64,000 nucleotides of DNA, from contig ONFG01000011.1 in assembly GCA_900317025.1 (NCBI GenBank), positions 89,150-153,149 of the forward strand, read 5' to 3'. The first letter of the stretch is position 1; each line of letters opens with the position of its first letter. The translations under genes were made by a program, and so were the position numbers. The notes under the pieces are model-generated. The model did no database searches and had not been told where the DNA came from. It saw only the letters and a program-made list of their open reading frames with translations. Below, in pieces: positions 1-64,000 of the stretch. Origin of the DNA: an uncultured Eubacteriales bacterium (GTDB lineage: Bacteria > Bacillota > Clostridia > Oscillospirales > Acutalibacteraceae).

Positions 1-2224
1 TGCCGTCACGGTTCGGGCGTTCAAAATACTCCTGGAAGGTAAGGTAAACGTCTTCAAATCTTGCACCCGTCGCAACGAGCTTCGAGATTGACTCAACGAC
101 CGCGAGATATGCGCCGTGGTACGGGCTTTTCTCCATGACATACGGGTTGTAGCCCCACGCCATTACGGAGCAGCTGTCGGTGTGTTTTTCTTCCATCGAG
201 ATCTTCTGAGCCATCGCCTGAGACGGCGTGATCTGGTTCTTGCCGCCGAACGGCATAAGGACCGTTCCTGCGCCGATCGTGGAGTCGAAGCGCTCGGAAA
301 GACCTCTCTTAGAGCAGACGTTTAGGTCGCCTGCGAGAGCCTTATAATTCTCGGTGAATGTACCTGTCGTCGTTCTGCGGTAATCCTTCGGAGCGTCGGG
401 AGTGATGACGATGTGCTTCTCAGCGCCGTTAGAGTTGAGGAACTCGCGGGAGATGTTTACGATGCTCCTGCCGTTCCACTTCATAACGAGGCGCGGCTCT
501 TCCTTTACGACTGCAACTACGGTCGACTCGAGGTTCTCAGACGCTGCAAGCTCCATGAATCTTGCGGCGTCCTTCGGCTCTACAACGACCGCCATTCTCT
601 CCTGCGACTCACTGATCGCAAGCTCCGTGCCGTCAAGACCGTCGTACTTCTTCGGTACAGCGTTGAGGTCGATCTCGAGACCGTCCGCAAGCTCTCCGAT
701 AGCAACGGAAACACCGCCTGCACCGAAGTCGTTGCAGCGCTTGATGAGCAGGGAAGCCTCTTTATTCCTGAACAGGCGCTGGAGCTTTCTTTCCTCGGGG
801 GCGTTGCCCTTCTGGACCTCTGCGCCGCAGCTTTCGAGCGACTGGAGCGTGTGGGACTTCGACGAGCCTGTTGCGCCGCCGCAGCCGTCGCGCCCGGTTC
901 TGCCGCCGAGCAGGATAATGATGTCGCCCGGCTCGGGGCGCTCTCTTCTTACGTTCTCCGCAGGAGCAGCCGCTATGACCGCGCCGATTTCGAGGCGCTT
1001 TGCGGCGTAGCCTTCGTGGTAAAGCTCGTCGACCTGGCCCGTTGCAAGACCGATCTGGTTGCCGTAGGAGCTGTAGCCTGCGGCTGCCGTCGTTACGATC
1101 TTTCTCTGGGGGAGCTTGCCCGCCATTGTCTCGCTTACGGGCTTGAGCGGGTCTGCCGCGCCCGTTACGCGCATTGCACCGTAAACGTATGATCTGCCGG
1201 AGAGCGGATCTCTGATAGCGCCGCCGATGCACGTTGCGGCGCCGCCGAACGGCTCGATCTCTGTCGGGTGGTTATGCGTCTCGTTTTTGAAGAGAAGCAG
1301 CCAGTCCTCCTGCTTGCCGTCCGCGTCGACCTTGATCTTGACGGTGCAGGCGTTGATCTCCTCAGACTCGTCGAGCTTGTCGAGCTTGCCGGTCTGCTTT
1401 AAGTAGCGCGCGCCGATCGTTGCGATGTCCATGAGGTTTATCGGCTTCGTTCTGCCGAGCTTGCGGCGCAGCTCGATGTATTCCTCATACGCCTTCTGGA
1501 GAAGCTCGTCTTCAAACTCGGCGCTGTCGATAGTTGTAAGGAACGTCGTGTGGCGGCAGTGATCCGACCAGTAGGTGTCGATCATGCGGATCTCGGTGAT
1601 GGTGGGGTCTCTGTCTTCGCTTCTGAAATAGCTCTGGCAGAACTTGATGTCTTCAAGATCCATCGCAAGACCCTTTTCCTTCATGAACGCTTCAAGTCCG
1701 CTCTCATCAAGAGCGTTGAAGCCGTCGAGCGTCTCGACCTCGGTCGGGATATCATACTTCGACACGAGCGTGTCGTACTTTTCGAGCGAAGCCTCGCGGC
1801 ACTCTACCGGGTTGATGACGTACTTCTTGATCTGCTCGATCTCGCTCTCGGAAAGCTCACCGTAAAGCAGGTATACCTTCGCCGTGCGGACGAGCGGGCG
1901 CTCGCCCTGCGAGATGATCTGGATGCACTGTGCAGCCGAATCGGCTCTCTGGTCGAACTGACCGGGAAGCGGCTCGACCGCGAAAACAACTGCGCCGTCG
2001 GTGTTTTCAAGCTCTGTGGTCACGATGTCGAGCTGCGGCTCGGAGAAGACCGTTTTCGTAGCGTAGTCGAAAAGCTCTTTCTCGATGTTGTCGGCGTCGT
2101 AGCGGTTAAGAAGCCTGATCTTCTCTAAGCTATTGATGCCGAGCAGTGTATTTATATCGCTGCAGAGCGTGTTTGCCTCGTGAGCAAGCTCCGCCTTCTT
2201 TTCAACGAAAATTCTGTAAACCAA
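1..2224 (-). CDS. purL: Phosphoribosylformylglycinamidine synthase, N-terminal 741 residues (runs off left edge)
   Basis: Converts FGAR to FGAM with glutamine and ATP (step 4 of purine synthesis, cytosolic). The translated part matches the long single-chain PurL: an N-terminal domain, a linker, and the ATP-binding region with the motif THNHPTEIEPFGGAAT near residue 315 and GGRTGRDGCGGATGSS near residue 440. The C-terminal glutaminase domain would lie outside the window. I chose a TTG start at 2222-2224 because GGGGGA sits seven bases upstream and the N-terminus then begins MVYRIFVEKK as in clostridial homologues; no ATG is suitably placed. It is the last pur gene visible and follows purD by about 50 bases. 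The reading frame is uninterrupted here, unlike purH and purM. The family assignment is very secure; the start is likely but not certain. Confidence 0.95.
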   Translation of the reverse strand, partial: MVYRIFVEKKAELAHEANTLCSDINTLLGINSLEKIRLLNRYDADNIEKELFDYATKTVFSEPQLDIVTTELENTDGAVVFAVEPLPGQFDQRADSAAQCIQIISQGERPLVRTAKVYLLYGELSESEIEQIKKYVINPVECREASLEKYDTLVSKYDIPTEVETLDGFNALDESGLEAFMKEKGLAMDLEDIKFCQSYFRSEDRDPTITEIRMIDTYWSDHCRHTTFLTTIDSAEFEDELLQKAYEEYIELRRKLGRTKPINLMDIATIGARYLKQTGKLDKLDESEEINACTVKIKVDADGKQEDWLLLFKNETHNHPTEIEPFGGAATCIGGAIRDPLSGRSYVYGAMRVTGAADPLKPVSETMAGKLPQRKIVTTAAAGYSSYGNQIGLATGQVDELYHEGYAAKRLEIGAVIAAAPAENVRRERPEPGDIIILLGGRTGRDGCGGATGSSKSHTLQSLESCGAEVQKGNAPEERKLQRLFRNKEASLLIKRCNDFGAGGVSVAIGELADGLEIDLNAVPKKYDGLDGTELAISESQERMAVVVEPKDAARFMELAASENLESTVVAVVKEEPRLVMKWNGRSIVNISREFLNSNGAEKHIVITPDAPKDYRRTTTGTFTENYKALAGDLNVCSKRGLSERFDSTIGAGTVLMPFGGKNQITPSQAMAQKISMEEKHTDSCSVMAWGYNPYVMEKSPYHGAYLAVVESISKLVATGARFEDVYLTFQEYFERPNRDG

Positions 2225-2274
2225 AATTATTCCCCCGTTTATGGTAAAATCAGTATGTATTGATCTGACGTTTA

Positions 2275-3549
2275 TTATTCAGCGCTTACTGCTTGGAGCG
2301 CTCTCTGACCGATGTCGCTGCGGCAGTAAGCGTTTTCAAACGTGATGCTTTTCGTCGCCTTGTATGCGTCGTCGATCGCCTCTTTGAGCGTCGGCGCAGT
2401 TGCTACAACGTTGAGGACCCGTCCGCCGCTTGTAAGGAGCTTGCCGCCCTCGAGCTTTGCGCCGGCGATGTAGAAGTCGGCATTGTCGGCAAGGTCGCCG
2501 ACCGTGATCTCAAAGCCCTTGTCATACTTCTTCGGGTAGCCGTTTGAAGCGAGGACTACGCAGCAGGCGCTCTTCTCGGCGAACTTCACCTCAACCTCGG
2601 AAAGGCGTTCCTCGGCTACAGCCTGCATGATCTCGAGAAGATCGCTTTCGAGCAGCGGGAGGACAACCTGCGTCTCCGGATCGCCGAAGCGGCAGTTGTA
2701 CTCGATCACCTTCGGACCCTTTTCCGTTATCATAAGCCCGAAGTAGAGGCAGCCCTTGAAAGTCCTGCCAAGCTCGTTCATAGCGTTCATTGTCGGGAGG
2801 AATATCTTCTCCATGCACTCTGCGGCAACGTCATCCGTGTAGTACGGGTTTGGAGCGACCGTTCCCATACCGCCTGTGTTAAGACCCTTGTCGCCGTCGA
2901 GCGCGCGCTTGTGATCCATGCTCGACACCATCGGGACGACTGTCTTGCCGTCGGTAAACGAAAGCACGGAAACCTCCGGACCTGTGAGGAACTCCTCGAT
3001 AACGACTCTTGAGCCGCTCTCGCCGAAGACTTTGTCTTCCATCATCGACTTGATGGCAGCCTCCGCGTCCTCTCTCGTCTCGGCGATGATAACGCCCTTG
3101 CCGAGCGCAAGACCGTCTGCCTTGATAACGGTCGGGATCGGGGCTGTCTTGATGTATTCGAGAGCCTTGTCCATATCGTCGAAGACCTCATACTCCGCGG
3201 TGGGAATGCCGAACTGCTTCATCATATTTTTCGAGAACACCTTGCTGCCCTCGATGATCGCGGCATTCGCGTTCGGACCGAAGCACGGGATACCGAGCTT
3301 CTGCAGCTCGTCCACGCAGCCGAGCACGAGCGGATCGTCGGGAGCTACTACCGCGAAGTCAACGGGGTTGCTCTTCGCAAATTCGACGATGCCGGAAATA
3401 TCGGTAGCGCCGATATTAACGCACTCGGCGTCCTGAGCAATGCCGCCGTTGCCGGGAAGCGCCCAGATCTTCTCGCAGTTTTTGCTTTTCTTCAGTGATT
3501 TGATAATGGCGTGCTCACGTCCGCCGCCGCCGATCACCATAATTTTCAT
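2275..3549 (-). CDS. purD: Phosphoribosylamine-glycine ligase (GAR synthetase)
   Basis: Joins phosphoribosylamine and glycine using ATP (step 2 of purine synthesis). The 424-residue protein is of normal length for PurD. It begins MKIMVIGGGGREHAI, the nucleotide-binding N-terminus typical of the family, followed by the ATP-grasp domain (about residues 100-300; KADGLALGKGVI near 140, GLNTGGMGTVAP near 225, EYNCRFGDPETQ near 285). The ATG at 3547-3549 is preferred over an in-frame start 30 bases upstream because AAGGAGGAG lies directly before it. It sits between the frameshifted purH and purL, in the same direction. The frame is intact and the assignment secure. Confidence 0.96.
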   Translation of the reverse strand: MKIMVIGGGGREHAIIKSLKKSKNCEKIWALPGNGGIAQDAECVNIGATDISGIVEFAKSNPVDFAVVAPDDPLVLGCVDELQKLGIPCFGPNANAAIIEGSKVFSKNMMKQFGIPTAEYEVFDDMDKALEYIKTAPIPTVIKADGLALGKGVIIAETREDAEAAIKSMMEDKVFGESGSRVVIEEFLTGPEVSVLSFTDGKTVVPMVSSMDHKRALDGDKGLNTGGMGTVAPNPYYTDDVAAECMEKIFLPTMNAMNELGRTFKGCLYFGLMITEKGPKVIEYNCRFGDPETQVVLPLLESDLLEIMQAVAEERLSEVEVKFAEKSACCVVLASNGYPKKYDKGFEITVGDLADNADFYIAGAKLEGGKLLTSGGRVLNVVATAPTLKEAIDDAYKATKSITFENAYCRSDIGQRALQAVSAE

Positions 3550-3644
3550 GGAAAATCTCCTCCTTAAAATAAACGGCAAAACCGCACAGATACAGTTTGC
3601 TATTTCTGCGAAATTTCCGCTGTATCTGTACGGTAATTATTTTA

Positions 3645-4741
3645 TTAGTGATGGAACAGTCTCATCTTTGTGAAGACCATAGCCATGCCATACTTGTTGC
3701 ACGCCTCGATAACGTTGTCGTCTCTGATTGAGCCGCCGGGCTGCGCGATGTAGGAAACGCCGCTTCTTCTTGCGCGCTCGATGTTGTCGCCGAACGGGAA
3801 GAATGCGTCACTGCCAAGAGCTACGCCGGTAATCTTCGAGAGATACTCCTTCTTCTCCGCCTTTGTGAGCGGCTCGGGGCGGGTCTGCCGAGCGTGTCGA
3901 GGAACGGAAGGTTCAGCACCTTGTCGTGCTGGCGAAGATGCCAGATGTCAGCCTTGTTTCCCGCAAGGCGCGTGCAGTGAATTCTCGACTGCTGACCTGC
4001 GCCAACGCCGATAGCCTGACCGTCAACGGCGAAGCATACGGAGTTGGACTGCGTATATTTAAGCGTGATAAGCGCAATGATGAGGTCGATCTTTGCGTCG
4101 GCAGGGATATCCTTGTTGTCGGTAACTACGTTTTCAAGCAGTTCGTTGTTGATCTTGAACTCGTTTCTGCCCTGCTCGAAAGTGATGCCGTAGACCTGCT
4201 TGCGCTCGATGGGGTCGGGCTTGTAGTTTTCATCGATCTTGACAATGTTGTAGTTGCCCTTCTTCTTCGATTTGAGGATCTCGAGAGCCTCCGGTTCATA
4301 GCCCGGAGCGATGATGCCGTCGGACACCTCGCGCTTTACGAGCGTAGCCGTCGTTACGTCGCAGACGTCGGAAAGGGCGATCCAGTCGCCGAATGACGAC
4401 ATTCTGTCGGTGCCTCTTGCACGCGCGTAAGCGCAGGCGAGCGGAGAATCGTCAAGACCCTCGATATCGTCGACAAAGCAAGCCTTTTTGAGCTTTTCGG
4501 GAAGCTTTCTGCCAACTGCGGCAGACGTCGGGGAAACGTGCTTAAAGCTCGTTGCGGCGCACATACCGGTTGCCTCCTTGATTTCCTTGACAAGCTGGTA
4601 GCTGTTGAAGGCGTCAAGGAAGTTGATGTAGCCCGGCTTGCCGTTTAAGATCTCGATCGGCAGCTCGGAGCCGTCGTGCATGAAAATTTTAGACGGCTTC
4701 TGATTCGGGTTGCAGCCGTATTTAAGTTCAAACTCTTTCAT
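3645..4741 (-). pseudogene. purH: AICAR transformylase (stand-alone PurH-type), internal deletion and frameshift
   Basis: The first 290 or so residues match the stand-alone AICAR formyltransferase of Clostridia ([15 protein letters not shown] at the start; catalytic-type SFKHVSP near residue 68; [10 protein letters not shown] and [17 protein letters not shown] later). After [13 protein letters not shown], near base 3890, the frame loses similarity and stops at 3821. The rest of the protein ([29 protein letters not shown] to RLFHH) continues in another frame down to a TAA at 3645-3647. From memory of the family, roughly 30-35 residues are missing at the junction; total length is 1097 bases, not a multiple of three. 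Either a real disabling deletion or an assembly/sequencing error. The ATG at 4741 follows AAAGGGAG. There is no IMP cyclohydrolase domain; that activity is encoded by purO at 6800-7516. Confidence 0.85.
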
Positions 4742-4759
4742 GGAAAAATCTCCCTTTCC

Positions 4760-5296
4760 TTAAAAAATCGCTGTATTTTTATTGATCCGATAGGCGTTGA
4801 CGGATATGACCTCTGTCTTCGACTGCGACTGCGGTCTTTCATACGTCTTTACAAAGTGGAAGCCGCTTTTTTCAAGCACGCGGTTACTGCCGATGTTATC
4901 GACGTGAGCCTCGGCGTAGATCGTTTTGAAATCCTCTTCAAAGAGCAGGTATTTCACCACGGCGCGGCACGCCTCTGTCATGTAGCCGCTGCCCCAGAAC
5001 TCCTCGGCGAGGATATAACCGATCTCCGGTTCGCCCTCGTTGTAGCCCACAACATCTATAATGCCTATGAGCCTGCCTGTCTCTTTAAGCTCGATGCCCC
5101 AGCGGAAGCAGCGCAGGTTCTTGTAATCGTCCATGCAGAAGTTGATGAAAGCCACCGTTTCGGAAACGTCCTTGTGGGCGTGCCACGTTACATAGCGCGC
5201 GACGTTTTCACGGCTCGTCATTCCGTAAAACATCTCCTCCGCGTCGTCCTCGTTGAGGTAGCGAAGCAGCAGGCGCTCTGTTTCAAGCTCTTTCAT
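4760..5296 (-). CDS. GNAT-family N-acetyltransferase (RimJ/RimL-like)
   Basis: A 178-residue GNAT protein of the RimL/ribosomal-protein acetyltransferase-like type. It begins with ETERLLLRYLNEDDAEEMF, the usual N-terminus of this subfamily, has IGIIDVVGYNEGEPEIGYILAEEFWGSGYMTEA around residues 78-110 (acetyl-CoA loop region) and VDNIGSNRVLEKSGF near 132-146, a hallmark of the family. The substrate is not predictable. It lies four bases after the purB stop, and its ribosome site (AAGG) overlaps the end of purB, so it is probably translationally coupled. Its place inside a purine operon is unexplained; it may be a passenger. Confidence 0.85.
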   Translation of the reverse strand: MKELETERLLLRYLNEDDAEEMFYGMTSRENVARYVTWHAHKDVSETVAFINFCMDDYKNLRCFRWGIELKETGRLIGIIDVVGYNEGEPEIGYILAEEFWGSGYMTEACRAVVKYLLFEEDFKTIYAEAHVDNIGSNRVLEKSGFHFVKTYERPQSQSKTEVISVNAYRINKNTAIF

Positions 5297-5300
5297 GGCA

Positions 5301-6737
5301 TTAAACCTTCAGGTCTGCCGTGATCTCGTCTTTGTAAAGGCGATCGAGAACGGGCTTGACCTCGTTTGCGATGAACTCGTTTACCTGAGAAACGCATCTG
5401 CCCGTGTAAAGCTTCGGGTCAAGCTCGCTTACGATCTCTTCCTTCGTTACGGGGAAGGCTTCGTCTGCGGCGATGCGGTCTACGAGGTCGTTTACGCCGT
5501 CTTCCCTCTTCACTCTTGCAGCCGCCGCGTGGCTGTGCTGACGAAGCAGCTCGTGAAGCTCCTGACGGTTGCCTCCGTTCTTTACCGCCTTCATCATGAT
5601 GTTCTCGGTAGCCATAAAAGGAAGCTTCTCCATCACTCTGCGCGTTACTACCTTGTCGTTTACAACGAGGTCGCTCGTGATGTTGATGTAAATATTGAGA
5701 ATGGAATCAACGGCGAGAAACGCCTCCGCAACGGAGATCCTCTTGTTGGCGGAGTCGTCGAGAGTTCTCTCGAACCACTGCGTGCCTGCCGTGAGAGCCG
5801 GGTTGATCGAATCTACGATAACGTAGCGTGCAAGCGACGAAATGCGCTCGCTTCTCATCGGGTTGCGCTTGTAGGGCATTGCACTGGAGCCGATCTGCTT
5901 CTTCTCAAACGGCTCCTCCATCTCTTCAAACGACTGGAGGATCCTCAGGTCGTTGGAGAACTTGTAGGCGCTCTGTGCAACGCCGGAGAGCGCGCCGAGG
6001 AAGTATGTATCGGTCTTTCTCGAATATGTCTGACCGGAAACGGCTACGACCTTGTCAAAGCCCATCTCCTTTGCGATGAGGTCTTCAACGAGCTTCACCT
6101 TCGACTCGTCGCCGCCGAAAAGCTCCATGAAGCTTGCCTGTGTGCCGGTCGTACCCTTCGAGCCGAGGAGCTTTAGGTTTTTGAGCTGATACTCGAGGTT
6201 CTCGACGTCCTGGATAAGCTCGTACATCCAGAGGGTTGCGCGCTTGCCGACCGTCGTGAGCTGTGCGGGCTGAAGGTGAGTGTATGCAAGGCACGGAAGG
6301 CTCTTGTATTTGTCGGCAAAAACGGAGAGGTTCTTGATGACCTGCGCGCACTTTTTGAGCACGATCTCAGACGCCTCTTTGAGAATGATAACGTCGGTAT
6401 TGTCGCCGACATAGCAGGAGGTCGCGCCGAGGTGGATTATCGGTTCGGCCTTCGGGCATTGCTTGCCGTAGGCGTATACGTGAGACATAACGTCGTGGCG
6501 AACTTCCTTTTCTCTTGCCTCTGCCGTTTCAAAATCTACGATATCTCTGTACTTTTCAAGTTCGGCGATCTGCTCGTCGGTGATATTCAGACCTGCCGTC
6601 TTTTCTGCCTTCGCGAGAGCGATCCACAGGCGGTGCCATGTGGAAAACTTGAACTGCTCGGAGAAGATATACTGCATTTCCTCACTTGCGTAGCGTGTGG
6701 AAAGCGGAGATACATAACGCTCCTTATTCGATGCCAT
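5301..6737 (-). CDS. purB: Adenylosuccinate lyase
   Basis: Cleaves SAICAR to AICAR and adenylosuccinate to AMP. The 478-residue protein carries the fumarase/aspartase superfamily signature GSSAMPYKRNPMRSE near residue 287, plus HLGATSCYVGDNTD (about 102) and THLQPAQLTTVGKR (about 155). Length and start (ATG at 6737 preceded by AAAGGATC) are normal. It follows purO and precedes the GNAT gene in the pur operon. Nothing is missing. Confidence 0.96.
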   Translation of the reverse strand: MASNKERYVSPLSTRYASEEMQYIFSEQFKFSTWHRLWIALAKAEKTAGLNITDEQIAELEKYRDIVDFETAEAREKEVRHDVMSHVYAYGKQCPKAEPIIHLGATSCYVGDNTDVIILKEASEIVLKKCAQVIKNLSVFADKYKSLPCLAYTHLQPAQLTTVGKRATLWMYELIQDVENLEYQLKNLKLLGSKGTTGTQASFMELFGGDESKVKLVEDLIAKEMGFDKVVAVSGQTYSRKTDTYFLGALSGVAQSAYKFSNDLRILQSFEEMEEPFEKKQIGSSAMPYKRNPMRSERISSLARYVIVDSINPALTAGTQWFERTLDDSANKRISVAEAFLAVDSILNIYINITSDLVVNDKVVTRRVMEKLPFMATENIMMKAVKNGGNRQELHELLRQHSHAAAARVKREDGVNDLVDRIAADEAFPVTKEEIVSELDPKLYTGRCVSQVNEFIANEVKPVLDRLYKDEITADLKV

Positions 6738-6799
6738 ACTATTGGATCCTTTCTTTACTTAGGTTGCTTATAAATATCCTGCCGTAAGAGGATTTATTA

Positions 6800-7516
6800 T
6801 CAGTTGTATTTGTTTATCATGCGGTTCTCAGCTGCACCCGTTTCGAGGTCGACGAAGCGGACGTAGATGGCGATCTTGTTCTGCTCGTTGAGGTTCGTCC
6901 ATATGTCGTTCGTGAACTCGTCGATGTCGTTCGGGATATTGATCCTCTCGGGCTCGCCCTGGAACGTCGGTATCGGGCTGCCGTCGGTCACATATGTGTG
7001 GATAAAGTGGCCGAGACCGTTAAGAGCCGTGTAATTGAAGGTGTAGCGGTTGCACTCCGTACCCTCTGCGTCGGCGCTTTTTAGAATGCTCATCTTGTAT
7101 GTGAGCTTGTCGCCGAAGGTAAGCATCGCGCTGATGCGGGGCGTCCAGTTCGGGCCGTCCGGCTCAAAGCAGCGTGTGTCGAGCGCGTCTTCAAAGCTCT
7201 TGCCGGCCTTCACGAAGTCGTAGATTGTGTCGGTCTGGTCGCCGTTTGTGGCGATGAGCTTATTGTCGATCTTTCTGATCGGCGAGTAGATGATGAGCGA
7301 GGGGTCTTCGACCTTGCTTGCGTCGTAGGGGTGGATTATCACCTCGTCGCCGTTTTCAACGAAGATCCTGTTGCGGCTGTTGTCGCTTCTGCCCATGATG
7401 AAATAAGCAACAGCGGCCTTCTTGCCGTCCTGTGTTTTGCCGACGGCGATGCCTCTGCCTACGTAGGGGTTGCCGTTGATAAGCTTGCCGATATTTTCGG
7501 TCTGATACACGTTCAT
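6800..7516 (-). CDS. purO: IMP cyclohydrolase, PurO type
   Basis: A 238-residue protein matching the PurO-like IMP cyclohydrolase family (IMP_cyclohyd), which closes FAICAR to IMP. Family-like features are the N-terminal NPYVGRGIAVG segment, the VAYFIMGRSDNSRNRIF segment (about 36-52) and TPRISAML (about 127). PurO was first described in archaea; in many Clostridia it accompanies a PurH lacking the cyclohydrolase domain, which is what is seen at 3645-4741. It lies between purN and purB, start ATG at 7516 after AAGGAG. I am confident of the family; the catalytic residues were not aligned. Confidence 0.85.
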   Translation of the reverse strand: MNVYQTENIGKLINGNPYVGRGIAVGKTQDGKKAAVAYFIMGRSDNSRNRIFVENGDEVIIHPYDASKVEDPSLIIYSPIRKIDNKLIATNGDQTDTIYDFVKAGKSFEDALDTRCFEPDGPNWTPRISAMLTFGDKLTYKMSILKSADAEGTECNRYTFNYTALNGLGHFIHTYVTDGSPIPTFQGEPERINIPNDIDEFTNDIWTNLNEQNKIAIYVRFVDLETGAAENRMINKYN

Positions 7517-7551
7517 TTTAATGGCTCCTTTTTTTATTTAGACTCTCGGAG

Positions 7552-8166
7552 TTATTTGTTTTTCAGCAGCTCTGCGCTGACCTTTTCGACGGCCTGCGGG
7601 AGGATTATCCACTCCGCGTTAACCATAACGCGCTTTTGCAGCGTTTCGGGGGTGTCGCCGTCGCTTACCTCGACGGCCTTTTGCATGATGATCTCGCCGC
7701 CGTCCGGCACTTCATTGACGAAATGCACCGTTGCGCCCGTGACCTTCACGCCGTAAGCGAGCGCCGCCTCGTGAACCTTTAGCCCGTAGTAGCCCTTGCC
7801 GCAAAATGACGGGATCAGCGACGGGTGAACGTTTACGATCCTCTTCGGGTACTTCGAGGTGAAGCTCTCGCTGAGTATGCACATAAAGCCCGCAAGTACG
7901 ATAAGCTCTATGTTGTATTCCTTGAGATACGCGAGTATCCTTTTTTCAAACTCCGCCTGCGAGCCGCACTCCTTTTTCGATACGACAACGCCGGGGACAC
8001 CCGCTTTTTCCGCACGCTTTAGCGCGTACGCGTCTTTGCTGCTGGAGATGACGAGCTTTATCTCGCCGCTGCGGATAACGCCGCTTTTCTGCTTGTCCAG
8101 CAGCGCCTGGAGATTTGTGCCGCCGCCCGACACAAACACGGCTATGTTTACTTTTTCGCCGCTCAT
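7552..8166 (-). CDS. purN: Phosphoribosylglycinamide formyltransferase (10-formyl-THF dependent)
   Basis: Formylates GAR to FGAR (step 3). The 204-residue protein has the expected start NIAVFVSGGGTNLQALLD, the catalytic Asn-x-His segment in IVNVHPSLIPSF (about 110-121) and the Asp-containing loop VPDGGEII (about 151). The ATG at 8166 follows AGGGAGG. It begins 14 bases after the true purM stop and uses folate, consistent with the folate transporter elsewhere in the window. Intact. Confidence 0.95.
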   Translation of the reverse strand: MSGEKVNIAVFVSGGGTNLQALLDKQKSGVIRSGEIKLVISSSKDAYALKRAEKAGVPGVVVSKKECGSQAEFEKRILAYLKEYNIELIVLAGFMCILSESFTSKYPKRIVNVHPSLIPSFCGKGYYGLKVHEAALAYGVKVTGATVHFVNEVPDGGEIIMQKAVEVSDGDTPETLQKRVMVNAEWIILPQAVEKVSAELLKNK

Positions 8167-8179
8167 ACTGACCTCCCTT

Positions 8180-9186
8180 TTATGCTATAACGACTCCCTC
8201 GCCGCTCTTGATTACTTCGCCCATGACGTAGGCGTCTTCGCCGTTTGCTTTGAGGATCTCGACTGCCTTCTGCGCGTCTGCCTTGTCAACAACAACGCTC
8301 ATGCCCTCTCGGGGATATTGCCCGTCTTCATGATGAGGTCGAAGATCGGGAGGATTTTGAGAGACGACTTGTCAATCTTAGCCGCATAACCCTCGGGAAG
8401 GCTTCTCGGGATATTCTCGTAGAAGCCGCCGCCTGTGATGTGGGAAACCGCCTTTACATTCACCTGATCGAAGAGAGCGAGCATGGGCTTTACATAGATC
8501 TTTGTCGGAGTGAGGAGCGTTTCGCCGATCGACTTTCCGCCGAGCGCCTCGACCGGGCTTTTGATGTCGGCGCTCTCAACGTCGAACACCTTTCTCACGA
8601 GCGAGAAGCCGTTGGAGTGAACGCCGCTCGAGGGGATAGCGATGATAGCATCGTCCTCTTTGACAGACGTCTTGTCGAGGATCTTTGCGCGGTCAACTAC
8701 GCCTACCGAGAAGCCGGCGAGGTCGTATTCGTCTTCAGGGTAGAAGCCCGGCATCTCAGCCGTTTCACCGCCGACGAGCGCACAGCCCGACTGAACGCAG
8801 CCCTCTGCAACGCCCTTTACTATAGCCTCGATACGCTCCGGCACATTCTTGCCGCAGGCGATGTAATCGAGGAAGAACTGCGGCTTTGCTCCGCAGCAGA
8901 TGATGTCGTTCACGCACATTGCAACGCAGTCGATGCCGACCGTGTCGTGCTTGTCCATGAGGAACGCGATCTTGAGCTTCGTGCCTACGCCGTCCGTACC
9001 GGAAACGAGCACGGGGCGTGTGATGCCCGTCATGTCAAGCTCGAAGAGGCCGCCGAAGCCGCCGATGTCGGAAACGACGCCCGATGTCATAGTTTTTGCG
9101 ATGTGGCTTTTCATTAGCTCAACGGCCTTGTAGCCCGCCGTAATGTCAACGCCTGCCGCCTTATAGCTTTCGCTGCAGCTTTTCAT
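8180..9186 (-). pseudogene. purM: AIR synthetase, about ten residues deleted near the C-terminus with frameshift
   Basis: AIR synthetase closes the imidazole ring (step 5). The first 295 residues are standard PurM ([27 protein letters not shown] near 63, [15 protein letters not shown] near 98, [12 protein letters not shown] near 140, [14 protein letters not shown] near 255). After GNIPER the frame ends at once (stop at about 8299). The expected tail [21 protein letters not shown] continues in another frame to a TAA at 8180-8182. Compared with remembered family sequence, a segment like EMFNTFNMGIG is missing: about 31 bases, a non-multiple of three. Start ATG at 9184-9186 overlaps the purF stop by one base (TAATG). 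Real lesion or assembly error cannot be told apart from the sequence. Confidence 0.85.
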
Positions 9187-10652
9187 TATTCTTCACCCTT
9201 TTTAACTTTGTTTTTCTTTTCTTCGGGAATGGGCTGTTCAAATTTGTTTTTGTTGCCCTTAGGTATTCTTGTGGGGTACTTCTCGTCGAAGCAAGCGAGA
9301 CAGAAGCCCGTGCAGTGACCGCCCTCGGCGATCTTCTTCACGTCTTCATACGCAAGGTAGCCCAGCGAATCCGCGCCGATTATCTTCTCGATCTCAGGGA
9401 TCGTGTGCTTACAGGCGATGAGCTTATCCTTCGAGTCGATGTCTACGCCGTAGTAGCAGGGAGCGATGAACGGCGGCGCGGAGGATCTTACGTGTACCTC
9501 GACTGCGCCCGCCTCTCTGATAAGGCGGACGATACGCGCGCTTGTCGTACCTCTGACGATCGAGTCGTCTACCATAACGACCCTCTTGCCCGCTACGACC
9601 TCTGAGATGGGGTTGAGCTTTATCTTGACCTTATCCTCTCTCGACTTCTGACCGGGAGCGATAAACGTTCTGCCTATGTATTTGTTCTTGATGAAGCCGA
9701 TTCCGTAAGGGATACCGGATTCCTTTGCGTAACCGATAGCCGCGTCAAGGCCGGAATCGGGAACGCCGATAACGACGTCGGCGTCAACGGGGTGAGCCTT
9801 TGCGAGAAGCTCGCCCGCTCTTACTCTTGCCGCGTGAACGCTTCTGCCGTCAACGCGGGAGTCGGGTCTTGCGAAGTAGATGTGCTCGAAGATGCAGAGC
9901 GACTGCTCCTGCTCGCCGCAGTGATCGGTTATCGAGCGGATGCCCTCGGCACCAAACACAACGATCTCGCCCGGGAGGATATCCTTGACGAACCTTGCGC
10001 CTACGGCGTCAAGCGCGCAGGTCTCGGAGGCTACGATATATCTGCCGTCCTCCGTCATGCCGTAGCAAAGCGGGCGGAAGCCTCTCGGGTCGCGCGCGGC
10101 GATGAGCTTCGACGGCGACATCACAACGAGCGAATACGCTCCGTCGATCCTGCTCATGGCTCTGTTTACAGCCTCTTCGATAGAAGGGCAGTTGAGGCGC
10201 TCCTTCGTTATCATGTATGAGATGACCTCGGTGTCGCTCGTAGTGTGGAAGATCGAGCCCTGAAGCTCCAGCTCCTCTCTCAGCTCGGCGGAATTAACGA
10301 GGTTGCCGTTATGGGCAAGGGCCATTCTTCCCTTTACGTGGTTTACAACGATCGGCTGAACGTTGGAGCGGTCGTTGTTGCCCGTCGTGCCGTAGCGAAC
10401 GTGGCCGATCGCCATGTTGCCCTGACCGAGCTTATCCATAACGTCGGGTCTGAAAACGTCGTTGACAAGCCCGAGGTCCTTGTAGCTCGTTATCACGCCG
10501 TCGTTGTTGATGGCGATGCCGCAGCCCTCCTGACCTCTGTGCTGGAGGGCAAACAGGCCGTAGTATACCGTGGAAGCCACATCGGCGGTCTCGGTGCTGA
10601 AAACGCCGAAAACGCCGCATTCCTCGTGCAGCTTACTGGAATCTGTGATCAT
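9186..10652 (-). CDS. purF: Amidophosphoribosyltransferase (Fe-S type)
   Basis: Committed step of purine synthesis: PRPP and glutamine to phosphoribosylamine. With the ATG at 10652 (AGGGAG upstream) the protein is 488 residues and starts [16 protein letters not shown], so Cys12 would be the N-terminal nucleophile after propeptide removal, as in the Bacillus enzyme. The PRPP loop [14 protein letters not shown] is near residue 350. Cysteines typical of the Fe-S cluster type are present ([29 protein letters not shown]). The leader between purC and purF holds an inverted-repeat element (10715-10905). The 3' end overlaps purM by one base. Confidence 0.96.
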
Positions 10653-10675
10653 AAAATTTTCTCCCTGCAATAAAA

Positions 10676-10692
10676 TTATAGTAATCGACATT
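10676..10692 (-). promoter_or_regulatory. 17-bp motif shared by the purF and ilvB leaders
   Basis: On the minus strand this reads AATGTCGATTACTATAA, 24-40 bases before the purF start. The ilvB leader has AATGTCGTTCACTATAA at 36877-36893, differing at two positions. Both lie just downstream of the inverted-repeat element. The TATAA part could be a -10 box, but no good -35 is visible in either case. The function is unknown. Confidence 0.5.
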
Positions 10693-10714
10693 GTTTATTA
10701 TTTTAAGAGTGAAT

Positions 10715-10905
10715 TGCGGGGCTTTCCGATCGCAGTCTCGGCTGCCGCCTCGGTCGGTGCTTCTGCTACATAGAGGTCTCCACCGGAGACCCGCAGTCTC
10801 GGCTGCCGCCTCGGTCGGTGCTTCTACTACGTAGAGGTCTCCACCGGAGACCCGCAGTCTCGGCTGCCGACGTAGAGGTCTCCACCGGAGACCCGCACCC
10901 CCGCA
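10715..10905. repeat. Inverted-repeat element A (2.7 internal units)
   Basis: The element is bounded by near-perfect inverted ends (TGCGGGG... and ...CCCCCGCA). Inside are two full 61-bp direct repeats starting at 10732 and 10793 and a third, shortened one at 10854. Each unit begins GCAGTCTCGGCTGCCG and ends in a perfect hairpin GGTCTCC-ACC-GGAGACC. A single-unit version (90 bp) lies at 36927-37016 before ilvB. The size difference (101 bp) equals the extra units. There is no ORF of note and no transposase, so it is MITE-like or a structured leader element. Confidence 0.85.
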
Positions 10906-11016
10906 CCCCTTCGGGAACCCATACAAAAAATATTTATATCGTTTGCTATAGAGTCGTGATCGTGTAAAATATCAAAGCATTATTTCGTTTTCGATAAAAG
11001 CCTTTATGCTCAAGCG

Positions 11017-11042
11017 CCGTACCTGCAAGAATGCAGGTACGG
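11017..11042 (-). other. Hairpin directly after purC
   Basis: A perfect 10-bp inverted repeat CCGTACCTGC/GCAGGTACGG with a 6-base loop lies about 20 bases after the purC stop. There is no run of T after it in the minus direction, so it is more likely an mRNA-stabilising or processing structure than a terminator. The 408-base gap between purC and purF (10653-11060) otherwise contains the inverted-repeat element and no gene. Confidence 0.5.
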
Positions 11043-11060
11043 TCGTTGTCGTTTGGATTA

Positions 11061-11771
11061 TTACTCGCCGAGAAGGCGCTTCATTACCTCTTTGTAAGCG
11101 TCCTCTGCGCCGCCCATATCTCTTCTGAAGCGGTCTTTGTCGAGCTTTTCATTTGTCTTGCTGTCCCAGAAGCGGCAGGTGTCGGGCGAGATCTCGTCCG
11201 CAAGAACGATCGTGCCGTCGGGCAGCTTGCCGAACTCGAGCTTGAAGTCAATAAGCTCGATGTTTACTTCTTTAAGGTACTCTGTGAGGACTTCGTTTAC
11301 CTTGAACGCGTACTTTGCGATAGTCGCAAGCTCCTCGTCGGTCGCCCAACCCATTGCGAGGATATGATACTCGTTGACCATCGGGTCGCCGAGATCGTCG
11401 TCTTTATAGCAATATTCAAGAACAGTTCTGCCGAGCTTTACGCCCTCTTCTACGCCGAGTCTCTTGGAAAGCGAGCCTGCAACGATGTTGCGCACGATGA
11501 CCTCAAGGGGAACGATCGAAACCTTCTTTACGACTGTCTCTCTGTCGCTGAGCTCTTCAACGTAATGAGTGGGAATGCCCTCCTTCTCAAGCATTCTCAT
11601 GAGGTGGTTCGTCACTCTGTTGTTGATAACGCCCTTACCTGCGATGGTGCCTTTTTTGAGGCCGTTGTTAGCCGTTGCGTCGTCCTTATAGGACACGATG
11701 CAATAGTTTTCGTCGTCTGTGGCAAATACCTTTTTAGCCTTGCCCTCGTACATCTGAACTGTCTTTTCCAT
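11061..11771 (-). CDS. purC: SAICAR synthetase
   Basis: Couples CAIR to aspartate (step 7). The protein of 236 residues has [11 protein letters not shown] at the N-terminus, [19 protein letters not shown] (about 85-103), IDFKLEFGK (about 172) and [14 protein letters not shown] (about 188), all PurC hallmarks. The ATG at 11771 is preferred because GGAGG is eight bases upstream; an in-frame ATG five codons earlier overlaps that ribosome site. It is second in the pur operon after purE. Intact. Confidence 0.96.
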
Positions 11772-11842
11772 AACAAATTCCTCCATTTAAATTAGGAACC
11801 GGGTCGGCCGCAGCCTTGGCCTGATTCTCAGTATTGATTAGA

Positions 11843-12337
11843 TCATTTATTGTACTTCTCGGCGATCGCCTTGTCCTTAGCGAGAACGTTTTCGGCGTTC
11901 TTCGCGCGCTCGTCGTCGAGCTTCTTTGCGAGAGCCTCGTCGGTAACGGCGATGATCTCTATCGCGAGCAGTGCCGCATTTGCAGCGCCGTCGATAGCCA
12001 CCGTAGCTACCGGGATGCCCGAGGGCATCTGAACGGTCGAAAGAAGTGCGTCGAGACCGTCGAGCGTCGACGACTTGACCGGGATACCGATAACGGGAAG
12101 AGTTGTGTTCGCAGCGATCGCGCCGGCGAGATGAGCCGCCTTGCCCGCGGCGCAGATAAGCGCGCCGAATCCGTTTGCCCTTGCGTTAAGAGCGAAATCC
12201 CTTGCCTGAACGGGAGTTCTGTGAGCCGAAAATACGTGTACCTCGTAAGGCACGCCGTAATCGTCGAGCGTTTTCATCGCTTTTTCAACAACGGGCAGAT
12301 CGCTGTCGCTGCCCATGATAACAGCAACCTTTTTCAT
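11843..12337 (-). CDS. purE: N5-carboxyaminoimidazole ribonucleotide mutase
   Basis: Moves the carboxyl group to form CAIR (step 6). A 164-residue class I-type PurE with GSDSDLPV near residue 8 and SAHRTPVQ near residue 38. No purK is seen in the window, so either purK lies elsewhere or this is used with spontaneous or direct carboxylation. The ATG at 12337 has GGAGG 12 bases upstream; a TTG four codons earlier is too close to it. It is the first gene of the pur operon, behind a strong promoter at 12427-12455. Confidence 0.95.
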   Translation of the reverse strand: MKKVAVIMGSDSDLPVVEKAMKTLDDYGVPYEVHVFSAHRTPVQARDFALNARANGFGALICAAGKAAHLAGAIAANTTLPVIGIPVKSSTLDGLDALLSTVQMPSGIPVATVAIDGAANAALLAIEIIAVTDEALAKKLDDERAKNAENVLAKDKAIAEKYNK

Positions 12338-12426
12338 AATAATTATCAACCTCCGAGTCGGTGAGATACATCTTCACCGGAGAATCATTGCTTCGCGGAG
12401 CGGCTGCCGCCGCTCACTCCGAGATA

Positions 12427-12455
12427 ATTTTATCATTCAAAAATGCATTTGTCAA
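12427..12455 (-). promoter_or_regulatory. Promoter of the pur operon
   Basis: Minus strand TTGACA (12450-12455), 17-base spacer, TAAAAT (12427-12432). The start would be near 12420, giving a leader of about 80 bases with two hairpins (GAGCGGC/GCCGCTC and CGGTGA/TCACCG) before purE. I found neither a purine-riboswitch core nor PurR boxes. The 427-base gap 12338-12764 holds this promoter, the leader hairpins and the terminator of the neighbouring gene. Confidence 0.8.
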
Positions 12456-12685
12456 CGCTTTTCGGGAAATCCGAAAAAATTCGCATTTCGTCCACAATTT
12501 CGGCGCTTTAAACGGTAAAAACGAGATGCTTTTACGCGCCGTTTCCGGGCTTAAAAATGCGCCGTATTGCATAAGATATCGCCTCAGTTCGGGGCAAAAA
12601 ATAACGCTTTTGACGGTCGGAAAATATCATGCTCATTTTTTGCATTACAAGATGAAAACTTATTGTAAAAGATACACAATTATCA

Positions 12686-12725
12686 AAGAGACGCCGCCGA
12701 TACCATTCATTTCGTATCGGCGGCG
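12686..12725 (-). terminator. Terminator after the dockerin beta-helix protein
   Basis: A perfect 12-bp stem CGCCGCCGATAC/GTATCGGCGGCG with a 10-base loop lies about 40 bases after the stop at 12765. In the minus direction it is followed by a modest T-rich stretch (TCTCTTTG). Confidence 0.65.
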
Positions 12726-12764
12726 GGTCAAAGTATGAGGTTATTATTCTGTCGTCATATCGTA

Positions 12765-15700
12765 TCAGTCAAGCTCAAGCGTTGAGATCTCTCTTTCCTC
12801 GCCCGCGCACGAATTTGCGTCTACAAAGTCTATCGAGTAGCGGAGGATAAGGAGCGCGTCGGCGCTGTCGATCGTCTTGTCCTCGTCAACATCGGCAACT
12901 GCCTTCGGGATACCCGTGAGCGTGTCGAGCATGAGCGAATGTCTGAGCGTGAAGAGCGCGTCATCGGAGAAGATAACGCCATCCTGCGTTGTATCGCCCA
13001 TGAGCACGGTGACTTTATCGTCGCCGCCGCTCTGCTCCGTCTTTTTGAGCGTTACGGTGATCGTAAGGTCGCCCGTGATCTTCGTGACACGGAAGGTGTT
13101 CGCAACGCCCGTGTCGGCGGGACCCTTGATGTTCTTATACGCGCCCTCTGTCGCAGTGACGCTCTCTACCTCGTAGCCCTCGGCGGGGATAACGGTAAAG
13201 TTGATCTGACCGTTGCCGTCGCTAAGCTCCTCGCCGGTCTCGGAGCTTCTTGCCGTCGCGGACGTTTGGTTTTCTTCGCCCTTGGTGTAGTCCTGCGTCT
13301 TGTAAGTCGTGATCGAAGCCTCGCCGCCGTTTATAACGAAGGTGCCTGTAAAGCTCTTTGCAGGCTCCGGATCGTACTGCGGATCGTCGGGCGTATCGGT
13401 GGGAATCTCCCCTTCCGTATCGGTGGCAGGTTCGATGTCGCTCGATGTATCGGTATCGGAAGCGTCGGTGCCGGAATCGGAGTCGGTGCCGGGCGTGATG
13501 TCGGGTGCGGTGTCGCTTTCCGTCTCGCTGTCCGCTGCCGCTTCCTTCATCGTGACGATTACCGTAACGTCGCCCGTGATCTTGGTAACTCTGTAGGTGT
13601 CTGCAAGACCCGTGTCCGCGGCGCCCTTGAGGTTCTTGAAGTTCGTTTCGGGGCTTGCGGTAACGCTGTCAACCTCATAGCCGTCTGCGGGAATAAGCGT
13701 GAAGTTCACCTGACCGCTGCCGTCGTTGACGATATCGCCGGTGTCGGCGTTCCTTGCGAACGCGGCGGTCCGGTTCTCGTTTCCGCCGTCTTCGTATTTC
13801 TGCGTGTCGTATGTCGTGACTGATACCTTTGCCGGGTCGAACTCAAACGTTACGATAAAGGGCTGTGCCTCTTCGCCCTCGGAATCGGCTTCGGTGTCGC
13901 TGTCGGTCTGAACGTCGGAGTCGGTCTTTTCGGCTTCCTTCGTGGTGATCGTTACCTCAAGGTCGCCCGTGATCTTCGTGATGCGGTAGGTGTTCGCCTT
14001 GCCGGTGTCGGCGGAGTCCTTGATATTCTTGTAAGCGCCTTCCGTAGCTGCGACGGCGTCTACGGCGCAGCCGTCCTTGAGGTTTACGGTAAAGTTGATC
14101 TGACCGTCGCCGGACATATCTATCTCGCCCGTCTCGGAGTTGTAAGCGTAAGCGCTGTCGGTAATCGTTTCGCCGGCGAACTTCTGGGTCGTGTAAACGG
14201 TGACGTTCTCGACACCCTCGTCGTAATTGAACTTAACGGTGTAGCCGTAGCTCCACTGAGCGTACAGCGTGACATCGCCCTCGGCCGTTATAACGTCGCC
14301 GGGAGCGTAAGCCGTACCCGTACCGTCGACCTTAGTGTTCCAGCCGGTAAAGGTCATGCCGTTGTCCTCAAACGGGTCGTCTATTATAGTGTACTTATCT
14401 CCGGAGCGAACGGTATCTTTTTTGGCGTTGTCCGTGTTATCGTTTGAAACGTAAGTAACGCTGTAATCAACATCTTCGTGCCAGATAGCGTAAAGCTTCG
14501 TGTCGGAGTATACGTAGAAATCAGAGCCGGGTTCAACGGAAATCCCGCTGCCGTCTTTCTCGGTGTTCCACTCTATGAGGTAATCGCCCTCGCTTACGAA
14601 CTTCGTTTCGTCGGGGTCGATATCGCCAAGGGTAAGCGACACGACGTCGCCCGAGGAGACGTTGATCTCCTCCGCGTCTTTGCCGTTGTTCGGGTCAAGC
14701 GTGAGCGTGCGGATATTGTCGGGGATCGTCTTGCCTGCGTAGATAACATAATTTGCCGAAGATTTCGCCGTCGTGCTGATAAGCTCGGTCGTGTCGGAGT
14801 ATGTTACGGCTACCTTGCTGTTGGCGGAGATGCTTGGCGTCGTGCCGACGGAAAGCCCGCTTTGGCTGCTGCCGACCTGAAGCGTAAGAGCCGATGTATC
14901 GGCGCCCGTGCTGCCGCCGCCGAAACCTCCGAAGCCGCCCATGCCGCCTGCCGAGCCCCACTGAGCCACGCCCCAGTCGGAAGCGGTTGTGTTCTTATTT
15001 GTCGGCGAAGGAGCCTGCATCGTGTTGCCTATGCCGAGAACGGTACCGCTGTAGAGGTTGAAGCCGCCCTCGCTGTCAAATGCGTTGCCGGAGCTTGCCG
15101 TGATCGCGATCACTCTGCCGCCGTAGATGTCGATAGAGCCGTTGGAATCGAGCGCGTCGTTATCGTTGCCGTTGGAAGCGTCGGCGTAGATGTCGCCGCC
15201 ATAGACGCTGAGCGTGAAGCCGTAATTGTTAAGGTCGCCGTTTGCGGCGTTTACAGCGTCGTCGGAAGCGGTGATGTCGATGTCGCCGCTCAGGAAGTTG
15301 AGCGTTGCCGCCTCGATGCCCTCGTAGCTCTGCTGAATGTCGATCTTAAGGCCGTCGTTGCTTGCGCCGTACTTGCCGAGGTTCATCTCATAATCGCAGT
15401 GGATGCCGTCGTCGCCTGCCTTTATCGTGATGTCGCCGGAGACGATGTCAAGCCTGCACTCGGCGTTGATGCCGTCGCCTACCGCGTCGGAGGGCTTCTC
15501 GTCCATGCCGCCGGGACCGCCGGGATTAAAACCGCCCCCGCCGCCGGGTCCGCCCGGATTGAAGCCTCCGCCCCCACCGGGAGCGCCGCTCGTCGGGAAC
15601 GTGTTATTATTCGTCGCGGTCGTTGTCGAGGGGATATATACGGAGGATGTGTCGATGTTGATCGTCGGACCGTCGATCGTGAGGTACGCGTAATACTCGC

Positions 15701-16331
15701 TGCTCTCGTCGGGAGCAAGCTCCGTTTCGAGGTCGGAGTCGAGCGTCGAGCCGGACTTTATGCCGTTTTTGGCGTTCGCCTTGATGTTGAGCGTACCTTC
15801 ACCCGAAACCGTTACCTTTGAAGCGCCCTTGAACTTAACTACCGCATTTTCTGCGGCGTCGAGATCGGATGCGTATGTGTCGGTGTCGGTGCCGAATTCG
15901 GAGTATGTCTTGTCGGTCCAGTAGTCCTCGCTGTTCTCCGCTGAGTCTTCAAGCGAGACTGTGCCTTCAATGATGATGTCCGCCTGCGAATCCTTGTTGC
16001 ACATAAGCGGAGCCGTCGTGTTTTTCAGCGTAAGATCCGAGAGCGTGAGCGTAACGCCCTTTATGCCCTTTTTGACCTTAACGCTGCCGCTTTCGCACGA
16101 GCCTGTGACCTTGTAACTGCCGCTCTCACTAATCGTGAGCGACGTGCCGTCGATCTTGTAGCCGGACGTGCCGCCCGAAGGGGTAATGCCGGCATCGGTA
16201 AACGTGAATGTGACGGTATCAGCCGCCGCGCTTGCTTCTGCAGCCGATGCGGGCAAAACAGCCGCTGTACACATATTGCCCAGCAGCGCCGCCGCGCAGA
16301 GCATACTCGTTAAAATGTTCATTTTCTTCAC
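12765..16331 (-). CDS. Secreted dockerin protein with Cthe_2159-like carbohydrate-binding domain
   Basis: An 1188-residue secreted protein. Residues 1-31 form a signal peptide ending near ASAAEA. Residues about 40-480 resemble the carbohydrate-binding/beta-helix domain of Clostridium thermocellum Cthe_2159 (repeated GDGINAECRLDIVSGDITI-type strands with buried Asp pairs), interrupted by a Gly-Pro-rich insert near 245-275 and a Gly-rich segment near 460. About 617-692 is an InlB/Listeria-Bacteroides repeat (MTFTGWNTKVDGTGTAY). Three copies of an unrecognised ~90-residue module follow (about 697-794, 837-930, 1007-1097), joined by Asp/Ser/Thr-rich linkers. A type I dockerin (DTTQDGVIFSDDALFTLR, DVDEDKTIDSADALLILR) occupies about 1109-1180. 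Start is GTG at 16329-16331 with GAGG eight bases upstream. Probably a cohesin-bound polysaccharide-binding protein; the ligand is unknown. Confidence 0.85.
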   Translation of the reverse strand: MKKMNILTSMLCAAALLGNMCTAAVLPASAAEASAAADTVTFTFTDAGITPSGGTSGYKIDGTSLTISESGSYKVTGSCESGSVKVKKGIKGVTLTLSDLTLKNTTAPLMCNKDSQADIIIEGTVSLEDSAENSEDYWTDKTYSEFGTDTDTYASDLDAAENAVVKFKGASKVTVSGEGTLNIKANAKNGIKSGSTLDSDLETELAPDESSEYYAYLTIDGPTINIDTSSVYIPSTTTATNNNTFPTSGAPGGGGGFNPGGPGGGGGFNPGGPGGMDEKPSDAVGDGINAECRLDIVSGDITIKAGDDGIHCDYEMNLGKYGASNDGLKIDIQQSYEGIEAATLNFLSGDIDITASDDAVNAANGDLNNYGFTLSVYGGDIYADASNGNDNDALDSNGSIDIYGGRVIAITASSGNAFDSEGGFNLYSGTVLGIGNTMQAPSPTNKNTTASDWGVAQWGSAGGMGGFGGFGGGSTGADTSALTLQVGSSQSGLSVGTTPSISANSKVAVTYSDTTELISTTAKSSANYVIYAGKTIPDNIRTLTLDPNNGKDAEEINVSSGDVVSLTLGDIDPDETKFVSEGDYLIEWNTEKDGSGISVEPGSDFYVYSDTKLYAIWHEDVDYSVTYVSNDNTDNAKKDTVRSGDKYTIIDDPFEDNGMTFTGWNTKVDGTGTAYAPGDVITAEGDVTLYAQWSYGYTVKFNYDEGVENVTVYTTQKFAGETITDSAYAYNSETGEIDMSGDGQINFTVNLKDGCAVDAVAATEGAYKNIKDSADTGKANTYRITKITGDLEVTITTKEAEKTDSDVQTDSDTEADSEGEEAQPFIVTFEFDPAKVSVTTYDTQKYEDGGNENRTAAFARNADTGDIVNDGSGQVNFTLIPADGYEVDSVTASPETNFKNLKGAADTGLADTYRVTKITGDVTVIVTMKEAAADSETESDTAPDITPGTDSDSGTDASDTDTSSDIEPATDTEGEIPTDTPDDPQYDPEPAKSFTGTFVINGGEASITTYKTQDYTKGEENQTSATARSSETGEELSDGNGQINFTVIPAEGYEVESVTATEGAYKNIKGPADTGVANTFRVTKITGDLTITVTLKKTEQSGGDDKVTVLMGDTTQDGVIFSDDALFTLRHSLMLDTLTGIPKAVADVDEDKTIDSADALLILRYSIDFVDANSCAGEEREISTLELD

Positions 16332-16443
16332 AAAAGCCACCTCTTTGTAAGTATATAGAGACGTCTGCTGCGAAAGCTCTGCCGGAAAGCGATACGTAAA
16401 AATGCGCCGCGATCGGGGCGGAGCCTTCGCTTTTTACAACTTT

Positions 16444-16472
16444 ATCTTAGCACAAGCTTTAGATATATTCAA
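16444..16472 (-). promoter_or_regulatory. Promoter of the dockerin beta-helix gene
   Basis: Minus strand TTGAAT (16467-16472), 17-base spacer, TAAGAT (16444-16449), giving a leader of about 105 bases. The 337-base gap 16332-16668 holds this promoter, an AT-rich stretch and the transketolase terminator. Confidence 0.6.
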
Positions 16473-16610
16473 TAAGATTTGAACAAAAAAATTCTTAATT
16501 TTTTATGATGATTTTTTAAATTTTTGTAGATATGCATATAAAAACACACTATTTCAGCTCGTTTTCAGTTTATTTTAAGAAAATTTTAAGAATTAGTTTT
16601 TCCGGGCGCG

Positions 16611-16647
16611 AAAAAAGCTCCGCCAACGCAAAAAGCATTGACGGAGC
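16611..16647 (-). terminator. Terminator of the transketolase operon
   Basis: Minus strand GCTCCGTCAATG, short loop, CGTTGGCGGAGC followed by six T, 22 bases after the stop at 16669. A classic intrinsic terminator. Confidence 0.9.
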
Positions 16648-16668
16648 ATTGGTTTATTTATTCCGAAA

Positions 16669-17613
16669 TTACTTTCCGATGAAAGCCCTTACTTCCTTCT
16701 CGATGCCGGGTGCCGTGAAGCCGAAGATCTCGAGAAGCTCCTTTGCGGGGCCGGAGTAGCCGAAGCGATCCTGAACGCCGCACTTCTTCACCTGAACGGG
16801 GCATTTCTCGGCTACTACCGAGAGGACAGCGTCGCCGAGACCGCCGATCACGTTGTGCTCCTCGAAGGTGATGATCCTGCCGCACTCCTTAGCAGCCTTG
16901 ACGATGATCTCCTCGTCGATCGGCTTGATCGTGTGGATATTGATGACTCTTGCGTTGATACCCTGAGCCTTCATGTTGTCTGCTGCGATAACAGCCTCTC
17001 TTACGAGAAGACCCGTCGCAACGATGGCAACATCATTGCCATCGCGAAGCGTTACGCCCTTGCCAAGCTCAAACTTGTAATCGTCGTTATTGTTGACGCT
17101 CTCGATCGCAAGTCTGCCGAGACGAAGGTATACGGGACCGTCAAGCTCCAAAGCCGCCTTGACAGCGCCGAGCATCTCGTAGTGGTCGGACGGGTTGATG
17201 ACCGTCATGTTCGGGATAGCTCGCATGATTGCGATATCCTCAAGGCACTGGTGAGTTGCGCCGTCTTCGCCCGTGGAGATGCCTGCGTGTGAGCCGGCGA
17301 TCTTAACGTTGAGCTTCGGATACGCTACCGAGTTTCTAATCTGCTCGAAAGCTCTGCCCGTTGCGAACATTGCAAAGGACGCCGCAAACGGGATCTTGCC
17401 GCAGGCTGCGAGCCCTGCCGCAACGCCGATCATGTTGCCCTCTGCGATGCCGCAGTCGAAGAAGCGATCGGGGTAAGCCTTTTTGAAGATCGAAGTTTTT
17501 GTTGCCGCCGCAAGGTCTGCGTCGAGAACGACTATATCTTTATTTGTTTTTGCAAGCTCACAGAGAGCCTCGCCGAAGCTTTCTCTCGTTGCCTTAACTA
17601 CCTTTTCTGCCAT
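16669..17613 (-). CDS. Transketolase, C-terminal subunit
   Basis: The pyrimidine-binding and C-terminal half of a split transketolase (314 residues), which acts with the N-terminal subunit in the non-oxidative pentose phosphate pathway. Seen: DADLAAATKTS near residue 25, the FFDCGIAEGNMIGVAAGLA segment (about 52-70) with the catalytic-type Glu, and STGEDGATHQCLEDIA near 113-128. The start ATG overlaps the stop of the upstream half (ATGA at 17613), so the two are translationally coupled. Split transketolases are common in Clostridia. It could in principle be a DXS-like or transaldolase-like enzyme, but the match to transketolase is clear. Confidence 0.93.
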   Translation of the reverse strand: MAEKVVKATRESFGEALCELAKTNKDIVVLDADLAAATKTSIFKKAYPDRFFDCGIAEGNMIGVAAGLAACGKIPFAASFAMFATGRAFEQIRNSVAYPKLNVKIAGSHAGISTGEDGATHQCLEDIAIMRAIPNMTVINPSDHYEMLGAVKAALELDGPVYLRLGRLAIESVNNNDDYKFELGKGVTLRDGNDVAIVATGLLVREAVIAADNMKAQGINARVINIHTIKPIDEEIIVKAAKECGRIITFEEHNVIGGLGDAVLSVVAEKCPVQVKKCGVQDRFGYSGPAKELLEIFGFTAPGIEKEVRAFIGK

Positions 17614-18461
17614 CAGAGAGCACCTCCCAAAGCTTTAAGCTGCTCAAGCAGCTCGTTTCTGCCGACCTCATACTGCTCGGCGTTCGGAGCCGCACCGTGC
17701 CAGTTGACCTGATTCTCCATGTAGGAAACGCCCTTGCCCTTTACGGTCTTTGCGATGATAGCGGCAGGCTTGCCCTTTACCGCCTTTGCTGCATTGACGG
17801 CTGCTTCGATCTCGTCGAAGTCGTGACCGTTCATCTTGAAGACCTCAAAGCCGAATGCCTCAAGCTTCTTGTCGAGCGGCTCAAGACCGCCGACCTCTTC
17901 GACCGTTCCGTCGATCTGAAGACCGTTACTGTCTATGATAACCGTGAGGTTGTCAAGCTTGTTGTGAGAAGCGAACATGAGCGCCTCCCAGACCTGACCC
18001 TCTTCACACTCGCCGTCGCCGAGGAGCGTGTAGACTCTGTAGTCCTTATTATCTATCTTGCCGGCAAGAGCCATTCCGCAGGCTGCGGAGACGCCCTGTC
18101 CGAGTGAACCTGAACTCATGTCGATGCCGGGCGTACCCTTCATATCGGGGTGACCCTGGAGCATAGCGCCGACCTTGCGAAGCTTGGGAAGCTCTTCAAG
18201 CGGGAAGAATCCCTTGAGCGCCAGCACCGCGTAAAGCGACGGGCAGCAGTGACCTTTTGAGAGCACAAAGCGGTCTCTGTCGGCCATATCGGGGTTTGCG
18301 GGATCAACGTTCATCTCTTTGTAATAAAGATATGTGTAGATGTCGGCCGCTGAAAGCGAACCGCCCGGATGACCGGACTTGGCATTGAAAATGCCCTCTA
18401 AGGCGTACAGCCTTGCCTTTGTGGCAAGCACCTGAAGCTCTTGCTTTTCGTTAGAGTTCAT
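17613..18461 (-). CDS. Transketolase, N-terminal (TPP-binding) subunit
   Basis: The TPP-binding half of the split transketolase (282 residues). Motifs: AKSGHPGGSLSAADIYTYL (about 26-44), MSSGSLGQGVSAACGMALAGK (about 115-135) and the TPP motif GDGECEEGQVWEAL near 148-161 with the Mg2+ ligands. ATG at 18459-18461 is chosen because AGGAG lies 11 bases upstream and because the N-terminus then matches the family; 15 extra in-frame codons upstream overlap the promoter leader. First gene of a two-gene operon. Confidence 0.93.
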   Translation of the reverse strand: MNSNEKQELQVLATKARLYALEGIFNAKSGHPGGSLSAADIYTYLYYKEMNVDPANPDMADRDRFVLSKGHCCPSLYAVLALKGFFPLEELPKLRKVGAMLQGHPDMKGTPGIDMSSGSLGQGVSAACGMALAGKIDNKDYRVYTLLGDGECEEGQVWEALMFASHNKLDNLTVIIDSNGLQIDGTVEEVGGLEPLDKKLEAFGFEVFKMNGHDFDEIEAAVNAAKAVKGKPAAIIAKTVKGKGVSYMENQVNWHGAAPNAEQYEVGRNELLEQLKALGGAL

Positions 18462-18509
18462 CGTTTTAACATCTCCTAAAAACCGAATTTTTGGATCAAA
18501 GCACAATTT

Positions 18510-18555
18510 CGGGATTATCCCGTATCATTTTAACATAATGTGTCGTTTTTCGCAA
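18510..18555 (-). promoter_or_regulatory. Transketolase promoter with a palindrome at the start site
   Basis: Minus strand TTGCGA (18550-18555), 17-base spacer, TAAAAT (18527-18532). A perfect palindrome CGGGATTATCCCG (18510-18522) covers the expected transcription start near 18520, where an operator would be placed. No regulator can be assigned. Confidence 0.65.
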
Positions 18556-18682
18556 GCGGAAAAACCGAATTGGAAATAGAAATATGCCCAACAGAAGCCC
18601 TCCGTTTTTGTGTAATATGCTTCGGGAACTTTTTTATTCTCCGCAGTACTATTATTTCCGACGCAGCTCAGACTATCCGTAC

Positions 18683-18720
18683 AAAAAAGCCGCTCCCCAT
18701 GCGCCACGCACGAGGAGCGG
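18683..18720 (-). terminator. Terminator of the LRR lipoprotein gene
   Basis: Minus strand CCGCTCC, 17-base loop, GGAGCGG followed by C and six T, 14 bases after the stop at 18734. Confidence 0.85.
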
Positions 18721-18733
18721 TGTATATGTATAA

Positions 18734-19756
18734 CTATTTCAGCCCAAGCTCATGCTCAAGGTCGGTGTCGAACGCCTTCTTGGGGTCGAGCTTTTCAATC
18801 TCGATCGCCGTTTTGAGGTCGGAGTGAGTGACCTCGCAGGACGGCAGAGCGTCCATAAATTCGCCGACGTTCTCCTTCGAGACGGCGTAGTCGCCCTCGA
18901 TGTTGAGCTTTTTAAGCGTTGAAACGGAGGAAAGCGGCTTGATGTCGGGGACGGCGTCGTTTGTCAGAACAAGCTCCGAGAGCTGCTCCATACCGGTAAA
19001 GGGGGAAACGTCGGTGATCGCGCAGTTCTCCGCGTAAAGGATCTCGAGCTTTGAAAGCTTTGAAAGTGGGGAAAAGTCGGTGATCCCGGGGTTGTCGCCG
19101 ATATAAAGCTCACGAAGCTGAGTAAGCGAACCGAGCACGGAGATATCGGTAAGCCCCGTGGAGTAGAGGTCGAGCGTGTGGAGCCTTTCGAGCCCTTCAA
19201 GCGGGGCAAGGTCGCTCACGGCGTCGGAGCCGAGGTAAAGCGACGTGATATCCATTCCCTCCAGCGGTGAGATGTCCGTCACGGCGGTTTCGTCAGCGTA
19301 GAGCGTTTCAAGCTGCTCAAGCTCCGCTGCCGCGGTGAGATCGTCTATCGGGTTCGCTCCGATGTCGAGATATGTAAGGTGTGAAAGCGACATCACCGGC
19401 GAGATATCGGTGATCGCGTTCGATGAAATCGTAAGCACCTGAAGTTCGGAAAGCCCGCGCAGCGGCGAGATATCGGTGATATGGTTGCCTCTCAGCGTAA
19501 GCTTTCTAAGCGTTTTAAGCTCGGAGAGCGCCGAGATATCGGTAAGCTCGCAGTTTTCAAGCGAAAGCGCCGTAAGCTCCTCGCAGCCCTTTAAGTCGTC
19601 GAGCGACGTTATTTTCACGTCCTTGAGGTGTATCTCAGACGCATAGCGGTCGATCTCTTCGCCGCCGAGCATGAACGTCTTTTCAAAGCAGCCGGAAAGC
19701 GACGCCGCGCAAAGCATCACCGCCGCCGACAAAACGCCGGCAATCATTCTTTTCAT
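18734..19756 (-). CDS. Leucine-rich-repeat lipoprotein (internalin/SDS22-like)
   Basis: A 340-residue exported lipoprotein. The signal peptide (residues 1-22) ends in the lipobox LSGC, predicting lipidation of Cys23. Residues about 45-300 form ten to eleven 20-23-residue LRRs of the internalin/SDS22 type with the recurring core LTDISPL (for example ITDISPLRGLSELQVLTI, ITDISPVMSLSHLTYLDI). There is no LPXTG or transmembrane anchor. LRRs of this kind bind proteins; the partner is unknown. The start ATG at 19756 follows AAGGGGG. A second small lipoprotein gene (nuclease) lies just upstream. Confidence 0.88.
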   Translation of the reverse strand: MKRMIAGVLSAAVMLCAASLSGCFEKTFMLGGEEIDRYASEIHLKDVKITSLDDLKGCEELTALSLENCELTDISALSELKTLRKLTLRGNHITDISPLRGLSELQVLTISSNAITDISPVMSLSHLTYLDIGANPIDDLTAAAELEQLETLYADETAVTDISPLEGMDITSLYLGSDAVSDLAPLEGLERLHTLDLYSTGLTDISVLGSLTQLRELYIGDNPGITDFSPLSKLSKLEILYAENCAITDVSPFTGMEQLSELVLTNDAVPDIKPLSSVSTLKKLNIEGDYAVSKENVGEFMDALPSCEVTHSDLKTAIEIEKLDPKKAFDTDLEHELGLK

Positions 19757-19783
19757 TGCAGTATTATCCCCCTTTTATTCCTG

Positions 19784-20374
19784 TCAATCGCTGTCAAAAA
19801 CGCCTGTGGACCACAGCCCTCTTCCCTCTGCCTTCGCTTCGTCCTGAAGCTCGTAGAAGCGGTCTTTGTACTCCTTGTTCTTGCCGACGATCAGCACCTT
19901 AGCGTAACCGTCGCTGAGTATCTTTTCGTTGAGCATCGTGCCGTCGGGCAGGTAAACGTAGCAAAGCGGGCGGCCGTAGCGGTCCTGCGGTTCGGTTCCG
20001 TATTCGATGTAAAGCTCGCTGTCGCCGACAAGCTCCTTCGTGTGGTCGGAGGCAAGCTTGCCCTCGGGAACGTTTTTGTCGCTGTCGGGGTGGACCGACT
20101 CGGGCGTATCTATCCCGATCAGGCGGACGTTCTTCTTCTCGCCGTCAATCATGAGCTTAATCGTGTCGCCGTCAACAATCTTAACGACCTCGTAAGGTCC
20201 TTCCCTTCCCTCGGACGACAACGCGCCCGACGCACCCGACGAGGCGCTCTGAGAGGACTCCTCCTCGTAATAAAGCAGCTCGTCTAAAAGCTCCTCGGAA
20301 CAGCCGGAAAGCGGTGCTGCCAGCACCAGCGCGGCCGCCGAAACAGCGATCGCTCTTTTAAAAAAACTGTGCAT
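19784..20374 (-). CDS. Thermonuclease-family (SNase) lipoprotein
   Basis: A 196-residue staphylococcal-nuclease-like protein. A signal peptide with lipobox LSGC predicts lipidation at Cys25, followed by a Ser/Glu-rich linker (about 37-58). The nuclease domain starts at PYEVVKIVDGDTIKLMIDGEKKNVRLIGIDTPE (Asp and first Arg of the active site, about 60-92); EPQDRYGRPLCYVYL (about 126-140) carries the second Arg. The expected catalytic Glu is in the IDTPES region or after it. Likely a surface nuclease degrading external DNA or RNA. ATG at 20374 follows GGGGG. It may be co-transcribed with the LRR lipoprotein, 27 bases downstream. Confidence 0.92.
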   Translation of the reverse strand: MHSFFKRAIAVSAAALVLAAPLSGCSEELLDELLYYEEESSQSASSGASGALSSEGREGPYEVVKIVDGDTIKLMIDGEKKNVRLIGIDTPESVHPDSDKNVPEGKLASDHTKELVGDSELYIEYGTEPQDRYGRPLCYVYLPDGTMLNEKILSDGYAKVLIVGKNKEYKDRFYELQDEAKAEGRGLWSTGVFDSD

Positions 20375-20505
20375 TGATTCAACCCCCTTAGTTGGCTGAG
20401 AAGAAAATAAACTTGGTATGCGGCAGTAAAGTCGTTATACAAAGCAAATCTGCAACGGTACTGCCTGCGGTCGCTCGACCGCCCTTTTTTGTGATACCTC
20501 AGCCG

Positions 20506-21471
20506 TTACATGAAGTCGAATTCACGCTTCACGCTTCTGCTGAAAAGCTCGTCGAGAGCCTTCTTTCCGTCAACCTCGCCCGCAAGCAGTGCGCGAACAG
20601 CGTTGACGATTGGCATTTCCACGCCGTATTTGTGAGAGAGCGAGACGAGCGCGCGGCACGTAGCAACGCCCTCGGCAAGCTGTGTGTAAGGCTCGCCCCT
20701 GACGAACGTCTCGCCGAACATTCTGTTGTGACTGAACTTCGAGAACAGCGTCGCCTCGTAGTCGCCGAGATGGCAAAGCCCGTAGGCGGAGTATTCGCTG
20801 CCGCCCATCGCCTTGATGAGCTTTCCTACCTCGTGAGTGCCGCGGCTCATGAGCGCGCCTTTCAAGCAGGCGTAACCCATGCCGTCGAGCATTCCGGCGG
20901 CGATCCCGACAACGTTTTTCGCCGCCGCGCCGACCTCGCTGCCGATAAGATCCGTTCCGAGATAGAAGCGGATAAGGCTGCTCGAAAACTCGGCGACAAG
21001 CTTCTGCTTTAGCTCCGGATACGCGCTGTCGATAACCATGCAGTTCGGCACGCCCGCGACGAAATTCTGCGGGTGACCGGGACCTACCCATACCGCCACG
21101 GGGATCTCGCCCAGCACCTCACCCACTACCTGTGTCAGGCGGCAGCCCGTACCTTCTTCGATGCCCTTCATGCACAGCACGAAGCTCTTGCCGGTGAGGT
21201 CAAATTTCTTAACGTCCGAAAGGAACGAGCGCAGCGCCTGGCTGCTTATCGAAATAACGATAATCTCGGCTCTTGTCACGGCTTCTTCAAGGTCGTCCGA
21301 GATCATAAGGGAGTCCGGGAAGGTGAGCATACCGTTTTGGCGCGTCTCCTTCAGCTCCTTTAAATGAGGCGAATCCGGTAGCCCCCACGACATCACCTCG
21401 TGACCTACCTTGTTAAGATACCATGCAATAAACGCGCCCCATCGGCCGCAGCCGAGTACAGATATTTTCAT
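20506..21471 (-). CDS. gpsA: Glycerol-3-phosphate dehydrogenase [NAD(P)+]
   Basis: Makes sn-glycerol 3-phosphate for membrane lipid synthesis. The 321-residue protein has the Rossmann loop VLGCGRWGAFIA (4-15) and the family motif GSEVGAAAKNVVGIAAGMLDGMGY (about 178-201) including the catalytic-type Lys, with RNRMFGE-like HNRMFGET near 245. Length is normal. It is monocistronic with a perfect consensus promoter at 21509-21537. Confidence 0.93.
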   Translation of the reverse strand: MKISVLGCGRWGAFIAWYLNKVGHEVMSWGLPDSPHLKELKETRQNGMLTFPDSLMISDDLEEAVTRAEIIVISISSQALRSFLSDVKKFDLTGKSFVLCMKGIEEGTGCRLTQVVGEVLGEIPVAVWVGPGHPQNFVAGVPNCMVIDSAYPELKQKLVAEFSSSLIRFYLGTDLIGSEVGAAAKNVVGIAAGMLDGMGYACLKGALMSRGTHEVGKLIKAMGGSEYSAYGLCHLGDYEATLFSKFSHNRMFGETFVRGEPYTQLAEGVATCRALVSLSHKYGVEMPIVNAVRALLAGEVDGKKALDELFSRSVKREFDFM

Positions 21472-21508
21472 TAGCAGCGTCTCCTTATTTGTGTAAAATT
21501 CTGTATAA

Positions 21509-21537
21509 ATTATACCATTATCTATGCGTTATGTCAA
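21509..21537 (-). promoter_or_regulatory. gpsA promoter, perfect consensus
   Basis: Minus strand TTGACA (21532-21537), 17-base spacer, TATAAT (21509-21514); start near 21502, leader about 30 bases. Confidence 0.85.
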
Positions 21538-21553
21538 AGAAGTTTTTGTAAAC

Positions 21554-21584
21554 AAAAATCCGCGCCCCAAAGCGGAGCACGGAT
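21554..21584 (-). terminator. Terminator of the alpha-amylase gene
   Basis: Minus strand ATCCGTGCTCC, 5-base loop, GGGGCGCGGAT (with G-U pairs) followed by a T run, 42 bases after the stop. Confidence 0.75.
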
Positions 21585-21626
21585 CTTTGTGAAAGGATAT
21601 AAATTCATGTATGCTTTTTGTGTTTA

Positions 21627-23900
21627 TTACTTGAGGTAAGCGCCGTCTGTACCGATCTTGCCGGAAGGAGCGCTTGCGTTCTTGAGAACGTAGCATCTCA
21701 TGTTGCCCTGGCCGATGGAGTCGGTCGTGAGCGAGCCGTTGGTAACGTTTACAGTCTGACCAGTAACTACCTCGATGTATGTGCCGTTTTCAACGCCCGT
21801 GAAGGTCGCGCCGCCGGAAACTGTTACAAGCGCATAGCTGTCAACGCCGTCGCCTGTGTAGCGGCGCTTGTAAGCCATGTTGCCGCTGCAGCCGTCTGTC
21901 GAATACTGACCCTTCTGGAGCGCGGGAACTGCGCGTCTGATCTGATTAAGTCTTCTGACGTGCTGTGCGAGCGGATTGCTCAGAGTCTCCTGAACCTTGC
22001 CGCTTGCTGTGTACTCGCCGAAATCGGAAGCCGTTACGTCGCCCTCAAGATAATCGCCGAAGTATGCACGGCCTGTCGTTGCGAGAGGAGCGTTAGGACC
22101 AACGTCGATCTTTGCGCCCTTCATGAACTCGACCTCGGAGCCGTAGTAGAGGCAGGGAATGCCGCGGAAGGAGAACATAAGCGAGAGGTTCTCTGCCCAT
22201 GCCGCAGTACCGCCGTTGTAACGTATCGTATCGTCGGAGCCGATCTCCGGACCGTAGTCGTGAGAATCGACGTAGGTAACTACCCATGTTGCGTCGTTGA
22301 AATACTGATCCTCTGCAAGAGCAGCTCTGTAAGCGGAGCCTGCGTTCTCGAAGTTTCTGTGCATCGAGAAGTCGATAACGCCCGTGCCGTTCCACTGGCT
22401 GTAGTCCGGCGTATGGTAGCTGTTGCCGTTGAGGTAAGCGTTTGTGCTGGTCGGAACGCCGCTCGGGTTGGAATACTGATCGTAATGCTTCTTTGAAGGC
22501 TCAATGTTAGCCGTCGGATCCGTTGTGTTCCAGTTGCCGATCCATGCGCTGTCTGTCTCTTTCCATGTGAAGAAGGGCGGCGAGCTGGAGGGGATATTGT
22601 GGTTCCATACGTCGCGGACTCTTGCGCAAACCTCGCCGAAGATGTAGAAGTTGTCATACTTCTCATAGATCGGGAAATAAGCGCTGTTGAGCGTCCAGCG
22701 GTTGATGTGCTTCTCGGTATCGAGACGGAAGCAGTCAACGCCCATATCTACATAGCTTGTGTAGCAATCATTAATATAATCCGCTACTTTCTGATTCTCC
22801 GTATTGAGGTCAACGCAGTCGCCGGCCATGGAACCCTGCTGCTCGATCGAGGACTCATAGCCCATGTTCTGCTCGCGGTGGTAGTTGTTGTCCGGGTCGT
22901 GACCCTCGTGCTTAAGATCCTTGAGGATGTTAAGTCTTGCCTGGAACTGGTCGCCGGGCTTGAGGGAAGCGTAGTTCGGATAAGATTTTGCAAGGTCGGA
23001 TCCGGGGATGACCTGCATAGCGTTGTCGGCATCGTCGAGAGCGTCGTAATTCTTTGTGAACATCTCGCCGAGACCTGCCTCACCGAAGTTGCCGGTGTGG
23101 TTCCAGACGACGTCCTGAACGATCTTGATGCCCTTTGCGTGAGCCGCATTGATAAGATCCTGGTAAGTCGCGCCTTCGCTCTCGTAGCGCGGGTCTACCT
23201 TGCTGAAATCAAAAGCGTGATAGCCGTGATAGTCATAGCCGCTGGCATTTTCGACTACAGGCGTGATCCAAATCGCCGAGAAGCCGAGAGCCTTGATGTA
23301 GTCGAGCTTGTCGATAAGGCCCTGGAAGTCGCCTCTCCATGCCGGGTCGGAATCGGGGTTGTTGGCATTGCCGTCGTCCCAGCAGTGAAGGTTGTTGCCT
23401 GTGTCGCCGTCATAGAAGCGCGTAGTCATAACGAAGTAGATCGAATCCTCACGCATATCGGTGCGCTCCCAGTCGGTCGGGTTGACGTTTCCGCCGCCGC
23501 CCGTGCCGGGCTTCTTTGTATACCATTTCTTGCCGTCGTACCAGTATTCGCCGGCAGTATCTCTCGTAAGCTCGGCAGTACGGCTGCCGTTTACGATGAA
23601 CTCCATATTGATCTTGGTAATGCCGTCGAAGGTCTTGCTGTACCAGCCGTCACCCTCGTCTGTCATTGCCTCGCCGGGAAAAGCAGTTTCGAGGTTCTGG
23701 GGCAGAGAGTTCCAATAGTAGATCGTCGGCGTACCGGAAGCACTCTTGTAGTGAACGGTGATACCCGACGCAGCAGACTCTTCAGCGCTGACCTCTGCCG
23801 CGGACGCATTGACCGAGCTGTTGAGCACGGCGATACTGCCGCTCGCTACAAGACCGGTCAGCAATGCGCAGCAAATAATTTTGGTGAAAAGCTTTCTCAT
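21627..23900 (-). CDS. Secreted alpha-amylase (GH13) with N-terminal starch-binding module
   Basis: A 757-residue extracellular enzyme cleaving alpha-1,4 links in starch. Signal peptide about 1-35. Residues about 40-140 look like a CBM26-type starch-binding module (IYYWNSLPQNLETAFPGEAMTDEGDGWYSKTF). A Gly-rich linker leads to the GH13 barrel: VVWNHTGNFGE (region I), FRLDTEKHI near 390 (region II with the nucleophile Asp), IFGEVCARV near 425 (acid/base Glu), YVDSHDYGPEIG near 548 (region IV). No dockerin and no membrane anchor, so it is probably a free enzyme, unlike the pullulanases at 45-52 kb. The ATG at 23900 follows AAGGAGGA; an in-frame ATG 15 codons earlier would spoil the signal peptide. 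Confidence 0.92.
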   Translation of the reverse strand: MRKLFTKIICCALLTGLVASGSIAVLNSSVNASAAEVSAEESAASGITVHYKSASGTPTIYYWNSLPQNLETAFPGEAMTDEGDGWYSKTFDGITKINMEFIVNGSRTAELTRDTAGEYWYDGKKWYTKKPGTGGGGNVNPTDWERTDMREDSIYFVMTTRFYDGDTGNNLHCWDDGNANNPDSDPAWRGDFQGLIDKLDYIKALGFSAIWITPVVENASGYDYHGYHAFDFSKVDPRYESEGATYQDLINAAHAKGIKIVQDVVWNHTGNFGEAGLGEMFTKNYDALDDADNAMQVIPGSDLAKSYPNYASLKPGDQFQARLNILKDLKHEGHDPDNNYHREQNMGYESSIEQQGSMAGDCVDLNTENQKVADYINDCYTSYVDMGVDCFRLDTEKHINRWTLNSAYFPIYEKYDNFYIFGEVCARVRDVWNHNIPSSSPPFFTWKETDSAWIGNWNTTDPTANIEPSKKHYDQYSNPSGVPTSTNAYLNGNSYHTPDYSQWNGTGVIDFSMHRNFENAGSAYRAALAEDQYFNDATWVVTYVDSHDYGPEIGSDDTIRYNGGTAAWAENLSLMFSFRGIPCLYYGSEVEFMKGAKIDVGPNAPLATTGRAYFGDYLEGDVTASDFGEYTASGKVQETLSNPLAQHVRRLNQIRRAVPALQKGQYSTDGCSGNMAYKRRYTGDGVDSYALVTVSGGATFTGVENGTYIEVVTGQTVNVTNGSLTTDSIGQGNMRCYVLKNASAPSGKIGTDGAYLK

Positions 23901-23970
23901 TGCTATCTTCCTCCTTAAAGTTTGTTGACAAACACAAAAACGCACATAATTTCCGAATATTACTGTTAAT

Positions 23971-23999
23971 ATTATAAAATACCGTTTCTGCTTTTTAAT
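23971..23999 (-). promoter_or_regulatory. Likely alpha-amylase promoter
   Basis: Minus strand ATTAAA (23994-23999), 17-base spacer, TATAAT (23971-23976). The -35 is poor, which would suit an activated promoter. The 431-base gap 23901-24331 otherwise holds AT-rich sequence and the terminator of the cps operon; no catabolite-repression site was recognised with confidence. Confidence 0.45.
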
Positions 24000-24272
24000 T
24001 CTCTAATAGAACTAAAATGGCAATTGTATAACTTAATACTAGCCAAAGTTAAATTTTGTTTTTTATCAAAAACGCTGAAAATTTACGTTTCAGATGCCCT
24101 TTTCCATACTTTTTGCCAAACGTCACAAACACTTCAAAAAGCTGTCACTTATGGGTGCGATAATATACTTCGGTATGGTACCGTGGGTTTCTGTATAACT
24201 AATTAAGGGGGGCTTTTCGCCCGGCACGATACATTATTTTGAAGGTTTCGGCATACTCTCCATAAATCAGAG

Positions 24273-24306
24273 AAGGCGATGCAGCATATGGTTTGCTGCA
24301 TCGCCT
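24273..24306. terminator. Hairpin terminator after the cps-type operon
   Basis: A 13-bp inverted repeat AAGGCGATGCAGC/GCTGCATCGCCTT. The T run is stronger on the plus strand (TTTTT) than on the minus strand (TTCTCT), so it may act in both directions. It lies 25 bases after the stop at 24332. Confidence 0.6.
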
Positions 24307-24331
24307 TTTTCGCCTTTCGTTTTCGGATTCT

Positions 24332-25099
24332 TCAGATCCACAAGCCCATAAGTTTCACCGGCTTTTTTACGTAGTCGAGGTCGAGCGATCCGCCGCTGTA
24401 GATCATGTCCGCGTTCTCGATAAAGCGGTTGGCGTACTTCTCGCCGAGCGTTGACCTGAGCACCTCAAAGCCCTTCTTCAGATTAGGCGGTCGCCTTCTG
24501 AGGGAATGGCAGTCGCTCGTCATAAAATGGACAAGCCCGTGGCGGATCAGGTAGTTGACCATTCCGGTCGCTTTCGTTTTCTTGATGAGCGCCTCGGCGT
24601 TGACGTGAGCAAGGCAGCCCATTTCGATAAGCTCGTAAAGCTCCGTCGGATTTGAGAGCATATAGGAGTAGCGCTCGACGTGGGCGATGATCGGTCTGTA
24701 GCCGGAACTCACGATGTTGCCAAAGGTACGCTTCAAGCCGTGGGGACGAGCCTGCGTCGGAAGCTCGATGAGGACGTAATCGGTACCCTCAAAGCAGAGC
24801 TTTTCAAGGTTCATCTCCCCCAGCCCGATTGTGTAGTAGACCTCCGAGCCAAGCTTGAATTCGAGGTCCATATCCCGGAATTCCTTTTCGGCACGCAGCC
24901 GTTCAAGGCTCTGTGCGCGCTTTTTGTCGAACTCCGCGACGGTGATCCTGTCGCTGTCGAAGTGGGGCGTAAAGACAAATTTCGTTACGCCCTGGTTAAG
25001 CTCTTCGCGAAGCAACCCGATAGACACCTCGGTATTCTTTGCGCCGTCGTCTATTCCGGGAAGGATATGGCAATGGAGATCAGTCTTCTTTTTCGCCAT
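24332..25099 (-). CDS. PHP-type protein-tyrosine phosphatase (CpsB/YwqE family)
   Basis: A 255-residue PHP-superfamily phosphatase that removes phosphate from the Tyr tail of the partner BY-kinase. Metal-binding motifs: DLHCHILPGIDDGA (6-19), FTPHFDSDR (about 43-51), GSEVYY near 84, AHVERY near 139 and TSDCHSLRRRPPN near 193-205. The start lies within the 3' end of the kinase gene (20-base overlap, GGAGG upstream). Forms a three-gene operon with the modulator and kinase. Confidence 0.92.
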   Translation of the reverse strand: MAKKKTDLHCHILPGIDDGAKNTEVSIGLLREELNQGVTKFVFTPHFDSDRITVAEFDKKRAQSLERLRAEKEFRDMDLEFKLGSEVYYTIGLGEMNLEKLCFEGTDYVLIELPTQARPHGLKRTFGNIVSSGYRPIIAHVERYSYMLSNPTELYELIEMGCLAHVNAEALIKKTKATGMVNYLIRHGLVHFMTSDCHSLRRRPPNLKKGFEVLRSTLGEKYANRFIENADMIYSGGSLDLDYVKKPVKLMGLWI

Positions 25100-25841
25100 A
25101 GTAGTATCCTCCGTATTTATAGCCGTACTTATAGTAGTACGAATTTGAAACGTCGGAATCGACCTTGTATTCCATGAGGATAGCGCCCAGCACCTTTAAG
25201 CCCGCGTTCTCGATATTCGCCTTGGAGCGCTCTACCATTCTCTTGTCTGTGGAGTCGTGCTTGATGACGAGAATCGCGCCGTCCATGTACTTGCCGAGGA
25301 CGGAAACGTCAGAGATGCCGAGGCACGGCGGGGTGTCGTAGATAACGTAGTCATATTTTTCAGCAAGCGCTTCAACGACCTTCTGCATCTTCACGCTGGA
25401 GAGAAGCTCCGTCGGGTTCGGCGGGATAACGCCGCCGAGAAGGATATTAAGGTCGGAGTCGTCATGCTTGAAGATCGCCTCGTCGAGCGTGACCTCACCC
25501 TTGAGTACGTGGGTAAGGCCGACCGAATGGCGCTGCAGCCTGTGTATACTCGGCATTCTGAGGTCGCAGTCAACGATGCAGACCTTCTTGCCGTAGCCCG
25601 AAAGCGCGATCGCAAGGTTTATCGAAAGGTTCGTTTTGCCCTCGTCCTGGATAGTCGAGGTAACGAGAATGCTCTTGCACTCCTGCGCTACCGCGATGAA
25701 TTCGATGTTTGAGGCGATCATCTTGAATGCCTCTACGTAATAGGTAGGCGCGTTGGGGTTTGAAATACTGAACACCTGCTTGACGGTGGTGTGGTGCTTT
25801 CTTTTTCTATGCTTCTTTTTCGTGCTTACCTCGTTACTCAT
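25080..25841 (-). CDS. Bacterial tyrosine kinase (CpsD/EpsB-type BY-kinase)
   Basis: A 253-residue cytoplasmic ATPase/kinase controlling exopolysaccharide synthesis. Walker A-like SIQDEGKTN segment (ILVTSTIQDEGKTNLSINLA near 58-77), Walker A' with VCIVDCDLRMPSIHR near 92-106, and Walker B region YDYVIYDTPP near 165. The C-terminus carries a Tyr cluster (NSYYYKYGYKYGGYYYG), the autophosphorylation tail. Start overlaps the upstream modulator gene (ATGA, 25838-25841). No glycosyltransferase or polysaccharide polymerase genes are adjacent. Confidence 0.93.
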   Translation of the reverse strand: MSNEVSTKKKHRKRKHHTTVKQVFSISNPNAPTYYVEAFKMIASNIEFIAVAQECKSILVTSTIQDEGKTNLSINLAIALSGYGKKVCIVDCDLRMPSIHRLQRHSVGLTHVLKGEVTLDEAIFKHDDSDLNILLGGVIPPNPTELLSSVKMQKVVEALAEKYDYVIYDTPPCLGISDVSVLGKYMDGAILVIKHDSTDKRMVERSKANIENAGLKVLGAILMEYKVDSDVSNSYYYKYGYKYGGYYYGEKED

Positions 25842-26557
25842 TTCTGGGCGAACTCCTTTCCTTCGATATACGGTATAACGCCGAGAACAGGTATGCCGAG
25901 CGTATTCGTGACGTCGGCCTCCGTCTTGAACTTGGTGTTGAGCATCTCTCTGAGGACGATGAACGCCGCCGCGGCGACCGCTCCGCCGAGCACTCCCAAC
26001 ATTGTATTCTTTCGTCTGTTCGGAGATACGGGGTTGCCGTTATTGGAAAGCGCCGGCTCGTTAAGGTCCTTGACGGATCCTGCCTCTACCTTCTCGAGGA
26101 TAACGGGCTTTGAATACTCGACAAACTTCGTCACGAGGTCGAGCGCGTAATCGGGATTGGTACTTATGCAGGAGATTTCAACGACTTGAGTGTCGCCTAC
26201 AAGACCGACCGTGATCGAGTTTTTAAGCTGCTCGTTGCTGATGTCGAGCTTGAGATCCTTCTTCACCGCCTCAAGCACGTTGTCCGCCTTGATGATGATG
26301 GAATAAAGCTGGGCGAGGTCCTGAGAGCTTTGGATCTCGCTGGGGTAAATATACTGCGAGTCGGTCGCTCTGTTGTTGATGATAACGGTCGCGGTAGCCT
26401 TGTACCTCTCGGGGATAAGATATCTCGTTACGGTATAAGCCACTCCGCCCCCGATGATCGCCGCGATTACAAGGAATATCACGTGCTTTCGCAGGAGATT
26501 CAGCAGGAGCATCAGATCAATGGTATACTCTTCATTATTTTTTGCATTTTCATTCAT
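25838..26557 (-). CDS. Chain-length/kinase modulator membrane protein (Wzz/CpsC family)
   Basis: A 239-residue polysaccharide co-polymerase-like protein. TM1 is at about 23-45 (HVIFLVIAAIIGGGVAYTVT), an extracytoplasmic domain with SQDLAQLYSIIIKADNVLEAV follows, then PNRRKNTMLGVLGGAVAAAAFIVLREM (about 176-205), the conserved proline-containing segment and TM2. It activates the BY-kinase encoded next and helps set polymer length. First gene of the operon, behind the promoter at 26683-26711. Confidence 0.9.
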   Translation of the reverse strand: MNENAKNNEEYTIDLMLLLNLLRKHVIFLVIAAIIGGGVAYTVTRYLIPERYKATATVIINNRATDSQYIYPSEIQSSQDLAQLYSIIIKADNVLEAVKKDLKLDISNEQLKNSITVGLVGDTQVVEISCISTNPDYALDLVTKFVEYSKPVILEKVEAGSVKDLNEPALSNNGNPVSPNRRKNTMLGVLGGAVAAAAFIVLREMLNTKFKTEADVTNTLGIPVLGVIPYIEGKEFAQK

Positions 26558-26682
26558 TAGTAATGGTCCACCTTTTCTGCCCGACGTTGCAGGCGTTCGT
26601 TATAGCAAGATACTAAAAATAAAAATTACTTTATTGTATGTTAGCGCAGAATATTTTCGTTCAAAAAAACAGTCTACACATA

Positions 26683-26711
26683 ATTATTGCATTTAACTGC
26701 TGTTTTGTCAA
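26683..26711 (-). promoter_or_regulatory. Promoter of the tyrosine kinase operon
   Basis: Minus strand TTGACA (26706-26711), 17-base spacer, AATAAT (26683-26688). The start would be near 26676, with a leader of about 120 bases. Confidence 0.75.
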
Positions 26712-26787
26712 GTGCGTAAATCAACAAATCACGAACTTCCGTTTGCCTGCTTTTATCGATTCTGCGTCGGTTTTTCAAGGAAGAGAA

Positions 26788-28314
26788 TTACCTGTTCCAG
26801 TATTTTCTGTCGAGGCTGCGGTATTGAACGGCTTCGGCGACGTGCTCTGATCTTATCCGATCGCTGCCTTCAAGGTCGGCGATCGTTCTCGCGACCTTGA
26901 GTATCTTGCTGTAGGCGCGCGACGAAAGCCCCATCTTGTCAAACGCCTTTTGCAAAAGCGAATCAGCCCGGCTGTCGAGAACGCAGAACTCGTGAAGGTC
27001 GCCCGAGGGTATCCGGGCGTTCGCAGTGATGTTCCGCCCTTCAAAGCGCTCCGCCTGGAGCCTTCGCGCCTTGTTCACGCGCTCGCGTATCTTCTCGGAG
27101 GACTCCGCCGGCGCTGCGCTCGAAAGCTCTTCGTAGTGAACGGCAGGCACCTCGACGTGGATATCTATCCTATCGAGCAGAGGCCCCGAAATCTTGTTGA
27201 GATACCGGCTGACGGCAGCCGGCGAGCAGGTGCATTTGCGGATACCCGTCCCGTAATACCCGCACGGGCATGGGTTCATGGCGCAAACGAGCGTCACGCT
27301 GCACGGGTAGGAAAGCGTCCCGCTGACTCTCGCTATCGTTACTACGCCGTCCTCCAGCGGCTGGCGCAGCACCTCCATCGTCTGGCGCGTGAACTCGGGG
27401 AACTCGTCAAGGAAAAGCACGCCGTTGTGGGCAAGCGATATCTCGCCCGGGCGCGGAGTTGTGCCGCCGCCCGCAAGCCCCATCGGAGAGATCGTGTGGT
27501 GAGGCGCGCGGAATGGACGCCTGTCGATAAGCGAAACGCCGCTCGGGATATTGCCGGCGATGGAGTGTATTTTCGTCGTCTCGATCATCTCTTCAAACGT
27601 CATGTCGGGGAGTATCGTCGGGATACGCTGCGCAAGCATACTTTTTCCCGATCCGGGAGGGCCTACGAGCAGGATATTATGGCTGCCCGCGGCGGCGATC
27701 TCGATCGCGCGCTTCGCCTCGTACTGCCCCTTCACCTGCGAAAAATCGACATTGAAGCCGCCGATCGTCGTGGTAAGCTCCTCGGGATCCGCCTTTTCGA
27801 TGGCAGCCTGACCGGTGAGGTGGCGGTAAAGCGCCATCACGTCCTTTGTGGGGTAAACGTCGATGCCCTTCACAACGGCAGCCTCCGCCCTGTTGTCATA
27901 CGGCACAAAAATGCGCTTAAAGCCGAGCTTCTGCGCCTCGATCGTCATCGGCAGAACGCCGTTTACGGAGTTGACGCTTCCCGAAAGCGAAAGCTCTCCG
28001 ATAAAGACGGCGTCGTCGGTCTCGGCGGCAAGCTGACCCGAGAGCTTTAAAAGCGCGGCAAGGATAGGCAGATCGTAAAGCGGACCGACCTTCTTAATGT
28101 CAGCGGGAGCAAGGTTCACGGTTATATGCCCCAGCGGGAAATCGAATCCGCAGTTTCTCATCGCCGAGCGCACGCGGTCTCTCGACTCCTTCACCGCCGC
28201 ATCGGGAAGCCCCACAACGTCAAAGGCAGGAAGCCCCTGCGAAAAAGCCGCCTCGACCTCGACCTTGTACGCCTCTATCCCCCGAAGCCCCATTCCGTTT
28301 ATTCTTTCAACCAT
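26788..28314 (-). CDS. comM: ComM/YifB-family Mg-chelatase-like AAA+ ATPase
   Basis: A 508-residue AAA+ protein. In naturally competent bacteria ComM is a hexameric helicase promoting branch migration during recombination of incoming DNA; its role in Clostridia is less clear. Seen: the N-terminal Lon-like domain (GLRGIEAYKVEVEAAFSQGLPAFDVVGLPD), Walker A GPPGSGKS near 220, Walker B NGVLFLDEFPEF near 297, and the C-terminal domain with SSRAYSKILKVARTIADLE. Cysteines CAMNPCPCGYYG and CTCSP form a zinc-finger-like segment near 345-370. ATG at 28314 follows AAGGAG; upstream in-frame codons are not needed. Confidence 0.92.
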   Translation of the reverse strand: MVERINGMGLRGIEAYKVEVEAAFSQGLPAFDVVGLPDAAVKESRDRVRSAMRNCGFDFPLGHITVNLAPADIKKVGPLYDLPILAALLKLSGQLAAETDDAVFIGELSLSGSVNSVNGVLPMTIEAQKLGFKRIFVPYDNRAEAAVVKGIDVYPTKDVMALYRHLTGQAAIEKADPEELTTTIGGFNVDFSQVKGQYEAKRAIEIAAAGSHNILLVGPPGSGKSMLAQRIPTILPDMTFEEMIETTKIHSIAGNIPSGVSLIDRRPFRAPHHTISPMGLAGGGTTPRPGEISLAHNGVLFLDEFPEFTRQTMEVLRQPLEDGVVTIARVSGTLSYPCSVTLVCAMNPCPCGYYGTGIRKCTCSPAAVSRYLNKISGPLLDRIDIHVEVPAVHYEELSSAAPAESSEKIRERVNKARRLQAERFEGRNITANARIPSGDLHEFCVLDSRADSLLQKAFDKMGLSSRAYSKILKVARTIADLEGSDRIRSEHVAEAVQYRSLDRKYWNR

Positions 28315-28441
28315 GCAAGCTCGCCGCTCCTTCCCGAAGTGCAGAGACACTCCCTGCACCAACACTTTTTTACAAGCTTATTATAATATATTTTCCCCCG
28401 GATTTCCATATATAACGAGGATTTTTTTATCAGAGAGCCGC

Positions 28442-28474
28442 AAAAAAGCTCCCCCGCAAAAGCGAAGGAGCTTT
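28442..28474 (-). terminator. gap terminator
   Basis: Minus strand AAAGCTCC, loop, GGAGCTTTTTT, about 22 bases after the gap stop. Confidence 0.85.
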
Positions 28475-28495
28475 GTGTTTTGGATCAGATCAAGA

Positions 28496-29530
28496 TTACA
28501 GCTCAGCGAAGTACTTGATAGTTCTAACCATCTGGCTTGTGTAGCTGTTCTCGTTGTCGTACCAGGATACTACCTGAACCTCGTAGAGGTCGTCAGCGAT
28601 CTTGGAAACCATTGTCTGTGTAGCGTCGAAGAGAGAACCGAATCTCATGCCGATAACGTCGCTCGATACGATCGGATCCTCGTTGTAGCCGAAGGACTCG
28701 GAAGCAGCAGCCTTCATAGCAGCGTTGATGCCGTCAACTGTTACGTCAGCGCCCTTAACAACTGCTGTAAGAATAGTTGTGGAGCCTGTCGGAACCGGAA
28801 CACGCTGTGCGGAGCCGATGAGCTTGCCGTTGAGCTCGGGAATTACAAGGCCGATTGCCTTTGCAGCACCCGTGGAGTTCGGAACGATGTTAGCAGCGCC
28901 TGCTCTTGCTCTTCTGAGGTCGCCCTTTCTGTGGGGACCGTCAAGGATCATCTGATCGCCTGTGTAAGCGTGGATCGTGCTCATGATACCGCTCTGGATC
29001 GGAGCGTAGTCGTTGAGAGCCTTAGCCATCGGAGCGAGGCAGTTCGTTGTGCAGGAAGCAGCGGAGATGATCGTATCGTCAGCTGTGAGAGTATTCTCGT
29101 TAACGCTGTAAACGATAGTCTTAAGATCCTTGCCTGCCGGTGCAGAGATAACGACCTTCTTTGCGCCTGCGTCGATGTGAGCCTGAGACTTGTCCTTCGA
29201 GCAGTAGAAACCTGTGCACTCGAGAACTACGTCAACGCCGATCTCGCCCCAGGGGAGCTCTGCTGCGTTAGCCTTTGCGTAGATTGTAAGAGTCTTGCCG
29301 TCTACTGTGATCGTGCCAGCCTCGTCGTCAGCCTCAACTGTGTGAGCATTCTGACCGATAACGCCGCAATAGCCGCCCTGTGCTGTGTCATACTTGAGAA
29401 GGTTAGCGAGCATGGAAGGCTTTGTAAGGTCGTTGATAGCAACTACCTCGTAGCCCTCTGCGCCGAACATCTGACGGAAAGCAAGACGACCGATACGGCC
29501 GAAACCATTAATTGCAACTTTTACTGCCAT
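28496..29530 (-). CDS. gap: Glyceraldehyde-3-phosphate dehydrogenase (glycolytic)
   Basis: A 344-residue NAD-dependent GAPDH. Seen: [17 protein letters not shown] at the N-terminus (NAD fold) and the catalytic [12 protein letters not shown] motif near residue 155. Length and domains are normal. It is monocistronic with its own promoter and terminator. It does not sit with pgk or tpi here, which is less usual but not rare. Codon use looks strongly biased to ACC/AAC/CTC-type codons, as expected for a highly expressed gene. Confidence 0.97.
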
Positions 29531-29594
29531 TGGATTTATCCTCCTAAAATTAAAAATTGATTAATTCAAAAAACTATCAAATAGTTCATTAACT

Positions 29595-29623
29595 ATTTTA
29601 TCCTATTTTTGCAAAATTTACAA
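29595..29623 (-). promoter_or_regulatory. gap promoter
   Basis: Minus strand TTGTAA (29618-29623), 17-base spacer, TAAAAT (29595-29600); leader of about 60 bases ending in AGGAGG. Confidence 0.75.
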
Positions 29624-29747
29624 GTGCTTTATGAAAATTTGTTGTAGAATAATAAGCAGATTTTTTAAAATTTACCTTTTGTTAAAAATTCAATATCAGT
29701 ATCAACAACTTTTTTATAAATTAATATTTAATTTTCCGACAGGCATA

Positions 29748-29776
29748 TTGACAAAACGGCTGATTACAGATAAAAT
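29748..29776 (+). promoter_or_regulatory. Strong plus-strand promoter with no protein gene behind it
   Basis: TTGACA (29748-29753), 17-base spacer, TAAAAT (29771-29776). It points away from gap and lies about 460 bases before rny, with two hairpins ending in T runs in between, so it probably drives a short RNA. Confidence 0.75.
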
Positions 29777-29782
29777 ATTATA

Positions 29783-29863
29783 TGGATATCGTGGGAATAT
29801 GTTCGTTTCACGGTCTCCGCAGGCGCTCGGCTTGCATAAAGGCATTTGCCTGCGCTTATTTTT
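29783..29863 (+). ncRNA. Candidate small RNA of about 80 nt
   Basis: Begins six or seven bases after the -10 box and ends in a stem CGCAGGC (29818-29824)/GCCTGCG (29848-29854) followed by CTTATTTTT. No start codon with a ribosome site is present. I do not recognise the family; it is not SRP RNA, tmRNA or a tRNA. Confidence 0.45.
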
Positions 29864-30067
29864 GATGATCGGACTCACAGTGCCGTTTCTATATTATGTA
29901 AATTCATTTTGGATCTCACAGTTTTATTGTTTTTAACACAATTATTGTCTTGTATTTATTGAGGAATAATGCCCTTTGCAGTTCGTGAAATGCGGGGCTT
30001 GAGAGATATTTCATCATATAAACGATACTTAAAAAGTGTTTCGGAAAATAATACGATCGTGATTCGA

Positions 30068-30092
30068 AGCGGGTGTACCGCTCCGTTTTTTT
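30068..30092 (+). terminator. Second plus-strand terminator upstream of rny
   Basis: AGCGG, 5-base loop, CCGCT then CCG and seven T. It separates the upstream transcripts from rny. Before it, at about 29978-30010, is another hairpin (GCCC..GCA/TGC.GGGC). Transcripts from 29783 reading through the first hairpin, or from a weaker promoter near 29930, would stop here. The 703-base gap 29531-30233 contains these elements and no convincing protein gene. Confidence 0.65.
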
Positions 30093-30233
30093 AAGAGCGC
30101 GCCCCACCCGGCAAAGCGCCGCAGCGAATTTGCGGCAGCATACAATTGAATAAGAGACGGCCTTCGGTTTGATCTTCTTAATAATTACCGATTCAGAATT
30201 TTTAAAGATCTAACAAGGAGGTGTCAGACTACC

Positions 30234-31787
30234 ATGCAGCTATGGTTGGCAATTTTGCTTATCGTTCTCGCGGCTATCGCAAGCGGCGTTATAAGCTTTC
30301 TCGCCGGCGTCGATCACAGAAAAAAAATCGCGGAAGAGGCGATCGGTTCTGCCGAAGCCGAGGCAAGAAGGATCGTAGACGAGGCTGTTAAGGAAGCCGA
30401 GGCGAAGCAAAAGGAGTATGTCCTTGAAGGCAAGGACGAGGTCCACCGTTTCAGAAGCGAGACGGAAAAGGATCTCAACGCAAGGCGCAAGGAGGTCCAG
30501 AGGCAGGAAAGGCGCGTTCAGCAGAAGGAAGAAACGCTCGACCGCAAGATGGACAACCTTGAAAAGAAGGAAGACAATGTAGCAAAGAAGCTGAAGCAGG
30601 CAGACGAAAAGCTTGCCGAGGCGGAGTCTATCAAGAAAAGTCAGTTTGACGTGCTGGAGAAGATCTCCGGCTTTACCAAGGAGCAGGCGAAGGATTACCT
30701 GCTCAAGAACCTCGACGGAGAGCTTACGCATGAAAAGGCTGTTCGCATCATCGACTTTGAACAGCAGCTCCACGAGGAATCGGAAAAGAGAGCGAGAAAC
30801 ATCATCTCTCTCGCGATACAGCGCTGCGCCGCAGACCATGTGGCAGAGGCCGCAGTATCGGTAGTTCCGCTGCCCAACGACGAGATGAAGGGACGTATCA
30901 TCGGCCGCGAGGGCAGAAACATAAGAGCGATCGAAACGCTCACGGGCGTCGACCTCATCATCGACGACACACCCGAGGCGATCACGCTTTCCTGCTTCGA
31001 GCCGGTAAGGCGCGAGATCGCGAGAGTCGCGCTTGAAAAGCTCATCACAGACGGGCGTATCCACCCCGCGCGCATTGAAGAGATGGTCGACAAGGCGCGC
31101 CGCGAGGTTGAGGCTATAATGAAGGCCGAGGGCGAAAGAGCCGTTCTTGAGGTCGGCGTAAACGGTATTCACCACGAGCTTGTAAAGCTCCTCGGAAGGC
31201 TCCGCTACCGCACGAGCTTCGGTCAGAACGTTCTCGAACACTCGATCGAGGTCGCGCTTCTCTCCGGCATGATCGCAAGCGAGCTTGGAATGGATCCGAC
31301 GCTTGCAAAGAGAGCAGGTCTTCTCCACGATATCGGCAAAGCGCTTGACCACGAGATCGAGGGCAGCCACGTCGAGATCGGCGTAGACGTCGCTCGCAAG
31401 TACAAAGAGAGCGAGCAGGTCATCCACGCTATCCACGCTCACCACGGCGACGTCGAGGCGAAGACGGTCGTTGCCTGTATCGTTCAGGCGGCCGACGCTA
31501 TCTCCGCCGCAAGACCCGGCGCAAGAAGAGAGAACCTCGAGAACTACATCAAGAGGCTCCAGAAGCTCGAAGAGGTCGCTTCCTCGTTTAACGGCGTAGA
31601 AAGCTGCTACGCTATCCAGGCAGGCCGTGAGATCAGAATCATGGTAAAGCCCGAGGTAGTAAACGACGAGAGAATGATCCCGCTTGCAAGAGAGATCTGC
31701 AAGAAGATCGAGACAGACCTCGATTACCCCGGTCAGGTCAAGGTAAACATAATCAGAGAGTCGAGAGCGATCGACTACGCAAAATAA
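30234..31787 (+). CDS. rny: Ribonuclease Y
   Basis: A 517-residue membrane-anchored endoribonuclease that starts mRNA decay. Residues 1-25 are a transmembrane helix ([23 protein letters not shown]), about 30-150 a long charged coiled coil ([33 protein letters not shown]), about 210-270 a KH domain ([23 protein letters not shown]), and about 330-425 the HD domain with [15 protein letters not shown] providing the metal ligands. ATG at 30234 follows AAGGAGGTG. It is the only complete plus-strand gene in the window. Frame intact. Confidence 0.97.
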
Positions 31788-31793
31788 TCAAAA

Positions 31794-31821
31794 AACGCCG
31801 GCAATGTTATTTGCCGGCGTT
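31794..31821 (-). terminator. Hairpin with minus-strand T run (terminator of the S1 gene)
   Basis: AACGCCGGCAA, 6-base loop, TTGCCGGCGTT. The T run is on the minus strand; on the plus strand it is followed only by ATCTGT. It therefore fits the minus-strand S1-domain gene better, although it lies just after rny. Confidence 0.65.
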
Positions 31822-31926
31822 ATCTGTATAATGCAACAGGAGATGTGGTTTATGGATTACGAGTAATATATTCGTCCCGGCCTGCGATTCTGCGTTCAGG
31901 CTTACGATGACTGATTCAAATACCGC

Positions 31927-31954
31927 GCCCCGGTCCTATCGATCGGGGCTTTTT
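31927..31954 (+). terminator. Hairpin with plus-strand T run (terminator of rny)
   Basis: GCCCCG, 11-base loop, CGGGGC then TTTTT on the plus strand. It lies eight bases beyond the stop of the convergent S1 gene and would end the rny transcript. Confidence 0.7.
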
Positions 31955-31961
31955 CGCCATA

Positions 31962-32900
31962 TCACACCCGGGCGGGTTCTCCAAAGACCGTTTCGATGCG
32001 CTTTTCGCAGTTCTCCGGAGAGTAGAGGAAGCGCTCCGTTTTATTGCCAAAGAAGAAGTATTTCGGCTTTTCCGGTTTTACCTCCTCGTCGAAGGTGTCT
32101 ATCACGATAAGCTTTATCTTCATCTTCTGCGGGATCATGTTTTTTATGTAAACACTCACCCTCATGCCCGGCTTTAAGCCGTCGTGAAGCTCCGCAAGCC
32201 CCGCGAGGTTTGGCGCAAGCTCGATAAACGCTCCGTAGCTCTCAACGCTGCGAACGACCCCCGGCACCGTCTGCCCCACCTTGAAGCGTGCGGCGTTTTC
32301 CTCCCACGTTCCGAGAAGCTCCTTGTGAGAAAGGCATACCCTGCTGCCCTCGCGGCTGCGAACGACAGCTCTGATGTCCTGCCCCACTGTAAAGCGCTGC
32401 GACGGGTGCTCGATGCGCGAAACAGACATCGCGTCTATCGGCAGCAGCGAAGCGACGCCGCAGCCGATGTCGGCGAACGCTCCGAAATGCTCCAGGTGGG
32501 TTATGCGGGCGTCTATCACGTCGCCGGGAGAAAGCTTGTTTACAAAGCTCACAATGCACCTCTCCTGCGCCGCGCGGCGTGAAAGCTGCGCCTCGATAAC
32601 GCCGTCGTCCGCCTTGTATATCTGCGTCACGATGAAGCACACCGGACGGTTCACGCGCGAGATGACGGCGATATCGCGGACTCTCCCCTCTTTTATGCCG
32701 ACGGCGCCCTCCTCACGCGGGATCACACCCCGCACCGCTCCGAGGTCGACGATAAGGTCGTGAGAACTGTCGCACATCGTCACGACCGCCTCCAGGATAC
32801 GCCCCTCGTGCATAGCCTCCGTCAGCGCCGCCTGCGACGACAGCGCCGCTTTATTCTCCTCTGTGTGCAGCAATATCCCTTCCGGAAAAAAAGTATTCAT
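31962..32900 (-). CDS. S1-domain RNA-binding protein
   Basis: A 312-residue protein with three S1-type OB folds at about 28-100 (GRILEAVVTMCDSSHDLIVDLGAVRGVIPREE), 122-190 (GDVIDARITHLEHFGAFADIGCGVASLLPID) and 205-265 (GQTVPGVVRSVESYGAFIELAPNLAGLAELHD), plus a basic C-terminus. It resembles the short RpsA-like/YugI-type proteins of Clostridia, which are thought to bind RNA; a precise role is not known. ATG at 32900 follows AAAGGG. It is convergent with rny. Confidence 0.85.
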   Translation of the reverse strand: MNTFFPEGILLHTEENKAALSSQAALTEAMHEGRILEAVVTMCDSSHDLIVDLGAVRGVIPREEGAVGIKEGRVRDIAVISRVNRPVCFIVTQIYKADDGVIEAQLSRRAAQERCIVSFVNKLSPGDVIDARITHLEHFGAFADIGCGVASLLPIDAMSVSRIEHPSQRFTVGQDIRAVVRSREGSRVCLSHKELLGTWEENAARFKVGQTVPGVVRSVESYGAFIELAPNLAGLAELHDGLKPGMRVSVYIKNMIPQKMKIKLIVIDTFDEEVKPEKPKYFFFGNKTERFLYSPENCEKRIETVFGEPARV

Positions 32901-32966
32901 TTTCTTCTTCCCTTTCCTGTCAATTCATTCTGTGAATGTATATGCGAAAGGGTCACGCAAATATGC

Positions 32967-32993
32967 AAAAGCTCCCGCCTTGACGACGGGAGC
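32967..32993 (-). terminator. Terminator of the ilv-leu operon
   Basis: Minus strand GCTCCCG, 9-base loop, CGGGAGC then TTTT, 25 bases after the ilvD stop. Confidence 0.85.
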
Positions 32994-33017
32994 AATTTTT
33001 ATGGATTATTCGTTTTA

Positions 33018-34691
33018 TCAGAATTCCTCGTAGGTCTTCATAATCGCGCCCTTGGAAGCCGTGCTTACGAGCTTCGAGTAACGCGCGAGCCAGCCCGTTG
33101 TTACCTTCGGAGCGGGAGCGACGTAAGCCGCCTTTCTCTTTGCAAGCTCCTCGTCGGAAACCTCAAGGTTGATGGAAGCGTTCGGGATATCGATGCTGAT
33201 GATATCGCCCTCTTCGATGAGTCCGATCTCGCCGCCGTCTGCCGCCTCGGGGCAAACATGACCGATGGAAGCGCCTCTCGAAGCGCCGGAGAAACGTCCG
33301 TCGGTGATGAGAGCGACCGTCTTGTCGAGCTTCATACCGGCAAGCGCACTCGTCGGGTTGAGCATTTCTCTCATGCCCGGGCCGCCCTTAGGACCTTCGT
33401 AGCGGATAACTACAACGTCGCCGTCAACGATCTCGGAATTATAGATAGCCTTGATCGCCTCGTCTTCGCTGTTGAAAACTCTTGCAGGGCCCTTGTGAAC
33501 GAGCATCTCGGGAGCTACCGCGCTTCTCTTTACTACGCAGCCGTCCTTTGCGATGTTGCCCCAGAGAATCTGGATACCGCCCGTCTCGCTGTAGGGAGCG
33601 TCGATCGTCTTGATCGAGTTTGTGTCCTTAACGTAAGCGCCCTCGATGTTCTCGCCGACGGTCTTGCCCGTTGCGGTAATGAGCGAGAGGTCGATAAGAC
33701 CCTTCTTCGCAAGCTCCGCCTGAACTGCGGGAACGCCGCCTGCCGCGTCGAGATCCTGGATATGCGTCGGACCTGCCGGAGCGAGGTGGCAGAGGTTCGG
33801 CGTCTTTGCGCTCATCTCGTTGAACACCTTGAGGTCGAGCGGGATACCCGCCTCGTTTGCGATAGCGAGCAGGTGAAGCACGCTGTTGGACGAGCAGCCG
33901 AGAGCCATATCGCACGCAAGCGCGTTGCGGATAGACTTCTCGGTGATGATGTCTCTCGTCTTTATGTCCTTCTCGACAAGGTTCATGATAGCCATGCCGG
34001 CGTGCTTGGCGAGCATGATTCGCTTCGACGAAACAGCCGGGATAGTGCCGTTGCCGGGCAGCGCGATGCCGAGCGATTCGCACAGGCAGTTCATCGAGTT
34101 TGCCGTGTACATTCCGGCACATGAGCCGCAGCCGGGGCATACGCCCTGCTCACACTCGGTGAGCTTCTTCTCGTCGATGAGGCCTGCCTTGTAGGAGCCT
34201 ACCGCCTCGAACATCTTAGACAGGGAAACCTCGTCGCCATCGTATACGCCCGCAAGCATCGGGCCTCCGCTGCATACTACAGCGGGAATATTGAGCCTTG
34301 CCGCGCCCATAACCATGCCGGGGACGATCTTGTCGCAGTTCGGGATAAGAACGAGGCCGTCGAACGCGTGAGCCTGAGCCATCGTCTCAACAGAGTCCGC
34401 GATAAGCTCTCTCGACGGAAGCGAATACTTCATGCCGAGGTGACCCATTGCGATGCCGTCGCAAACGCCGATAGCCGGGACCATGATCGGAGTACCGCCT
34501 GCAAGACGAACGCCAGCCTTTACAGCCTCGGCGATCTTGTCGAGGTGGATATGACCGGGAACGATCTCGCTGTGAGCCGAAACTACGCCGATAAGCGGAC
34601 GGTCAAGCTCTTCCTTTGTATAACCCATCGCGTAGAAAAGGCTTCTGTTCGGAGCACGCTCTACGCCCTTTGTAACGTTATCACTTCTCAT
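33018..34691 (-). CDS. ilvD: Dihydroxy-acid dehydratase
   Basis: Dehydrates the dihydroxy acids of valine and isoleucine synthesis. The 557-residue protein has the Fe-S ligand motifs [10 protein letters not shown] (about 118-127) and [22 protein letters not shown] (about 185-206), and the C-terminal [21 protein letters not shown] (about 467-487). ATG at 34691 follows AAAGGAG. Last gene of the operon. The preceding enzyme, ketol-acid reductoisomerase (ilvC), is not in the window. Confidence 0.96.
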
Positions 34692-34774
34692 TTTAAACAA
34701 CTCCTTTTCCTAAAATCAGGCGGAGAGAATCAGCTTTCGTGAAGCGGCTCTCTCCGCCTGCATATATGCGGATA

Positions 34775-35272
34775 TTACTTTGTCATCTTTACCTTGCCGC
34801 GCTGGAGAGCCGTTGCGCCCGTGCGGCACATCTCAAGGATCGTGTAGGGCTTGAGGTTTTCGATGTAGGAGTCAAGCTTGATCGGCTTGCCCGTAAGCTC
34901 GAATACCATGCTGCCGTCGGATACGTCGATGATCTTTGCCTTGTAGATCGTCGCAAGCTCGAGCAGGCTGCTTCTGATGTGCTCGTTTGCGGCTACCTTT
35001 ACGAGAAGCAGCTCTCTGACGAGGCTGTCGTTCGGGTCGATCTCAAACATACCCTCATACTCGTAAAGCTTCTTCGTCTGGTTGACGATCTGCTTTACCT
35101 CCTCTTCGTTGCCCGTCATGGCGATCGTAACTCTCGACAGCGTGCTGTCGTTCGTTGCGGAGACGGTCAGGCTGTCGATGTTGAAGCCTCTCTGACGGAA
35201 GAGAGAAGCGATTCTTGTGAGCACACCTTCGTGGTTATCCACGAGAATGCTTAAATAGGTTTTCTTTTTCAT
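34775..35272 (-). CDS. ilvN: Acetolactate synthase, small regulatory subunit
   Basis: A 165-residue subunit that confers valine feedback control on the large subunit. The N-terminal ACT domain (YLSILVDNHEGVLTRIASLFRQRGFNIDSL, about 5-34) and the ELLLVKVAA segment near 87 are typical. It starts 15 bases after the ilvB stop. Intact, in contrast with its partner ilvB. Confidence 0.95.
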   Translation of the reverse strand: MKKKTYLSILVDNHEGVLTRIASLFRQRGFNIDSLTVSATNDSTLSRVTIAMTGNEEEVKQIVNQTKKLYEYEGMFEIDPNDSLVRELLLVKVAANEHIRSSLLELATIYKAKIIDVSDGSMVFELTGKPIKLDSYIENLKPYTILEMCRTGATALQRGKVKMTK

Positions 35273-35287
35273 TGCCTGCTGCCCCCC

Positions 35288-36848
35288 TTATTCGTAAATG
35301 ATATCGTCAACGGTGCCGCCGCCCGGGATCATCGGGAGAACGCGCTCGTCCTTGTCGATGAGGCACTCTATCCAAACGGGACCGCCGTACTCGACAGCTT
35401 CCTTGAGAGCCGCTCTGAACTCGTCAGCCGTCTTGCAGGAATAGCCCTTTGCGCCGAAGCCCTCGGCAACCTTGACATAGTCGGTCTTTCTTCCGGGGTC
35501 GGTCGAGGAGTAGCGCTTGCCGTAGAAGCTCGTCTGCCACTGCCTTACCATGCCGAGAACGGTGTTATTGAGGCAAACCGTGATAACGGGAGTGTTGTAA
35601 GTAACTGCCGTACAAGCCTCGTTGAGGTTCATGTGGAACGAGCCGTCGCCCGTGATGTGGAATACGGGCTTTCTGCCTGTACCGATCTGCGCGCCGATAG
35701 CCGCGCCGTAGCCGTAGCCCATCGTGCCGAGACCGCCGGAGGTGAGGAAGTTCTCGGCCTTCGTGTGGTGGAGGTACTGAGCCGCCCACATCTGGTGCTG
35801 ACCAACGTCGGTAACGCAGAGAGCGTCTTCGCCGCCGATCTCGCTGATGATGTCCATGATCTCCTTCGGGTGAAGCTTATCGCCGCCCGTGGAATACGGG
35901 ATATCTCTGCGCATCGAGTTGATCTCGTTGAACCACTCCTCGTGGGTCGTCTCGTCGAGAAGCGGCTCAAGCTCGCCGAGAACCGTTTCTGCGTCACCTA
36001 CAACGTGGAAATCGGTCTTAACGTTCTTGTCGATCTCGCTCTGGTCGATGTCGATGTGGATCATAACAGCCTTTCTCGCGAACTTGTTCGGAGAAAGCGC
36101 AACTCTGTCAGAGAAGCGGCTGCCGATCGTGATAACCGCGTCCGCTTCGTTTACGGCACGGTTTGCAACTACCGAGCCGTGCATACCGATCATGCCGAGG
36201 TTTTCTCTTGAGTATCTTGTCGGCGTTGGAATTCTTTACGCCGCCGCCGAAGATGATAACGGGTCTCTTAGCCTTGTTGATTACTTCTGCGATGCTCTCA
36301 AGGCTGCTGCCGGAGTAGCTGAGCTGGCGCTCCGCCTTCTGTTTTGCGGCGGGTGTGTACTCCGTAACTGCTGCCGTGATGTCCTTCGGGATATCGACAA
36401 GGACAGGTCCGGGTCTGCCGCTTATAGCGATCTTGAACGCGCTTCTGAGAGTAGGAGCGAGATTGTGCTTCGTGATCGGCATTGTGATGCCCGCTATGTA
36501 GACCTCCTGGAAGGAGTCTCTGCCGATGAGGGAGTTGGGAACGTTGCCCGTGATGGCTACCATAGGAACGGAGTCCATGTAAGCCGTTGCGATACCCGTG
36601 ACGAGGTTCGTGGCGCCCGGGCCGCTCGTTGCGAGAACGACGCCCGTCTTACCCGTTGCTCTTGCGTAGCCGTCGGCAGCGTGAGCCGCGCCCTGTTCGT
36701 GAGCCGTCATGATGTGGGTGATCTTATCGCTGTATTCGTAAAGTGCGTCATAGATATTGAGTACGGCACCGCCCGGATAACCGAAGATGGTGTCGACCTC
36801 GTTCTCGATGAGAACGTTGGCCAATATCTGCGAACCGTTTAAAACCAT
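35288..36848 (-). pseudogene. ilvB: Acetolactate synthase large subunit, internal deletion and frameshift
   Basis: The TPP/FAD enzyme that starts valine, leucine and isoleucine synthesis. Residues 1-205 are normal at first (GYPGGAVLNIYDALYE; catalytic Glu in THIMTAHEQGAAHAADGYARATGKTG; SGRPGPVLVDIPKDI). After PVIIFGGGVKNSNADKIL (base about 36215) the frame loses similarity; the remainder (RENLGMIGMHGSVVANRAV through GDGSFHMN and NTVLGMVRQWQ to the end) continues in another frame to the stop at 35288. From knowledge of the family, about 28-35 residues are missing there; 1561 bases is not a multiple of three. A second, in-frame loss of some eight residues is possible after PITKHN. ATG at 36848 has GAAGGGA nine bases upstream. 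Lesion or assembly error. Confidence 0.88.
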
Positions 36849-36876
36849 TTTATTCAATCCCTTCTTTTAAATAGAC

Positions 36877-36893
36877 TTATAGTGAACGACATT
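36877..36893 (-). promoter_or_regulatory. 17-bp motif shared by the ilvB and purF leaders (copy 2)
   Basis: Minus strand AATGTCGTTCACTATAA, 28-45 bases before the ilvB start; see 10676-10692. Confidence 0.5.
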
Positions 36894-36926
36894 ATATTTT
36901 TTGAGCTTTGAAGATCACGAGCAAAC

Positions 36927-37016
36927 TGCGGGGGCTTTCCGGTCGCAGTCTCGGCTGCCGCCTCGGTCGGTGCTTCTACTACGTAGAGGTCTCCACCGGA
37001 GACCCGCACCCCCGCA
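36927..37016. repeat. Inverted-repeat element B (one internal unit)
   Basis: Same element as at 10715-10905 but with one internal unit: perfect 8-bp ends TGCGGGGG/CCCCCGCA, body GCAGTCTCGGCTGCCG..., terminal hairpin GGTCTCC-ACC-GGAGACC. It sits between ridA and ilvB. Confidence 0.85.
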
Positions 37017-37075
37017 CCCCTTCGGAATCCCGTTCTAAAGAAAATATTATTGCCGCCTATTATAGTTCTCTTAGA

Positions 37076-37450
37076 TTAAAGCTCTGCGACGACCTCGACC
37101 TCGACGAGAACATTCTTCGGAAGAGTCTTGACCGCTACGCAGGAGCGTGCCGGCTTCGATGTGAAATATTTGCCGTAAACCTCATTGAACGCTGCGAAGT
37201 CGCCCATGTCCGCAAGGAAGCAAACAGTTTTGATAGCTTTGTCAAGGCTGCTGCCCGCTTCTGCGAGAACTGCGCCGAGGTTCTTACATACCTGCTCTGT
37301 CTGAGCTTCGATAGTAGTCGCCTCAACAGCGCCGCTTGCCGGGTTGATTGCGATCTGACCCGACGTAAACACAAGCGTGCCGACCTTGACGGCCTGGGAA
37401 TACGGACCTATTGCGTCCGGTGCATTCTTTGTATATACCTTTTCTGCCAT
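37076..37450 (-). CDS. ridA: RidA-family enamine/imine deaminase
   Basis: Hydrolyses reactive 2-aminoacrylate and related enamines made by threonine dehydratase. The 124-residue protein carries the family motifs IGPYSQAVKVGTLVFTSGQIAINP (12-35) and SCVAVKTLPKNVLVEVEVVAEL at the end, with the conserved Arg in PARSCVAV. It follows ilvA by 15 bases, matching its function of clearing the toxic product of that enzyme. Confidence 0.95.
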   Translation of the reverse strand: MAEKVYTKNAPDAIGPYSQAVKVGTLVFTSGQIAINPASGAVEATTIEAQTEQVCKNLGAVLAEAGSSLDKAIKTVCFLADMGDFAAFNEVYGKYFTSKPARSCVAVKTLPKNVLVEVEVVAEL

Positions 37451-37465
37451 TTTGAATTACCTCTT

Positions 37466-38665
37466 TTACTTATTCATAATATGGAAGCCTGCGTCGGAAA
37501 GCGCCTTGCGAACCTCCTTGATGTGCGCTCTGTCTTTCGTTTCAAGCTCAATACGGATAATACAGCTGTTGACATCGCTGCCCTTCTCCGCGTGCTCGTA
37601 GTTTACCGATACGATATTTGCGCCCGCCTCGGCGATGATCGCCGACATATCGCGAAGCTGACCGGGCTTGTCGGTAAGGTGTATCGAAAGCTTTTCAAGT
37701 CTGCCGGATTTAAGAAGACCTCTGTCGATGATTCTCGAGAGGATAGTTACGTCGACGTTGCCGCCGGAAACTACGCAGACCGTGTTCTTGCCCTTTACGG
37801 GGAGCTTGTTGAACATTACCGCCGCTACCGAAACCGCGCCCGCGCCCTCGGCAACGAGCTTCTGGTTCTCCATGAGGGCGAGTATTGCGTTTGCCGTCTC
37901 GTCGTCGGTGACCGTTACGAAATCGTCAACGTACTTGCTGCATATAGCAAATGTATTTTCGCCGGGCTGCTTTACGGAGATACCGTCGGCAAACGTGCTG
38001 ACGGAATCGAGCGTAAGTATCTTGCCCTCGCCGATAGAATTGACCATCGAGGGCGCGCCCGCTGCCTGAACGCCGTAGACCTTGACGTCGGGGCGAAGCA
38101 TTTTAACGGCGTAAGCGATGCCGGAAATGAGTCCGCCGCCGCCTACGGGAACAACGATCGCTTCAACGTCGGGGTTCTCGTTTAAGATCTCGATAGCGAT
38201 CGTACCCTGACCGGCGATAACGTAGTCGTCGTCAAAGGGGTGGATAAAGGTGTAGCCCATTTCATCCTTGAGCTTTAGCGCGTAATTGTACGCGTCATCG
38301 TAAACGCCGTTTACAAGCTCGATCTGCGCGCCGTAGGCGCGGGTCGCCTCAACCTTCGATATAGGTGCGATGTCGGGCAGGCAAATGACCGACTTGATGT
38401 TGTTCCTTGCCGCTGCAAGGGCAACGCCCTGGGCGTGATTTCCTGCGGAGCAGGCGATAACGCCTCTTGCCTTTTCCTCTTCGGTAAGGCGCGAGATCTT
38501 ATATGCGGCGCCTCTTACCTTGAACGAACCGGTGATCTGAAGATTTTCCGGCTTAATATAAAGGTTTACGTCGGGGTTGATCTTCGGCGCACGGATAAGC
38601 TCCGTATTTCTGATGATATTTTTAAGCGCAAAAGCAGCCTGGTAAACGTTTTCAAGCTGAAGCAT
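37466..38665 (-). CDS. ilvA: Threonine dehydratase (with C-terminal ACT domain)
   Basis: Deaminates threonine to 2-oxobutyrate for isoleucine. The 399-residue protein has the PLP lysine in KPENLQITGSFKVRGAAYKIS (about 42-62), the phosphate-binding VPVGGGGLISGIAYAV (about 175-190) and a single C-terminal ACT domain (RLEKLSIHLTDKPGQLRDMSAII, about 315-340). ATG at 38665 follows AAAGGA. Its place in the leu/ilv operon supports a biosynthetic rather than catabolic role, although the length is like that of TdcB/short-type enzymes. Confidence 0.92.
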   Translation of the reverse strand: MLQLENVYQAAFALKNIIRNTELIRAPKINPDVNLYIKPENLQITGSFKVRGAAYKISRLTEEEKARGVIACSAGNHAQGVALAAARNNIKSVICLPDIAPISKVEATRAYGAQIELVNGVYDDAYNYALKLKDEMGYTFIHPFDDDYVIAGQGTIAIEILNENPDVEAIVVPVGGGGLISGIAYAVKMLRPDVKVYGVQAAGAPSMVNSIGEGKILTLDSVSTFADGISVKQPGENTFAICSKYVDDFVTVTDDETANAILALMENQKLVAEGAGAVSVAAVMFNKLPVKGKNTVCVVSGGNVDVTILSRIIDRGLLKSGRLEKLSIHLTDKPGQLRDMSAIIAEAGANIVSVNYEHAEKGSDVNSCIIRIELETKDRAHIKEVRKALSDAGFHIMNK

Positions 38666-38740
38666 TTTTTTCAAGTCCTTTCTCTCAGAATAGAAAGTCA
38701 TATATGTTTTGGGAAAGGGGGACCCTCTTTGCTTTATTGA

Positions 38741-39817
38741 TTAAAGCTCTGCGCAGACGAGGTCGCCCATTTCGCTGCACGAAACCGTCTTGACGTTTTC
38801 GTCCTTGCCGGCGATGTCGACCGTTCTGTAGCCCTTGTCAAGAACGGCGTTGACTGCGCGCTCGATGTCGTCGGCTTCTTCGATCATGTCAAAGGAGTAG
38901 CGAAGCATCATCGCTGCGGAGAGGATAGTTCCGAGCGGGTTTGCGATATTCCTGCCCGCGATGTCGGGAGCGGATCCGTGAATAGGCTCATACATACCGA
39001 GCGTCGTGGAGGAAAGGCTTGCCGAAGGCATCATGCCGATCGAGCCTGTGAGCATACTCGCCTCGTCAGAGAGAATATCGCCGAACATATTCTCCGTTAC
39101 GATAACGTCGAACTGACCGGGGTTGCGGACGAGCTGCATTGCCGTGTTGTCAACGAGGATATCGCTGTATTCAACGTCGCTGTACTCCTCTGCAAGGCGG
39201 TGCATCACCTTTCTCCAGAGCTTGGAGGAATCGAGCACGTTTGCCTTGTCTACGGAGTGGACCTTTCTGCCCCTCTTGAGCGCAGACTCAAAAGCTACTC
39301 TGCCGATGCGCTCGATCTCGTGCTCGGCGTAGTACATCAGGTCGGAAGCCGCCTGCTCGCCATTCTCCTCGAACGTCTTGTGTTCGCCGAAGTAGATGCC
39401 GCCCGTAAGCTCACGGACGATCATAAGATCGAGGCCGTCCTTAATGCCCGTCTCTTTAAGCGGAGAAGCGGCCTTTAGCTGACCGAACATCTTTGTCGGG
39501 CGCAGGTTTGCGAAAAGACCCAGCTCGGCTCTTACCTTGAGCAGCGCCTTCTCGGGGCGCTTTGCGGGGTCGATAACGTCCCACTTCGGGCCGCCTACCG
39601 CGCCGAGCAGAACGCTGTCGCAGTTTTTGCAGCGCTCAAGACCCTCGTCCGTGATCGGAACGCCGAACTTGTCGATGGACGCGCCGCCGATATCTACAAA
39701 ATCCTTTTCAAAGGTGTGACCGTACTTTTCGCCGATTTTGTCAAGCACCTTGAGCGCCTCGTCAACGATCTCCGGGCCGATGCCGTCGCCTTTGAGGACT
39801 GTGATCTTCTTGTTCAT
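38741..39817 (-). CDS. leuB: 3-isopropylmalate dehydrogenase
   Basis: Oxidative decarboxylation step of leucine synthesis. The 358-residue protein has [21 protein letters not shown] at the N-terminus, [13 protein letters not shown] near 138 and the signature [22 protein letters not shown] near 282-303. ATG at 39817 follows AAAGGG. Intact and of normal length. Confidence 0.96.
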
Positions 39818-39862
39818 ATTGTTTCACCCTTTTTCATAGCTTTTATCTTGTGCCGCGGCGAA

Positions 39863-40357
39863 TTAACCGTTGGCTTTGTTTCTGATGGAATTGAGCAGAC
39901 CGTTAGCCGCGATGATCTCCTTGATGAAGTCCGGGAACGGCTGAGCCTGATACTGCTCGCCCTTTGTTTCATTGTATATTATACCGGTATCAAAGTCAAT
40001 ACTAACCGTGTTGCCGTCGTCGATTTTCTCGCTTGCTTCGGGGCATTCGAGGATAGCCAGACCGATGTTGATGGCGTTGCGGTAGAAAATCCTCGCAAAG
40101 CTCTTCGCGATAACGCAGTCGATACCGGACGCCTTGATCGCGATCGGCGCGTGCTCTCTCGACGAGCCGCAGCCGAAGTTCGCGCCGCCGACCATGATGT
40201 CGCCCTGCTTTACCTTCGTAACGAAGCCCGTGTCGATGTCCTCCATGCAGTGCTTTGCAAGCTCGGCGTGGTCTGCTGTATTGAGGTATCTTGCGGGGAT
40301 TATGACGTCGGTGTCTATATTGTTGCCGTACTTATGTACCGTTCCTTGTGCTTTCAT
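39863..40357 (-). CDS. leuD: 3-isopropylmalate dehydratase, small subunit
   Basis: The swivelling-domain subunit of isopropylmalate isomerase (164 residues). It begins with [18 protein letters not shown] and has [19 protein letters not shown] near 60-78, the substrate-binding loop. It starts 18 bases after leuC and is stop-to-start spaced by about 45 bases from leuB. Intact. Confidence 0.96.
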
Positions 40358-40375
40358 GTGTATGTCCTCCGTTCC

Positions 40376-41635
40376 TTAGACGTTTCTCGGGTCTGTGATA
40401 ACGCCGGTGAGTGCGCTTGCCGCCGCAACGGCAGGGCTTGCGAGGTAGATCTTCGACGTAACGTGACCCATTCTGCCGACGAAGTTTCTGTTGGTCGTTG
40501 CGACAGCGACCTCGTTCTCCGCAAGTATTCCCATGTAGCCGCCGAGGCACGGTCCGCACGTCGGAGTGGAAACGGCACAGCCTGCGTCCATGAAGATGTC
40601 GATGTAGCCCGCCTTCATTGCTTCTCTGTAGATCGTCGGGGTCGCGGGGATAACGATAACTCTTACGCCCTTTGCAATGTGCTTGCCCTTGAGGATCTCT
40701 GCCGCGATGCGCAGGTCGGAGATACGGCCGTTAGTGCACGAGCCGATAACTACCTGGTCGATCTTCACGTCGGAAAGCATGGAAGCGTCCTTCGTGTTCT
40801 CGGGGAGATGCGGGCAGGCAACGGTCGGGTCGATAGCGCCGAGGTCAATGTTGATAACGCGCTCATACTCCGCGTCGTCGTCAGCCTTGTAAACCTTGTA
40901 ATCTCTCTTTACTCTCTCGTTTACGTAAGCGAGAGTCTGGTCGTCTACCTCGAAGATGCCGTTTTTCGCGCCCGCCTCGATAGCCATGTTGGAGATGCAG
41001 AGCCTGTCGTCGACGGAAAGCTCGGAAACGCCCTCGCCCGTAAACTCCATCGACTTGTAGAGCGCGCCGTCAACGCCGATCTTGCCGATGATGTAGAGGA
41101 TAACGTCCTTGCCGGAAACGTAGGGCTTAAGCTTGCCGGTGAGGTTGAACTTTATAGCCTCGGGCACCTTGAACCAAGCCTCGCCTGTGGCCATACCTGC
41201 TGCCATGTCGGTGCTGCCTACTCCCGTGGAGAACGCGCCGATAGCGCCGTAGGTGCAGGTGTGGGAGTCCGCGCCGATAACGATGTCGCCGGGAGCGACA
41301 AGACCCTTCTCGGGGAGCAATGCGTGCTCGATGCCCATCTCGCCGACGTCGAAGTAATTGTCGATGTCGAACTTGCCTGCGAAGCAGCGGCACTGCTTCG
41401 TCTGCTGAGCCGCCTTGATATCTTTGTTCGGAACGAAGTGATCCATTACCATAGCGATCTTTGATTTGTCAAACACGCCGTTAAAGCCGTTCTTTTCAAA
41501 CTCGTTGATAGCGACGGGCGTGGTGATGTCGTTGCCAAGCACAAGGCTGAGCTTCACTCTTATAAGCTGCCCCGGCACGACCTTGTCGAGGCCTGCGCCT
41601 GCGGCAAGGATTTTCTGCGTCATTGTCATACCCAT
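40376..41635 (-). CDS. leuC: 3-isopropylmalate dehydratase, large subunit
   Basis: The Fe-S subunit of isopropylmalate isomerase (419 residues). Seen: [28 protein letters not shown] (about 123-150), [21 protein letters not shown] near 297 with a cluster cysteine, and [17 protein letters not shown] near 355 with the C-x2-C pair. ATG at 41635 has AAGGAG 11 bases upstream and begins [10 protein letters not shown] as in the family; fifteen more codons upstream are unlikely to be coding. Confidence 0.95.
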
Positions 41636-41744
41636 AGTGTATGCGCTCCTTTTCTTAATAACTAATATATTATTATACACCGTTTTTCTTTTTCGGTAAA
41701 GTAGTAATTGTGAATTTTACGAGCTTTTCCGCCTTTTTTCGGCA

Positions 41745-42155
41745 TTATTCAAAGTCAATGTCGGAATAAAACGGAAAAAACAGATTTAGTATCGGCTTCA
41801 CGCCGGAGCAGTAGCCGCCGCTCTCGATCCTCCTGATCTCGCTTCTTGCCATTCCCGTAACGATGTCGATGATATTATCGTCCGGCTCGATTGCTCTGGC
41901 GATGCGCTCGTATTTCTCAAACCGCTCACAGAAGGTTTCAATAAAATCTTCTTCCGAAATACCGCTGCAGACCGCCTCAAACATATCACGGTACGCGCGC
42001 AGCTCGCCGTCAAACTGCGCCTTATACTCGTCGTACGAAACGGAATACGGATCGTCGCTGTCGAAATCATCGGGTTTAAACAATTCAAATTCTTCCGTCG
42101 TATCCTTTATTTTGCGCCGAAGTATCTCCTCCAGCGTGATGTTTGAACTGCCCAA
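41745..42155 (-). CDS. Small acidic protein of unknown function inside the leu operon
   Basis: I do not recognise this gene. Starting from a TTG at 42153-42155 with GGGAGGTG nine bases upstream, it encodes 136 residues, rich in Asp/Glu and aromatic residues, probably all-helical (ITLEEILRRKIKDTTEEFELF; MFEAVCSGISEEDFIETFCERFEKYERIARAI). There is no signal peptide or membrane segment. It lies between leuA (26 bases upstream) and leuC and is surely co-transcribed. The good ribosome site and the lack of any other explanation for the gap support it being real. Confidence 0.65.
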   Translation of the reverse strand: MGSSNITLEEILRRKIKDTTEEFELFKPDDFDSDDPYSVSYDEYKAQFDGELRAYRDMFEAVCSGISEEDFIETFCERFEKYERIARAIEPDDNIIDIVTGMARSEIRRIESGGYCSGVKPILNLFFPFYSDIDFE

Positions 42156-42180
42156 GAAAGCACCTCCCAAGGTGTATGGC

Positions 42181-43866
42181 TTATGCGTTGCTCTTTGTGT
42201 ACTCTCTGCGGTTGATGGCACTGAAGAGCGCGTTTACGGAGGAGTAGATGATATCGTCGTGAACGCCTACACCCCATTCGACATTGCCGTTCTTATCCGT
42301 GACCGAAACGTAGGTAACGGCCTTGGAGTCGGAGCCTCGCTCAAGCGCGTGCTCCGTGTAGGAGAGGTCGGAGATATCCACGCCCAGTTCATGGCGAAGC
42401 GCGCGGCTTACGGCGCTCAGACGTCCCGAGCCTTCCGCGGAGATAGCCTTATCCTCGCCCTTCACGCCGACGATCATGTCAACGTGCATACGGTTTCCGT
42501 CCTTGTCGGCCTTTTTGAAGACGATGTTTTTAAGCTCGATCGGCTTCTTTACGTTTATAAACTCCTGCGCAAAGCAGTCGTAGACCTCGTTCGGGAGCAT
42601 CTCCTTGTGGTTCACGTCGGAGACGTTCTTGATGAAGTAGCTAACCTTTTCGCTGAACGCCTTCGGGAGAACGTAGCCGTACTGCGATTCGAGCAGGTAG
42701 CCTACGCCGCCCTTGCCCGACTGGGAGTTGATGCGGATAACGTCCGTCTCATACTCTCTGCCGACGTCCGCCGGGTCGATCGGGAGATACGGGATAGTCC
42801 ACGTATCGAGCCCCTTTTCCGTGTGCCACTTCTTGCCCTTTGCGATGGCGTCCTGATGCGAGCCGGAGAACGCCGCGAAGACGAGCGCGCCGGAATACGG
42901 GCTGCGGTCGCTGACCTTCATTCTCGTAACTCTCTCGTAAAGTTCGCAGATCGACGGGATATCGCTGAAATCAAGCTCGGGGTCGACGCCCTGAGAGAAC
43001 ATATTCATGCCGAGCGTGATGATGTCGACGTTGCCCGTTCTTTCGCCGTTGCCGAAGAGCGTTCCCTCGACTCTGTCCGCGCCCGCGAGCAGACCAAGCT
43101 CCGTGTCGGCAACGCCGCAGCCGCGGTCGTTGTGCGGGTGGAGCGAGACCTCGATGGCGTCTCTGTAATTGAGCCTGTCGGACATATACTCTATCTGGTT
43201 TGCGTAGATGTGCGGCATGGAATGCTCGACCGTTACGGGCAGGTTGATAATCGCCTTGTTGTCGGCGGTCGGCTGCAGAATATCGAGAACAGCGTTGCAG
43301 ACCTCAAGCGCATATTCCGGCTCCGTTCCCGTAAAGGACTCGGGCGAATACTCAACTCTGAAGTTCGTTCCGTTTTCCTCCTGAAGGCGCTTGATGAGCT
43401 TTGCGCCGTCGATGGCGATCTGCTTGATCTCATCCTTCGACTTCTTGAAAACCTGCTCGCGCTGAGCCTTCGAGGTCGAGTTGTAGAAGTGGACGATCGC
43501 GTTCTTGCAGCCCTTGAGCGACTCGAACGTCTTGAGGATAATGTGCTCTCTCGCCTGCGTGAGCACCTGCACGGTCACGTCGTCGGGGATACGGTCTTCC
43601 TCGATGAGGCGGCGAAGGAAATTGTACTCCGTTTCGCTTGCCGCCGGGAAGCCGACCTCAATCTCCTTAAAGCCGATCTTGACGAGCATATCGAAGAAAT
43701 CAAGCTTCTCGTCGATGCTCATCGGGACGATCAGCGACTGGTTGCCGTCGCGAAGATCAACGGAACACCACGTCGGAGCGTGATCGACATACTCCTTCCT
43801 GACCCACTTGTACTCGTTGACAGGCGGGTTGAAATACTGCCGCGAATATCTCTCATAATTTTTCAT
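42181..43866 (-). CDS. leuA: 2-isopropylmalate synthase (long, LeuA2-type)
   Basis: Condenses acetyl-CoA with 2-oxoisovalerate, the first step of leucine synthesis. The 561-residue protein is of the longer form seen in actinobacteria, yeast and some Clostridia (NPPVNEYKWVRKEYVDHAPTWCSVDLRDGNQSL, with the divalent-metal Asp). SLHPHNDRGCGVADTELGLLAGADRVEGTLFGNGERTGN near 246-284 holds the HxH metal site; the C-terminal regulatory region is present. ATG at 43866 follows AAGGAG. It is the first gene after the T-box leader. Confidence 0.95.
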   Translation of the reverse strand: MKNYERYSRQYFNPPVNEYKWVRKEYVDHAPTWCSVDLRDGNQSLIVPMSIDEKLDFFDMLVKIGFKEIEVGFPAASETEYNFLRRLIEEDRIPDDVTVQVLTQAREHIILKTFESLKGCKNAIVHFYNSTSKAQREQVFKKSKDEIKQIAIDGAKLIKRLQEENGTNFRVEYSPESFTGTEPEYALEVCNAVLDILQPTADNKAIINLPVTVEHSMPHIYANQIEYMSDRLNYRDAIEVSLHPHNDRGCGVADTELGLLAGADRVEGTLFGNGERTGNVDIITLGMNMFSQGVDPELDFSDIPSICELYERVTRMKVSDRSPYSGALVFAAFSGSHQDAIAKGKKWHTEKGLDTWTIPYLPIDPADVGREYETDVIRINSQSGKGGVGYLLESQYGYVLPKAFSEKVSYFIKNVSDVNHKEMLPNEVYDCFAQEFINVKKPIELKNIVFKKADKDGNRMHVDMIVGVKGEDKAISAEGSGRLSAVSRALRHELGVDISDLSYTEHALERGSDSKAVTYVSVTDKNGNVEWGVGVHDDIIYSSVNALFSAINRREYTKSNA

Positions 43867-43936
43867 AACACTCTTTCTCCTTTATAACATAAAGTTCTAT
43901 TAGATTCTGCGATCCGGTGCGGAGCCTTGAAGACAA

Positions 43937-44208
43937 TTAAAAAAGTCTTCGCCTTTTTGCTCAAAAGGCGAAGACTAACATCTCCGTGGTACCACTTTTG
44001 TTGACTTGAAAAAGCCCACTCTTTCGGCGCAAACACGCCAACCTCCTGTAACGGTGAGGATCCGTCCTTCCTACTCTGCGTTTTGCATTTCAGTCAGCCG
44101 CTAAGGGGCGAGCTCAACACACGGGGCACCGCCGCTTCACACCACCCAACGGCTCTCTGAACGTGCTGCCCGAGGTCTTTTACCCCGTCATCGCATTTAA
44201 ACCTATTG
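43937..44208 (-). promoter_or_regulatory. T-box riboswitch, leucine type, controlling the leu-ilv operon
   Basis: The leader reads, on the minus strand, an AGAGAGCC-type stem I bulge, then CTC just before a CCCC segment that pairs with GGGG at the base of stem I, placing CTC (Leu) in the specifier position. Further on is the T-box core GTGGTACCACGG (about 43985-43996, which pairs with the uncharged tRNA end), and then a perfect 13-bp terminator stem GTCTTCGCCTTTT/AAAAGGCGAAGAC (43945-43975) followed by a T run. Uncharged leucyl-tRNA should allow read-through into leuA. The specifier is inferred from position. Confidence 0.9.
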
Positions 44209-44214
44209 TTATAT

Positions 44215-44243
44215 ATTATATAACACGGCGGCGCAAATGTCAA
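44215..44243 (-). promoter_or_regulatory. Promoter of the leu-ilv operon
   Basis: Minus strand TTGACA (44238-44243), 17-base spacer, TATAAT (44215-44220): perfect consensus, start near 44208 at the 5' end of the T-box. Confidence 0.85.
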
Positions 44244-44284
44244 TAGAAAATTCTGTTTTTTATTGGTTTTCCGCTCCTCTCCGC

Positions 44285-44887
44285 TTACTCCTGCGGCGAG
44301 CGCCTTTTCTTTTTGCGCAGCGTTTCGATCTCGGGCAGCCTTGCGACCGTCTTTGCAATGAGGAAAACGAGCGCAACGCTGATCGGGTACATGACAAGCT
44401 CCTTGATGCCTCTGACCGACAGCGCCTGCAGCGGCCGGAAGCCGTAGAAAAGCACGAACCAGAGCGAGCCGAGCAGCGTACTGATAAACAGGGAGACGAC
44501 AAACTGCGCTGCCGCGATCCTCAAAAGCGACGGCTTCTCTTCATAAAGCGCAATCCCGAACACAAAGCCGATGAGCACCATGCTGATCGTAAAGCCCGGG
44601 ATATACGCGCCCATCGGGGCAAGCATAAAGCCGATTATGTCGCTCAGCCCTCCGATTATGCCGGCGCAGACGGGGCCGTAGAGCATACCCGCAACGGCTA
44701 TCGGGATCACGGTAAAGCTCAGCTTGATGACGTTCGTCCCGAGGAATGTGATGCTGATGTTGCCGAAATACGACAGCACAAGTGTGATCGCCAGCATCAT
44801 GGCGCAGACAGACAGCGAGACCGGGCGCGAAAGCTCCCTTGCCGATCCGCCGAACTTCCTGCCTGCCGTTTCAAATAGATTCTTCAT
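44285..44887 (-). CDS. folT: ECF transporter substrate-binding subunit, folate family
   Basis: A 200-residue integral membrane protein with five to six helices, of the FolT-like S-component family (LSVCAMMLAITLVLSYFGNISITFLGTNVIKLSFTVIPIAVAGMLYGPVCAGIIGGLSDIIGFML, where the Gly-rich turn is typical). S components bind the vitamin and dock onto a shared EcfA/A'/T energising module, which is not in this window. The tetrahydrofolate-riboswitch-like leader at 44987-45093 supports folate as substrate. ATG at 44887 follows AAAAGGAG. Folate is used by PurN and by the PurH transformylase. Confidence 0.85.
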   Translation of the reverse strand: MKNLFETAGRKFGGSARELSRPVSLSVCAMMLAITLVLSYFGNISITFLGTNVIKLSFTVIPIAVAGMLYGPVCAGIIGGLSDIIGFMLAPMGAYIPGFTISMVLIGFVFGIALYEEKPSLLRIAAAQFVVSLFISTLLGSLWFVLFYGFRPLQALSVRGIKELVMYPISVALVFLIAKTVARLPEIETLRKKKRRSPQE

Positions 44888-44986
44888 ACTTTGACGCTCC
44901 TTTTCAGAGCTTCCGCCGCAAAGACGAAAGGCGGCGCATAATTTCGGATCCCCGACAAATGCACCGCCGTAAAGTCTTCACCTTCA

Positions 44987-45093
44987 ACAGCGGGATGCAA
45001 GCCCCAGATCGCCTTTACTGTTCGTTCCCGCGGCAACTCCCCGTCCGCAGGACACTCCGTGCCAAAAGACACACGCCTGAAGCCTTACTCTGT
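44987..45093 (-). promoter_or_regulatory. Tetrahydrofolate riboswitch (putative)
   Basis: The minus-strand leader begins CAGAGTA and ends TTGCATCCCGCTGT, matching the conserved ends of the folT-type THF riboswitch (GGAGAGUAG... and ...UUGCAUCCGCUCC) with about 105 bases between. Downstream, two competing hairpins are possible (GGCGGTGCAT/ATGCGCCGCC against GCCGCC/GGCGGA) ahead of the ribosome site, as expected for an expression platform. The identification is from memory of the consensus plus the folT context. Confidence 0.65.
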
Positions 45094-45120
45094 TTTGATT
45101 TTGCAGATCACTGCAATGTG

Positions 45121-45149
45121 ATTATACTACACGTTTCGCCATAAGTCAA
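45121..45149 (-). promoter_or_regulatory. Promoter of the folate transporter gene
   Basis: Minus strand TTGACT (45144-45149), 17-base spacer, TATAAT (45121-45126); start near 45114, just ahead of the riboswitch. Confidence 0.8.
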
Positions 45150-45160
45150 TAAAAAAATGC

Positions 45161-45423
45161 GGTCGGCAAGCGCCGACAGGCAGTTCCGATTTTAGTTTAT
45201 CGTCAAGGTCAGCCGGTCTCCGCGCCGAAGGCTGCCCGCTAAAATTATACACTTAAAAGCGGTCGGCAAGCGCCGACAGGCAGTTCCGATTTTAGTTTAT
45301 CGTCAAGGTCAGCCGATCTCCGCGCCGAAGGCTGCCCGATAAAATTAAACACTTAAAGGAGGTCGGCAAGCGCCGACAGGCAGTTCCGATTTTAGTTTAT
45401 CGTCAAGGTCAGCCGGTCTCCGC
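45161..45423. repeat. Tandem repeat of a 100-bp unit, 2.6 copies
   Basis: Units begin with GGTCGGCAAGCGCCGACAGG at 45161, 45261 and 45361, exactly 100 bases apart and over 95% alike; the third stops after about 63 bases. Each has a GTCGGC/GCCGAC hairpin and TTTTAG/CTAAAA inverted arms. A diverged copy is at 63389-63467. There are no unique spacers, so it is not a CRISPR array. The 628-base gap 44888-45515 holds the riboswitch, this repeat and the pullulanase terminator hairpin. Confidence 0.9.
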
Positions 45424-45434
45424 AAGGTTCTCTT

Positions 45435-45492
45435 GAGCGACCATGGGGAAGAATCCAAACACGGGGCGAAAGCCCGAAAGCCTTCGCCCCGT
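45435..45492 (-). terminator. Pullulanase terminator hairpin within a repeated motif
   Basis: A perfect 10-bp stem ACGGGGCGAA/TTCGCCCCGT (45461-45492) lies 24 bases after the pullulanase stop, followed on the minus strand by TTTGGATTCTTCCCC. The plus-strand motif GAGCGACCATGGGG..GAATCCAAA next to it recurs at 63682-63706, again beside a GGGGCGAAA hairpin. Confidence 0.65.
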
Positions 45493-45515
45493 GAGGTCGT
45501 TATGAGAAGCCGTTG

Positions 45516-48500
45516 TTACGGCTTTTCTTTTGTTACGGAAATGCCCTTCTCTGTCGGTGCGGAAGCTACGATCCAAACGTCGCCGACCTCGTCGAGGTGG
45601 TCGCCTGTCTGGATAGCGCCGTCCTTCTTGCCGTCGTCAAGGATCCAGTTGTATTTCTCGATCGTCTCGATCGTGTACTCATACCAGCCGTCGCCGTCTT
45701 CGTCGGTCATCGCGATGCCCGGCCATGCGGGTGCGCCCTTGACCTGACCGTCGCCCCAGAAGTAGAGGTAGGGCTTAAACGCAGCGTCTTCCGTGAGCTG
45801 AACGTGTACGGTAGCAGTCTTCGTGGGGACTGTCGTGTAGTAGTAAACTACCTCGATCTTGCCGTCGGTGTATGTGCCTTCTGCGTTTTCGGGGAGCTTC
45901 GTCTCGTCAAGGATATACCAGTCGTTATCAAGCGGCTCTGTTGTGTAAGCCGTTCCGACTGCCGCCTGCTTCTCTCTCGAACGGTCGATCTCCTTGCCGT
46001 TTTCGTCCATGTGGATAACTACAAGCGAGCCCTTTACAACGTTCGGATCCTCCTCGCCCTCGTCGGGGTTGTGGTCGTAGACCTCTACCGAGGAAGCGGA
46101 GCCGTTGCAGATAACCCAGATGTCGCCCTTTGAGGACATATCGGCTGTCTGAGAGCCGCCTACAGGATCGTTGACGATCCAGTTGTAGCCGTTGCCGTTC
46201 TTGAAGGAGTATTCATACCAGCCGTCGCCGTCGTCATCGGTCATCTTAACGCCCGGCCATGTTGTGCCGTAGCTCTTGTTGTCTGTTGCTGCGTCGTAAA
46301 TACCCCAGAGATGGAGATTCGGAACGAAGTCCGTGTTCGGACCCATTGCAACGTGGATCGTGTTCTCGTATACCTTGTCGGAGGACTTGTAGATGTAATC
46401 TACCTTCGTTTCGCCCTTTACGAATGTGCCGCTTGCGTTTTCGGGGATCGTGTCGATCTCATACCACGGGAAGCTCTGCTCTTCGGAGGTGTAGCTGTCG
46501 CCGGCTCTGCCTCTGAGGGTGATCGTGTCTGCAAGACCCTGACCCTTCTCGTTGAGGTAATTGATCACTACCGTACCTACGCCGCCCTCGAAGAGCTTGT
46601 AGGTGTATGTTACTTCGGAAGCGCCCTTCTTAATCTTGCCGGAAGCGTCGCCGTCTACCTTAACGAGATTGTACTCAAGAGCGAGGTCAGAGGCTGCCTG
46701 AGTCGTGTAATACTGACCCTCGGAGCCTGTGATCGTATACTGACGGAGTACCTTGTTGGTATCCTGATCTACGTGCTTTACGGTGACCGTACCCTCGTTC
46801 TCATAGAAGAGATCACTGAGATCTACCTTGTCATAATCTGCCTTCGGAACGAGGATGAGCGTGGAGCTGGGCTCGAGCGTTACCTTGCCGGAAACGGTCG
46901 CAAGCTCCTTGACGCCTGCCGTGTATCTGTCGACAAGAACGGAGTAGACCGTATCGTCTGCGGCACCGCTTGCAGCGCCGCTCTTCGGAGTCTCTTCAAG
47001 ACCGAGGCTGATGCGAAGCGCGATAAGCGCGTCGTTCGAGGTGATGTCGCCGTCGCCGTCGAGGTCTGCAGCAGCCTTCTGGTCGTCGGTAAGAGTGTCA
47101 AGCTCCAGGCTGCTTCTGAGGATAAGGAGCGCGTCGTTCGAGGTAACGTCGCCGTCGCCGTCAACGTCGCCGCCTGCCGGAGACGAACCGGGAAGCCATA
47201 CATCTGCTGCGCTTGTGCGGCTGCCGTTGAAGATGAGCACCATGTTCGACCATGTCTTGCCGGAGGTGTCAACGAGGTTCGGGAGGTTGTATGCGATAAC
47301 GCCCTTCGGTGCGTCGATCATCTCGATGGCCTTTGCCGTGTCGAGAGTGCTGTCAGCAAAGCCGGGGTATGCGTTTCTGAGCTTGATAAGGCCCTTGTAG
47401 TAGGAAACGATATCGGCGTAATCTGCCGCTCTCGACCAGTCAAGCATATTTACGTCGGCGGGTGAACGGTATGAGTTCTCGTCTCCGTACTTTGTTCTTG
47501 CGAACTCTTCGCCCGCGAGAATGAACGGGATACCCTGCGAGGTCATGACGATCGCGCCGCTGAGCTTGTTGCTCGCTACGAGCATTTCATTTCTGTCGTC
47601 AAAGACGGACTTCTCGGGCTTGGAGCCGAACTCCGTGCGGACAAGTCTGTCCCAGAGGGTGTTGTTGTCGTGGCAGCAGGAGTATACGATGTTCTGACCC
47701 GGCGCCTTTGTGCTCCAGGAATCGCCTCTGTACTGACCCTCAATGCCCTTTACGATAGTGCCGGAGCCGCCGGTGATGCCGGAAACGTAGCCTGCGGAAA
47801 GGTTGTTAAACTTACCCTTGAGGCCGTCGCGGATACTGTCGTTAAAGAAGCCGATCCTCTCGCTTACGCGCTTTGCCTTTGCCTGGTTGCAGAGAGAGGT
47901 CGTGTTGCCTGCCCAGTTGGTGTCGTCCGTGTAGGAAGACATCGACCAGCCCTCGCCGTACATGATGATCCTTGAATCTATCGTGTCGAGGTCGTCGCGG
48001 ATCGCGTTCATCGTGTCGCTGTCATGCAGGCCCATAAGGTCGAAGCGGAAGCCGTCGAGGTGATATTCGGTTGCCCAGTAGTGGAGCGACTCGATCATGA
48101 ACTTCTTGAACATCTCGCGCTCGGAAGCGGTGTCGTTGCCGCAGCCGGAAGCATTAGACCATGAGCCGTCGGGCTTCTGCCTGTAGTAGTAATAGGGAAC
48201 GGTGAGGTTGAACCACGAATTCTCGGTAGCATAGGTGTGGTTATAAACAACGTCCATGATAACGCCGATGCCGTTGTCGTGGAGCGCCTTTATCATCTGC
48301 TTCATCTCGTTGATCCTGACGTTGCCGTCATAAGGGTTCGTCGAGTAGGAGCCTTCGGGAACGTTGTAGTTTTTCGGGTCATAGCCCCAGTTGAAGAGCG
48401 TGTCGTCGTCAGACGTCTCGTCGATCGAGCCGAAGTCATACATCGGGTTGATCTGAACGTAGTTAATGCCGAGATCCTTCAGGTAGCTCATGCAGGTCTT

Positions 48501-49160
48501 CATGTCGCCGGCATTGTTGAGAGTCGTCTCAAACTCTGTGAACGCCATGTATTTGCCTCTGTACTGCTCCGAAACGCCCGACTCGGGATCGTAGGAGAAG
48601 TCCTTAACATGAAGCTCCCAGACCTGAGCCTGCGTCGGGGAATCAACGAGCTGGCGCGCGTCGCTTGCCCAACCCTCGGGGTCTGTCGAGTCAAGGTCTA
48701 CAACCATGGCTCTGTTGCCGTTGACGCCGGCAGCCTTGGCGTAAAGGTCCATTACCTCTTTGCCGTCGGGGCAGAACTCGTTCTTTACGTAGAATGTATA
48801 GTACTGATTTTTAAGGTCGCCGTCGACCGTAACGCTCCATACGCCCGTTGTCTTGTCGAGCGTCATGGGGTGATCGCCGAGCGCCTTCGCGCCCTCCTCG
48901 GCGTCGCTGCCCGTTGCGTAAAGCTTGAGCGCAACGTCGGTTGACGTCGGCGCCCACACCTTAAAGGTAGTAGACGCGGGGGTGTATACGGCACCGAGAT
49001 CGCTGCCGTCATACGTTGTGTACGATGAGTAATCAGACAAATCAATGTCATCGACCGTAGCCGCCTTTTCTGCGCCTGCGCTTACCGCGCCCACAGATGC
49101 GAGAACGGAAGAGAGCATGGCTGCCGTAAGAACAGCCGACATAGCCTTCTTGAATCTCAT
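45516..49160 (-). CDS. Dockerin-bearing type I pullulanase (GH13) with MucBP and CBM26 modules
   Basis: A 1214-residue secreted debranching enzyme cleaving alpha-1,6 links in starch and pullulan. Signal peptide about 1-29; CBM48-like domain about 50-140; GH13 catalytic domain with FNWGYDPKNYNVPEG (pullulanase marker, about 255), MDVVYNHTY near 302, GFRFDLMGLHD near 373 (nucleophile Asp), MYGEGWS near 400 (Glu) and SCCHDNNTLW near 495. A type I dockerin of two Ca-binding repeats (DVDGDGDVTSNDALLILR, DLDGDGDITSNDALIALR) occupies about 659-723 and interrupts the C-terminal beta-domain. Then come MucBP-like repeats (about 777-840, 857-923, 1037-1110) and two CBM26-like modules (about 929-1036, 1113-1200; WPGVKMTDDDGDGWYEY, WPGIAMTDEDGDGWYEY). 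Probably part of an amylosome-like complex. ATG follows GGAGG. Confidence 0.93.
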   Translation of the reverse strand: MRFKKAMSAVLTAAMLSSVLASVGAVSAGAEKAATVDDIDLSDYSSYTTYDGSDLGAVYTPASTTFKVWAPTSTDVALKLYATGSDAEEGAKALGDHPMTLDKTTGVWSVTVDGDLKNQYYTFYVKNEFCPDGKEVMDLYAKAAGVNGNRAMVVDLDSTDPEGWASDARQLVDSPTQAQVWELHVKDFSYDPESGVSEQYRGKYMAFTEFETTLNNAGDMKTCMSYLKDLGINYVQINPMYDFGSIDETSDDDTLFNWGYDPKNYNVPEGSYSTNPYDGNVRINEMKQMIKALHDNGIGVIMDVVYNHTYATENSWFNLTVPYYYYRQKPDGSWSNASGCGNDTASEREMFKKFMIESLHYWATEYHLDGFRFDLMGLHDSDTMNAIRDDLDTIDSRIIMYGEGWSMSSYTDDTNWAGNTTSLCNQAKAKRVSERIGFFNDSIRDGLKGKFNNLSAGYVSGITGGSGTIVKGIEGQYRGDSWSTKAPGQNIVYSCCHDNNTLWDRLVRTEFGSKPEKSVFDDRNEMLVASNKLSGAIVMTSQGIPFILAGEEFARTKYGDENSYRSPADVNMLDWSRAADYADIVSYYKGLIKLRNAYPGFADSTLDTAKAIEMIDAPKGVIAYNLPNLVDTSGKTWSNMVLIFNGSRTSAADVWLPGSSPAGGDVDGDGDVTSNDALLILRSSLELDTLTDDQKAAADLDGDGDITSNDALIALRISLGLEETPKSGAASGAADDTVYSVLVDRYTAGVKELATVSGKVTLEPSSTLILVPKADYDKVDLSDLFYENEGTVTVKHVDQDTNKVLRQYTITGSEGQYYTTQAASDLALEYNLVKVDGDASGKIKKGASEVTYTYKLFEGGVGTVVINYLNEKGQGLADTITLRGRAGDSYTSEEQSFPWYEIDTIPENASGTFVKGETKVDYIYKSSDKVYENTIHVAMGPNTDFVPNLHLWGIYDAATDNKSYGTTWPGVKMTDDDGDGWYEYSFKNGNGYNWIVNDPVGGSQTADMSSKGDIWVICNGSASSVEVYDHNPDEGEEDPNVVKGSLVVIHMDENGKEIDRSREKQAAVGTAYTTEPLDNDWYILDETKLPENAEGTYTDGKIEVVYYYTTVPTKTATVHVQLTEDAAFKPYLYFWGDGQVKGAPAWPGIAMTDEDGDGWYEYTIETIEKYNWILDDGKKDGAIQTGDHLDEVGDVWIVASAPTEKGISVTKEKP

Positions 49161-49201
49161 ACTGTTTTCCTCCTTGTGTTGTTGATGTAAATGTTATGAA
49201 T

Positions 49202-49207
49202 ATTATA
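49202..49207 (-). promoter_or_regulatory. Possible -10 box of the dockerin pullulanase gene
   Basis: Minus strand TATAAT 42 bases before the start, with a poor -35 (TTCCGC, 17 bases upstream) lying in a GCCGCC..GGCGGC hairpin that may also be the terminator of the upstream pullulanase gene. Confidence 0.4.
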
Positions 49208-49269
49208 CAGCCGCCGGGAAGCAGGCGGAAGACCCCGCTCTGCCTTTAGCGGCGGCTAAATTCCTTGTT

Positions 49270-52200
49270 TTACGCCGCTCTCTTTCTGAGAATGAACGCA
49301 GCGATGCCGCCTGCCAGCACCGCAACGCCGCCGGAGGCGAGCCATACGATAAGGCTCTTGCCGTAATGCGGCTTGTAGTTGAAGATAACGTTGATCTCGT
49401 CGGCAGCATAGCTGCCCGCCGAATTTGCCGAGCTGTCGACAAGCTCGTAGCCGAAGAATTCCTTCGGAACGATGTTGTAAGACTCGTCGATGCGCCCGGA
49501 AACGACGTCCTTGTCGATAACGGAGCCGGAGTAGTCGACGTAGATCACATTGACCCTGCCCGTGCTGACGATCTCACGATCGTGCTTGTCGGCGATAACG
49601 CCGTCGTTGATCCACACCTCGTCTGACACAAGATAGCCCTCGTTGCCCGCGAGCGGATCCTGCGCGTTGCCGTGAGCCATGATAACTCTTATGCCGCTCA
49701 CGCCGTCAAGGCTTTCGGAGGGGATCGTGTAAGACCACCAGCCGTCGCCGTCGTCGGTCATCGCCGCGCCCGGCCATGCGCCGGTAAGCTCCTTCGTCTC
49801 GGAGCGGTTCTGAAGCCCGTTGCCGTAGGCGTAAAGCGTGAGGCCGCTCCAGTTGTTCTTGTTGTAGTAATGTACCGTGACCGGCTCGTTCTTCGTCGGC
49901 GAGTACTTGTAAACGATGTCGACGTTGCCGTCGGTGTATTTGCCGGCGCCGTTGTTCGGGAGATGGGTAAGGTCGAGCGCGTAGCCCGTTATCGTCGGGA
50001 TCTCCGCCGTATAGTACCTTTCGCCCGTCCTGCCTCGCTGAACGATGCTCTCGGCAAGCTCGCTGCCCGTTTCGGCGTCGACGAACTTTATCGTAGCCGT
50101 GCCGAACGTGCCTGTGTACTTGTTGTAGCTGAGCGTAACCTCCCTTGCCGTCTCGGAGTAAGCTCCCGTTACGCTGCCGGAGGCCTTGTCGTAGGTGTAC
50201 TCCATGGAAAGCCCCGCGTCGGGCTTTACGGAGTATTTATTGCCGATCGTGCCGGAGATCACCTGTGTTTTGATGACCTCGCCCGTCTCGGCGTTTACGT
50301 GCTTGACGGTAACGATACCCTTTGTGGACTTGAACGCGAGCTTATCGAAGCTCTCTTTGTCAACGAGCATCAGAGCCGTGCCTGCCTTGACCTTCGCCTT
50401 GCCGTCAGTCACGACGGAAAGCCCGGAAAGGCCCGCGCTGTCGCCGTTTACAACGGTGACCCACTCAGCCGGCATACTGCCGCCGGGCAGCGCGATCTCC
50501 TTGTCCTCGCTCGTCGCGTTGAAGAAGAGCGCCGCATAGCTCCACTGCGTTCCAGCCGTCACCTTATTCTCGATCGTGTAGGCGATAACGCCCTTGTCGG
50601 TGTCGAGGAAATTAATGCTCTTCGCCGTCGTGTCGGTAGGATCGGTAAACGGAGCGAAGTGCTTCCTGATCTCGATAAGCCCTGAGTAATACTGCACGAG
50701 GTCGCTGTACTCGTTTCTGCGCTCCCAGTCAAGTCGGTTGACCTTTGATGAGGACGCGTAGGAGTTCTCGTCGCCGTGCTTCGTCCTTGCGAACTCCTCG
50801 CCCGCCTGGAAGAAGTTTATGCCCTGCGACGTAAGCGAAAGCGCCGCCGCAAGCTTGTTCATCGAAACGAGGCTCTCGTTTCTCAGGTCGTAATCGTTGG
50901 CATTGCCGCTCGTGGCAACGAGCTTATCCCAGAGCGTGTAGTTATCGTGGCAGGAATTGTAAGTCACCGTCTGGGTCGGGAGAGCCGCCCAATTGCCGAC
51001 CTCCGCCTTTATTCCGGACTTCACGGCAGCCTGCCCCTGACCGCCCTGTATGTAGCCGCCCTCGGCGGCGTTGAAGTTGCTGCCCTTTACGCCGTCGCGG
51101 AAGCCGTCGTTGAACGCGCCAATGCGCTCGCTCATCTTCGTGACGTTCTGCTGAGTAGCCATAACGGTACCCGGCTCCGCGCTCGTCGGAAGGTTCCAGC
51201 CCTCGCCGTACATCAGTATCTTTTCGCCGCCCTCAAGCTTGTCGAGCGCCTCGCGGATCTGCTTCATCGTCTCGACGTCGTGAAGACCCATGAGGTCGAA
51301 GCGGAAGCCGTCGATGTGGTACTCGGACGCCCAGTAAACAACGGAATCGACCATATACTTGCGGTACATCAGATGCTCCGAGGCGGTGTCGTTGCCGCAG
51401 CCCGAACCGTTGGACCACGTTCCGCTCTCGGTGAAGCGGTAGTAGTAATCGGGAACCGTCATGTTGAACCACGACTTGGCGCCCTCGTATGTGTGATTGT
51501 AAACAACGTCCATGACGACGCCCATGCCGCTGTCGTGGATCGACTGGATCATTTGCTTGACCTCGTTGATCCTGACGCTGCCGTCGTAGGGATTACTCGA
51601 ATACGAGCCTTCCGGAACGTTGTAGTTCTTCGGGTCATAGCCCCAGTTAAACTGATCCTCCTTCGACGACTCGTCAACCGAGCCGAAGTCGAAGATCGGA
51701 AGAAGCTGAACGTAGTTGACGCCGAGCTCTTTAAGGTAATCGAGGCCCGTTGTGCCGGTGCCGCCGCCGTTGACCGTCGTCCCCTTCTCGGTGAAGGCGA
51801 GGTACTTGCCTCTGTTTTTCTCGCTGACGCCGCTTGCCGGGTCGCTCGAAAAATCCTTGACGTTCACCTCCCAGACGATAGCCTCGGACTGGCTGTCGAC
51901 CGATACGTGCCTGTCGTTCTCCCAACCCTTAGGGTCGGTGCTTTTGAGGTCGACGATCATGCCCCTGTTGCCGTTGACGCCCGCCGCCTTGGCGTACAGG
52001 TCGACCGTCTCCTTGCCCTTCTTGCCGTTATAGACGTAATATGTGTAGTATTTGCCGAGCAGATCACCCTCGACCGTCGCCGACCACACGCCGCATTTGT
52101 CGTCATAGGTCATCTCTGTAGCCGAGAGGTACTTGCTGTTTTCCTCCTCGTCGCTGCCCGACGCGTAGATGAGCACCTGCACCTTCTGTGCTGTCGGCGC

Positions 52201-52455
52201 CCATACCTTGAAAGTGGTCGCCTCTTTTGTATAGGTCGAACCAAGGTCGTTTCCGCTGTAAGCCAGCTTATCCAATTCTGCCACTGAACTCTCCTCCAAC
52301 TGAGTTTCGGGCTCGCTGACGGCGCTCTCTGAAGCAGACTCGTTTTCCGCTTCCTCGTCCGTGTCCGCAAAAACACTCACGCCGCAAAAGGGAGCCGCAA
52401 TTATCCATGCGGCCAATACACTGCACAAAAATCTCTTCACTTTTACTTTATCCAC
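49270..52455 (-). CDS. Membrane-anchored type I pullulanase (GH13) with MucBP and starch-binding modules
   Basis: A 1061-residue paralogue of the neighbouring pullulanase. Signal peptide (KRFLCSVLAAWIIAAPFCGVSVFA), an acidic linker, a CBM48-like domain, then GH13 with FNWGYDPKNYNVPEG, MDVVYNHTYEG near 315, GFRFDLMGLHD near 385, LMYGEGWN near 414 and YNSCHDNYTLWD near 500. The beta-domain is followed directly by two MucBP-like repeats (no dockerin), a CBM26/25-like module (AWPGAAMTDDGDGWWSY), another MucBP-like repeat and a C-terminal transmembrane anchor (VWLASGGVAVLAGGIAAFIL then RKRAA). It therefore sits on the cell surface. GTG start at 52455 with GGAGG seven bases upstream is preferred to longer in-frame starts, which would precede the signal peptide with 48 unlikely residues. 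Confidence 0.92.
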   Translation of the reverse strand: MDKVKVKRFLCSVLAAWIIAAPFCGVSVFADTDEEAENESASESAVSEPETQLEESSVAELDKLAYSGNDLGSTYTKEATTFKVWAPTAQKVQVLIYASGSDEEENSKYLSATEMTYDDKCGVWSATVEGDLLGKYYTYYVYNGKKGKETVDLYAKAAGVNGNRGMIVDLKSTDPKGWENDRHVSVDSQSEAIVWEVNVKDFSSDPASGVSEKNRGKYLAFTEKGTTVNGGGTGTTGLDYLKELGVNYVQLLPIFDFGSVDESSKEDQFNWGYDPKNYNVPEGSYSSNPYDGSVRINEVKQMIQSIHDSGMGVVMDVVYNHTYEGAKSWFNMTVPDYYYRFTESGTWSNGSGCGNDTASEHLMYRKYMVDSVVYWASEYHIDGFRFDLMGLHDVETMKQIREALDKLEGGEKILMYGEGWNLPTSAEPGTVMATQQNVTKMSERIGAFNDGFRDGVKGSNFNAAEGGYIQGGQGQAAVKSGIKAEVGNWAALPTQTVTYNSCHDNYTLWDKLVATSGNANDYDLRNESLVSMNKLAAALSLTSQGINFFQAGEEFARTKHGDENSYASSSKVNRLDWERRNEYSDLVQYYSGLIEIRKHFAPFTDPTDTTAKSINFLDTDKGVIAYTIENKVTAGTQWSYAALFFNATSEDKEIALPGGSMPAEWVTVVNGDSAGLSGLSVVTDGKAKVKAGTALMLVDKESFDKLAFKSTKGIVTVKHVNAETGEVIKTQVISGTIGNKYSVKPDAGLSMEYTYDKASGSVTGAYSETAREVTLSYNKYTGTFGTATIKFVDAETGSELAESIVQRGRTGERYYTAEIPTITGYALDLTHLPNNGAGKYTDGNVDIVYKYSPTKNEPVTVHYYNKNNWSGLTLYAYGNGLQNRSETKELTGAWPGAAMTDDGDGWWSYTIPSESLDGVSGIRVIMAHGNAQDPLAGNEGYLVSDEVWINDGVIADKHDREIVSTGRVNVIYVDYSGSVIDKDVVSGRIDESYNIVPKEFFGYELVDSSANSAGSYAADEINVIFNYKPHYGKSLIVWLASGGVAVLAGGIAAFILRKRAA

Positions 52456-52635
52456 TTTACTTCCTCCATTGATCCGACCGCAGACTGCGTCTGGCCCTGC
52501 CTTTTTACAGCAGGAGCACGCAAAGGGTAAAAATGAAGCCGCAAAAAGCCATGTGCAGAACCGCCGCACATCAACCGGCTGCCGGCCGACCGCGCACAAA
52601 AAAAGCGCGCTTTCCCGAGCCGATGTTACCCTTTT

Positions 52636-52664
52636 ATTTTATCATTTTTCGCTCTGTTTTTCAA
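52636..52664 (-). promoter_or_regulatory. Promoter of the membrane-anchored pullulanase gene
   Basis: Minus strand TTGAAA (52659-52664), 17-base spacer, TAAAAT (52636-52641). The leader of about 170 bases includes a GC-rich hairpin stretch. In the 425-base gap 52456-52880 I see nothing else of note. Confidence 0.7.
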
Positions 52665-52880
52665 TTATCCCCCTCAAAATAGCACGGCGTAATTGTTCAC
52701 AAATTTTTCACTTGCTTTTTGCGCATTATGCTATTCCGGAAACAAATATACATAGCTAAAATACGGCTGTTTGTCCCATTTTTATATCGCCGCAGGCGCG
52801 TTTGAGTTTGTATGAAACGTGATGACGCGCCTTTCAAATTAAAGCATTTAATTTGAAATTCAGTCTGCGTTATTCACCCA

Positions 52881-53126
52881 TCACTCGCCCGCCGAGATCT
52901 CCTTAGCGCAGGCGGCGCATACATACTTCGACTTGTACGTCAGAAGCTCCTCCTCGCCGCCGCAGAACACGCAGACGGGGATATACTTTTTGAGTACAAT
53001 CTCGTCGTCGTTCGTGTAGACCTCCAGCGGGTCGTTCGTTTTAAGCCCAAGGCTGCGTCTGAGCCTCACAGGGATCACGATCCTGCCGAGGGCGTCGACT
53101 TTGCAAAGCTCGCCCGATTTTTTCAT
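52881..53126 (-). CDS. AbrB/SpoVT-type transition-state regulator with C-terminal zinc-ribbon-like Cys pairs
   Basis: An 81-residue DNA-binding protein. The swapped-hairpin AbrB domain is residues 1-50 (GELCKVDALGRIVIPVRLRRSLGLKTNDPLEVY). The tail has C-x2-C and C-x2-C pairs (VCVFCGG, KYVCAACAKE), a feature of some clostridial AbrB-like proteins and not of Bacillus AbrB. Likely controls stationary-phase or transition genes. ATG at 53126 has AGGAGCG upstream. The promoter (53189-53217) is followed by a palindrome that could be its own operator. Confidence 0.9.
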   Translation of the reverse strand: MKKSGELCKVDALGRIVIPVRLRRSLGLKTNDPLEVYTNDDEIVLKKYIPVCVFCGGEEELLTYKSKYVCAACAKEISAGE

Positions 53127-53158
53127 AAAAGAACACGCTCCTATCGCTTTGTTTTATT

Positions 53159-53217
53159 CGTGGTGTCGGTACACCACCGTACAATACCATTTTACACCAA
53201 TCTTTGGCAAATGTCAA
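53159..53217 (-). promoter_or_regulatory. AbrB-like gene promoter with downstream palindrome
   Basis: Minus strand TTGACA (53212-53217), 17-base spacer, TAAAAT (53189-53194). An inverted repeat GTGGTGT-CGGT-ACACCAC (about 53160-53177) lies just after the start, where autoregulation could act. Confidence 0.75.
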
Positions 53218-53278
53218 CCTATTTTTGAAAAAATTGGCAATTTTTGGAGAAAGGGATCGACTACCCCGCAAACGCACG

Positions 53279-53318
53279 AAAAACTGCCCCTCGGCAGCCT
53301 TAAAGCCGCCAAGGGGCA
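53279..53318 (-). terminator. Terminator of the zinc-finger protein gene
   Basis: Minus strand TGCCCCTTGGCGGC, loop, GCTGCCGAGGGGCA then GTTTTT, 22 bases after the stop. Confidence 0.85.
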
Positions 53319-53340
53319 TTGTAAAATTTAAGGTTTGCGA

Positions 53341-56300
53341 TCAGCTCTTGCCGCCCTGCGCCATGATGCGCTTTGCCCTTCTCTGGGTGCAGCCGCAGCT
53401 GCAGGCGGTGACGTAATCGTTGTTGATCGTTCCGCACTCGGGGCATTTCCACTCGTCGAAGTACGGTTCACGGTCGTTGTCCTTCTTTGTTGTGGGCGGA
53501 GCTGCCTGTACTACACGGCTTGAAGGAGCCGGCGACTGCTCTGTCCTTCTGCTCCTCATCGAAGCAAATACAGACTTCGGCGGAGTTCTTCTTTCCTCAC
53601 GCTGAGGCTGCTCGGGAATCGGAGGAGGAGTTACGGGCGCCGCCGCCTGCGTTGCCGCTACTGGAGCGGTCACAACGGGAGCCGCTGCCTGAACTGCCGC
53701 TGCCGGACGATAGCCCGGGGCAACAGGTGCGCCCTGCTTCATGAGTCTTGCCTGCTGCTGGGTGAAGCCGCAGCTGCAGACGTCTGTGTACTTATTGTTT
53801 ATCGAGCCGCAGTTCGGGCATTTCCACTCGTCGAACTTCGGTGCTCTGTCTTCCTGAGGTGCAGCGGGAGCTGCGGCAACGGGTGCCGGAGCCGGTGCCG
53901 GTGCAGGCGCGGGTGCCGGTGCGCTTACCTGTTGCTGTCTGTAGCGGTCAAGCCTGTCTTCCTGCTCGGGAGCGGAACGGCCTGCCTTCTCGACAACGCT
54001 CTGGAACATATTCGTCATCTTGCGCTCAAGAGGGCTTTGTCTCGATACCTGCTCGACCTCAACGACTACGTTGTCGTCAAACAGCTTCGGGCCGAAATTG
54101 CTCTGCTGCTCGCGAATAGCTTCCATGGCCTTCTCGCGCTCCGCAGCCTTTCTGAGATCCTCTTCCTCCTGAGCCGCATACGGGTCTTCGCCCGTCTCAT
54201 AGAACCTTGCACATCTGCGCTTTGTCACGCCGCAGGCGCACGTTGTAACGTAGCTTGCATTCGTGCGGTGACAGCGGAAGCACATCCAGTCCTTGCTCAT
54301 GTCCATCTTCGTTCCGATGGTCGGGATACCGCCCTCGGCGGAAGCCTTGACCGGCTCTGCCGCTGCCGGCTCGGGTGCCGGTGCGGGTGCGGGCGCCGCA
54401 GACCTTGCCGGTACGGGCGCGGGTGCTGCCGGTCTTGCCGCAGGCTGCCTGAACGGAGAAGCTGCGGGCTGGCGGTTCTGGAGAGCCGCTGCCGACGCTG
54501 CCGGAGCTGCCGCATGCGGACGCTGATTGAGCGGGTTCTGCGTTCTCGGCGGGAGAGGACTCTGCGTCCTCGGCATTACCGGGCTGCTCGTCCTCGGCGG
54601 GAGCGGAGACTGCGTTCTCGGCGCTATGGGGCTCTGAGTTCTCGGCGCTATTGGACTCTGAGTTCTCGGCACTGCGGAGCTTTGCGTCCTCGGTGCCGAC
54701 ATCGTTGTCGGTGCTGCGCCCGGTGCCGACGGGAACTCGCCGTCTTCTCTGTGGCGCTTCTTTGCCGATTTACGGTAGCCGCACGCGCACGTCGTTACGT
54801 AGTTCGCATTTACAAGACCGCATTCCGGACACTTCCATTCGTTGGTGCCGGCCTCTCTCTCCTGCTTGTATACAGGCTTCTTTCTGAACGCGCTGAAAAT
54901 CGACTTCGTCGCGGGCGGAGCCTGAGTTTTCGGGGTAGCTGCGGGGGGGGGTGTCTGCGGAGCCGCTGCCGGAGCGGGCCTCTCGACCTGTCTTGCGGGG
55001 CGCGCCGTTCTCGGCGCAACCGGGCGGCTCACCGGCGGAGTCTGCTGCTGAGTTACAGCTGCGGCTGCCGCAGGCGTCTGGGGTTCATTTTCATTTTGTG
55101 TATTGAGCGGACGGCGGGCCGTCGAGTTGTTTCTCGAGTAGGCACGGGTTCCCATCCTCTGTTCCATCGCCATTCTGCGCTTTTGCTCCTCGATGCTTCT
55201 TTGAAGCGGCGTGAGCTTGCTCAGATCTACTCCATCATCAAACATATCATCTTGAGCAGCTGCGTCCTTGAGCTCCTGCTCCTCCTTTGCCTGCTGTTCT
55301 TCGCGCTTACGCTCCTCCTCGCGCATCTTAGCCTGAGCCTCGAGGATCATCCTCACGCTGTCGGCTTTCCGCTTAGCCTCTGCGCTCGCCTTTGCATCCT
55401 GTTCTGACTTTTCCTTCTCGGCGTTGGCGGCGTCCTTCTTAGCTTTTTCTTCGGCTGCTGCCTTTTCGGCCTCCGCCTTCTTCTTAGCTTCCTCCGCCTG
55501 TGCCTTCGCTTCTGCTTCTTCTGCGGCTTTGCGCTTCGCTTCTTCTTCGGCCTTGCGCTTGGCCTCTTCTTCGGCCCTGAGCTTGGCCTCTTCTTCGGCC
55601 CTGAGCTTGGCCTCTATCTCCGCTCTGATCCGCTCTCTCATGGCGGCGAGCTCTTCTTCCTTGCGTCTTGCCTCTTCTTCAGCCTTGCGTTTTGCTTCCT
55701 CTTCGGCTTTGCGTCTTGCTTCTTCCTCGGCTTTGCGTCTTGCCTCTTCTTCGGCTTTGCGTCTTGCTTCCTCTTCGGCTTTGCGTCTTGCCTCTTCTTC
55801 AGCCTTGCGCCTTGCTTCTTCTTCGGCTTTGCGTCTTGCTTCTTCCTCGGCTTTGCGCTTTGCTTCTTCTTCAGCTTTGCGCTTTGCTTCTTCTTCGGCT
55901 TTGCGTCTTGCTTCTTCTTCGGCCTTGCGCTTTGCCTCTTCTTCAGCCTTGCGCTTCGCTTCTTCTTCGGCCTTTGCCTTGGCTTCTTCCTCGGCTTTCA
56001 CCTTGGCAGCCTCTTCTTCGGCCTTGCGGTTGGCTTCAAGAGCCGCTTTAAGCTTCTGATCGGCAGCCTTCTGAGCTGCAGGATCCTTCTTCTCCTCGGC
56101 GGTCTTCTTTTCCTCTTCCTTCGGCGCTGCTGCGGGCTTTCTTCTCGAAGCGGCTATGATATCCTGATACGACATCGTGCGCTTGCCTCGTCTGTGGCCG
56201 CATTTGCACGTCTCGTTTGCAACGGGATTGACGTTTCCGCAGAGAGAGCACTTCCACTCGCTGTCGTTTACGAGCCCGTCAAACTCGGTCGGCTCGGCGG

Positions 56301-58005
56301 CCGTCTCCTTTTTGGCTTCGGGCTTTTTCTCTGCTTCGGGTTCGGGCTTCGGCTCCTCCGGCATCTTCTCTGCCGTCTTTTCTTCGGGCTTCTTGTCCTC
56401 TTCCTTCTCATCAATCTTTTTCTCGTCCTTCTTATCCTCATCGAAGAGATAGATCTCTTTCTTGTCGTTCTTCGACGAAGCCGACTTCGGGCGCCATACC
56501 TGAACGGGCGCGTGCATAAACTCGTCGATCTCTGCCTGGATCTCCTCGTCCGTCATCTCGACCTTGTCGGGCATTTCGGGATCGATCTCCGGTTCCGGCT
56601 CAGCGGGCTGCTCGGGCTGAGCCTGCGGCTGCTCCGGCTGTTCCGGCTTCTCTGCCGGCTCTGCGAACTGCTGCCCGGGCTGCGGCATAAAGCCTTGCTG
56701 ACCCTGCGGATCGGGAGTCGACATGAACGAATTGAAGAGCGCTTCCTCCTGAGCCTGACGCGGGAGCTGCTGCGGCTGAGGCTGCCTCTGCTGAGCCGCG
56801 GGGGCTGCGGGGGCTTCCTGCTTCGGCTTGTTTGTCGGCACGTCCTTCGGGATCCTGCCTGCGGCGATGGCCTTAGCTCTGCGCTGAGTGCAGCCGCACA
56901 TACAGGTTCCTACCGTATCGGGGTTGATCGTGCCGCAGTCGGGGCATTTCCACTCGAACGGATCGGGGTCACGGTCAGTGACCTCCTTCTTCGGCGGACC
57001 GAGAAGCATATCCCTCAGGGACGGCTCGTAAACGCCCTCCTTATCAGGCTTCTTCTTCATCTTCGATTTATAAACAACGACCGGCTGATTCGCTCCCTTG
57101 AAGGCGTCTTCGCCAAGCTCGTTCTTTATCTGGTTCTGGATAAATTTTGACGGAACGTTCTGCTGCTGAGCGCCCTGCGGCGGGGTTTCGCCGCCCTGAT
57201 TGTTCACGACGCGCCTTACGACGATCTTCTTCTTGCCGTCGGGGCTTAGCTCTTCGCGAACGATATCGCCGTCGACCGCCGCTGTGGTCCTTGTGTCATC
57301 CTTCGGCGGGTTGACCTTGATAACGGCCTCTCCGTTTTCGGTCACGGGCGGATTCGCCATCTTTGCCCGCTGGATATTCGGATACTTCGGAGCCTGCTGC
57401 TGCGGATACGGCTGATTATAGCCATACTGCTGACCGTAGCCGTACTGCTGATTGGGCTGACCGTAGGGATACTGCTGCTGATAGCCGTAGCCCGCGCCCG
57501 CCTGAGGCTGACCGTAGCCGTACTGCTGATATCCGCCGCCCGCGTAAGGGTACTGACCCTGCTGAGCGTTCGGGGCAGCCTGCTGAGGCTTATTGCCCGC
57601 CTGCTGGCTAGCCGCGCGGAAATCATACTGCCCGGGGCCAGCTCCGGAATAGCCGGCGTTCTGGTTATAGCCGACCTTGTAATTATACTGGCCCGCTCCC
57701 GTACCCGGCTGCTGATACCCGTAAGGAGCCGCTCCCTGCTGGGGGTAACCCGGCGCTGCCGGACGATAACCGCCCTGCTGAGCGAACGGCTGCTGATATC
57801 CGAATTGCGGATTGTAGCCGTACTGCTGGCCGGGCTGACCGTAACCGAACTGCGACGGGTATCCGCTGTTGGGCGGCTGCGGATAAGCGCCCCGGGGCGT
57901 CCCCTCCGTCTGATTCTCCGGGACTTCTCCGCCGGGAGCAGGTGCAGCGTTCTGCTCGTCGCCGGGAGACATTCCCATCGAGTTCATTTTTTCTTGTTCT
58001 TCCAT
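53341..58005 (-). CDS. 1554-residue low-complexity protein with six RanBP2-type zinc fingers and a long charged helix
   Basis: I do not recognise this protein as a whole. Residues about 1-210 are Y/G/Q/P-rich low complexity (repeated YGY, YGQP, QQYGYG). Six zinc fingers fit W-x-C-x2-C-x3-N-x6-C-x-C, starting at Trp 352, 584, 1057, 1240, 1394 and 1519; this is the RanBP2 pattern with one residue less in the last Cys pair. About 640-915 is an E/K/R/A-rich helix with an eight-residue period (RKAEEEAR). Around 1115-1180 is a tandem PRTQSPxx repeat; other linkers are Ala/Pro/Gln-rich. There is no signal peptide, transmembrane helix or enzymatic domain, so it is probably a cytoplasmic scaffold or RNA-binding protein. 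It is monocistronic; start ATG at 58005 follows AGAGGAAG. A role in RNA binding or condensate formation is inference only. Confidence 0.85.
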   Translation of the reverse strand: MEEQEKMNSMGMSPGDEQNAAPAPGGEVPENQTEGTPRGAYPQPPNSGYPSQFGYGQPGQQYGYNPQFGYQQPFAQQGGYRPAAPGYPQQGAAPYGYQQPGTGAGQYNYKVGYNQNAGYSGAGPGQYDFRAASQQAGNKPQQAAPNAQQGQYPYAGGGYQQYGYGQPQAGAGYGYQQQYPYGQPNQQYGYGQQYGYNQPYPQQQAPKYPNIQRAKMANPPVTENGEAVIKVNPPKDDTRTTAAVDGDIVREELSPDGKKKIVVRRVVNNQGGETPPQGAQQQNVPSKFIQNQIKNELGEDAFKGANQPVVVYKSKMKKKPDKEGVYEPSLRDMLLGPPKKEVTDRDPDPFEWKCPDCGTINPDTVGTCMCGCTQRRAKAIAAGRIPKDVPTNKPKQEAPAAPAAQQRQPQPQQLPRQAQEEALFNSFMSTPDPQGQQGFMPQPGQQFAEPAEKPEQPEQPQAQPEQPAEPEPEIDPEMPDKVEMTDEEIQAEIDEFMHAPVQVWRPKSASSKNDKKEIYLFDEDKKDEKKIDEKEEDKKPEEKTAEKMPEEPKPEPEAEKKPEAKKETAAEPTEFDGLVNDSEWKCSLCGNVNPVANETCKCGHRRGKRTMSYQDIIAASRRKPAAAPKEEEKKTAEEKKDPAAQKAADQKLKAALEANRKAEEEAAKVKAEEEAKAKAEEEAKRKAEEEAKRKAEEEARRKAEEEAKRKAEEEAKRKAEEEARRKAEEEARRKAEEEARRKAEEEARRKAEEEARRKAEEEARRKAEEEAKRKAEEEARRKEEELAAMRERIRAEIEAKLRAEEEAKLRAEEEAKRKAEEEAKRKAAEEAEAKAQAEEAKKKAEAEKAAAEEKAKKDAANAEKEKSEQDAKASAEAKRKADSVRMILEAQAKMREEERKREEQQAKEEQELKDAAAQDDMFDDGVDLSKLTPLQRSIEEQKRRMAMEQRMGTRAYSRNNSTARRPLNTQNENEPQTPAAAAAVTQQQTPPVSRPVAPRTARPARQVERPAPAAAPQTPPPAATPKTQAPPATKSIFSAFRKKPVYKQEREAGTNEWKCPECGLVNANYVTTCACGYRKSAKKRHREDGEFPSAPGAAPTTMSAPRTQSSAVPRTQSPIAPRTQSPIAPRTQSPLPPRTSSPVMPRTQSPLPPRTQNPLNQRPHAAAPAASAAALQNRQPAASPFRQPAARPAAPAPVPARSAAPAPAPAPEPAAAEPVKASAEGGIPTIGTKMDMSKDWMCFRCHRTNASYVTTCACGVTKRRCARFYETGEDPYAAQEEEDLRKAAEREKAMEAIREQQSNFGPKLFDDNVVVEVEQVSRQSPLERKMTNMFQSVVEKAGRSAPEQEDRLDRYRQQQVSAPAPAPAPAPAPAPVAAAPAAPQEDRAPKFDEWKCPNCGSINNKYTDVCSCGFTQQQARLMKQGAPVAPGYRPAAAVQAAAPVVTAPVAATQAAAPVTPPPIPEQPQREERRTPPKSVFASMRSRRTEQSPAPSSRVVQAAPPTTKKDNDREPYFDEWKCPECGTINNDYVTACSCGCTQRRAKRIMAQGGKS
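55523..55990. repeat. 24-bp tandem repeats encoding the charged helix
   Basis: Around 18 imperfect 24-bp units (plus strand CTTCTTCGGCTTTGCG-like) encode RKAEEEA(K/R)R. Codons vary between units, so the repeat is partly diverged rather than freshly expanded. It is prone to copy-number change and assembly error. Confidence 0.85.
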
Positions 58006-58143
58006 GTTATAACTTCCTCTGCATGATGAAATTATAATGTCTTATGACATAATTCTGACTGTTAGACATCTGCCCAAAAAACGCCGCTCCGTCTGACTCC
58101 CAAAGCTGCGCCGGGGCATATATAATGTTAAATGTTTGACTTG

Positions 58144-59625
58144 TTATACCGGATGCACCTTGTTCTTGGGGTCGAAGTGTTCGCCGTCGATGCCTGCCTG
58201 CTTGTTGCGGCGGTTCTCGAAGAACTTGACGGCAACTCTGTCGAACTGAGCGTAGGAGAGAACGTCCTCGTCCTGCTCGCACCACTCAGCGCATTCCTTT
58301 CTGAGCTTGTCAAGCTCCGGCTCGAGAAGGTCTGCCGGTCTGCACGTTACAGGCTTCTCGTCGCCGATGATCTTCTTTCTGAACTCGGGGTCGATCGGGA
58401 CGGGCGTCTTGCCGTACTTGCCCTGAACGAGGTCCTTGAACTGACCGTTAACGTTCTTGTAGCGTTCGCCAAAGATGACGTTGCTTACAGCCTGCGTTCC
58501 GACGATCTGAGACGACGGAGTAACGAGCGGCGGGTAGCCCGCGTCTTTTCTTACTCTCGGCACCTCCTGCATTACCTCTTCGAGCTTGTCCTCCTTACCC
58601 ATTTGCTTGAGCTGAGAGAGCAGGTTTGAGAGCATTCCGCCCGGCACCTGGTAGATGAGGGCGTTGGCGTCGGTCGCGAGCATCTTCGGGTCGATAAGGC
58701 CGCTGTCGATGTACTTCTTTCTGAGATCCATAAAGTAGGAGCGGATCTCGGTGAGCGCCACGAGGTCAAGCCCCGTGTCGTACGGCGTACCCTTGAGGGC
58801 TGCAACCATCGACTCCGTCGGAGCGTGAGACGTTCCGAGAGCGAACGGTGACATTGCCGTATCTATAACGTCCGCGCCTGCCTCGATCGCCTTCAAAAGG
58901 CACATTGAAGCAAGGCCGGAGGTATAATGCGTGTGGATCTGTATCGGCAGATCAACTGCCTTTTTGAGAGCCTTTGTGAGCTTCTCCGTTTCATAGGGAG
59001 TGAGCAGAGCCGCCATGTCCTTGATGCAGATGGAATCCGCGCCGACGTCTGCTATCCTCTTTGCATAGTCTACGTAATAATCCGTGTCAAACACGGGCCC
59101 TGTCGTGTAGGAGATGGCGATCTGAGCATGAGCGCCCTCCTTCTTCGCCGCTTTGACAGCCGTTCTGAGGTTGTCGATATCGTTGAGCGCGTCGAAGATA
59201 CGGATAATGTCGATGCCGTTTGCAACGCTCTTCTGAACGAAATATTCGAGAACGTCGTCAGCGTAATGACGGTAGCCGAGCATATTCTGCCCTCTGAAAA
59301 GCATCTGGAGCTTCGTGTTCGGGCAGTTCTTTCTGATGATCCTGAGCCTCTCCCACGGGTCTTCGTTCAAAAATCTGAGGCAGGAGTCGAACGTCGCGCC
59401 GCCCCAGCACTCGAGTGAGTGAAAGCCGATCTTGTCGAGCAGCGGGAGAGCAGGGAGCATCTCCTCCGTTGTCATTCTCGTTGCCGCGAGAGACTGATGA
59501 GCGTCACGAAGGATCGTCTCGGTAACGCCTATCTTCTTAGCCTTGACGGGAGCTTCCCCGCCGCTTTTATTGTTATTGCCGCCGCCCTTTGTGAGGTTTG
59601 CGGAGTTGTTTTTACCTTTAGCCAT
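58144..59625 (-). CDS. Pyruvate/oxaloacetate carboxyltransferase subunit (5S/OadA-like)
   Basis: A 493-residue carboxyltransferase of the HMGL-like TIM-barrel type (ETILRDAHQSLAATRMTTEEMLPALPLLDKIGF). It has the metal-binding His pair (PIQIHTHYTSGLA near 232-244), a carbamylated-Lys-type SICIKDMAALL near 201 and the conserved C-terminal PycB/OadA segment. The biotin domain that ends OadA is absent; it is supplied by the separate carrier protein encoded 15 bases upstream. Together with the 60088-61386 gene this resembles the 5S subunit of methylmalonyl-CoA:pyruvate transcarboxylase, but oxaloacetate decarboxylase alpha is the alternative. The N-terminus has a low-complexity Asn/Gly/Lys extension (about 30 residues). 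Confidence 0.88.
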   Translation of the reverse strand: MAKGKNNSANLTKGGGNNNKSGGEAPVKAKKIGVTETILRDAHQSLAATRMTTEEMLPALPLLDKIGFHSLECWGGATFDSCLRFLNEDPWERLRIIRKNCPNTKLQMLFRGQNMLGYRHYADDVLEYFVQKSVANGIDIIRIFDALNDIDNLRTAVKAAKKEGAHAQIAISYTTGPVFDTDYYVDYAKRIADVGADSICIKDMAALLTPYETEKLTKALKKAVDLPIQIHTHYTSGLASMCLLKAIEAGADVIDTAMSPFALGTSHAPTESMVAALKGTPYDTGLDLVALTEIRSYFMDLRKKYIDSGLIDPKMLATDANALIYQVPGGMLSNLLSQLKQMGKEDKLEEVMQEVPRVRKDAGYPPLVTPSSQIVGTQAVSNVIFGERYKNVNGQFKDLVQGKYGKTPVPIDPEFRKKIIGDEKPVTCRPADLLEPELDKLRKECAEWCEQDEDVLSYAQFDRVAVKFFENRRNKQAGIDGEHFDPKNKVHPV

Positions 59626-59640
59626 TGCCTGTCAATCCCC

Positions 59641-60015
59641 TTATTCCAAAGTGAGGAGAACCGCGCCGGACTCCTTGTTTTCACCCTTTGTGCAAAGCAC
59701 GCTTGCTACCTTGCCGTCCTGAGGCGACTGGATCTCGTTCTCCATCTTCATTGCCTCAAATACTACGAGGACGTCGCCCTTCTTTACGCTCTGACCTTCC
59801 GTTACGTTCACGCTTACGATCGTGCCGGGCATGGGGATATCTATCTTAACAGAGCCTTTCGCCTCTGCCGCAGGAGCCTTTGCGGGCGCCGCGGGTGCGG
59901 GTGCGGATGCCGGAGCCGCTGCCTTTGCGGGCGCTGCGGGTGCGGGTGCCGCGCCTGCTTCTTCTACCTGTACGTCATATGTAACACCGTTTACGGTAAT
60001 CTTTAAATTTCTCAT
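59641..60015 (-). CDS. Biotin carboxyl carrier protein (1.3S/GcdC-like)
   Basis: A 124-residue biotin carrier. N-terminal KITVNGVTYDVQVEE, an Ala/Pro linker (about 22-55) and the biotinyl domain with EAMKMENEIQSP, where the Lys is biotinylated (about residue 90). The order and size match the 1.3S subunit of transcarboxylase. ATG at 60015 has GGGAG about ten bases upstream; a longer in-frame ATG at 60066 would overlap the leader. Confidence 0.93.
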   Translation of the reverse strand: MRNLKITVNGVTYDVQVEEAGAAPAPAAPAKAAAPASAPAPAAPAKAPAAEAKGSVKIDIPMPGTIVSVNVTEGQSVKKGDVLVVFEAMKMENEIQSPQDGKVASVLCTKGENKESGAVLLTLE

Positions 60016-60087
60016 TGTCGTATACTCCCTTTCGGTTTTTGATTTGTTTATATCAAAGCGGAGCAACCGCCGTTGTTTTACTGCTTA

Positions 60088-61386
60088 TCAGATCGTGCTG
60101 TGCTTCTTCGGGAGAGTCGTCTCTCTCTTGCCCGAAAGCATATCGAGAGCGCCCGAGAGCGCAGCCTTCAGCTCGCTTTGATCGACTACCGAATCAATGT
60201 AGCCAAGCTCCGCCGAACGCTCCGCAGAGCATTCGTTCGCCTTGAAGTCGATAAGAGCCTGCTCTCTGCCGGCCTTGTCGGTCTTGAGCTTTTCGGGGCT
60301 GAGAATGATTATCCCCGCCTCCGGGTTGATGGGAGATACGCTTGCGCCTTCAAGCGCAAATGTCATGTCTGTTGAAGCGCCCGTTCCCGCGAGCGCCATG
60401 TAAAACGCGCCGTAAGCCTCGCCCGTAACGACGGTGATCTTTGCCGTTGTAGCCTCGGCGTAAGCCGCCGTAAGCTTTGCCGCCGCCTTGATGCAGCCAA
60501 AGCCCTTGGCGTCTGCCAGCGTGATAACGGGGATCGAATAAGCGTCGCAGAAGCGAACGAGCTTTGTAAGCTTCTCGCAGCCGTCGGTATCGACAACGCC
60601 GCCGCACGTCTGAGCAACGCCGACCGTGTCGCCGTCGAGCCTTGCAAAGCCGACCTTAACGTCCTTCGCGAAGCCCTCGTAAAGCTCGATGAAGCTGCCG
60701 CCGTCGGCAAATGCCGAGATGATGTCGCCGCCGTCCATCGCGGGGATCTCTTCTGTCCGGTATGCGTCGGAAAGATTGTTCTGCGGGAGCATAACGACGA
60801 GATCCTTCGCCGCCTCGATCGCAGCGAATTCATCGTTAGCGCAGGCTGCTATCGTGCCTGCCGCCATATTGGAGTCTGCGCTGCCGCCCTCGCCGTTCGT
60901 ATTGATGGTAAATTTGCCGTCATTGCTCATGATGACGAAGTCTGCCGTCGACGCGAGAAGCGCCGCCGTACCCTCGCACGGACCAAGGATAACGGAGATC
61001 TGCGGGACGATGCCCGCAAGCTTGCCGCTTAAATTGAGCAGCTCGCCGTAAGCCGTTAAAAGCTCCGCGCCCTCGCCGACTCTCGCCCCGATCGAATCGT
61101 AGATGCCGATAACGGGGGTACCCGTCTTCAGCGCAAGCTCATAAAGCTTTTTGAGCTTCGCTGCCTGTGCCTTCGACATCGCGCCGGAGCAGATGTCGCT
61201 GTTCTGCGCGAAAGCGTAAACGGGGCAGCCGTTCACTTCTCCGTAGCCCGCGGCAGCCTCCGCTGGGCCGTCGCCCGACTTGGCATAGGGCGCTATCGGA
61301 GCCATGGTTCCCTCGTCAAAAAGAGCCTCGAGCCGCTTTACCGCGGCCGTACCGGACAGCTCCGCCTTTATCTTTTCAATACTCAT
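60088..61386 (-). CDS. Acyl-CoA carboxyltransferase subunit (12S/MmdA-like)
   Basis: A 432-residue crotonase-fold carboxyltransferase related to methylmalonyl-CoA/glutaconyl-CoA decarboxylase alpha and the 12S subunit of transcarboxylase. Seen: IYDSIGARVGEGAELLTAYGELL (about 110-132), VPQISVILGPCEGTAALLASTADFVIM (about 140-166) and ITVVTGEAYGAFYMALAGTG near 333. It is shorter than typical MmdA (about 510 residues), mainly at the N-terminus. It is the first gene of the set. The membrane beta subunit of Na+-pumping decarboxylases is not next to it. ATG at 61386 has a modest AAAGG upstream. Confidence 0.85.
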   Translation of the reverse strand: MSIEKIKAELSGTAAVKRLEALFDEGTMAPIAPYAKSGDGPAEAAAGYGEVNGCPVYAFAQNSDICSGAMSKAQAAKLKKLYELALKTGTPVIGIYDSIGARVGEGAELLTAYGELLNLSGKLAGIVPQISVILGPCEGTAALLASTADFVIMSNDGKFTINTNGEGGSADSNMAAGTIAACANDEFAAIEAAKDLVVMLPQNNLSDAYRTEEIPAMDGGDIISAFADGGSFIELYEGFAKDVKVGFARLDGDTVGVAQTCGGVVDTDGCEKLTKLVRFCDAYSIPVITLADAKGFGCIKAAAKLTAAYAEATTAKITVVTGEAYGAFYMALAGTGASTDMTFALEGASVSPINPEAGIIILSPEKLKTDKAGREQALIDFKANECSAERSAELGYIDSVVDQSELKAALSGALDMLSGKRETTLPKKHSTI

Positions 61387-61505
61387 ACATAAATCCAACC
61401 TTTCATTGCCTTGCGCAAACAATCAAAACAATGTTATCGTAAACATCAATAAACACTCTGTTTCGCAAAGACCCACTTCGGTCTCACTCAATTAGACTTA
61501 TTGTA

Positions 61506-61534
61506 ATTATAAAACAAAAATCGGATATTGTAAA
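61506..61534 (-). promoter_or_regulatory. Promoter of the biotin-dependent carboxyltransferase operon
   Basis: Minus strand TTTACA (61529-61534), 17-base spacer, TATAAT (61506-61511), with a leader of about 110 bases. The rest of the 420-base gap 61387-61806 is AT-rich sequence and the guaB terminator. Confidence 0.75.
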
Positions 61535-61759
61535 GGTGGTTTTGAGAAATTTATACAAAAATTTCAGAATTTTTATAAAATCAAAAAGCTTGAATTTTCT
61601 TTGTAAGAAAATCGGAACTATTTTTAGTCAAATTACATCAAATTACAAGTCCAATCATTATCTTAATTAATAAATTATTATTATATTCCGGTATTATAAT
61701 TTACGAAAAATTACACATTTTTTGCTGCTGTTAAACACGGCCTGCACTGCAAAGCATTC

Positions 61760-61790
61760 AAAAAGAGCGGCAGGATACACCCGCCGCCCT
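61760..61790 (-). terminator. guaB terminator
   Basis: Minus strand AGGGCGGC, 11-base loop, GCCGCTCT then TTTTT, 17 bases after the guaB stop. Confidence 0.8.
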
Positions 61791-61806
61791 TGGCAAATTA
61801 TATATA

Positions 61807-63309
61807 TCAATTGTTGATGATGGAGTCTTTTACGATGACGTCGTGGCTGCCGCCCTCAACGATGCTCGTCGAGGAAACGAGAGTCAGGCGAGCCTTCTGC
61901 TGGAACTCGGGGATAGAAAGAGCGCCGCAGTTGCACATTGTCGACTTGATCTTGTATGTTGTGATCTCGACGCCGTCTTTGAGAGAGCCTGCATACGGAA
62001 CGTAGCTGTCGACGCCCTCTTCAAACGAGAGCTTCTTGTCGCCGCCGAGGTCGTAGCGCTGCCAGTTTCTCGCTCTGTTGGAGCCTTCGCCCCAGTACTC
62101 CTTAACGTAGGTGCCGTTGATCTTTACCTTCTCTGTCGGGCTTTCGTCAAAGCGAGAGAAGTATCTGCCGAGCATTACGAAGTCTGCGCCCATTGCAAGA
62201 GCGAGTGTGATGTGGTAGTCGTGAACGATGCCGCCGTCGGAGCAAACGGGAACGTAAACGCCCGTCTCCTCGAAGTACTCGTCGCGCGCCTTGCAAACGT
62301 CGATAAGAGCCGTTGCCTGACCTCTGCCAATGCCCTTTGTCTCTCTGGTGATGCAGATGGAGCCGCCGCCGATGCCGACCTTGATGAAGTCCGCGCCGCA
62401 CTCTGCGAGGAAGCGGAAGCCGTCTTTATCGACAACGTTGCCCGCGCCGACCTTTACGCTGCTGCCGTAGTGAGCGCGGATCCACTCGATGGTGAGCTTC
62501 TGCCACTCCGAGAAGCCCTCGGAGGAGTCGATGCACAGCACGTCTGCGCCCGCGTTTACAAGAGCGGGAACGCGCTCTGCGTAGTCTCTTGTATTTATGC
62601 CTGCTCCGACGATGTAGCTCTTGTGAGAGTCGAGCAACTCGTTTACGTTCTCCTTATGGGAATCGTAGTCCTTTCTGAAAACGAGGTAGGCGAGGCAGCC
62701 GTCTTCGTCGACGAGCGGCAGGCTGTTGAGCTTATTGTCCCAGATGATGTCGTTTGCCTCTTTGAGCGTCGTATTGGCAGGAGCCGTAACGAGCTTCTCG
62801 AGGGGAGTCATGAATTCCTTGACCTTTGTGTTCTTGTCCATGCGGCTGACTCTGTAGTCCTTGCTGCCGATGATACCGAGCAGCTTGCCGTGAGCGGTGC
62901 CGTCGTCGGTAACGGCAACGGTGGAATGACCGGTCTTCTCTTTAAGGAGAAGGATATCGGCGAGGGTATTCTCGGGCGTTGTGTTCGAGGTCGACGTGAT
63001 AAAGCCCTTCTTGTAGTTCTTCACTCTTGCGACCATAGCCGCCTCGTCCTCGATAGACTGCGAGCCGTAGATAAACGAAACGCCGCCCTCCTTTGCAAGC
63101 GCGATAGCCATCGTGTCGTTAGAAACCGACTGCATGATAGCGCTCACCATCGGGATATTCATTGTGAGCGGGCAATCCTCACCCTTCTTGAACTTTACCA
63201 GCGGGGTCTTCAGGCTGACCGACGTCGGTATGCACTCACTTGATGAATAACCCGGCACCAGGAGATACTCTCCAAACGTTCTCGACGGTTCTTCAAAAAA
63301 ATAAGCCAT
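61807..63309 (-). CDS. guaB: IMP dehydrogenase
   Basis: Oxidises IMP to XMP, the committed step to GTP. The 500-residue protein has the N-terminal barrel start, two CBS domains (about 95-225), the [19 protein letters not shown] catalytic loop with the active-site Cys near 308-326, and the late [24 protein letters not shown] segment near 358-381. ATG at 63309 is preferred because AAGGAG is about 10 bases upstream; a GTG three codons earlier touches that site. The gene is monocistronic, with a promoter at 63358-63386, far from the pur operon. Confidence 0.95.
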
Positions 63310-63357
63310 TTTAAACACACTCCTTCATCTTTTTTCATTTCTCTTGCTTTTCTAGTA

Positions 63358-63386
63358 ATCATACCATTTTTAACGTCTTTTGTCAA
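63358..63386 (-). promoter_or_regulatory. guaB promoter
   Basis: Minus strand TTGACA (63381-63386), 17-base spacer, TATGAT (63358-63363). No purine riboswitch is seen in the short leader. Confidence 0.8.
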
Positions 63387-63388
63387 GC

Positions 63389-63467
63389 GGGCGGCGTGTC
63401 GCCGCTCACAGTTCCGATTTTACTTTTATGTAAAGCATAGCCCGTCTCCGCGCCGAGGGCTGACCAC
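63389..63467. repeat. Diverged single copy of the 100-bp repeat
   Basis: CAGTTCCGATTTTA and CCGTCTCCGCGCCGA are shared with the tandem repeat at 45161-45423, in the same order and spacing with small gaps, next to a GGCGGC/GCCGCC-like arm. Confidence 0.7.
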
Positions 63468-63681
63468 AAAAAAACATACACAAAAGCCTACCTCGCACCC
63501 GCAGAAAAAAATCCCGAACAAAGACAAAGCGGCGAATACGCAGAAGATTTGAAGCCACCGCACAAAAGCTATACGCCCGCAAGGCAGTAGAGAGCGCAAA
63601 GATAAAGAGTGTATGCTCGGAGGTGGTAAAGAGCCTTTTCCGGCGGCGCGCTAAGCGGGCGGCAAACAAAAAGGCTTCCAT

Positions 63682-63754
63682 GAGCGACCATGGGGGGAGA
63701 ATCCAAAGAGGGGGCGAAAACCCCAACTATAAAATGCACTTTTTTCGCCCCCTC
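63682..63754. repeat. Second copy of the GAGCGACCATGGGG motif with hairpin
   Basis: GAGCGACCATGGGG..GAATCCAAA at 63682-63706 followed by a 13-15-bp stem GAGGGGGCGAAAA/TTTTCGCCCCCTC (63708-63754). Same arrangement as at 45435-45492. Here it lies in a 676-base non-coding stretch (63310-63985) and does not follow any recognisable gene. Confidence 0.8.
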
Positions 63755-63911
63755 GTTGGAACGCTTTTGCATACTTTTGGGGTTTACCAAACAGTGCGAT
63801 TGGCAGGCGGAACTTATGCAGAGCAAAGCGGCGCTGTACGCCGCCCGCCCCGGCGACAGAGGGGCGAAGGCGACAGATGGGCGAAGGCGACAGATGGGCA
63901 AAGTGGAATGG

Positions 63912-63917
63912 TATACT
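63912..63917 (+). promoter_or_regulatory. Extended -10 promoter of the right-edge gene
   Basis: TGGTATACT is an extended -10 box (TATACT at 63912-63917) with no clear -35. A 17-bp direct repeat (GGGCGAAGGCGACAGAT, twice, about 63862-63895) lies just upstream. Confidence 0.45.
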
Positions 63918-63985
63918 AAAAGTACAGTCGACAAACGCCCAAAAATCTGATAAGATAAAAACAAACCCTGAAAGGAAAAAGAGCA

Positions 63986-64000
63986 ATGAAGTACAACAAG
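63986..64000 (+). CDS. Start of a plus-strand gene, first five codons only
   Basis: ATG at 63986 reads MKYNK to the window edge, with AAAGGA nine to fourteen bases upstream and a promoter-like site 70 bases before. Nothing can be said about its product. Confidence 0.35.

Follow-up and report, generated by a model that had tools for sequence, protein, structure and literature searches.

Gene, protein and genomic setting

Does a bacterium encode a protein that is not only built but also works like the FUS/EWS-type condensate proteins of eukaryotes? The question is raised by a long gene in the window, i.e., the whole 64,000-nucleotide stretch of DNA analysed here, for which a sequence-only reading had described a low-complexity N-terminus, six zinc fingers, a long charged helix and tandem repeats, and had proposed RNA binding and condensate formation. 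Like FUS, EWS and TAF15, the encoded protein joins a Y/Q/G-rich, predicted disordered N-terminus to fingers modelled with a RanBP2 fold. Since these fingers are without the RNA-binding residues of their human relatives, an internal scaffold is likelier than a bacterial FUS. Our preferred reading, to which we give about an even chance of being right, is a cytoplasmic, largely disordered, multivalent scaffold whose RanBP2-fold fingers would most likely bind proteins. The gene and its surroundings comprise the following features:

53341..58005, minus strand: multi-finger protein gene, ATG start, 1554 codons (1554 aa), product predicted to be largely disordered
52881..53126, minus strand: next gene downstream, AbrB/SpoVT-type protein of 81 aa whose C-terminal tail has paired cysteines
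53285..53318, minus strand: terminator-like hairpin of 15 pairs followed by five T, 22 bases past the stop; consensus match only
58144..59625, minus strand: next gene upstream, alpha subunit of oxaloacetate decarboxylase (scores over the NF008985 cut-off)
59641..60066, minus strand: biotin carboxyl carrier protein-like ORF, upstream; named from sequence and context
60088..61422, minus strand: carboxyltransferase (PccB-like), upstream; named from sequence and context

The fingers hold 24 of the 27 cysteines of the 1554-aa protein, and six of its seven tryptophans open a finger. As the sequence-only reading had stated, neither a secretion signal nor an enzyme domain came to light: the highest 19-residue Kyte-Doolittle mean was 1.23, so that no clear transmembrane or signal stretch is present, and a Pfam scan (matches listed at E ≤ 1) returned no family over its cut-off and no recognised enzyme domain. 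All eight non-finger segments fell on the disordered side of the charge-hydropathy line, with a narrow margin in three of them (residues 1086-1225, 1350-1390 and 1431-1510), and the protein is probably mostly unfolded. A phage origin of the gene was considered and rejected, the PHROGs collection having yielded a single weak match, which concerned the finger and is of unknown function.

An oxaloacetate decarboxylase homologue was located directly upstream in all 13 loci fetched with the N-terminal part of the protein, and an AbrB-type gene downstream in seven of the 15 with its C-terminus (E ≤ 1e-8; some of these loci have little flank). Since the stop codon is followed by the hairpin and no promoter-like match was found on the same strand in the 138 bp before the start, the multi-finger gene may be the last gene of the carboxylase transcript, a placement that these consensus scans suggest and that could link the protein to the carboxylase; terminator-like sites numbered 15 in the window versus 10.8 expected. 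The possibility that other genera of the family have a copy at this locus was examined and rejected. Loci were available for 29 of the 46 OadA matches in those genera, and in 29/29 something else, and nothing like the multi-finger protein, followed OadA (1000-1500 bp downstream, two longest frames, judged by eye).

Fold of the six fingers

The claimed motif W-x-C-x2-C-x3-N-x6-C-x-C (W.C..C...N......C.C) was indeed matched six times, at residues 352, 584, 1057, 1240, 1394 and 1519, and never in 20,000 composition-preserving shuffles:

56896..56952, minus strand: finger 1 (W352-C370), motif match
56200..56256, minus strand: finger 2 (W584-C602), motif match; diverges most among the six and was not detected in orthologues G002 and G008
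54781..54837, minus strand: finger 3 (W1057-C1075), motif match
54232..54288, minus strand: finger 4 (W1240-C1258), motif match and AlphaFold2 model
53770..53826, minus strand: finger 5 (W1394-C1412), motif match
53395..53451, minus strand: finger 6 (W1519-C1537), with a basic helix behind it; AlphaFold2 and Foldseek

RanBP2-type fingers are known mainly from eukaryotes and usually close with a C-x2-C pair, whereas the closing pair is C-x-C in 6/6 window fingers. The family consensus W-x-C-x2-4-C-x3-N-x6-C, as given in the available part of PMC6384913, is nevertheless fitted by all six. Searching with PF00641, which had been suggested as a check, did not bear out the assignment: the family was absent among the Pfam matches of the 1554-aa protein at E ≤ 1 and found nothing at E ≤ 0.001 in the window's own genome, and in 14 control genomes it picked up only Sulfolobus acidocaldarius, below cut-off. 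A profile search of solved sequences yielded matches covering the whole finger in RBM10 (E of 0.0017), ArnA (0.0039 and 0.0065), eL40 (0.0054) and ZNF265 (0.043), while three better-scoring matches and the rubredoxins covered mainly the first half of the finger. Rubredoxin-like or C2H2-like fingers were rejected on this account, as such high-ranking profile matches concern mainly the first CPxCG half and Foldseek puts RanBP2-type structures first.

Specifically, the AlphaFold2 model of finger 6, computed from 71 fingers (mean pLDDT of 87.2), has short strands and a second knuckle, with positions 35-44 forming a helix. Its best 14 PDB matches were all RanBP2-type (Nup153, Nup358, RBM5 and ArnA), a class that we take to apply to the nucleoporins partly from the titles of other entries. 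Six of these 14 superposed at 0.8-1.2 Å over 25-28 residues and eight at 1.7-3.8 Å over longer alignments, with E-values for this tiny domain of 0.19 at best and none reaching 0.001. A 115-residue piece with finger 4 was modelled with a mean pLDDT of 73.5 (finger blocks >90) and retrieved mostly the same families, with E-values that were not significant and the FUS finger at rank 47. The RanBP2-type fold, described in the accessible text of PMC10349855 as a pair of short hairpins that enclose a single zinc, with a conserved Trp, is present in both models. These models, which cover fingers 4 and 6 of the six, support reading the fingers as a presumably zinc-binding RanBP2 fold whose second knuckle is shortened to C-x-C, rather than as unrelated zinc ribbons; the RanBP2-type assignment of the sequence-only reading thus holds for the modelled fold and fails for the closing pair and the PF00641 profile.

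Among known systems, Nup153 and Nup358 (PF00641, protein-binding) have the same W-x-C-x2-C-x3-N-x6-C spacing as the bacterial fingers and a fold that is alike by model, and nucleoporins, too, are long proteins, disordered in part, that carry several fingers each. The bacterial fingers differ from PF00641 members, which the profile separates from them, in the C-x-C(G) second zinc pair and in the Y-V at positions 19-20 of most fingers. A prokaryotic relative is the Sulfolobus ArnA finger (PDB 8s05, 5a8i), which the available part of PMC12852372 classes as RanBP2-type and which superposes on the bacterial model at 0.8 Å over 26 residues; as described there, ArnA differs in having one finger, closed by C35/C38 (C-x2-C), and an FHA domain. 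The zinc modules of YprA-family helicases are bacterial and resemble RanBP2-type fingers, a likeness by description only (available part of PMC12458937), and unlike the fingers analysed here they sit inside defence helicases.

RNA-contact residues and basic tails

It had been proposed that the fingers bind single-stranded RNA, which would make the protein an analogue of FUS/EWS, with a Y/Q/G-rich head that drives RNA-protein condensates. FET proteins (FUS/EWS/TAF15) carry an RRM domain and RGG repeats. The bacterial protein resembles them in the composition of its N-terminus, but no RRM was recognised in the Pfam scan and RGG occurs nowhere in the 1554 residues; unlike them, moreover, it has six fingers and a long charged helix.

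The RNA contacts of ZRANB2 are D4, N14, W17, R19, R20 and N24 in the available part of PMC6384913, where an aromatic residue at position 17 selects putative RNA binders; for the same finger, that of PMC10349855 lists Asn76, a Trp, Arg81, Arg82 and Asn86. Using our own mapping, via the C-x4-C form of the consensus, we compared these positions in 71 fingers. One is finger 6 of the window; the other 70, all different, were taken from 15 named loci by the pattern W.C..C...[NV]......C.C, so that fingers departing from it are uncounted. An aromatic at position 17 was found in 0/71, so that none qualifies as a putative RNA binder under the rule as stated in that part of PMC6384913. Equally missing were R19 (Tyr in 62), R20 (Val in 59) and N24 (each 0/71), N14 was present in three, and position 4 was acidic in 66 (10 Asp, 56 Glu). 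Fingers 1-5 of the window follow the same pattern, except for N14 in finger 2.

Since the contact residues are absent, RNA binding in the ZRANB2/FUS mode is unlikely, and this claim of the sequence-only reading did not survive. We consider the FUS/EWS analogue as a whole distinctly improbable in view of these residues and the missing RRM and RGG, even with a preserved head composition (see below), a RanBP2 fold, RBM10 and ZNF265 fingers among the profile matches, the FUS finger in the fold search and a basic tail behind each finger. In the accessible text of PMC12852372, the RanBP2-type finger of ArnA binds ArnB, mostly via hydrophobic contacts, which together with the absent RNA-contact residues argues for protein, and not RNA, as the probable ligand of the fingers.

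Directly behind the finger, the next 14 residues have a mean net charge of +3.5 and are positive in 71/71 fingers, and with this charge the tail suits nucleic acid as well as protein, leaving room for nucleic-acid binding through the basic helix after the finger. The protein might then be a nucleic-acid organiser, in which this helix (35-44 in the finger 6 model) contacts DNA or RNA irrespective of sequence and the long helix connects the bound sites. We give this a low probability: no known DNA-binding domain exceeded its Pfam cut-off, and in four other genera the tail is often short or not basic (by eye), so that basicity is not clearly part of the module.

Low-complexity head, charged helix and conserved motifs

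Outside the fingers, the following elements were distinguished:

57331..57900, minus strand: Y/Q/G/P-rich low-complexity region, residues 36-225, 5% charged, with a better-conserved core around GQYNY and GPGQYD
55402..56049, minus strand: E/K/R/A helix of period 8, residues 653-868 (216 residues); from sequence, likely a single alpha-helix
54556..54693, minus strand: PRTQSP-type tandem repeats, copy number differing strongly among species
56482..56589, minus strand: motif EIDPEMPDKVEMTDEEIQAEIDEFMHAPVQVWRPKS, residues 473-508, conserved in 13 aligned rows
54100..54177, minus strand: helix after finger 4, residues 1277-1302, from AlphaFold2 (49-74 of the modelled piece), with confidence dropping at its end

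The N-terminal head had been placed at about residues 1-210; it is indeed Y/Q/G-rich, and also P-rich, but starts near residue 36 and was measured as 36-225. Its 190 residues include 41 Q, 35 G, 30 Y and 26 P, and the best 60-residue window reaches 88% Y+Q+G+P, versus at most 47% in 34 other ORFs chosen from the stretch. The conservation check that had been suggested came out in its favour, as the composition is preserved in all ten orthologues measured (Y 11-17%, Q 16-26%, charged 4-7%; the C-terminal piece of G020 is not among the ten). Low-complexity heads of known condensate proteins self-associate weakly. The Y/Q/G/P-rich head could provide such weak self-association here, and condensate formation by the 1554-aa protein is possible.

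The charged helix, described as 250 residues of E/K/R, keeps its period of 8 (self-identity of 0.58 at lag 8 and 0.53 at lag 16), but its strict extent is 216 residues and alanine is commoner in it than K or R. Its i,i+4 pairs comprise 58 E→K/R, 61 K/R→E and one like-charged pair (the 58 compare with a mean of 23 and a maximum of 34 in 1000 shuffles), and only 8/216 residues are bulky hydrophobics, so that residues 653-868 likely form a single alpha-helix rather than a coiled coil.

A run rich in E/K/R/A is present in 7/7 full-length members, and the sole NCBIfam matches of the protein were two TolA models, both below cut-off (best E of 6.5e-8, 32 bits vs. 59). One could therefore envisage a TolA-like strut, in which the function resides in the long helix and the fingers do no more than cap or dimerise it, and the low dN/dS of the helix (0.07 vs. 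G019) suggests that it is in use. Nevertheless, the protein has no clear transmembrane or signal stretch, and the longest such run measures anywhere between 166 and 415 residues in the seven members while the fingers are closely kept, which makes this the least probable of the readings considered here. In the preferred scaffold, the stiff helix would instead space the N-terminal finger pair from the C-terminal four.

The dN/dS values (simple Nei-Gojobori against G019, with synonymous sites near saturation and several values nan) were 0.03, 0.10 and 0.03 for fingers 1-3, 0.02-0.07 for the conserved stretches outside the fingers, 0.17 for the head, 0.16 for spacer 1086-1225 and 0.41 for spacer 386-470. 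Purifying selection on the head is thus not stronger than on spacer 1086-1225. In the alignment, the fingers and short motifs are separated by spacers of lower conservation, and conservation outside the fingers is seen, among other places, around GPGQYD and SLRDML.GPPKK, at the 473-508 motif and in the region surrounding finger 4. The 13 N-terminal rows were chosen and cut by VWRP, the end of the 473-508 motif, whose conservation is therefore partly by choice, although the portion preceding VWRP is conserved too; likewise, the 12 C-terminal rows, which exclude the shorter pieces as well as G019n and G003n, were chosen and cut by [LM][ST]PLQR, letters that are conserved by choice. Helix 1277-1302 is conserved except in two rows at 38-40% identity. 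The PRTQSP-type repeats are present as had been described, with six PRTQ copies in the window protein (five as PRTQS) and 0 to 8 across the orthologues and pieces counted.

Occurrence in the genus

A search with finger 6 in 40 genomes matched 21 of the 22 from the same genus and none of the 18 from other genera. The finger profile likewise matched 21/22 genomes of the genus, with about ten weak matches there (E of 7e-8 to 0.01). The long protein or pieces of it were found in 17/22 (not in G006, G007, G009, G013 and G014), and in 12 of the 13 genomes that are at least 90% complete (the exception being G006), so that the suggested survey of orthologues revealed a layout common to the genus. Beyond the window's own protein, six orthologues lie in a single open frame, with 1814-2204 aa from a MEEQ start and 5 or 6 fingers. 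The frame is interrupted in G003 and G019: for G019, a run of N in the record marks the interruption as a gap and not as evidence of a break, while the G003 record has no N at this point and its interruption possibly stems from an assembly error in the repetitive stretch.

All 15 loci of the named collection come from metagenome-assembled genomes (MAGs) whose titles read uncultured Ruminococcus, Clostridiales or Clostridia. The dairy-cattle rumen is mentioned in one of these titles, and the remaining MAGs bear RUG labels, which presumably denote a rumen series. In agreement with the claim that the architecture was undescribed, we found no description of such a bacterial multi-finger protein in the open-licence literature; PMC7641849 was rejected as a precedent, since its available part concerns a choanoflagellate protein.

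A proposed scaffold with a reused finger

The scaffold reading draws on the retention of the protein in 12 of the 13 near-complete genomes, on conserved fingers and motifs between weaker spacers, and on segments that fall on the disordered side. The fingers would bind each other, a membrane-anchored finger protein or a common partner, and the protein may in turn gather clients into clusters. The Caulobacter protein PopZ is not a zinc-finger protein. By description, however, it offers a likeness in being disordered, with a helical oligomerisation part, condensates and client recruitment (available part of PMC9512792), a precedent for the use of disordered hubs by bacteria.

The putative six-finger disordered scaffold is a variant that uses a known finger fold and has so far turned up in a single genus; we met the archaeal ArnA and the RanBP2-like modules of YprA helicases as prokaryotic precedents of the finger type. 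It would provide a test case for fingers without RNA-contact residues and a candidate bacterial condensate organiser in little-studied uncultured bacteria. Together with the reuse of the finger described below, it would show the finger-plus-low-complexity design outside eukaryotes, without the known mode of RNA recognition.

Within the genus, a finger of the same type is also located at the C-terminus of a protein whose N-terminal part shows two hydrophobic stretches (by eye) and whose long tail is rich in Q. The N-terminal part of this putative membrane protein was found in 17/22 genomes, in 12/22 in one open frame with the finger, and not in the window's own genome, G004, G001, G013 or G015, so that it may not be an obligatory partner. 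Moreover, the finger is carried by an LRR_5-type protein with a charged helix in two genomes (L043 by Pfam, L055 by eye), where it is a near copy of finger 3, and by a protein kinase (L056) in one. Its reuse at the C-terminus of the putative membrane protein and on a kinase points to a docking module. We regard as rather unlikely, yet worth stating, the further-reaching possibility of a shared plug, i.e., a docking system in which the C-x-C RanBP2-fold finger on the six-finger scaffold and on the membrane, LRR and kinase proteins serves as a common connector and the tyrosine-rich head builds a membraneless or membrane-tethered cytoplasmic compartment. If true, a eukaryote-like organisation would have been reached independently, with fingers that bind proteins and not RNA.

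Beyond the genus, the finger is rare in the family: 8 of 118 genomes from its other genera matched at E ≤ 1e-4, and a stricter pattern confirmed fingers in four of them (G702, G687, G677 and G102). In the matched stretches of the other four, and of the three matches among 397 others in a phylum sample (E ≤ 1e-4), the stricter pattern found no fingers, so that these seven are unconfirmed; an order sample gave 15 matches in 196 others at E ≤ 0.001, mostly weak. In other genera, the finger sits on small proteins with hydrophobic stretches (L115, L118 and L119), on a SHOCT protein (L122), and on the Dabb proteins L117 and L114, with 4 and 10 copies, respectively. The latter two share the finger type and long linkers with the window protein and differ from it in their N-terminal Dabb domain and in having no Y/Q/G-rich head in the printed sequences.

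The finger in other proteins of the family

The finger type of the long six-finger protein was also found in proteins of other architectures, among them an LRR_5 protein and a protein kinase:

L043:2700-4106 (+), LRR_5 (BspA-type) protein with charged helix and finger
L055:1558-2970 (+), LRR_5 (BspA-type) protein with charged helix and finger
L056:43-1659 (-), protein kinase (Pkinase, PknB-like) with finger

Partial duplication of the long protein appears to have given rise to the LRR_5 protein, whose finger at both loci is near-identical to finger 3 of the long one. In the kinase, seen in one genome, the finger lies ~90 residues C-terminal to the kinase domain.

A putative membrane protein family carries a single C-terminal finger, preceded by two N-terminal hydrophobic stretches and a Q-rich tail:

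L041:1887-3878 (+), putative membrane protein with finger (further family loci, L044-L054)

Its N-terminal part was present in 17 of the 22 genomes of the genus, and a stretch reading MMEQKFDYG...TFAD.F..KN..DPF.QYRK was conserved across the four family sequences compared.

In other genera of the family, fingers of the same type, spaced by long repetitive linkers, occur in Dabb-domain proteins:

L117:3880-5826 (-), Dabb-domain protein, 4 fingers
L114:2-3877 (-), Dabb-domain protein, 10 fingers

The latter ends C-terminally in a VIEKP repeat, which also stands at the start of a separate contig (L116) of the same genome.

Interrupted orthologue and window genes

The orthologue of the long protein at L027 (genome G003) changes frame within the repetitive helix region, in a record without N, reflecting either an assembly error or real slippage.

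Other window genes include:

12765-16340 (-), ORF, 1191 aa
45516-49160 (-), type I pullulanase, one of a tandem pair downstream of the finger gene
49270-52599 (-), type I pullulanase, the other of the pair, likewise downstream
52881-53126 (-), AbrB/SpoVT-type protein, 81 aa, cysteine-paired tail

The 1191-aa ORF, with 47% Y+Q+G+P in a stretch near residue 235, ranked second in this richness among the 35 window ORFs compared. The AbrB/SpoVT-type protein matched phrog_4681, a phage-borne family with antitoxin annotation.
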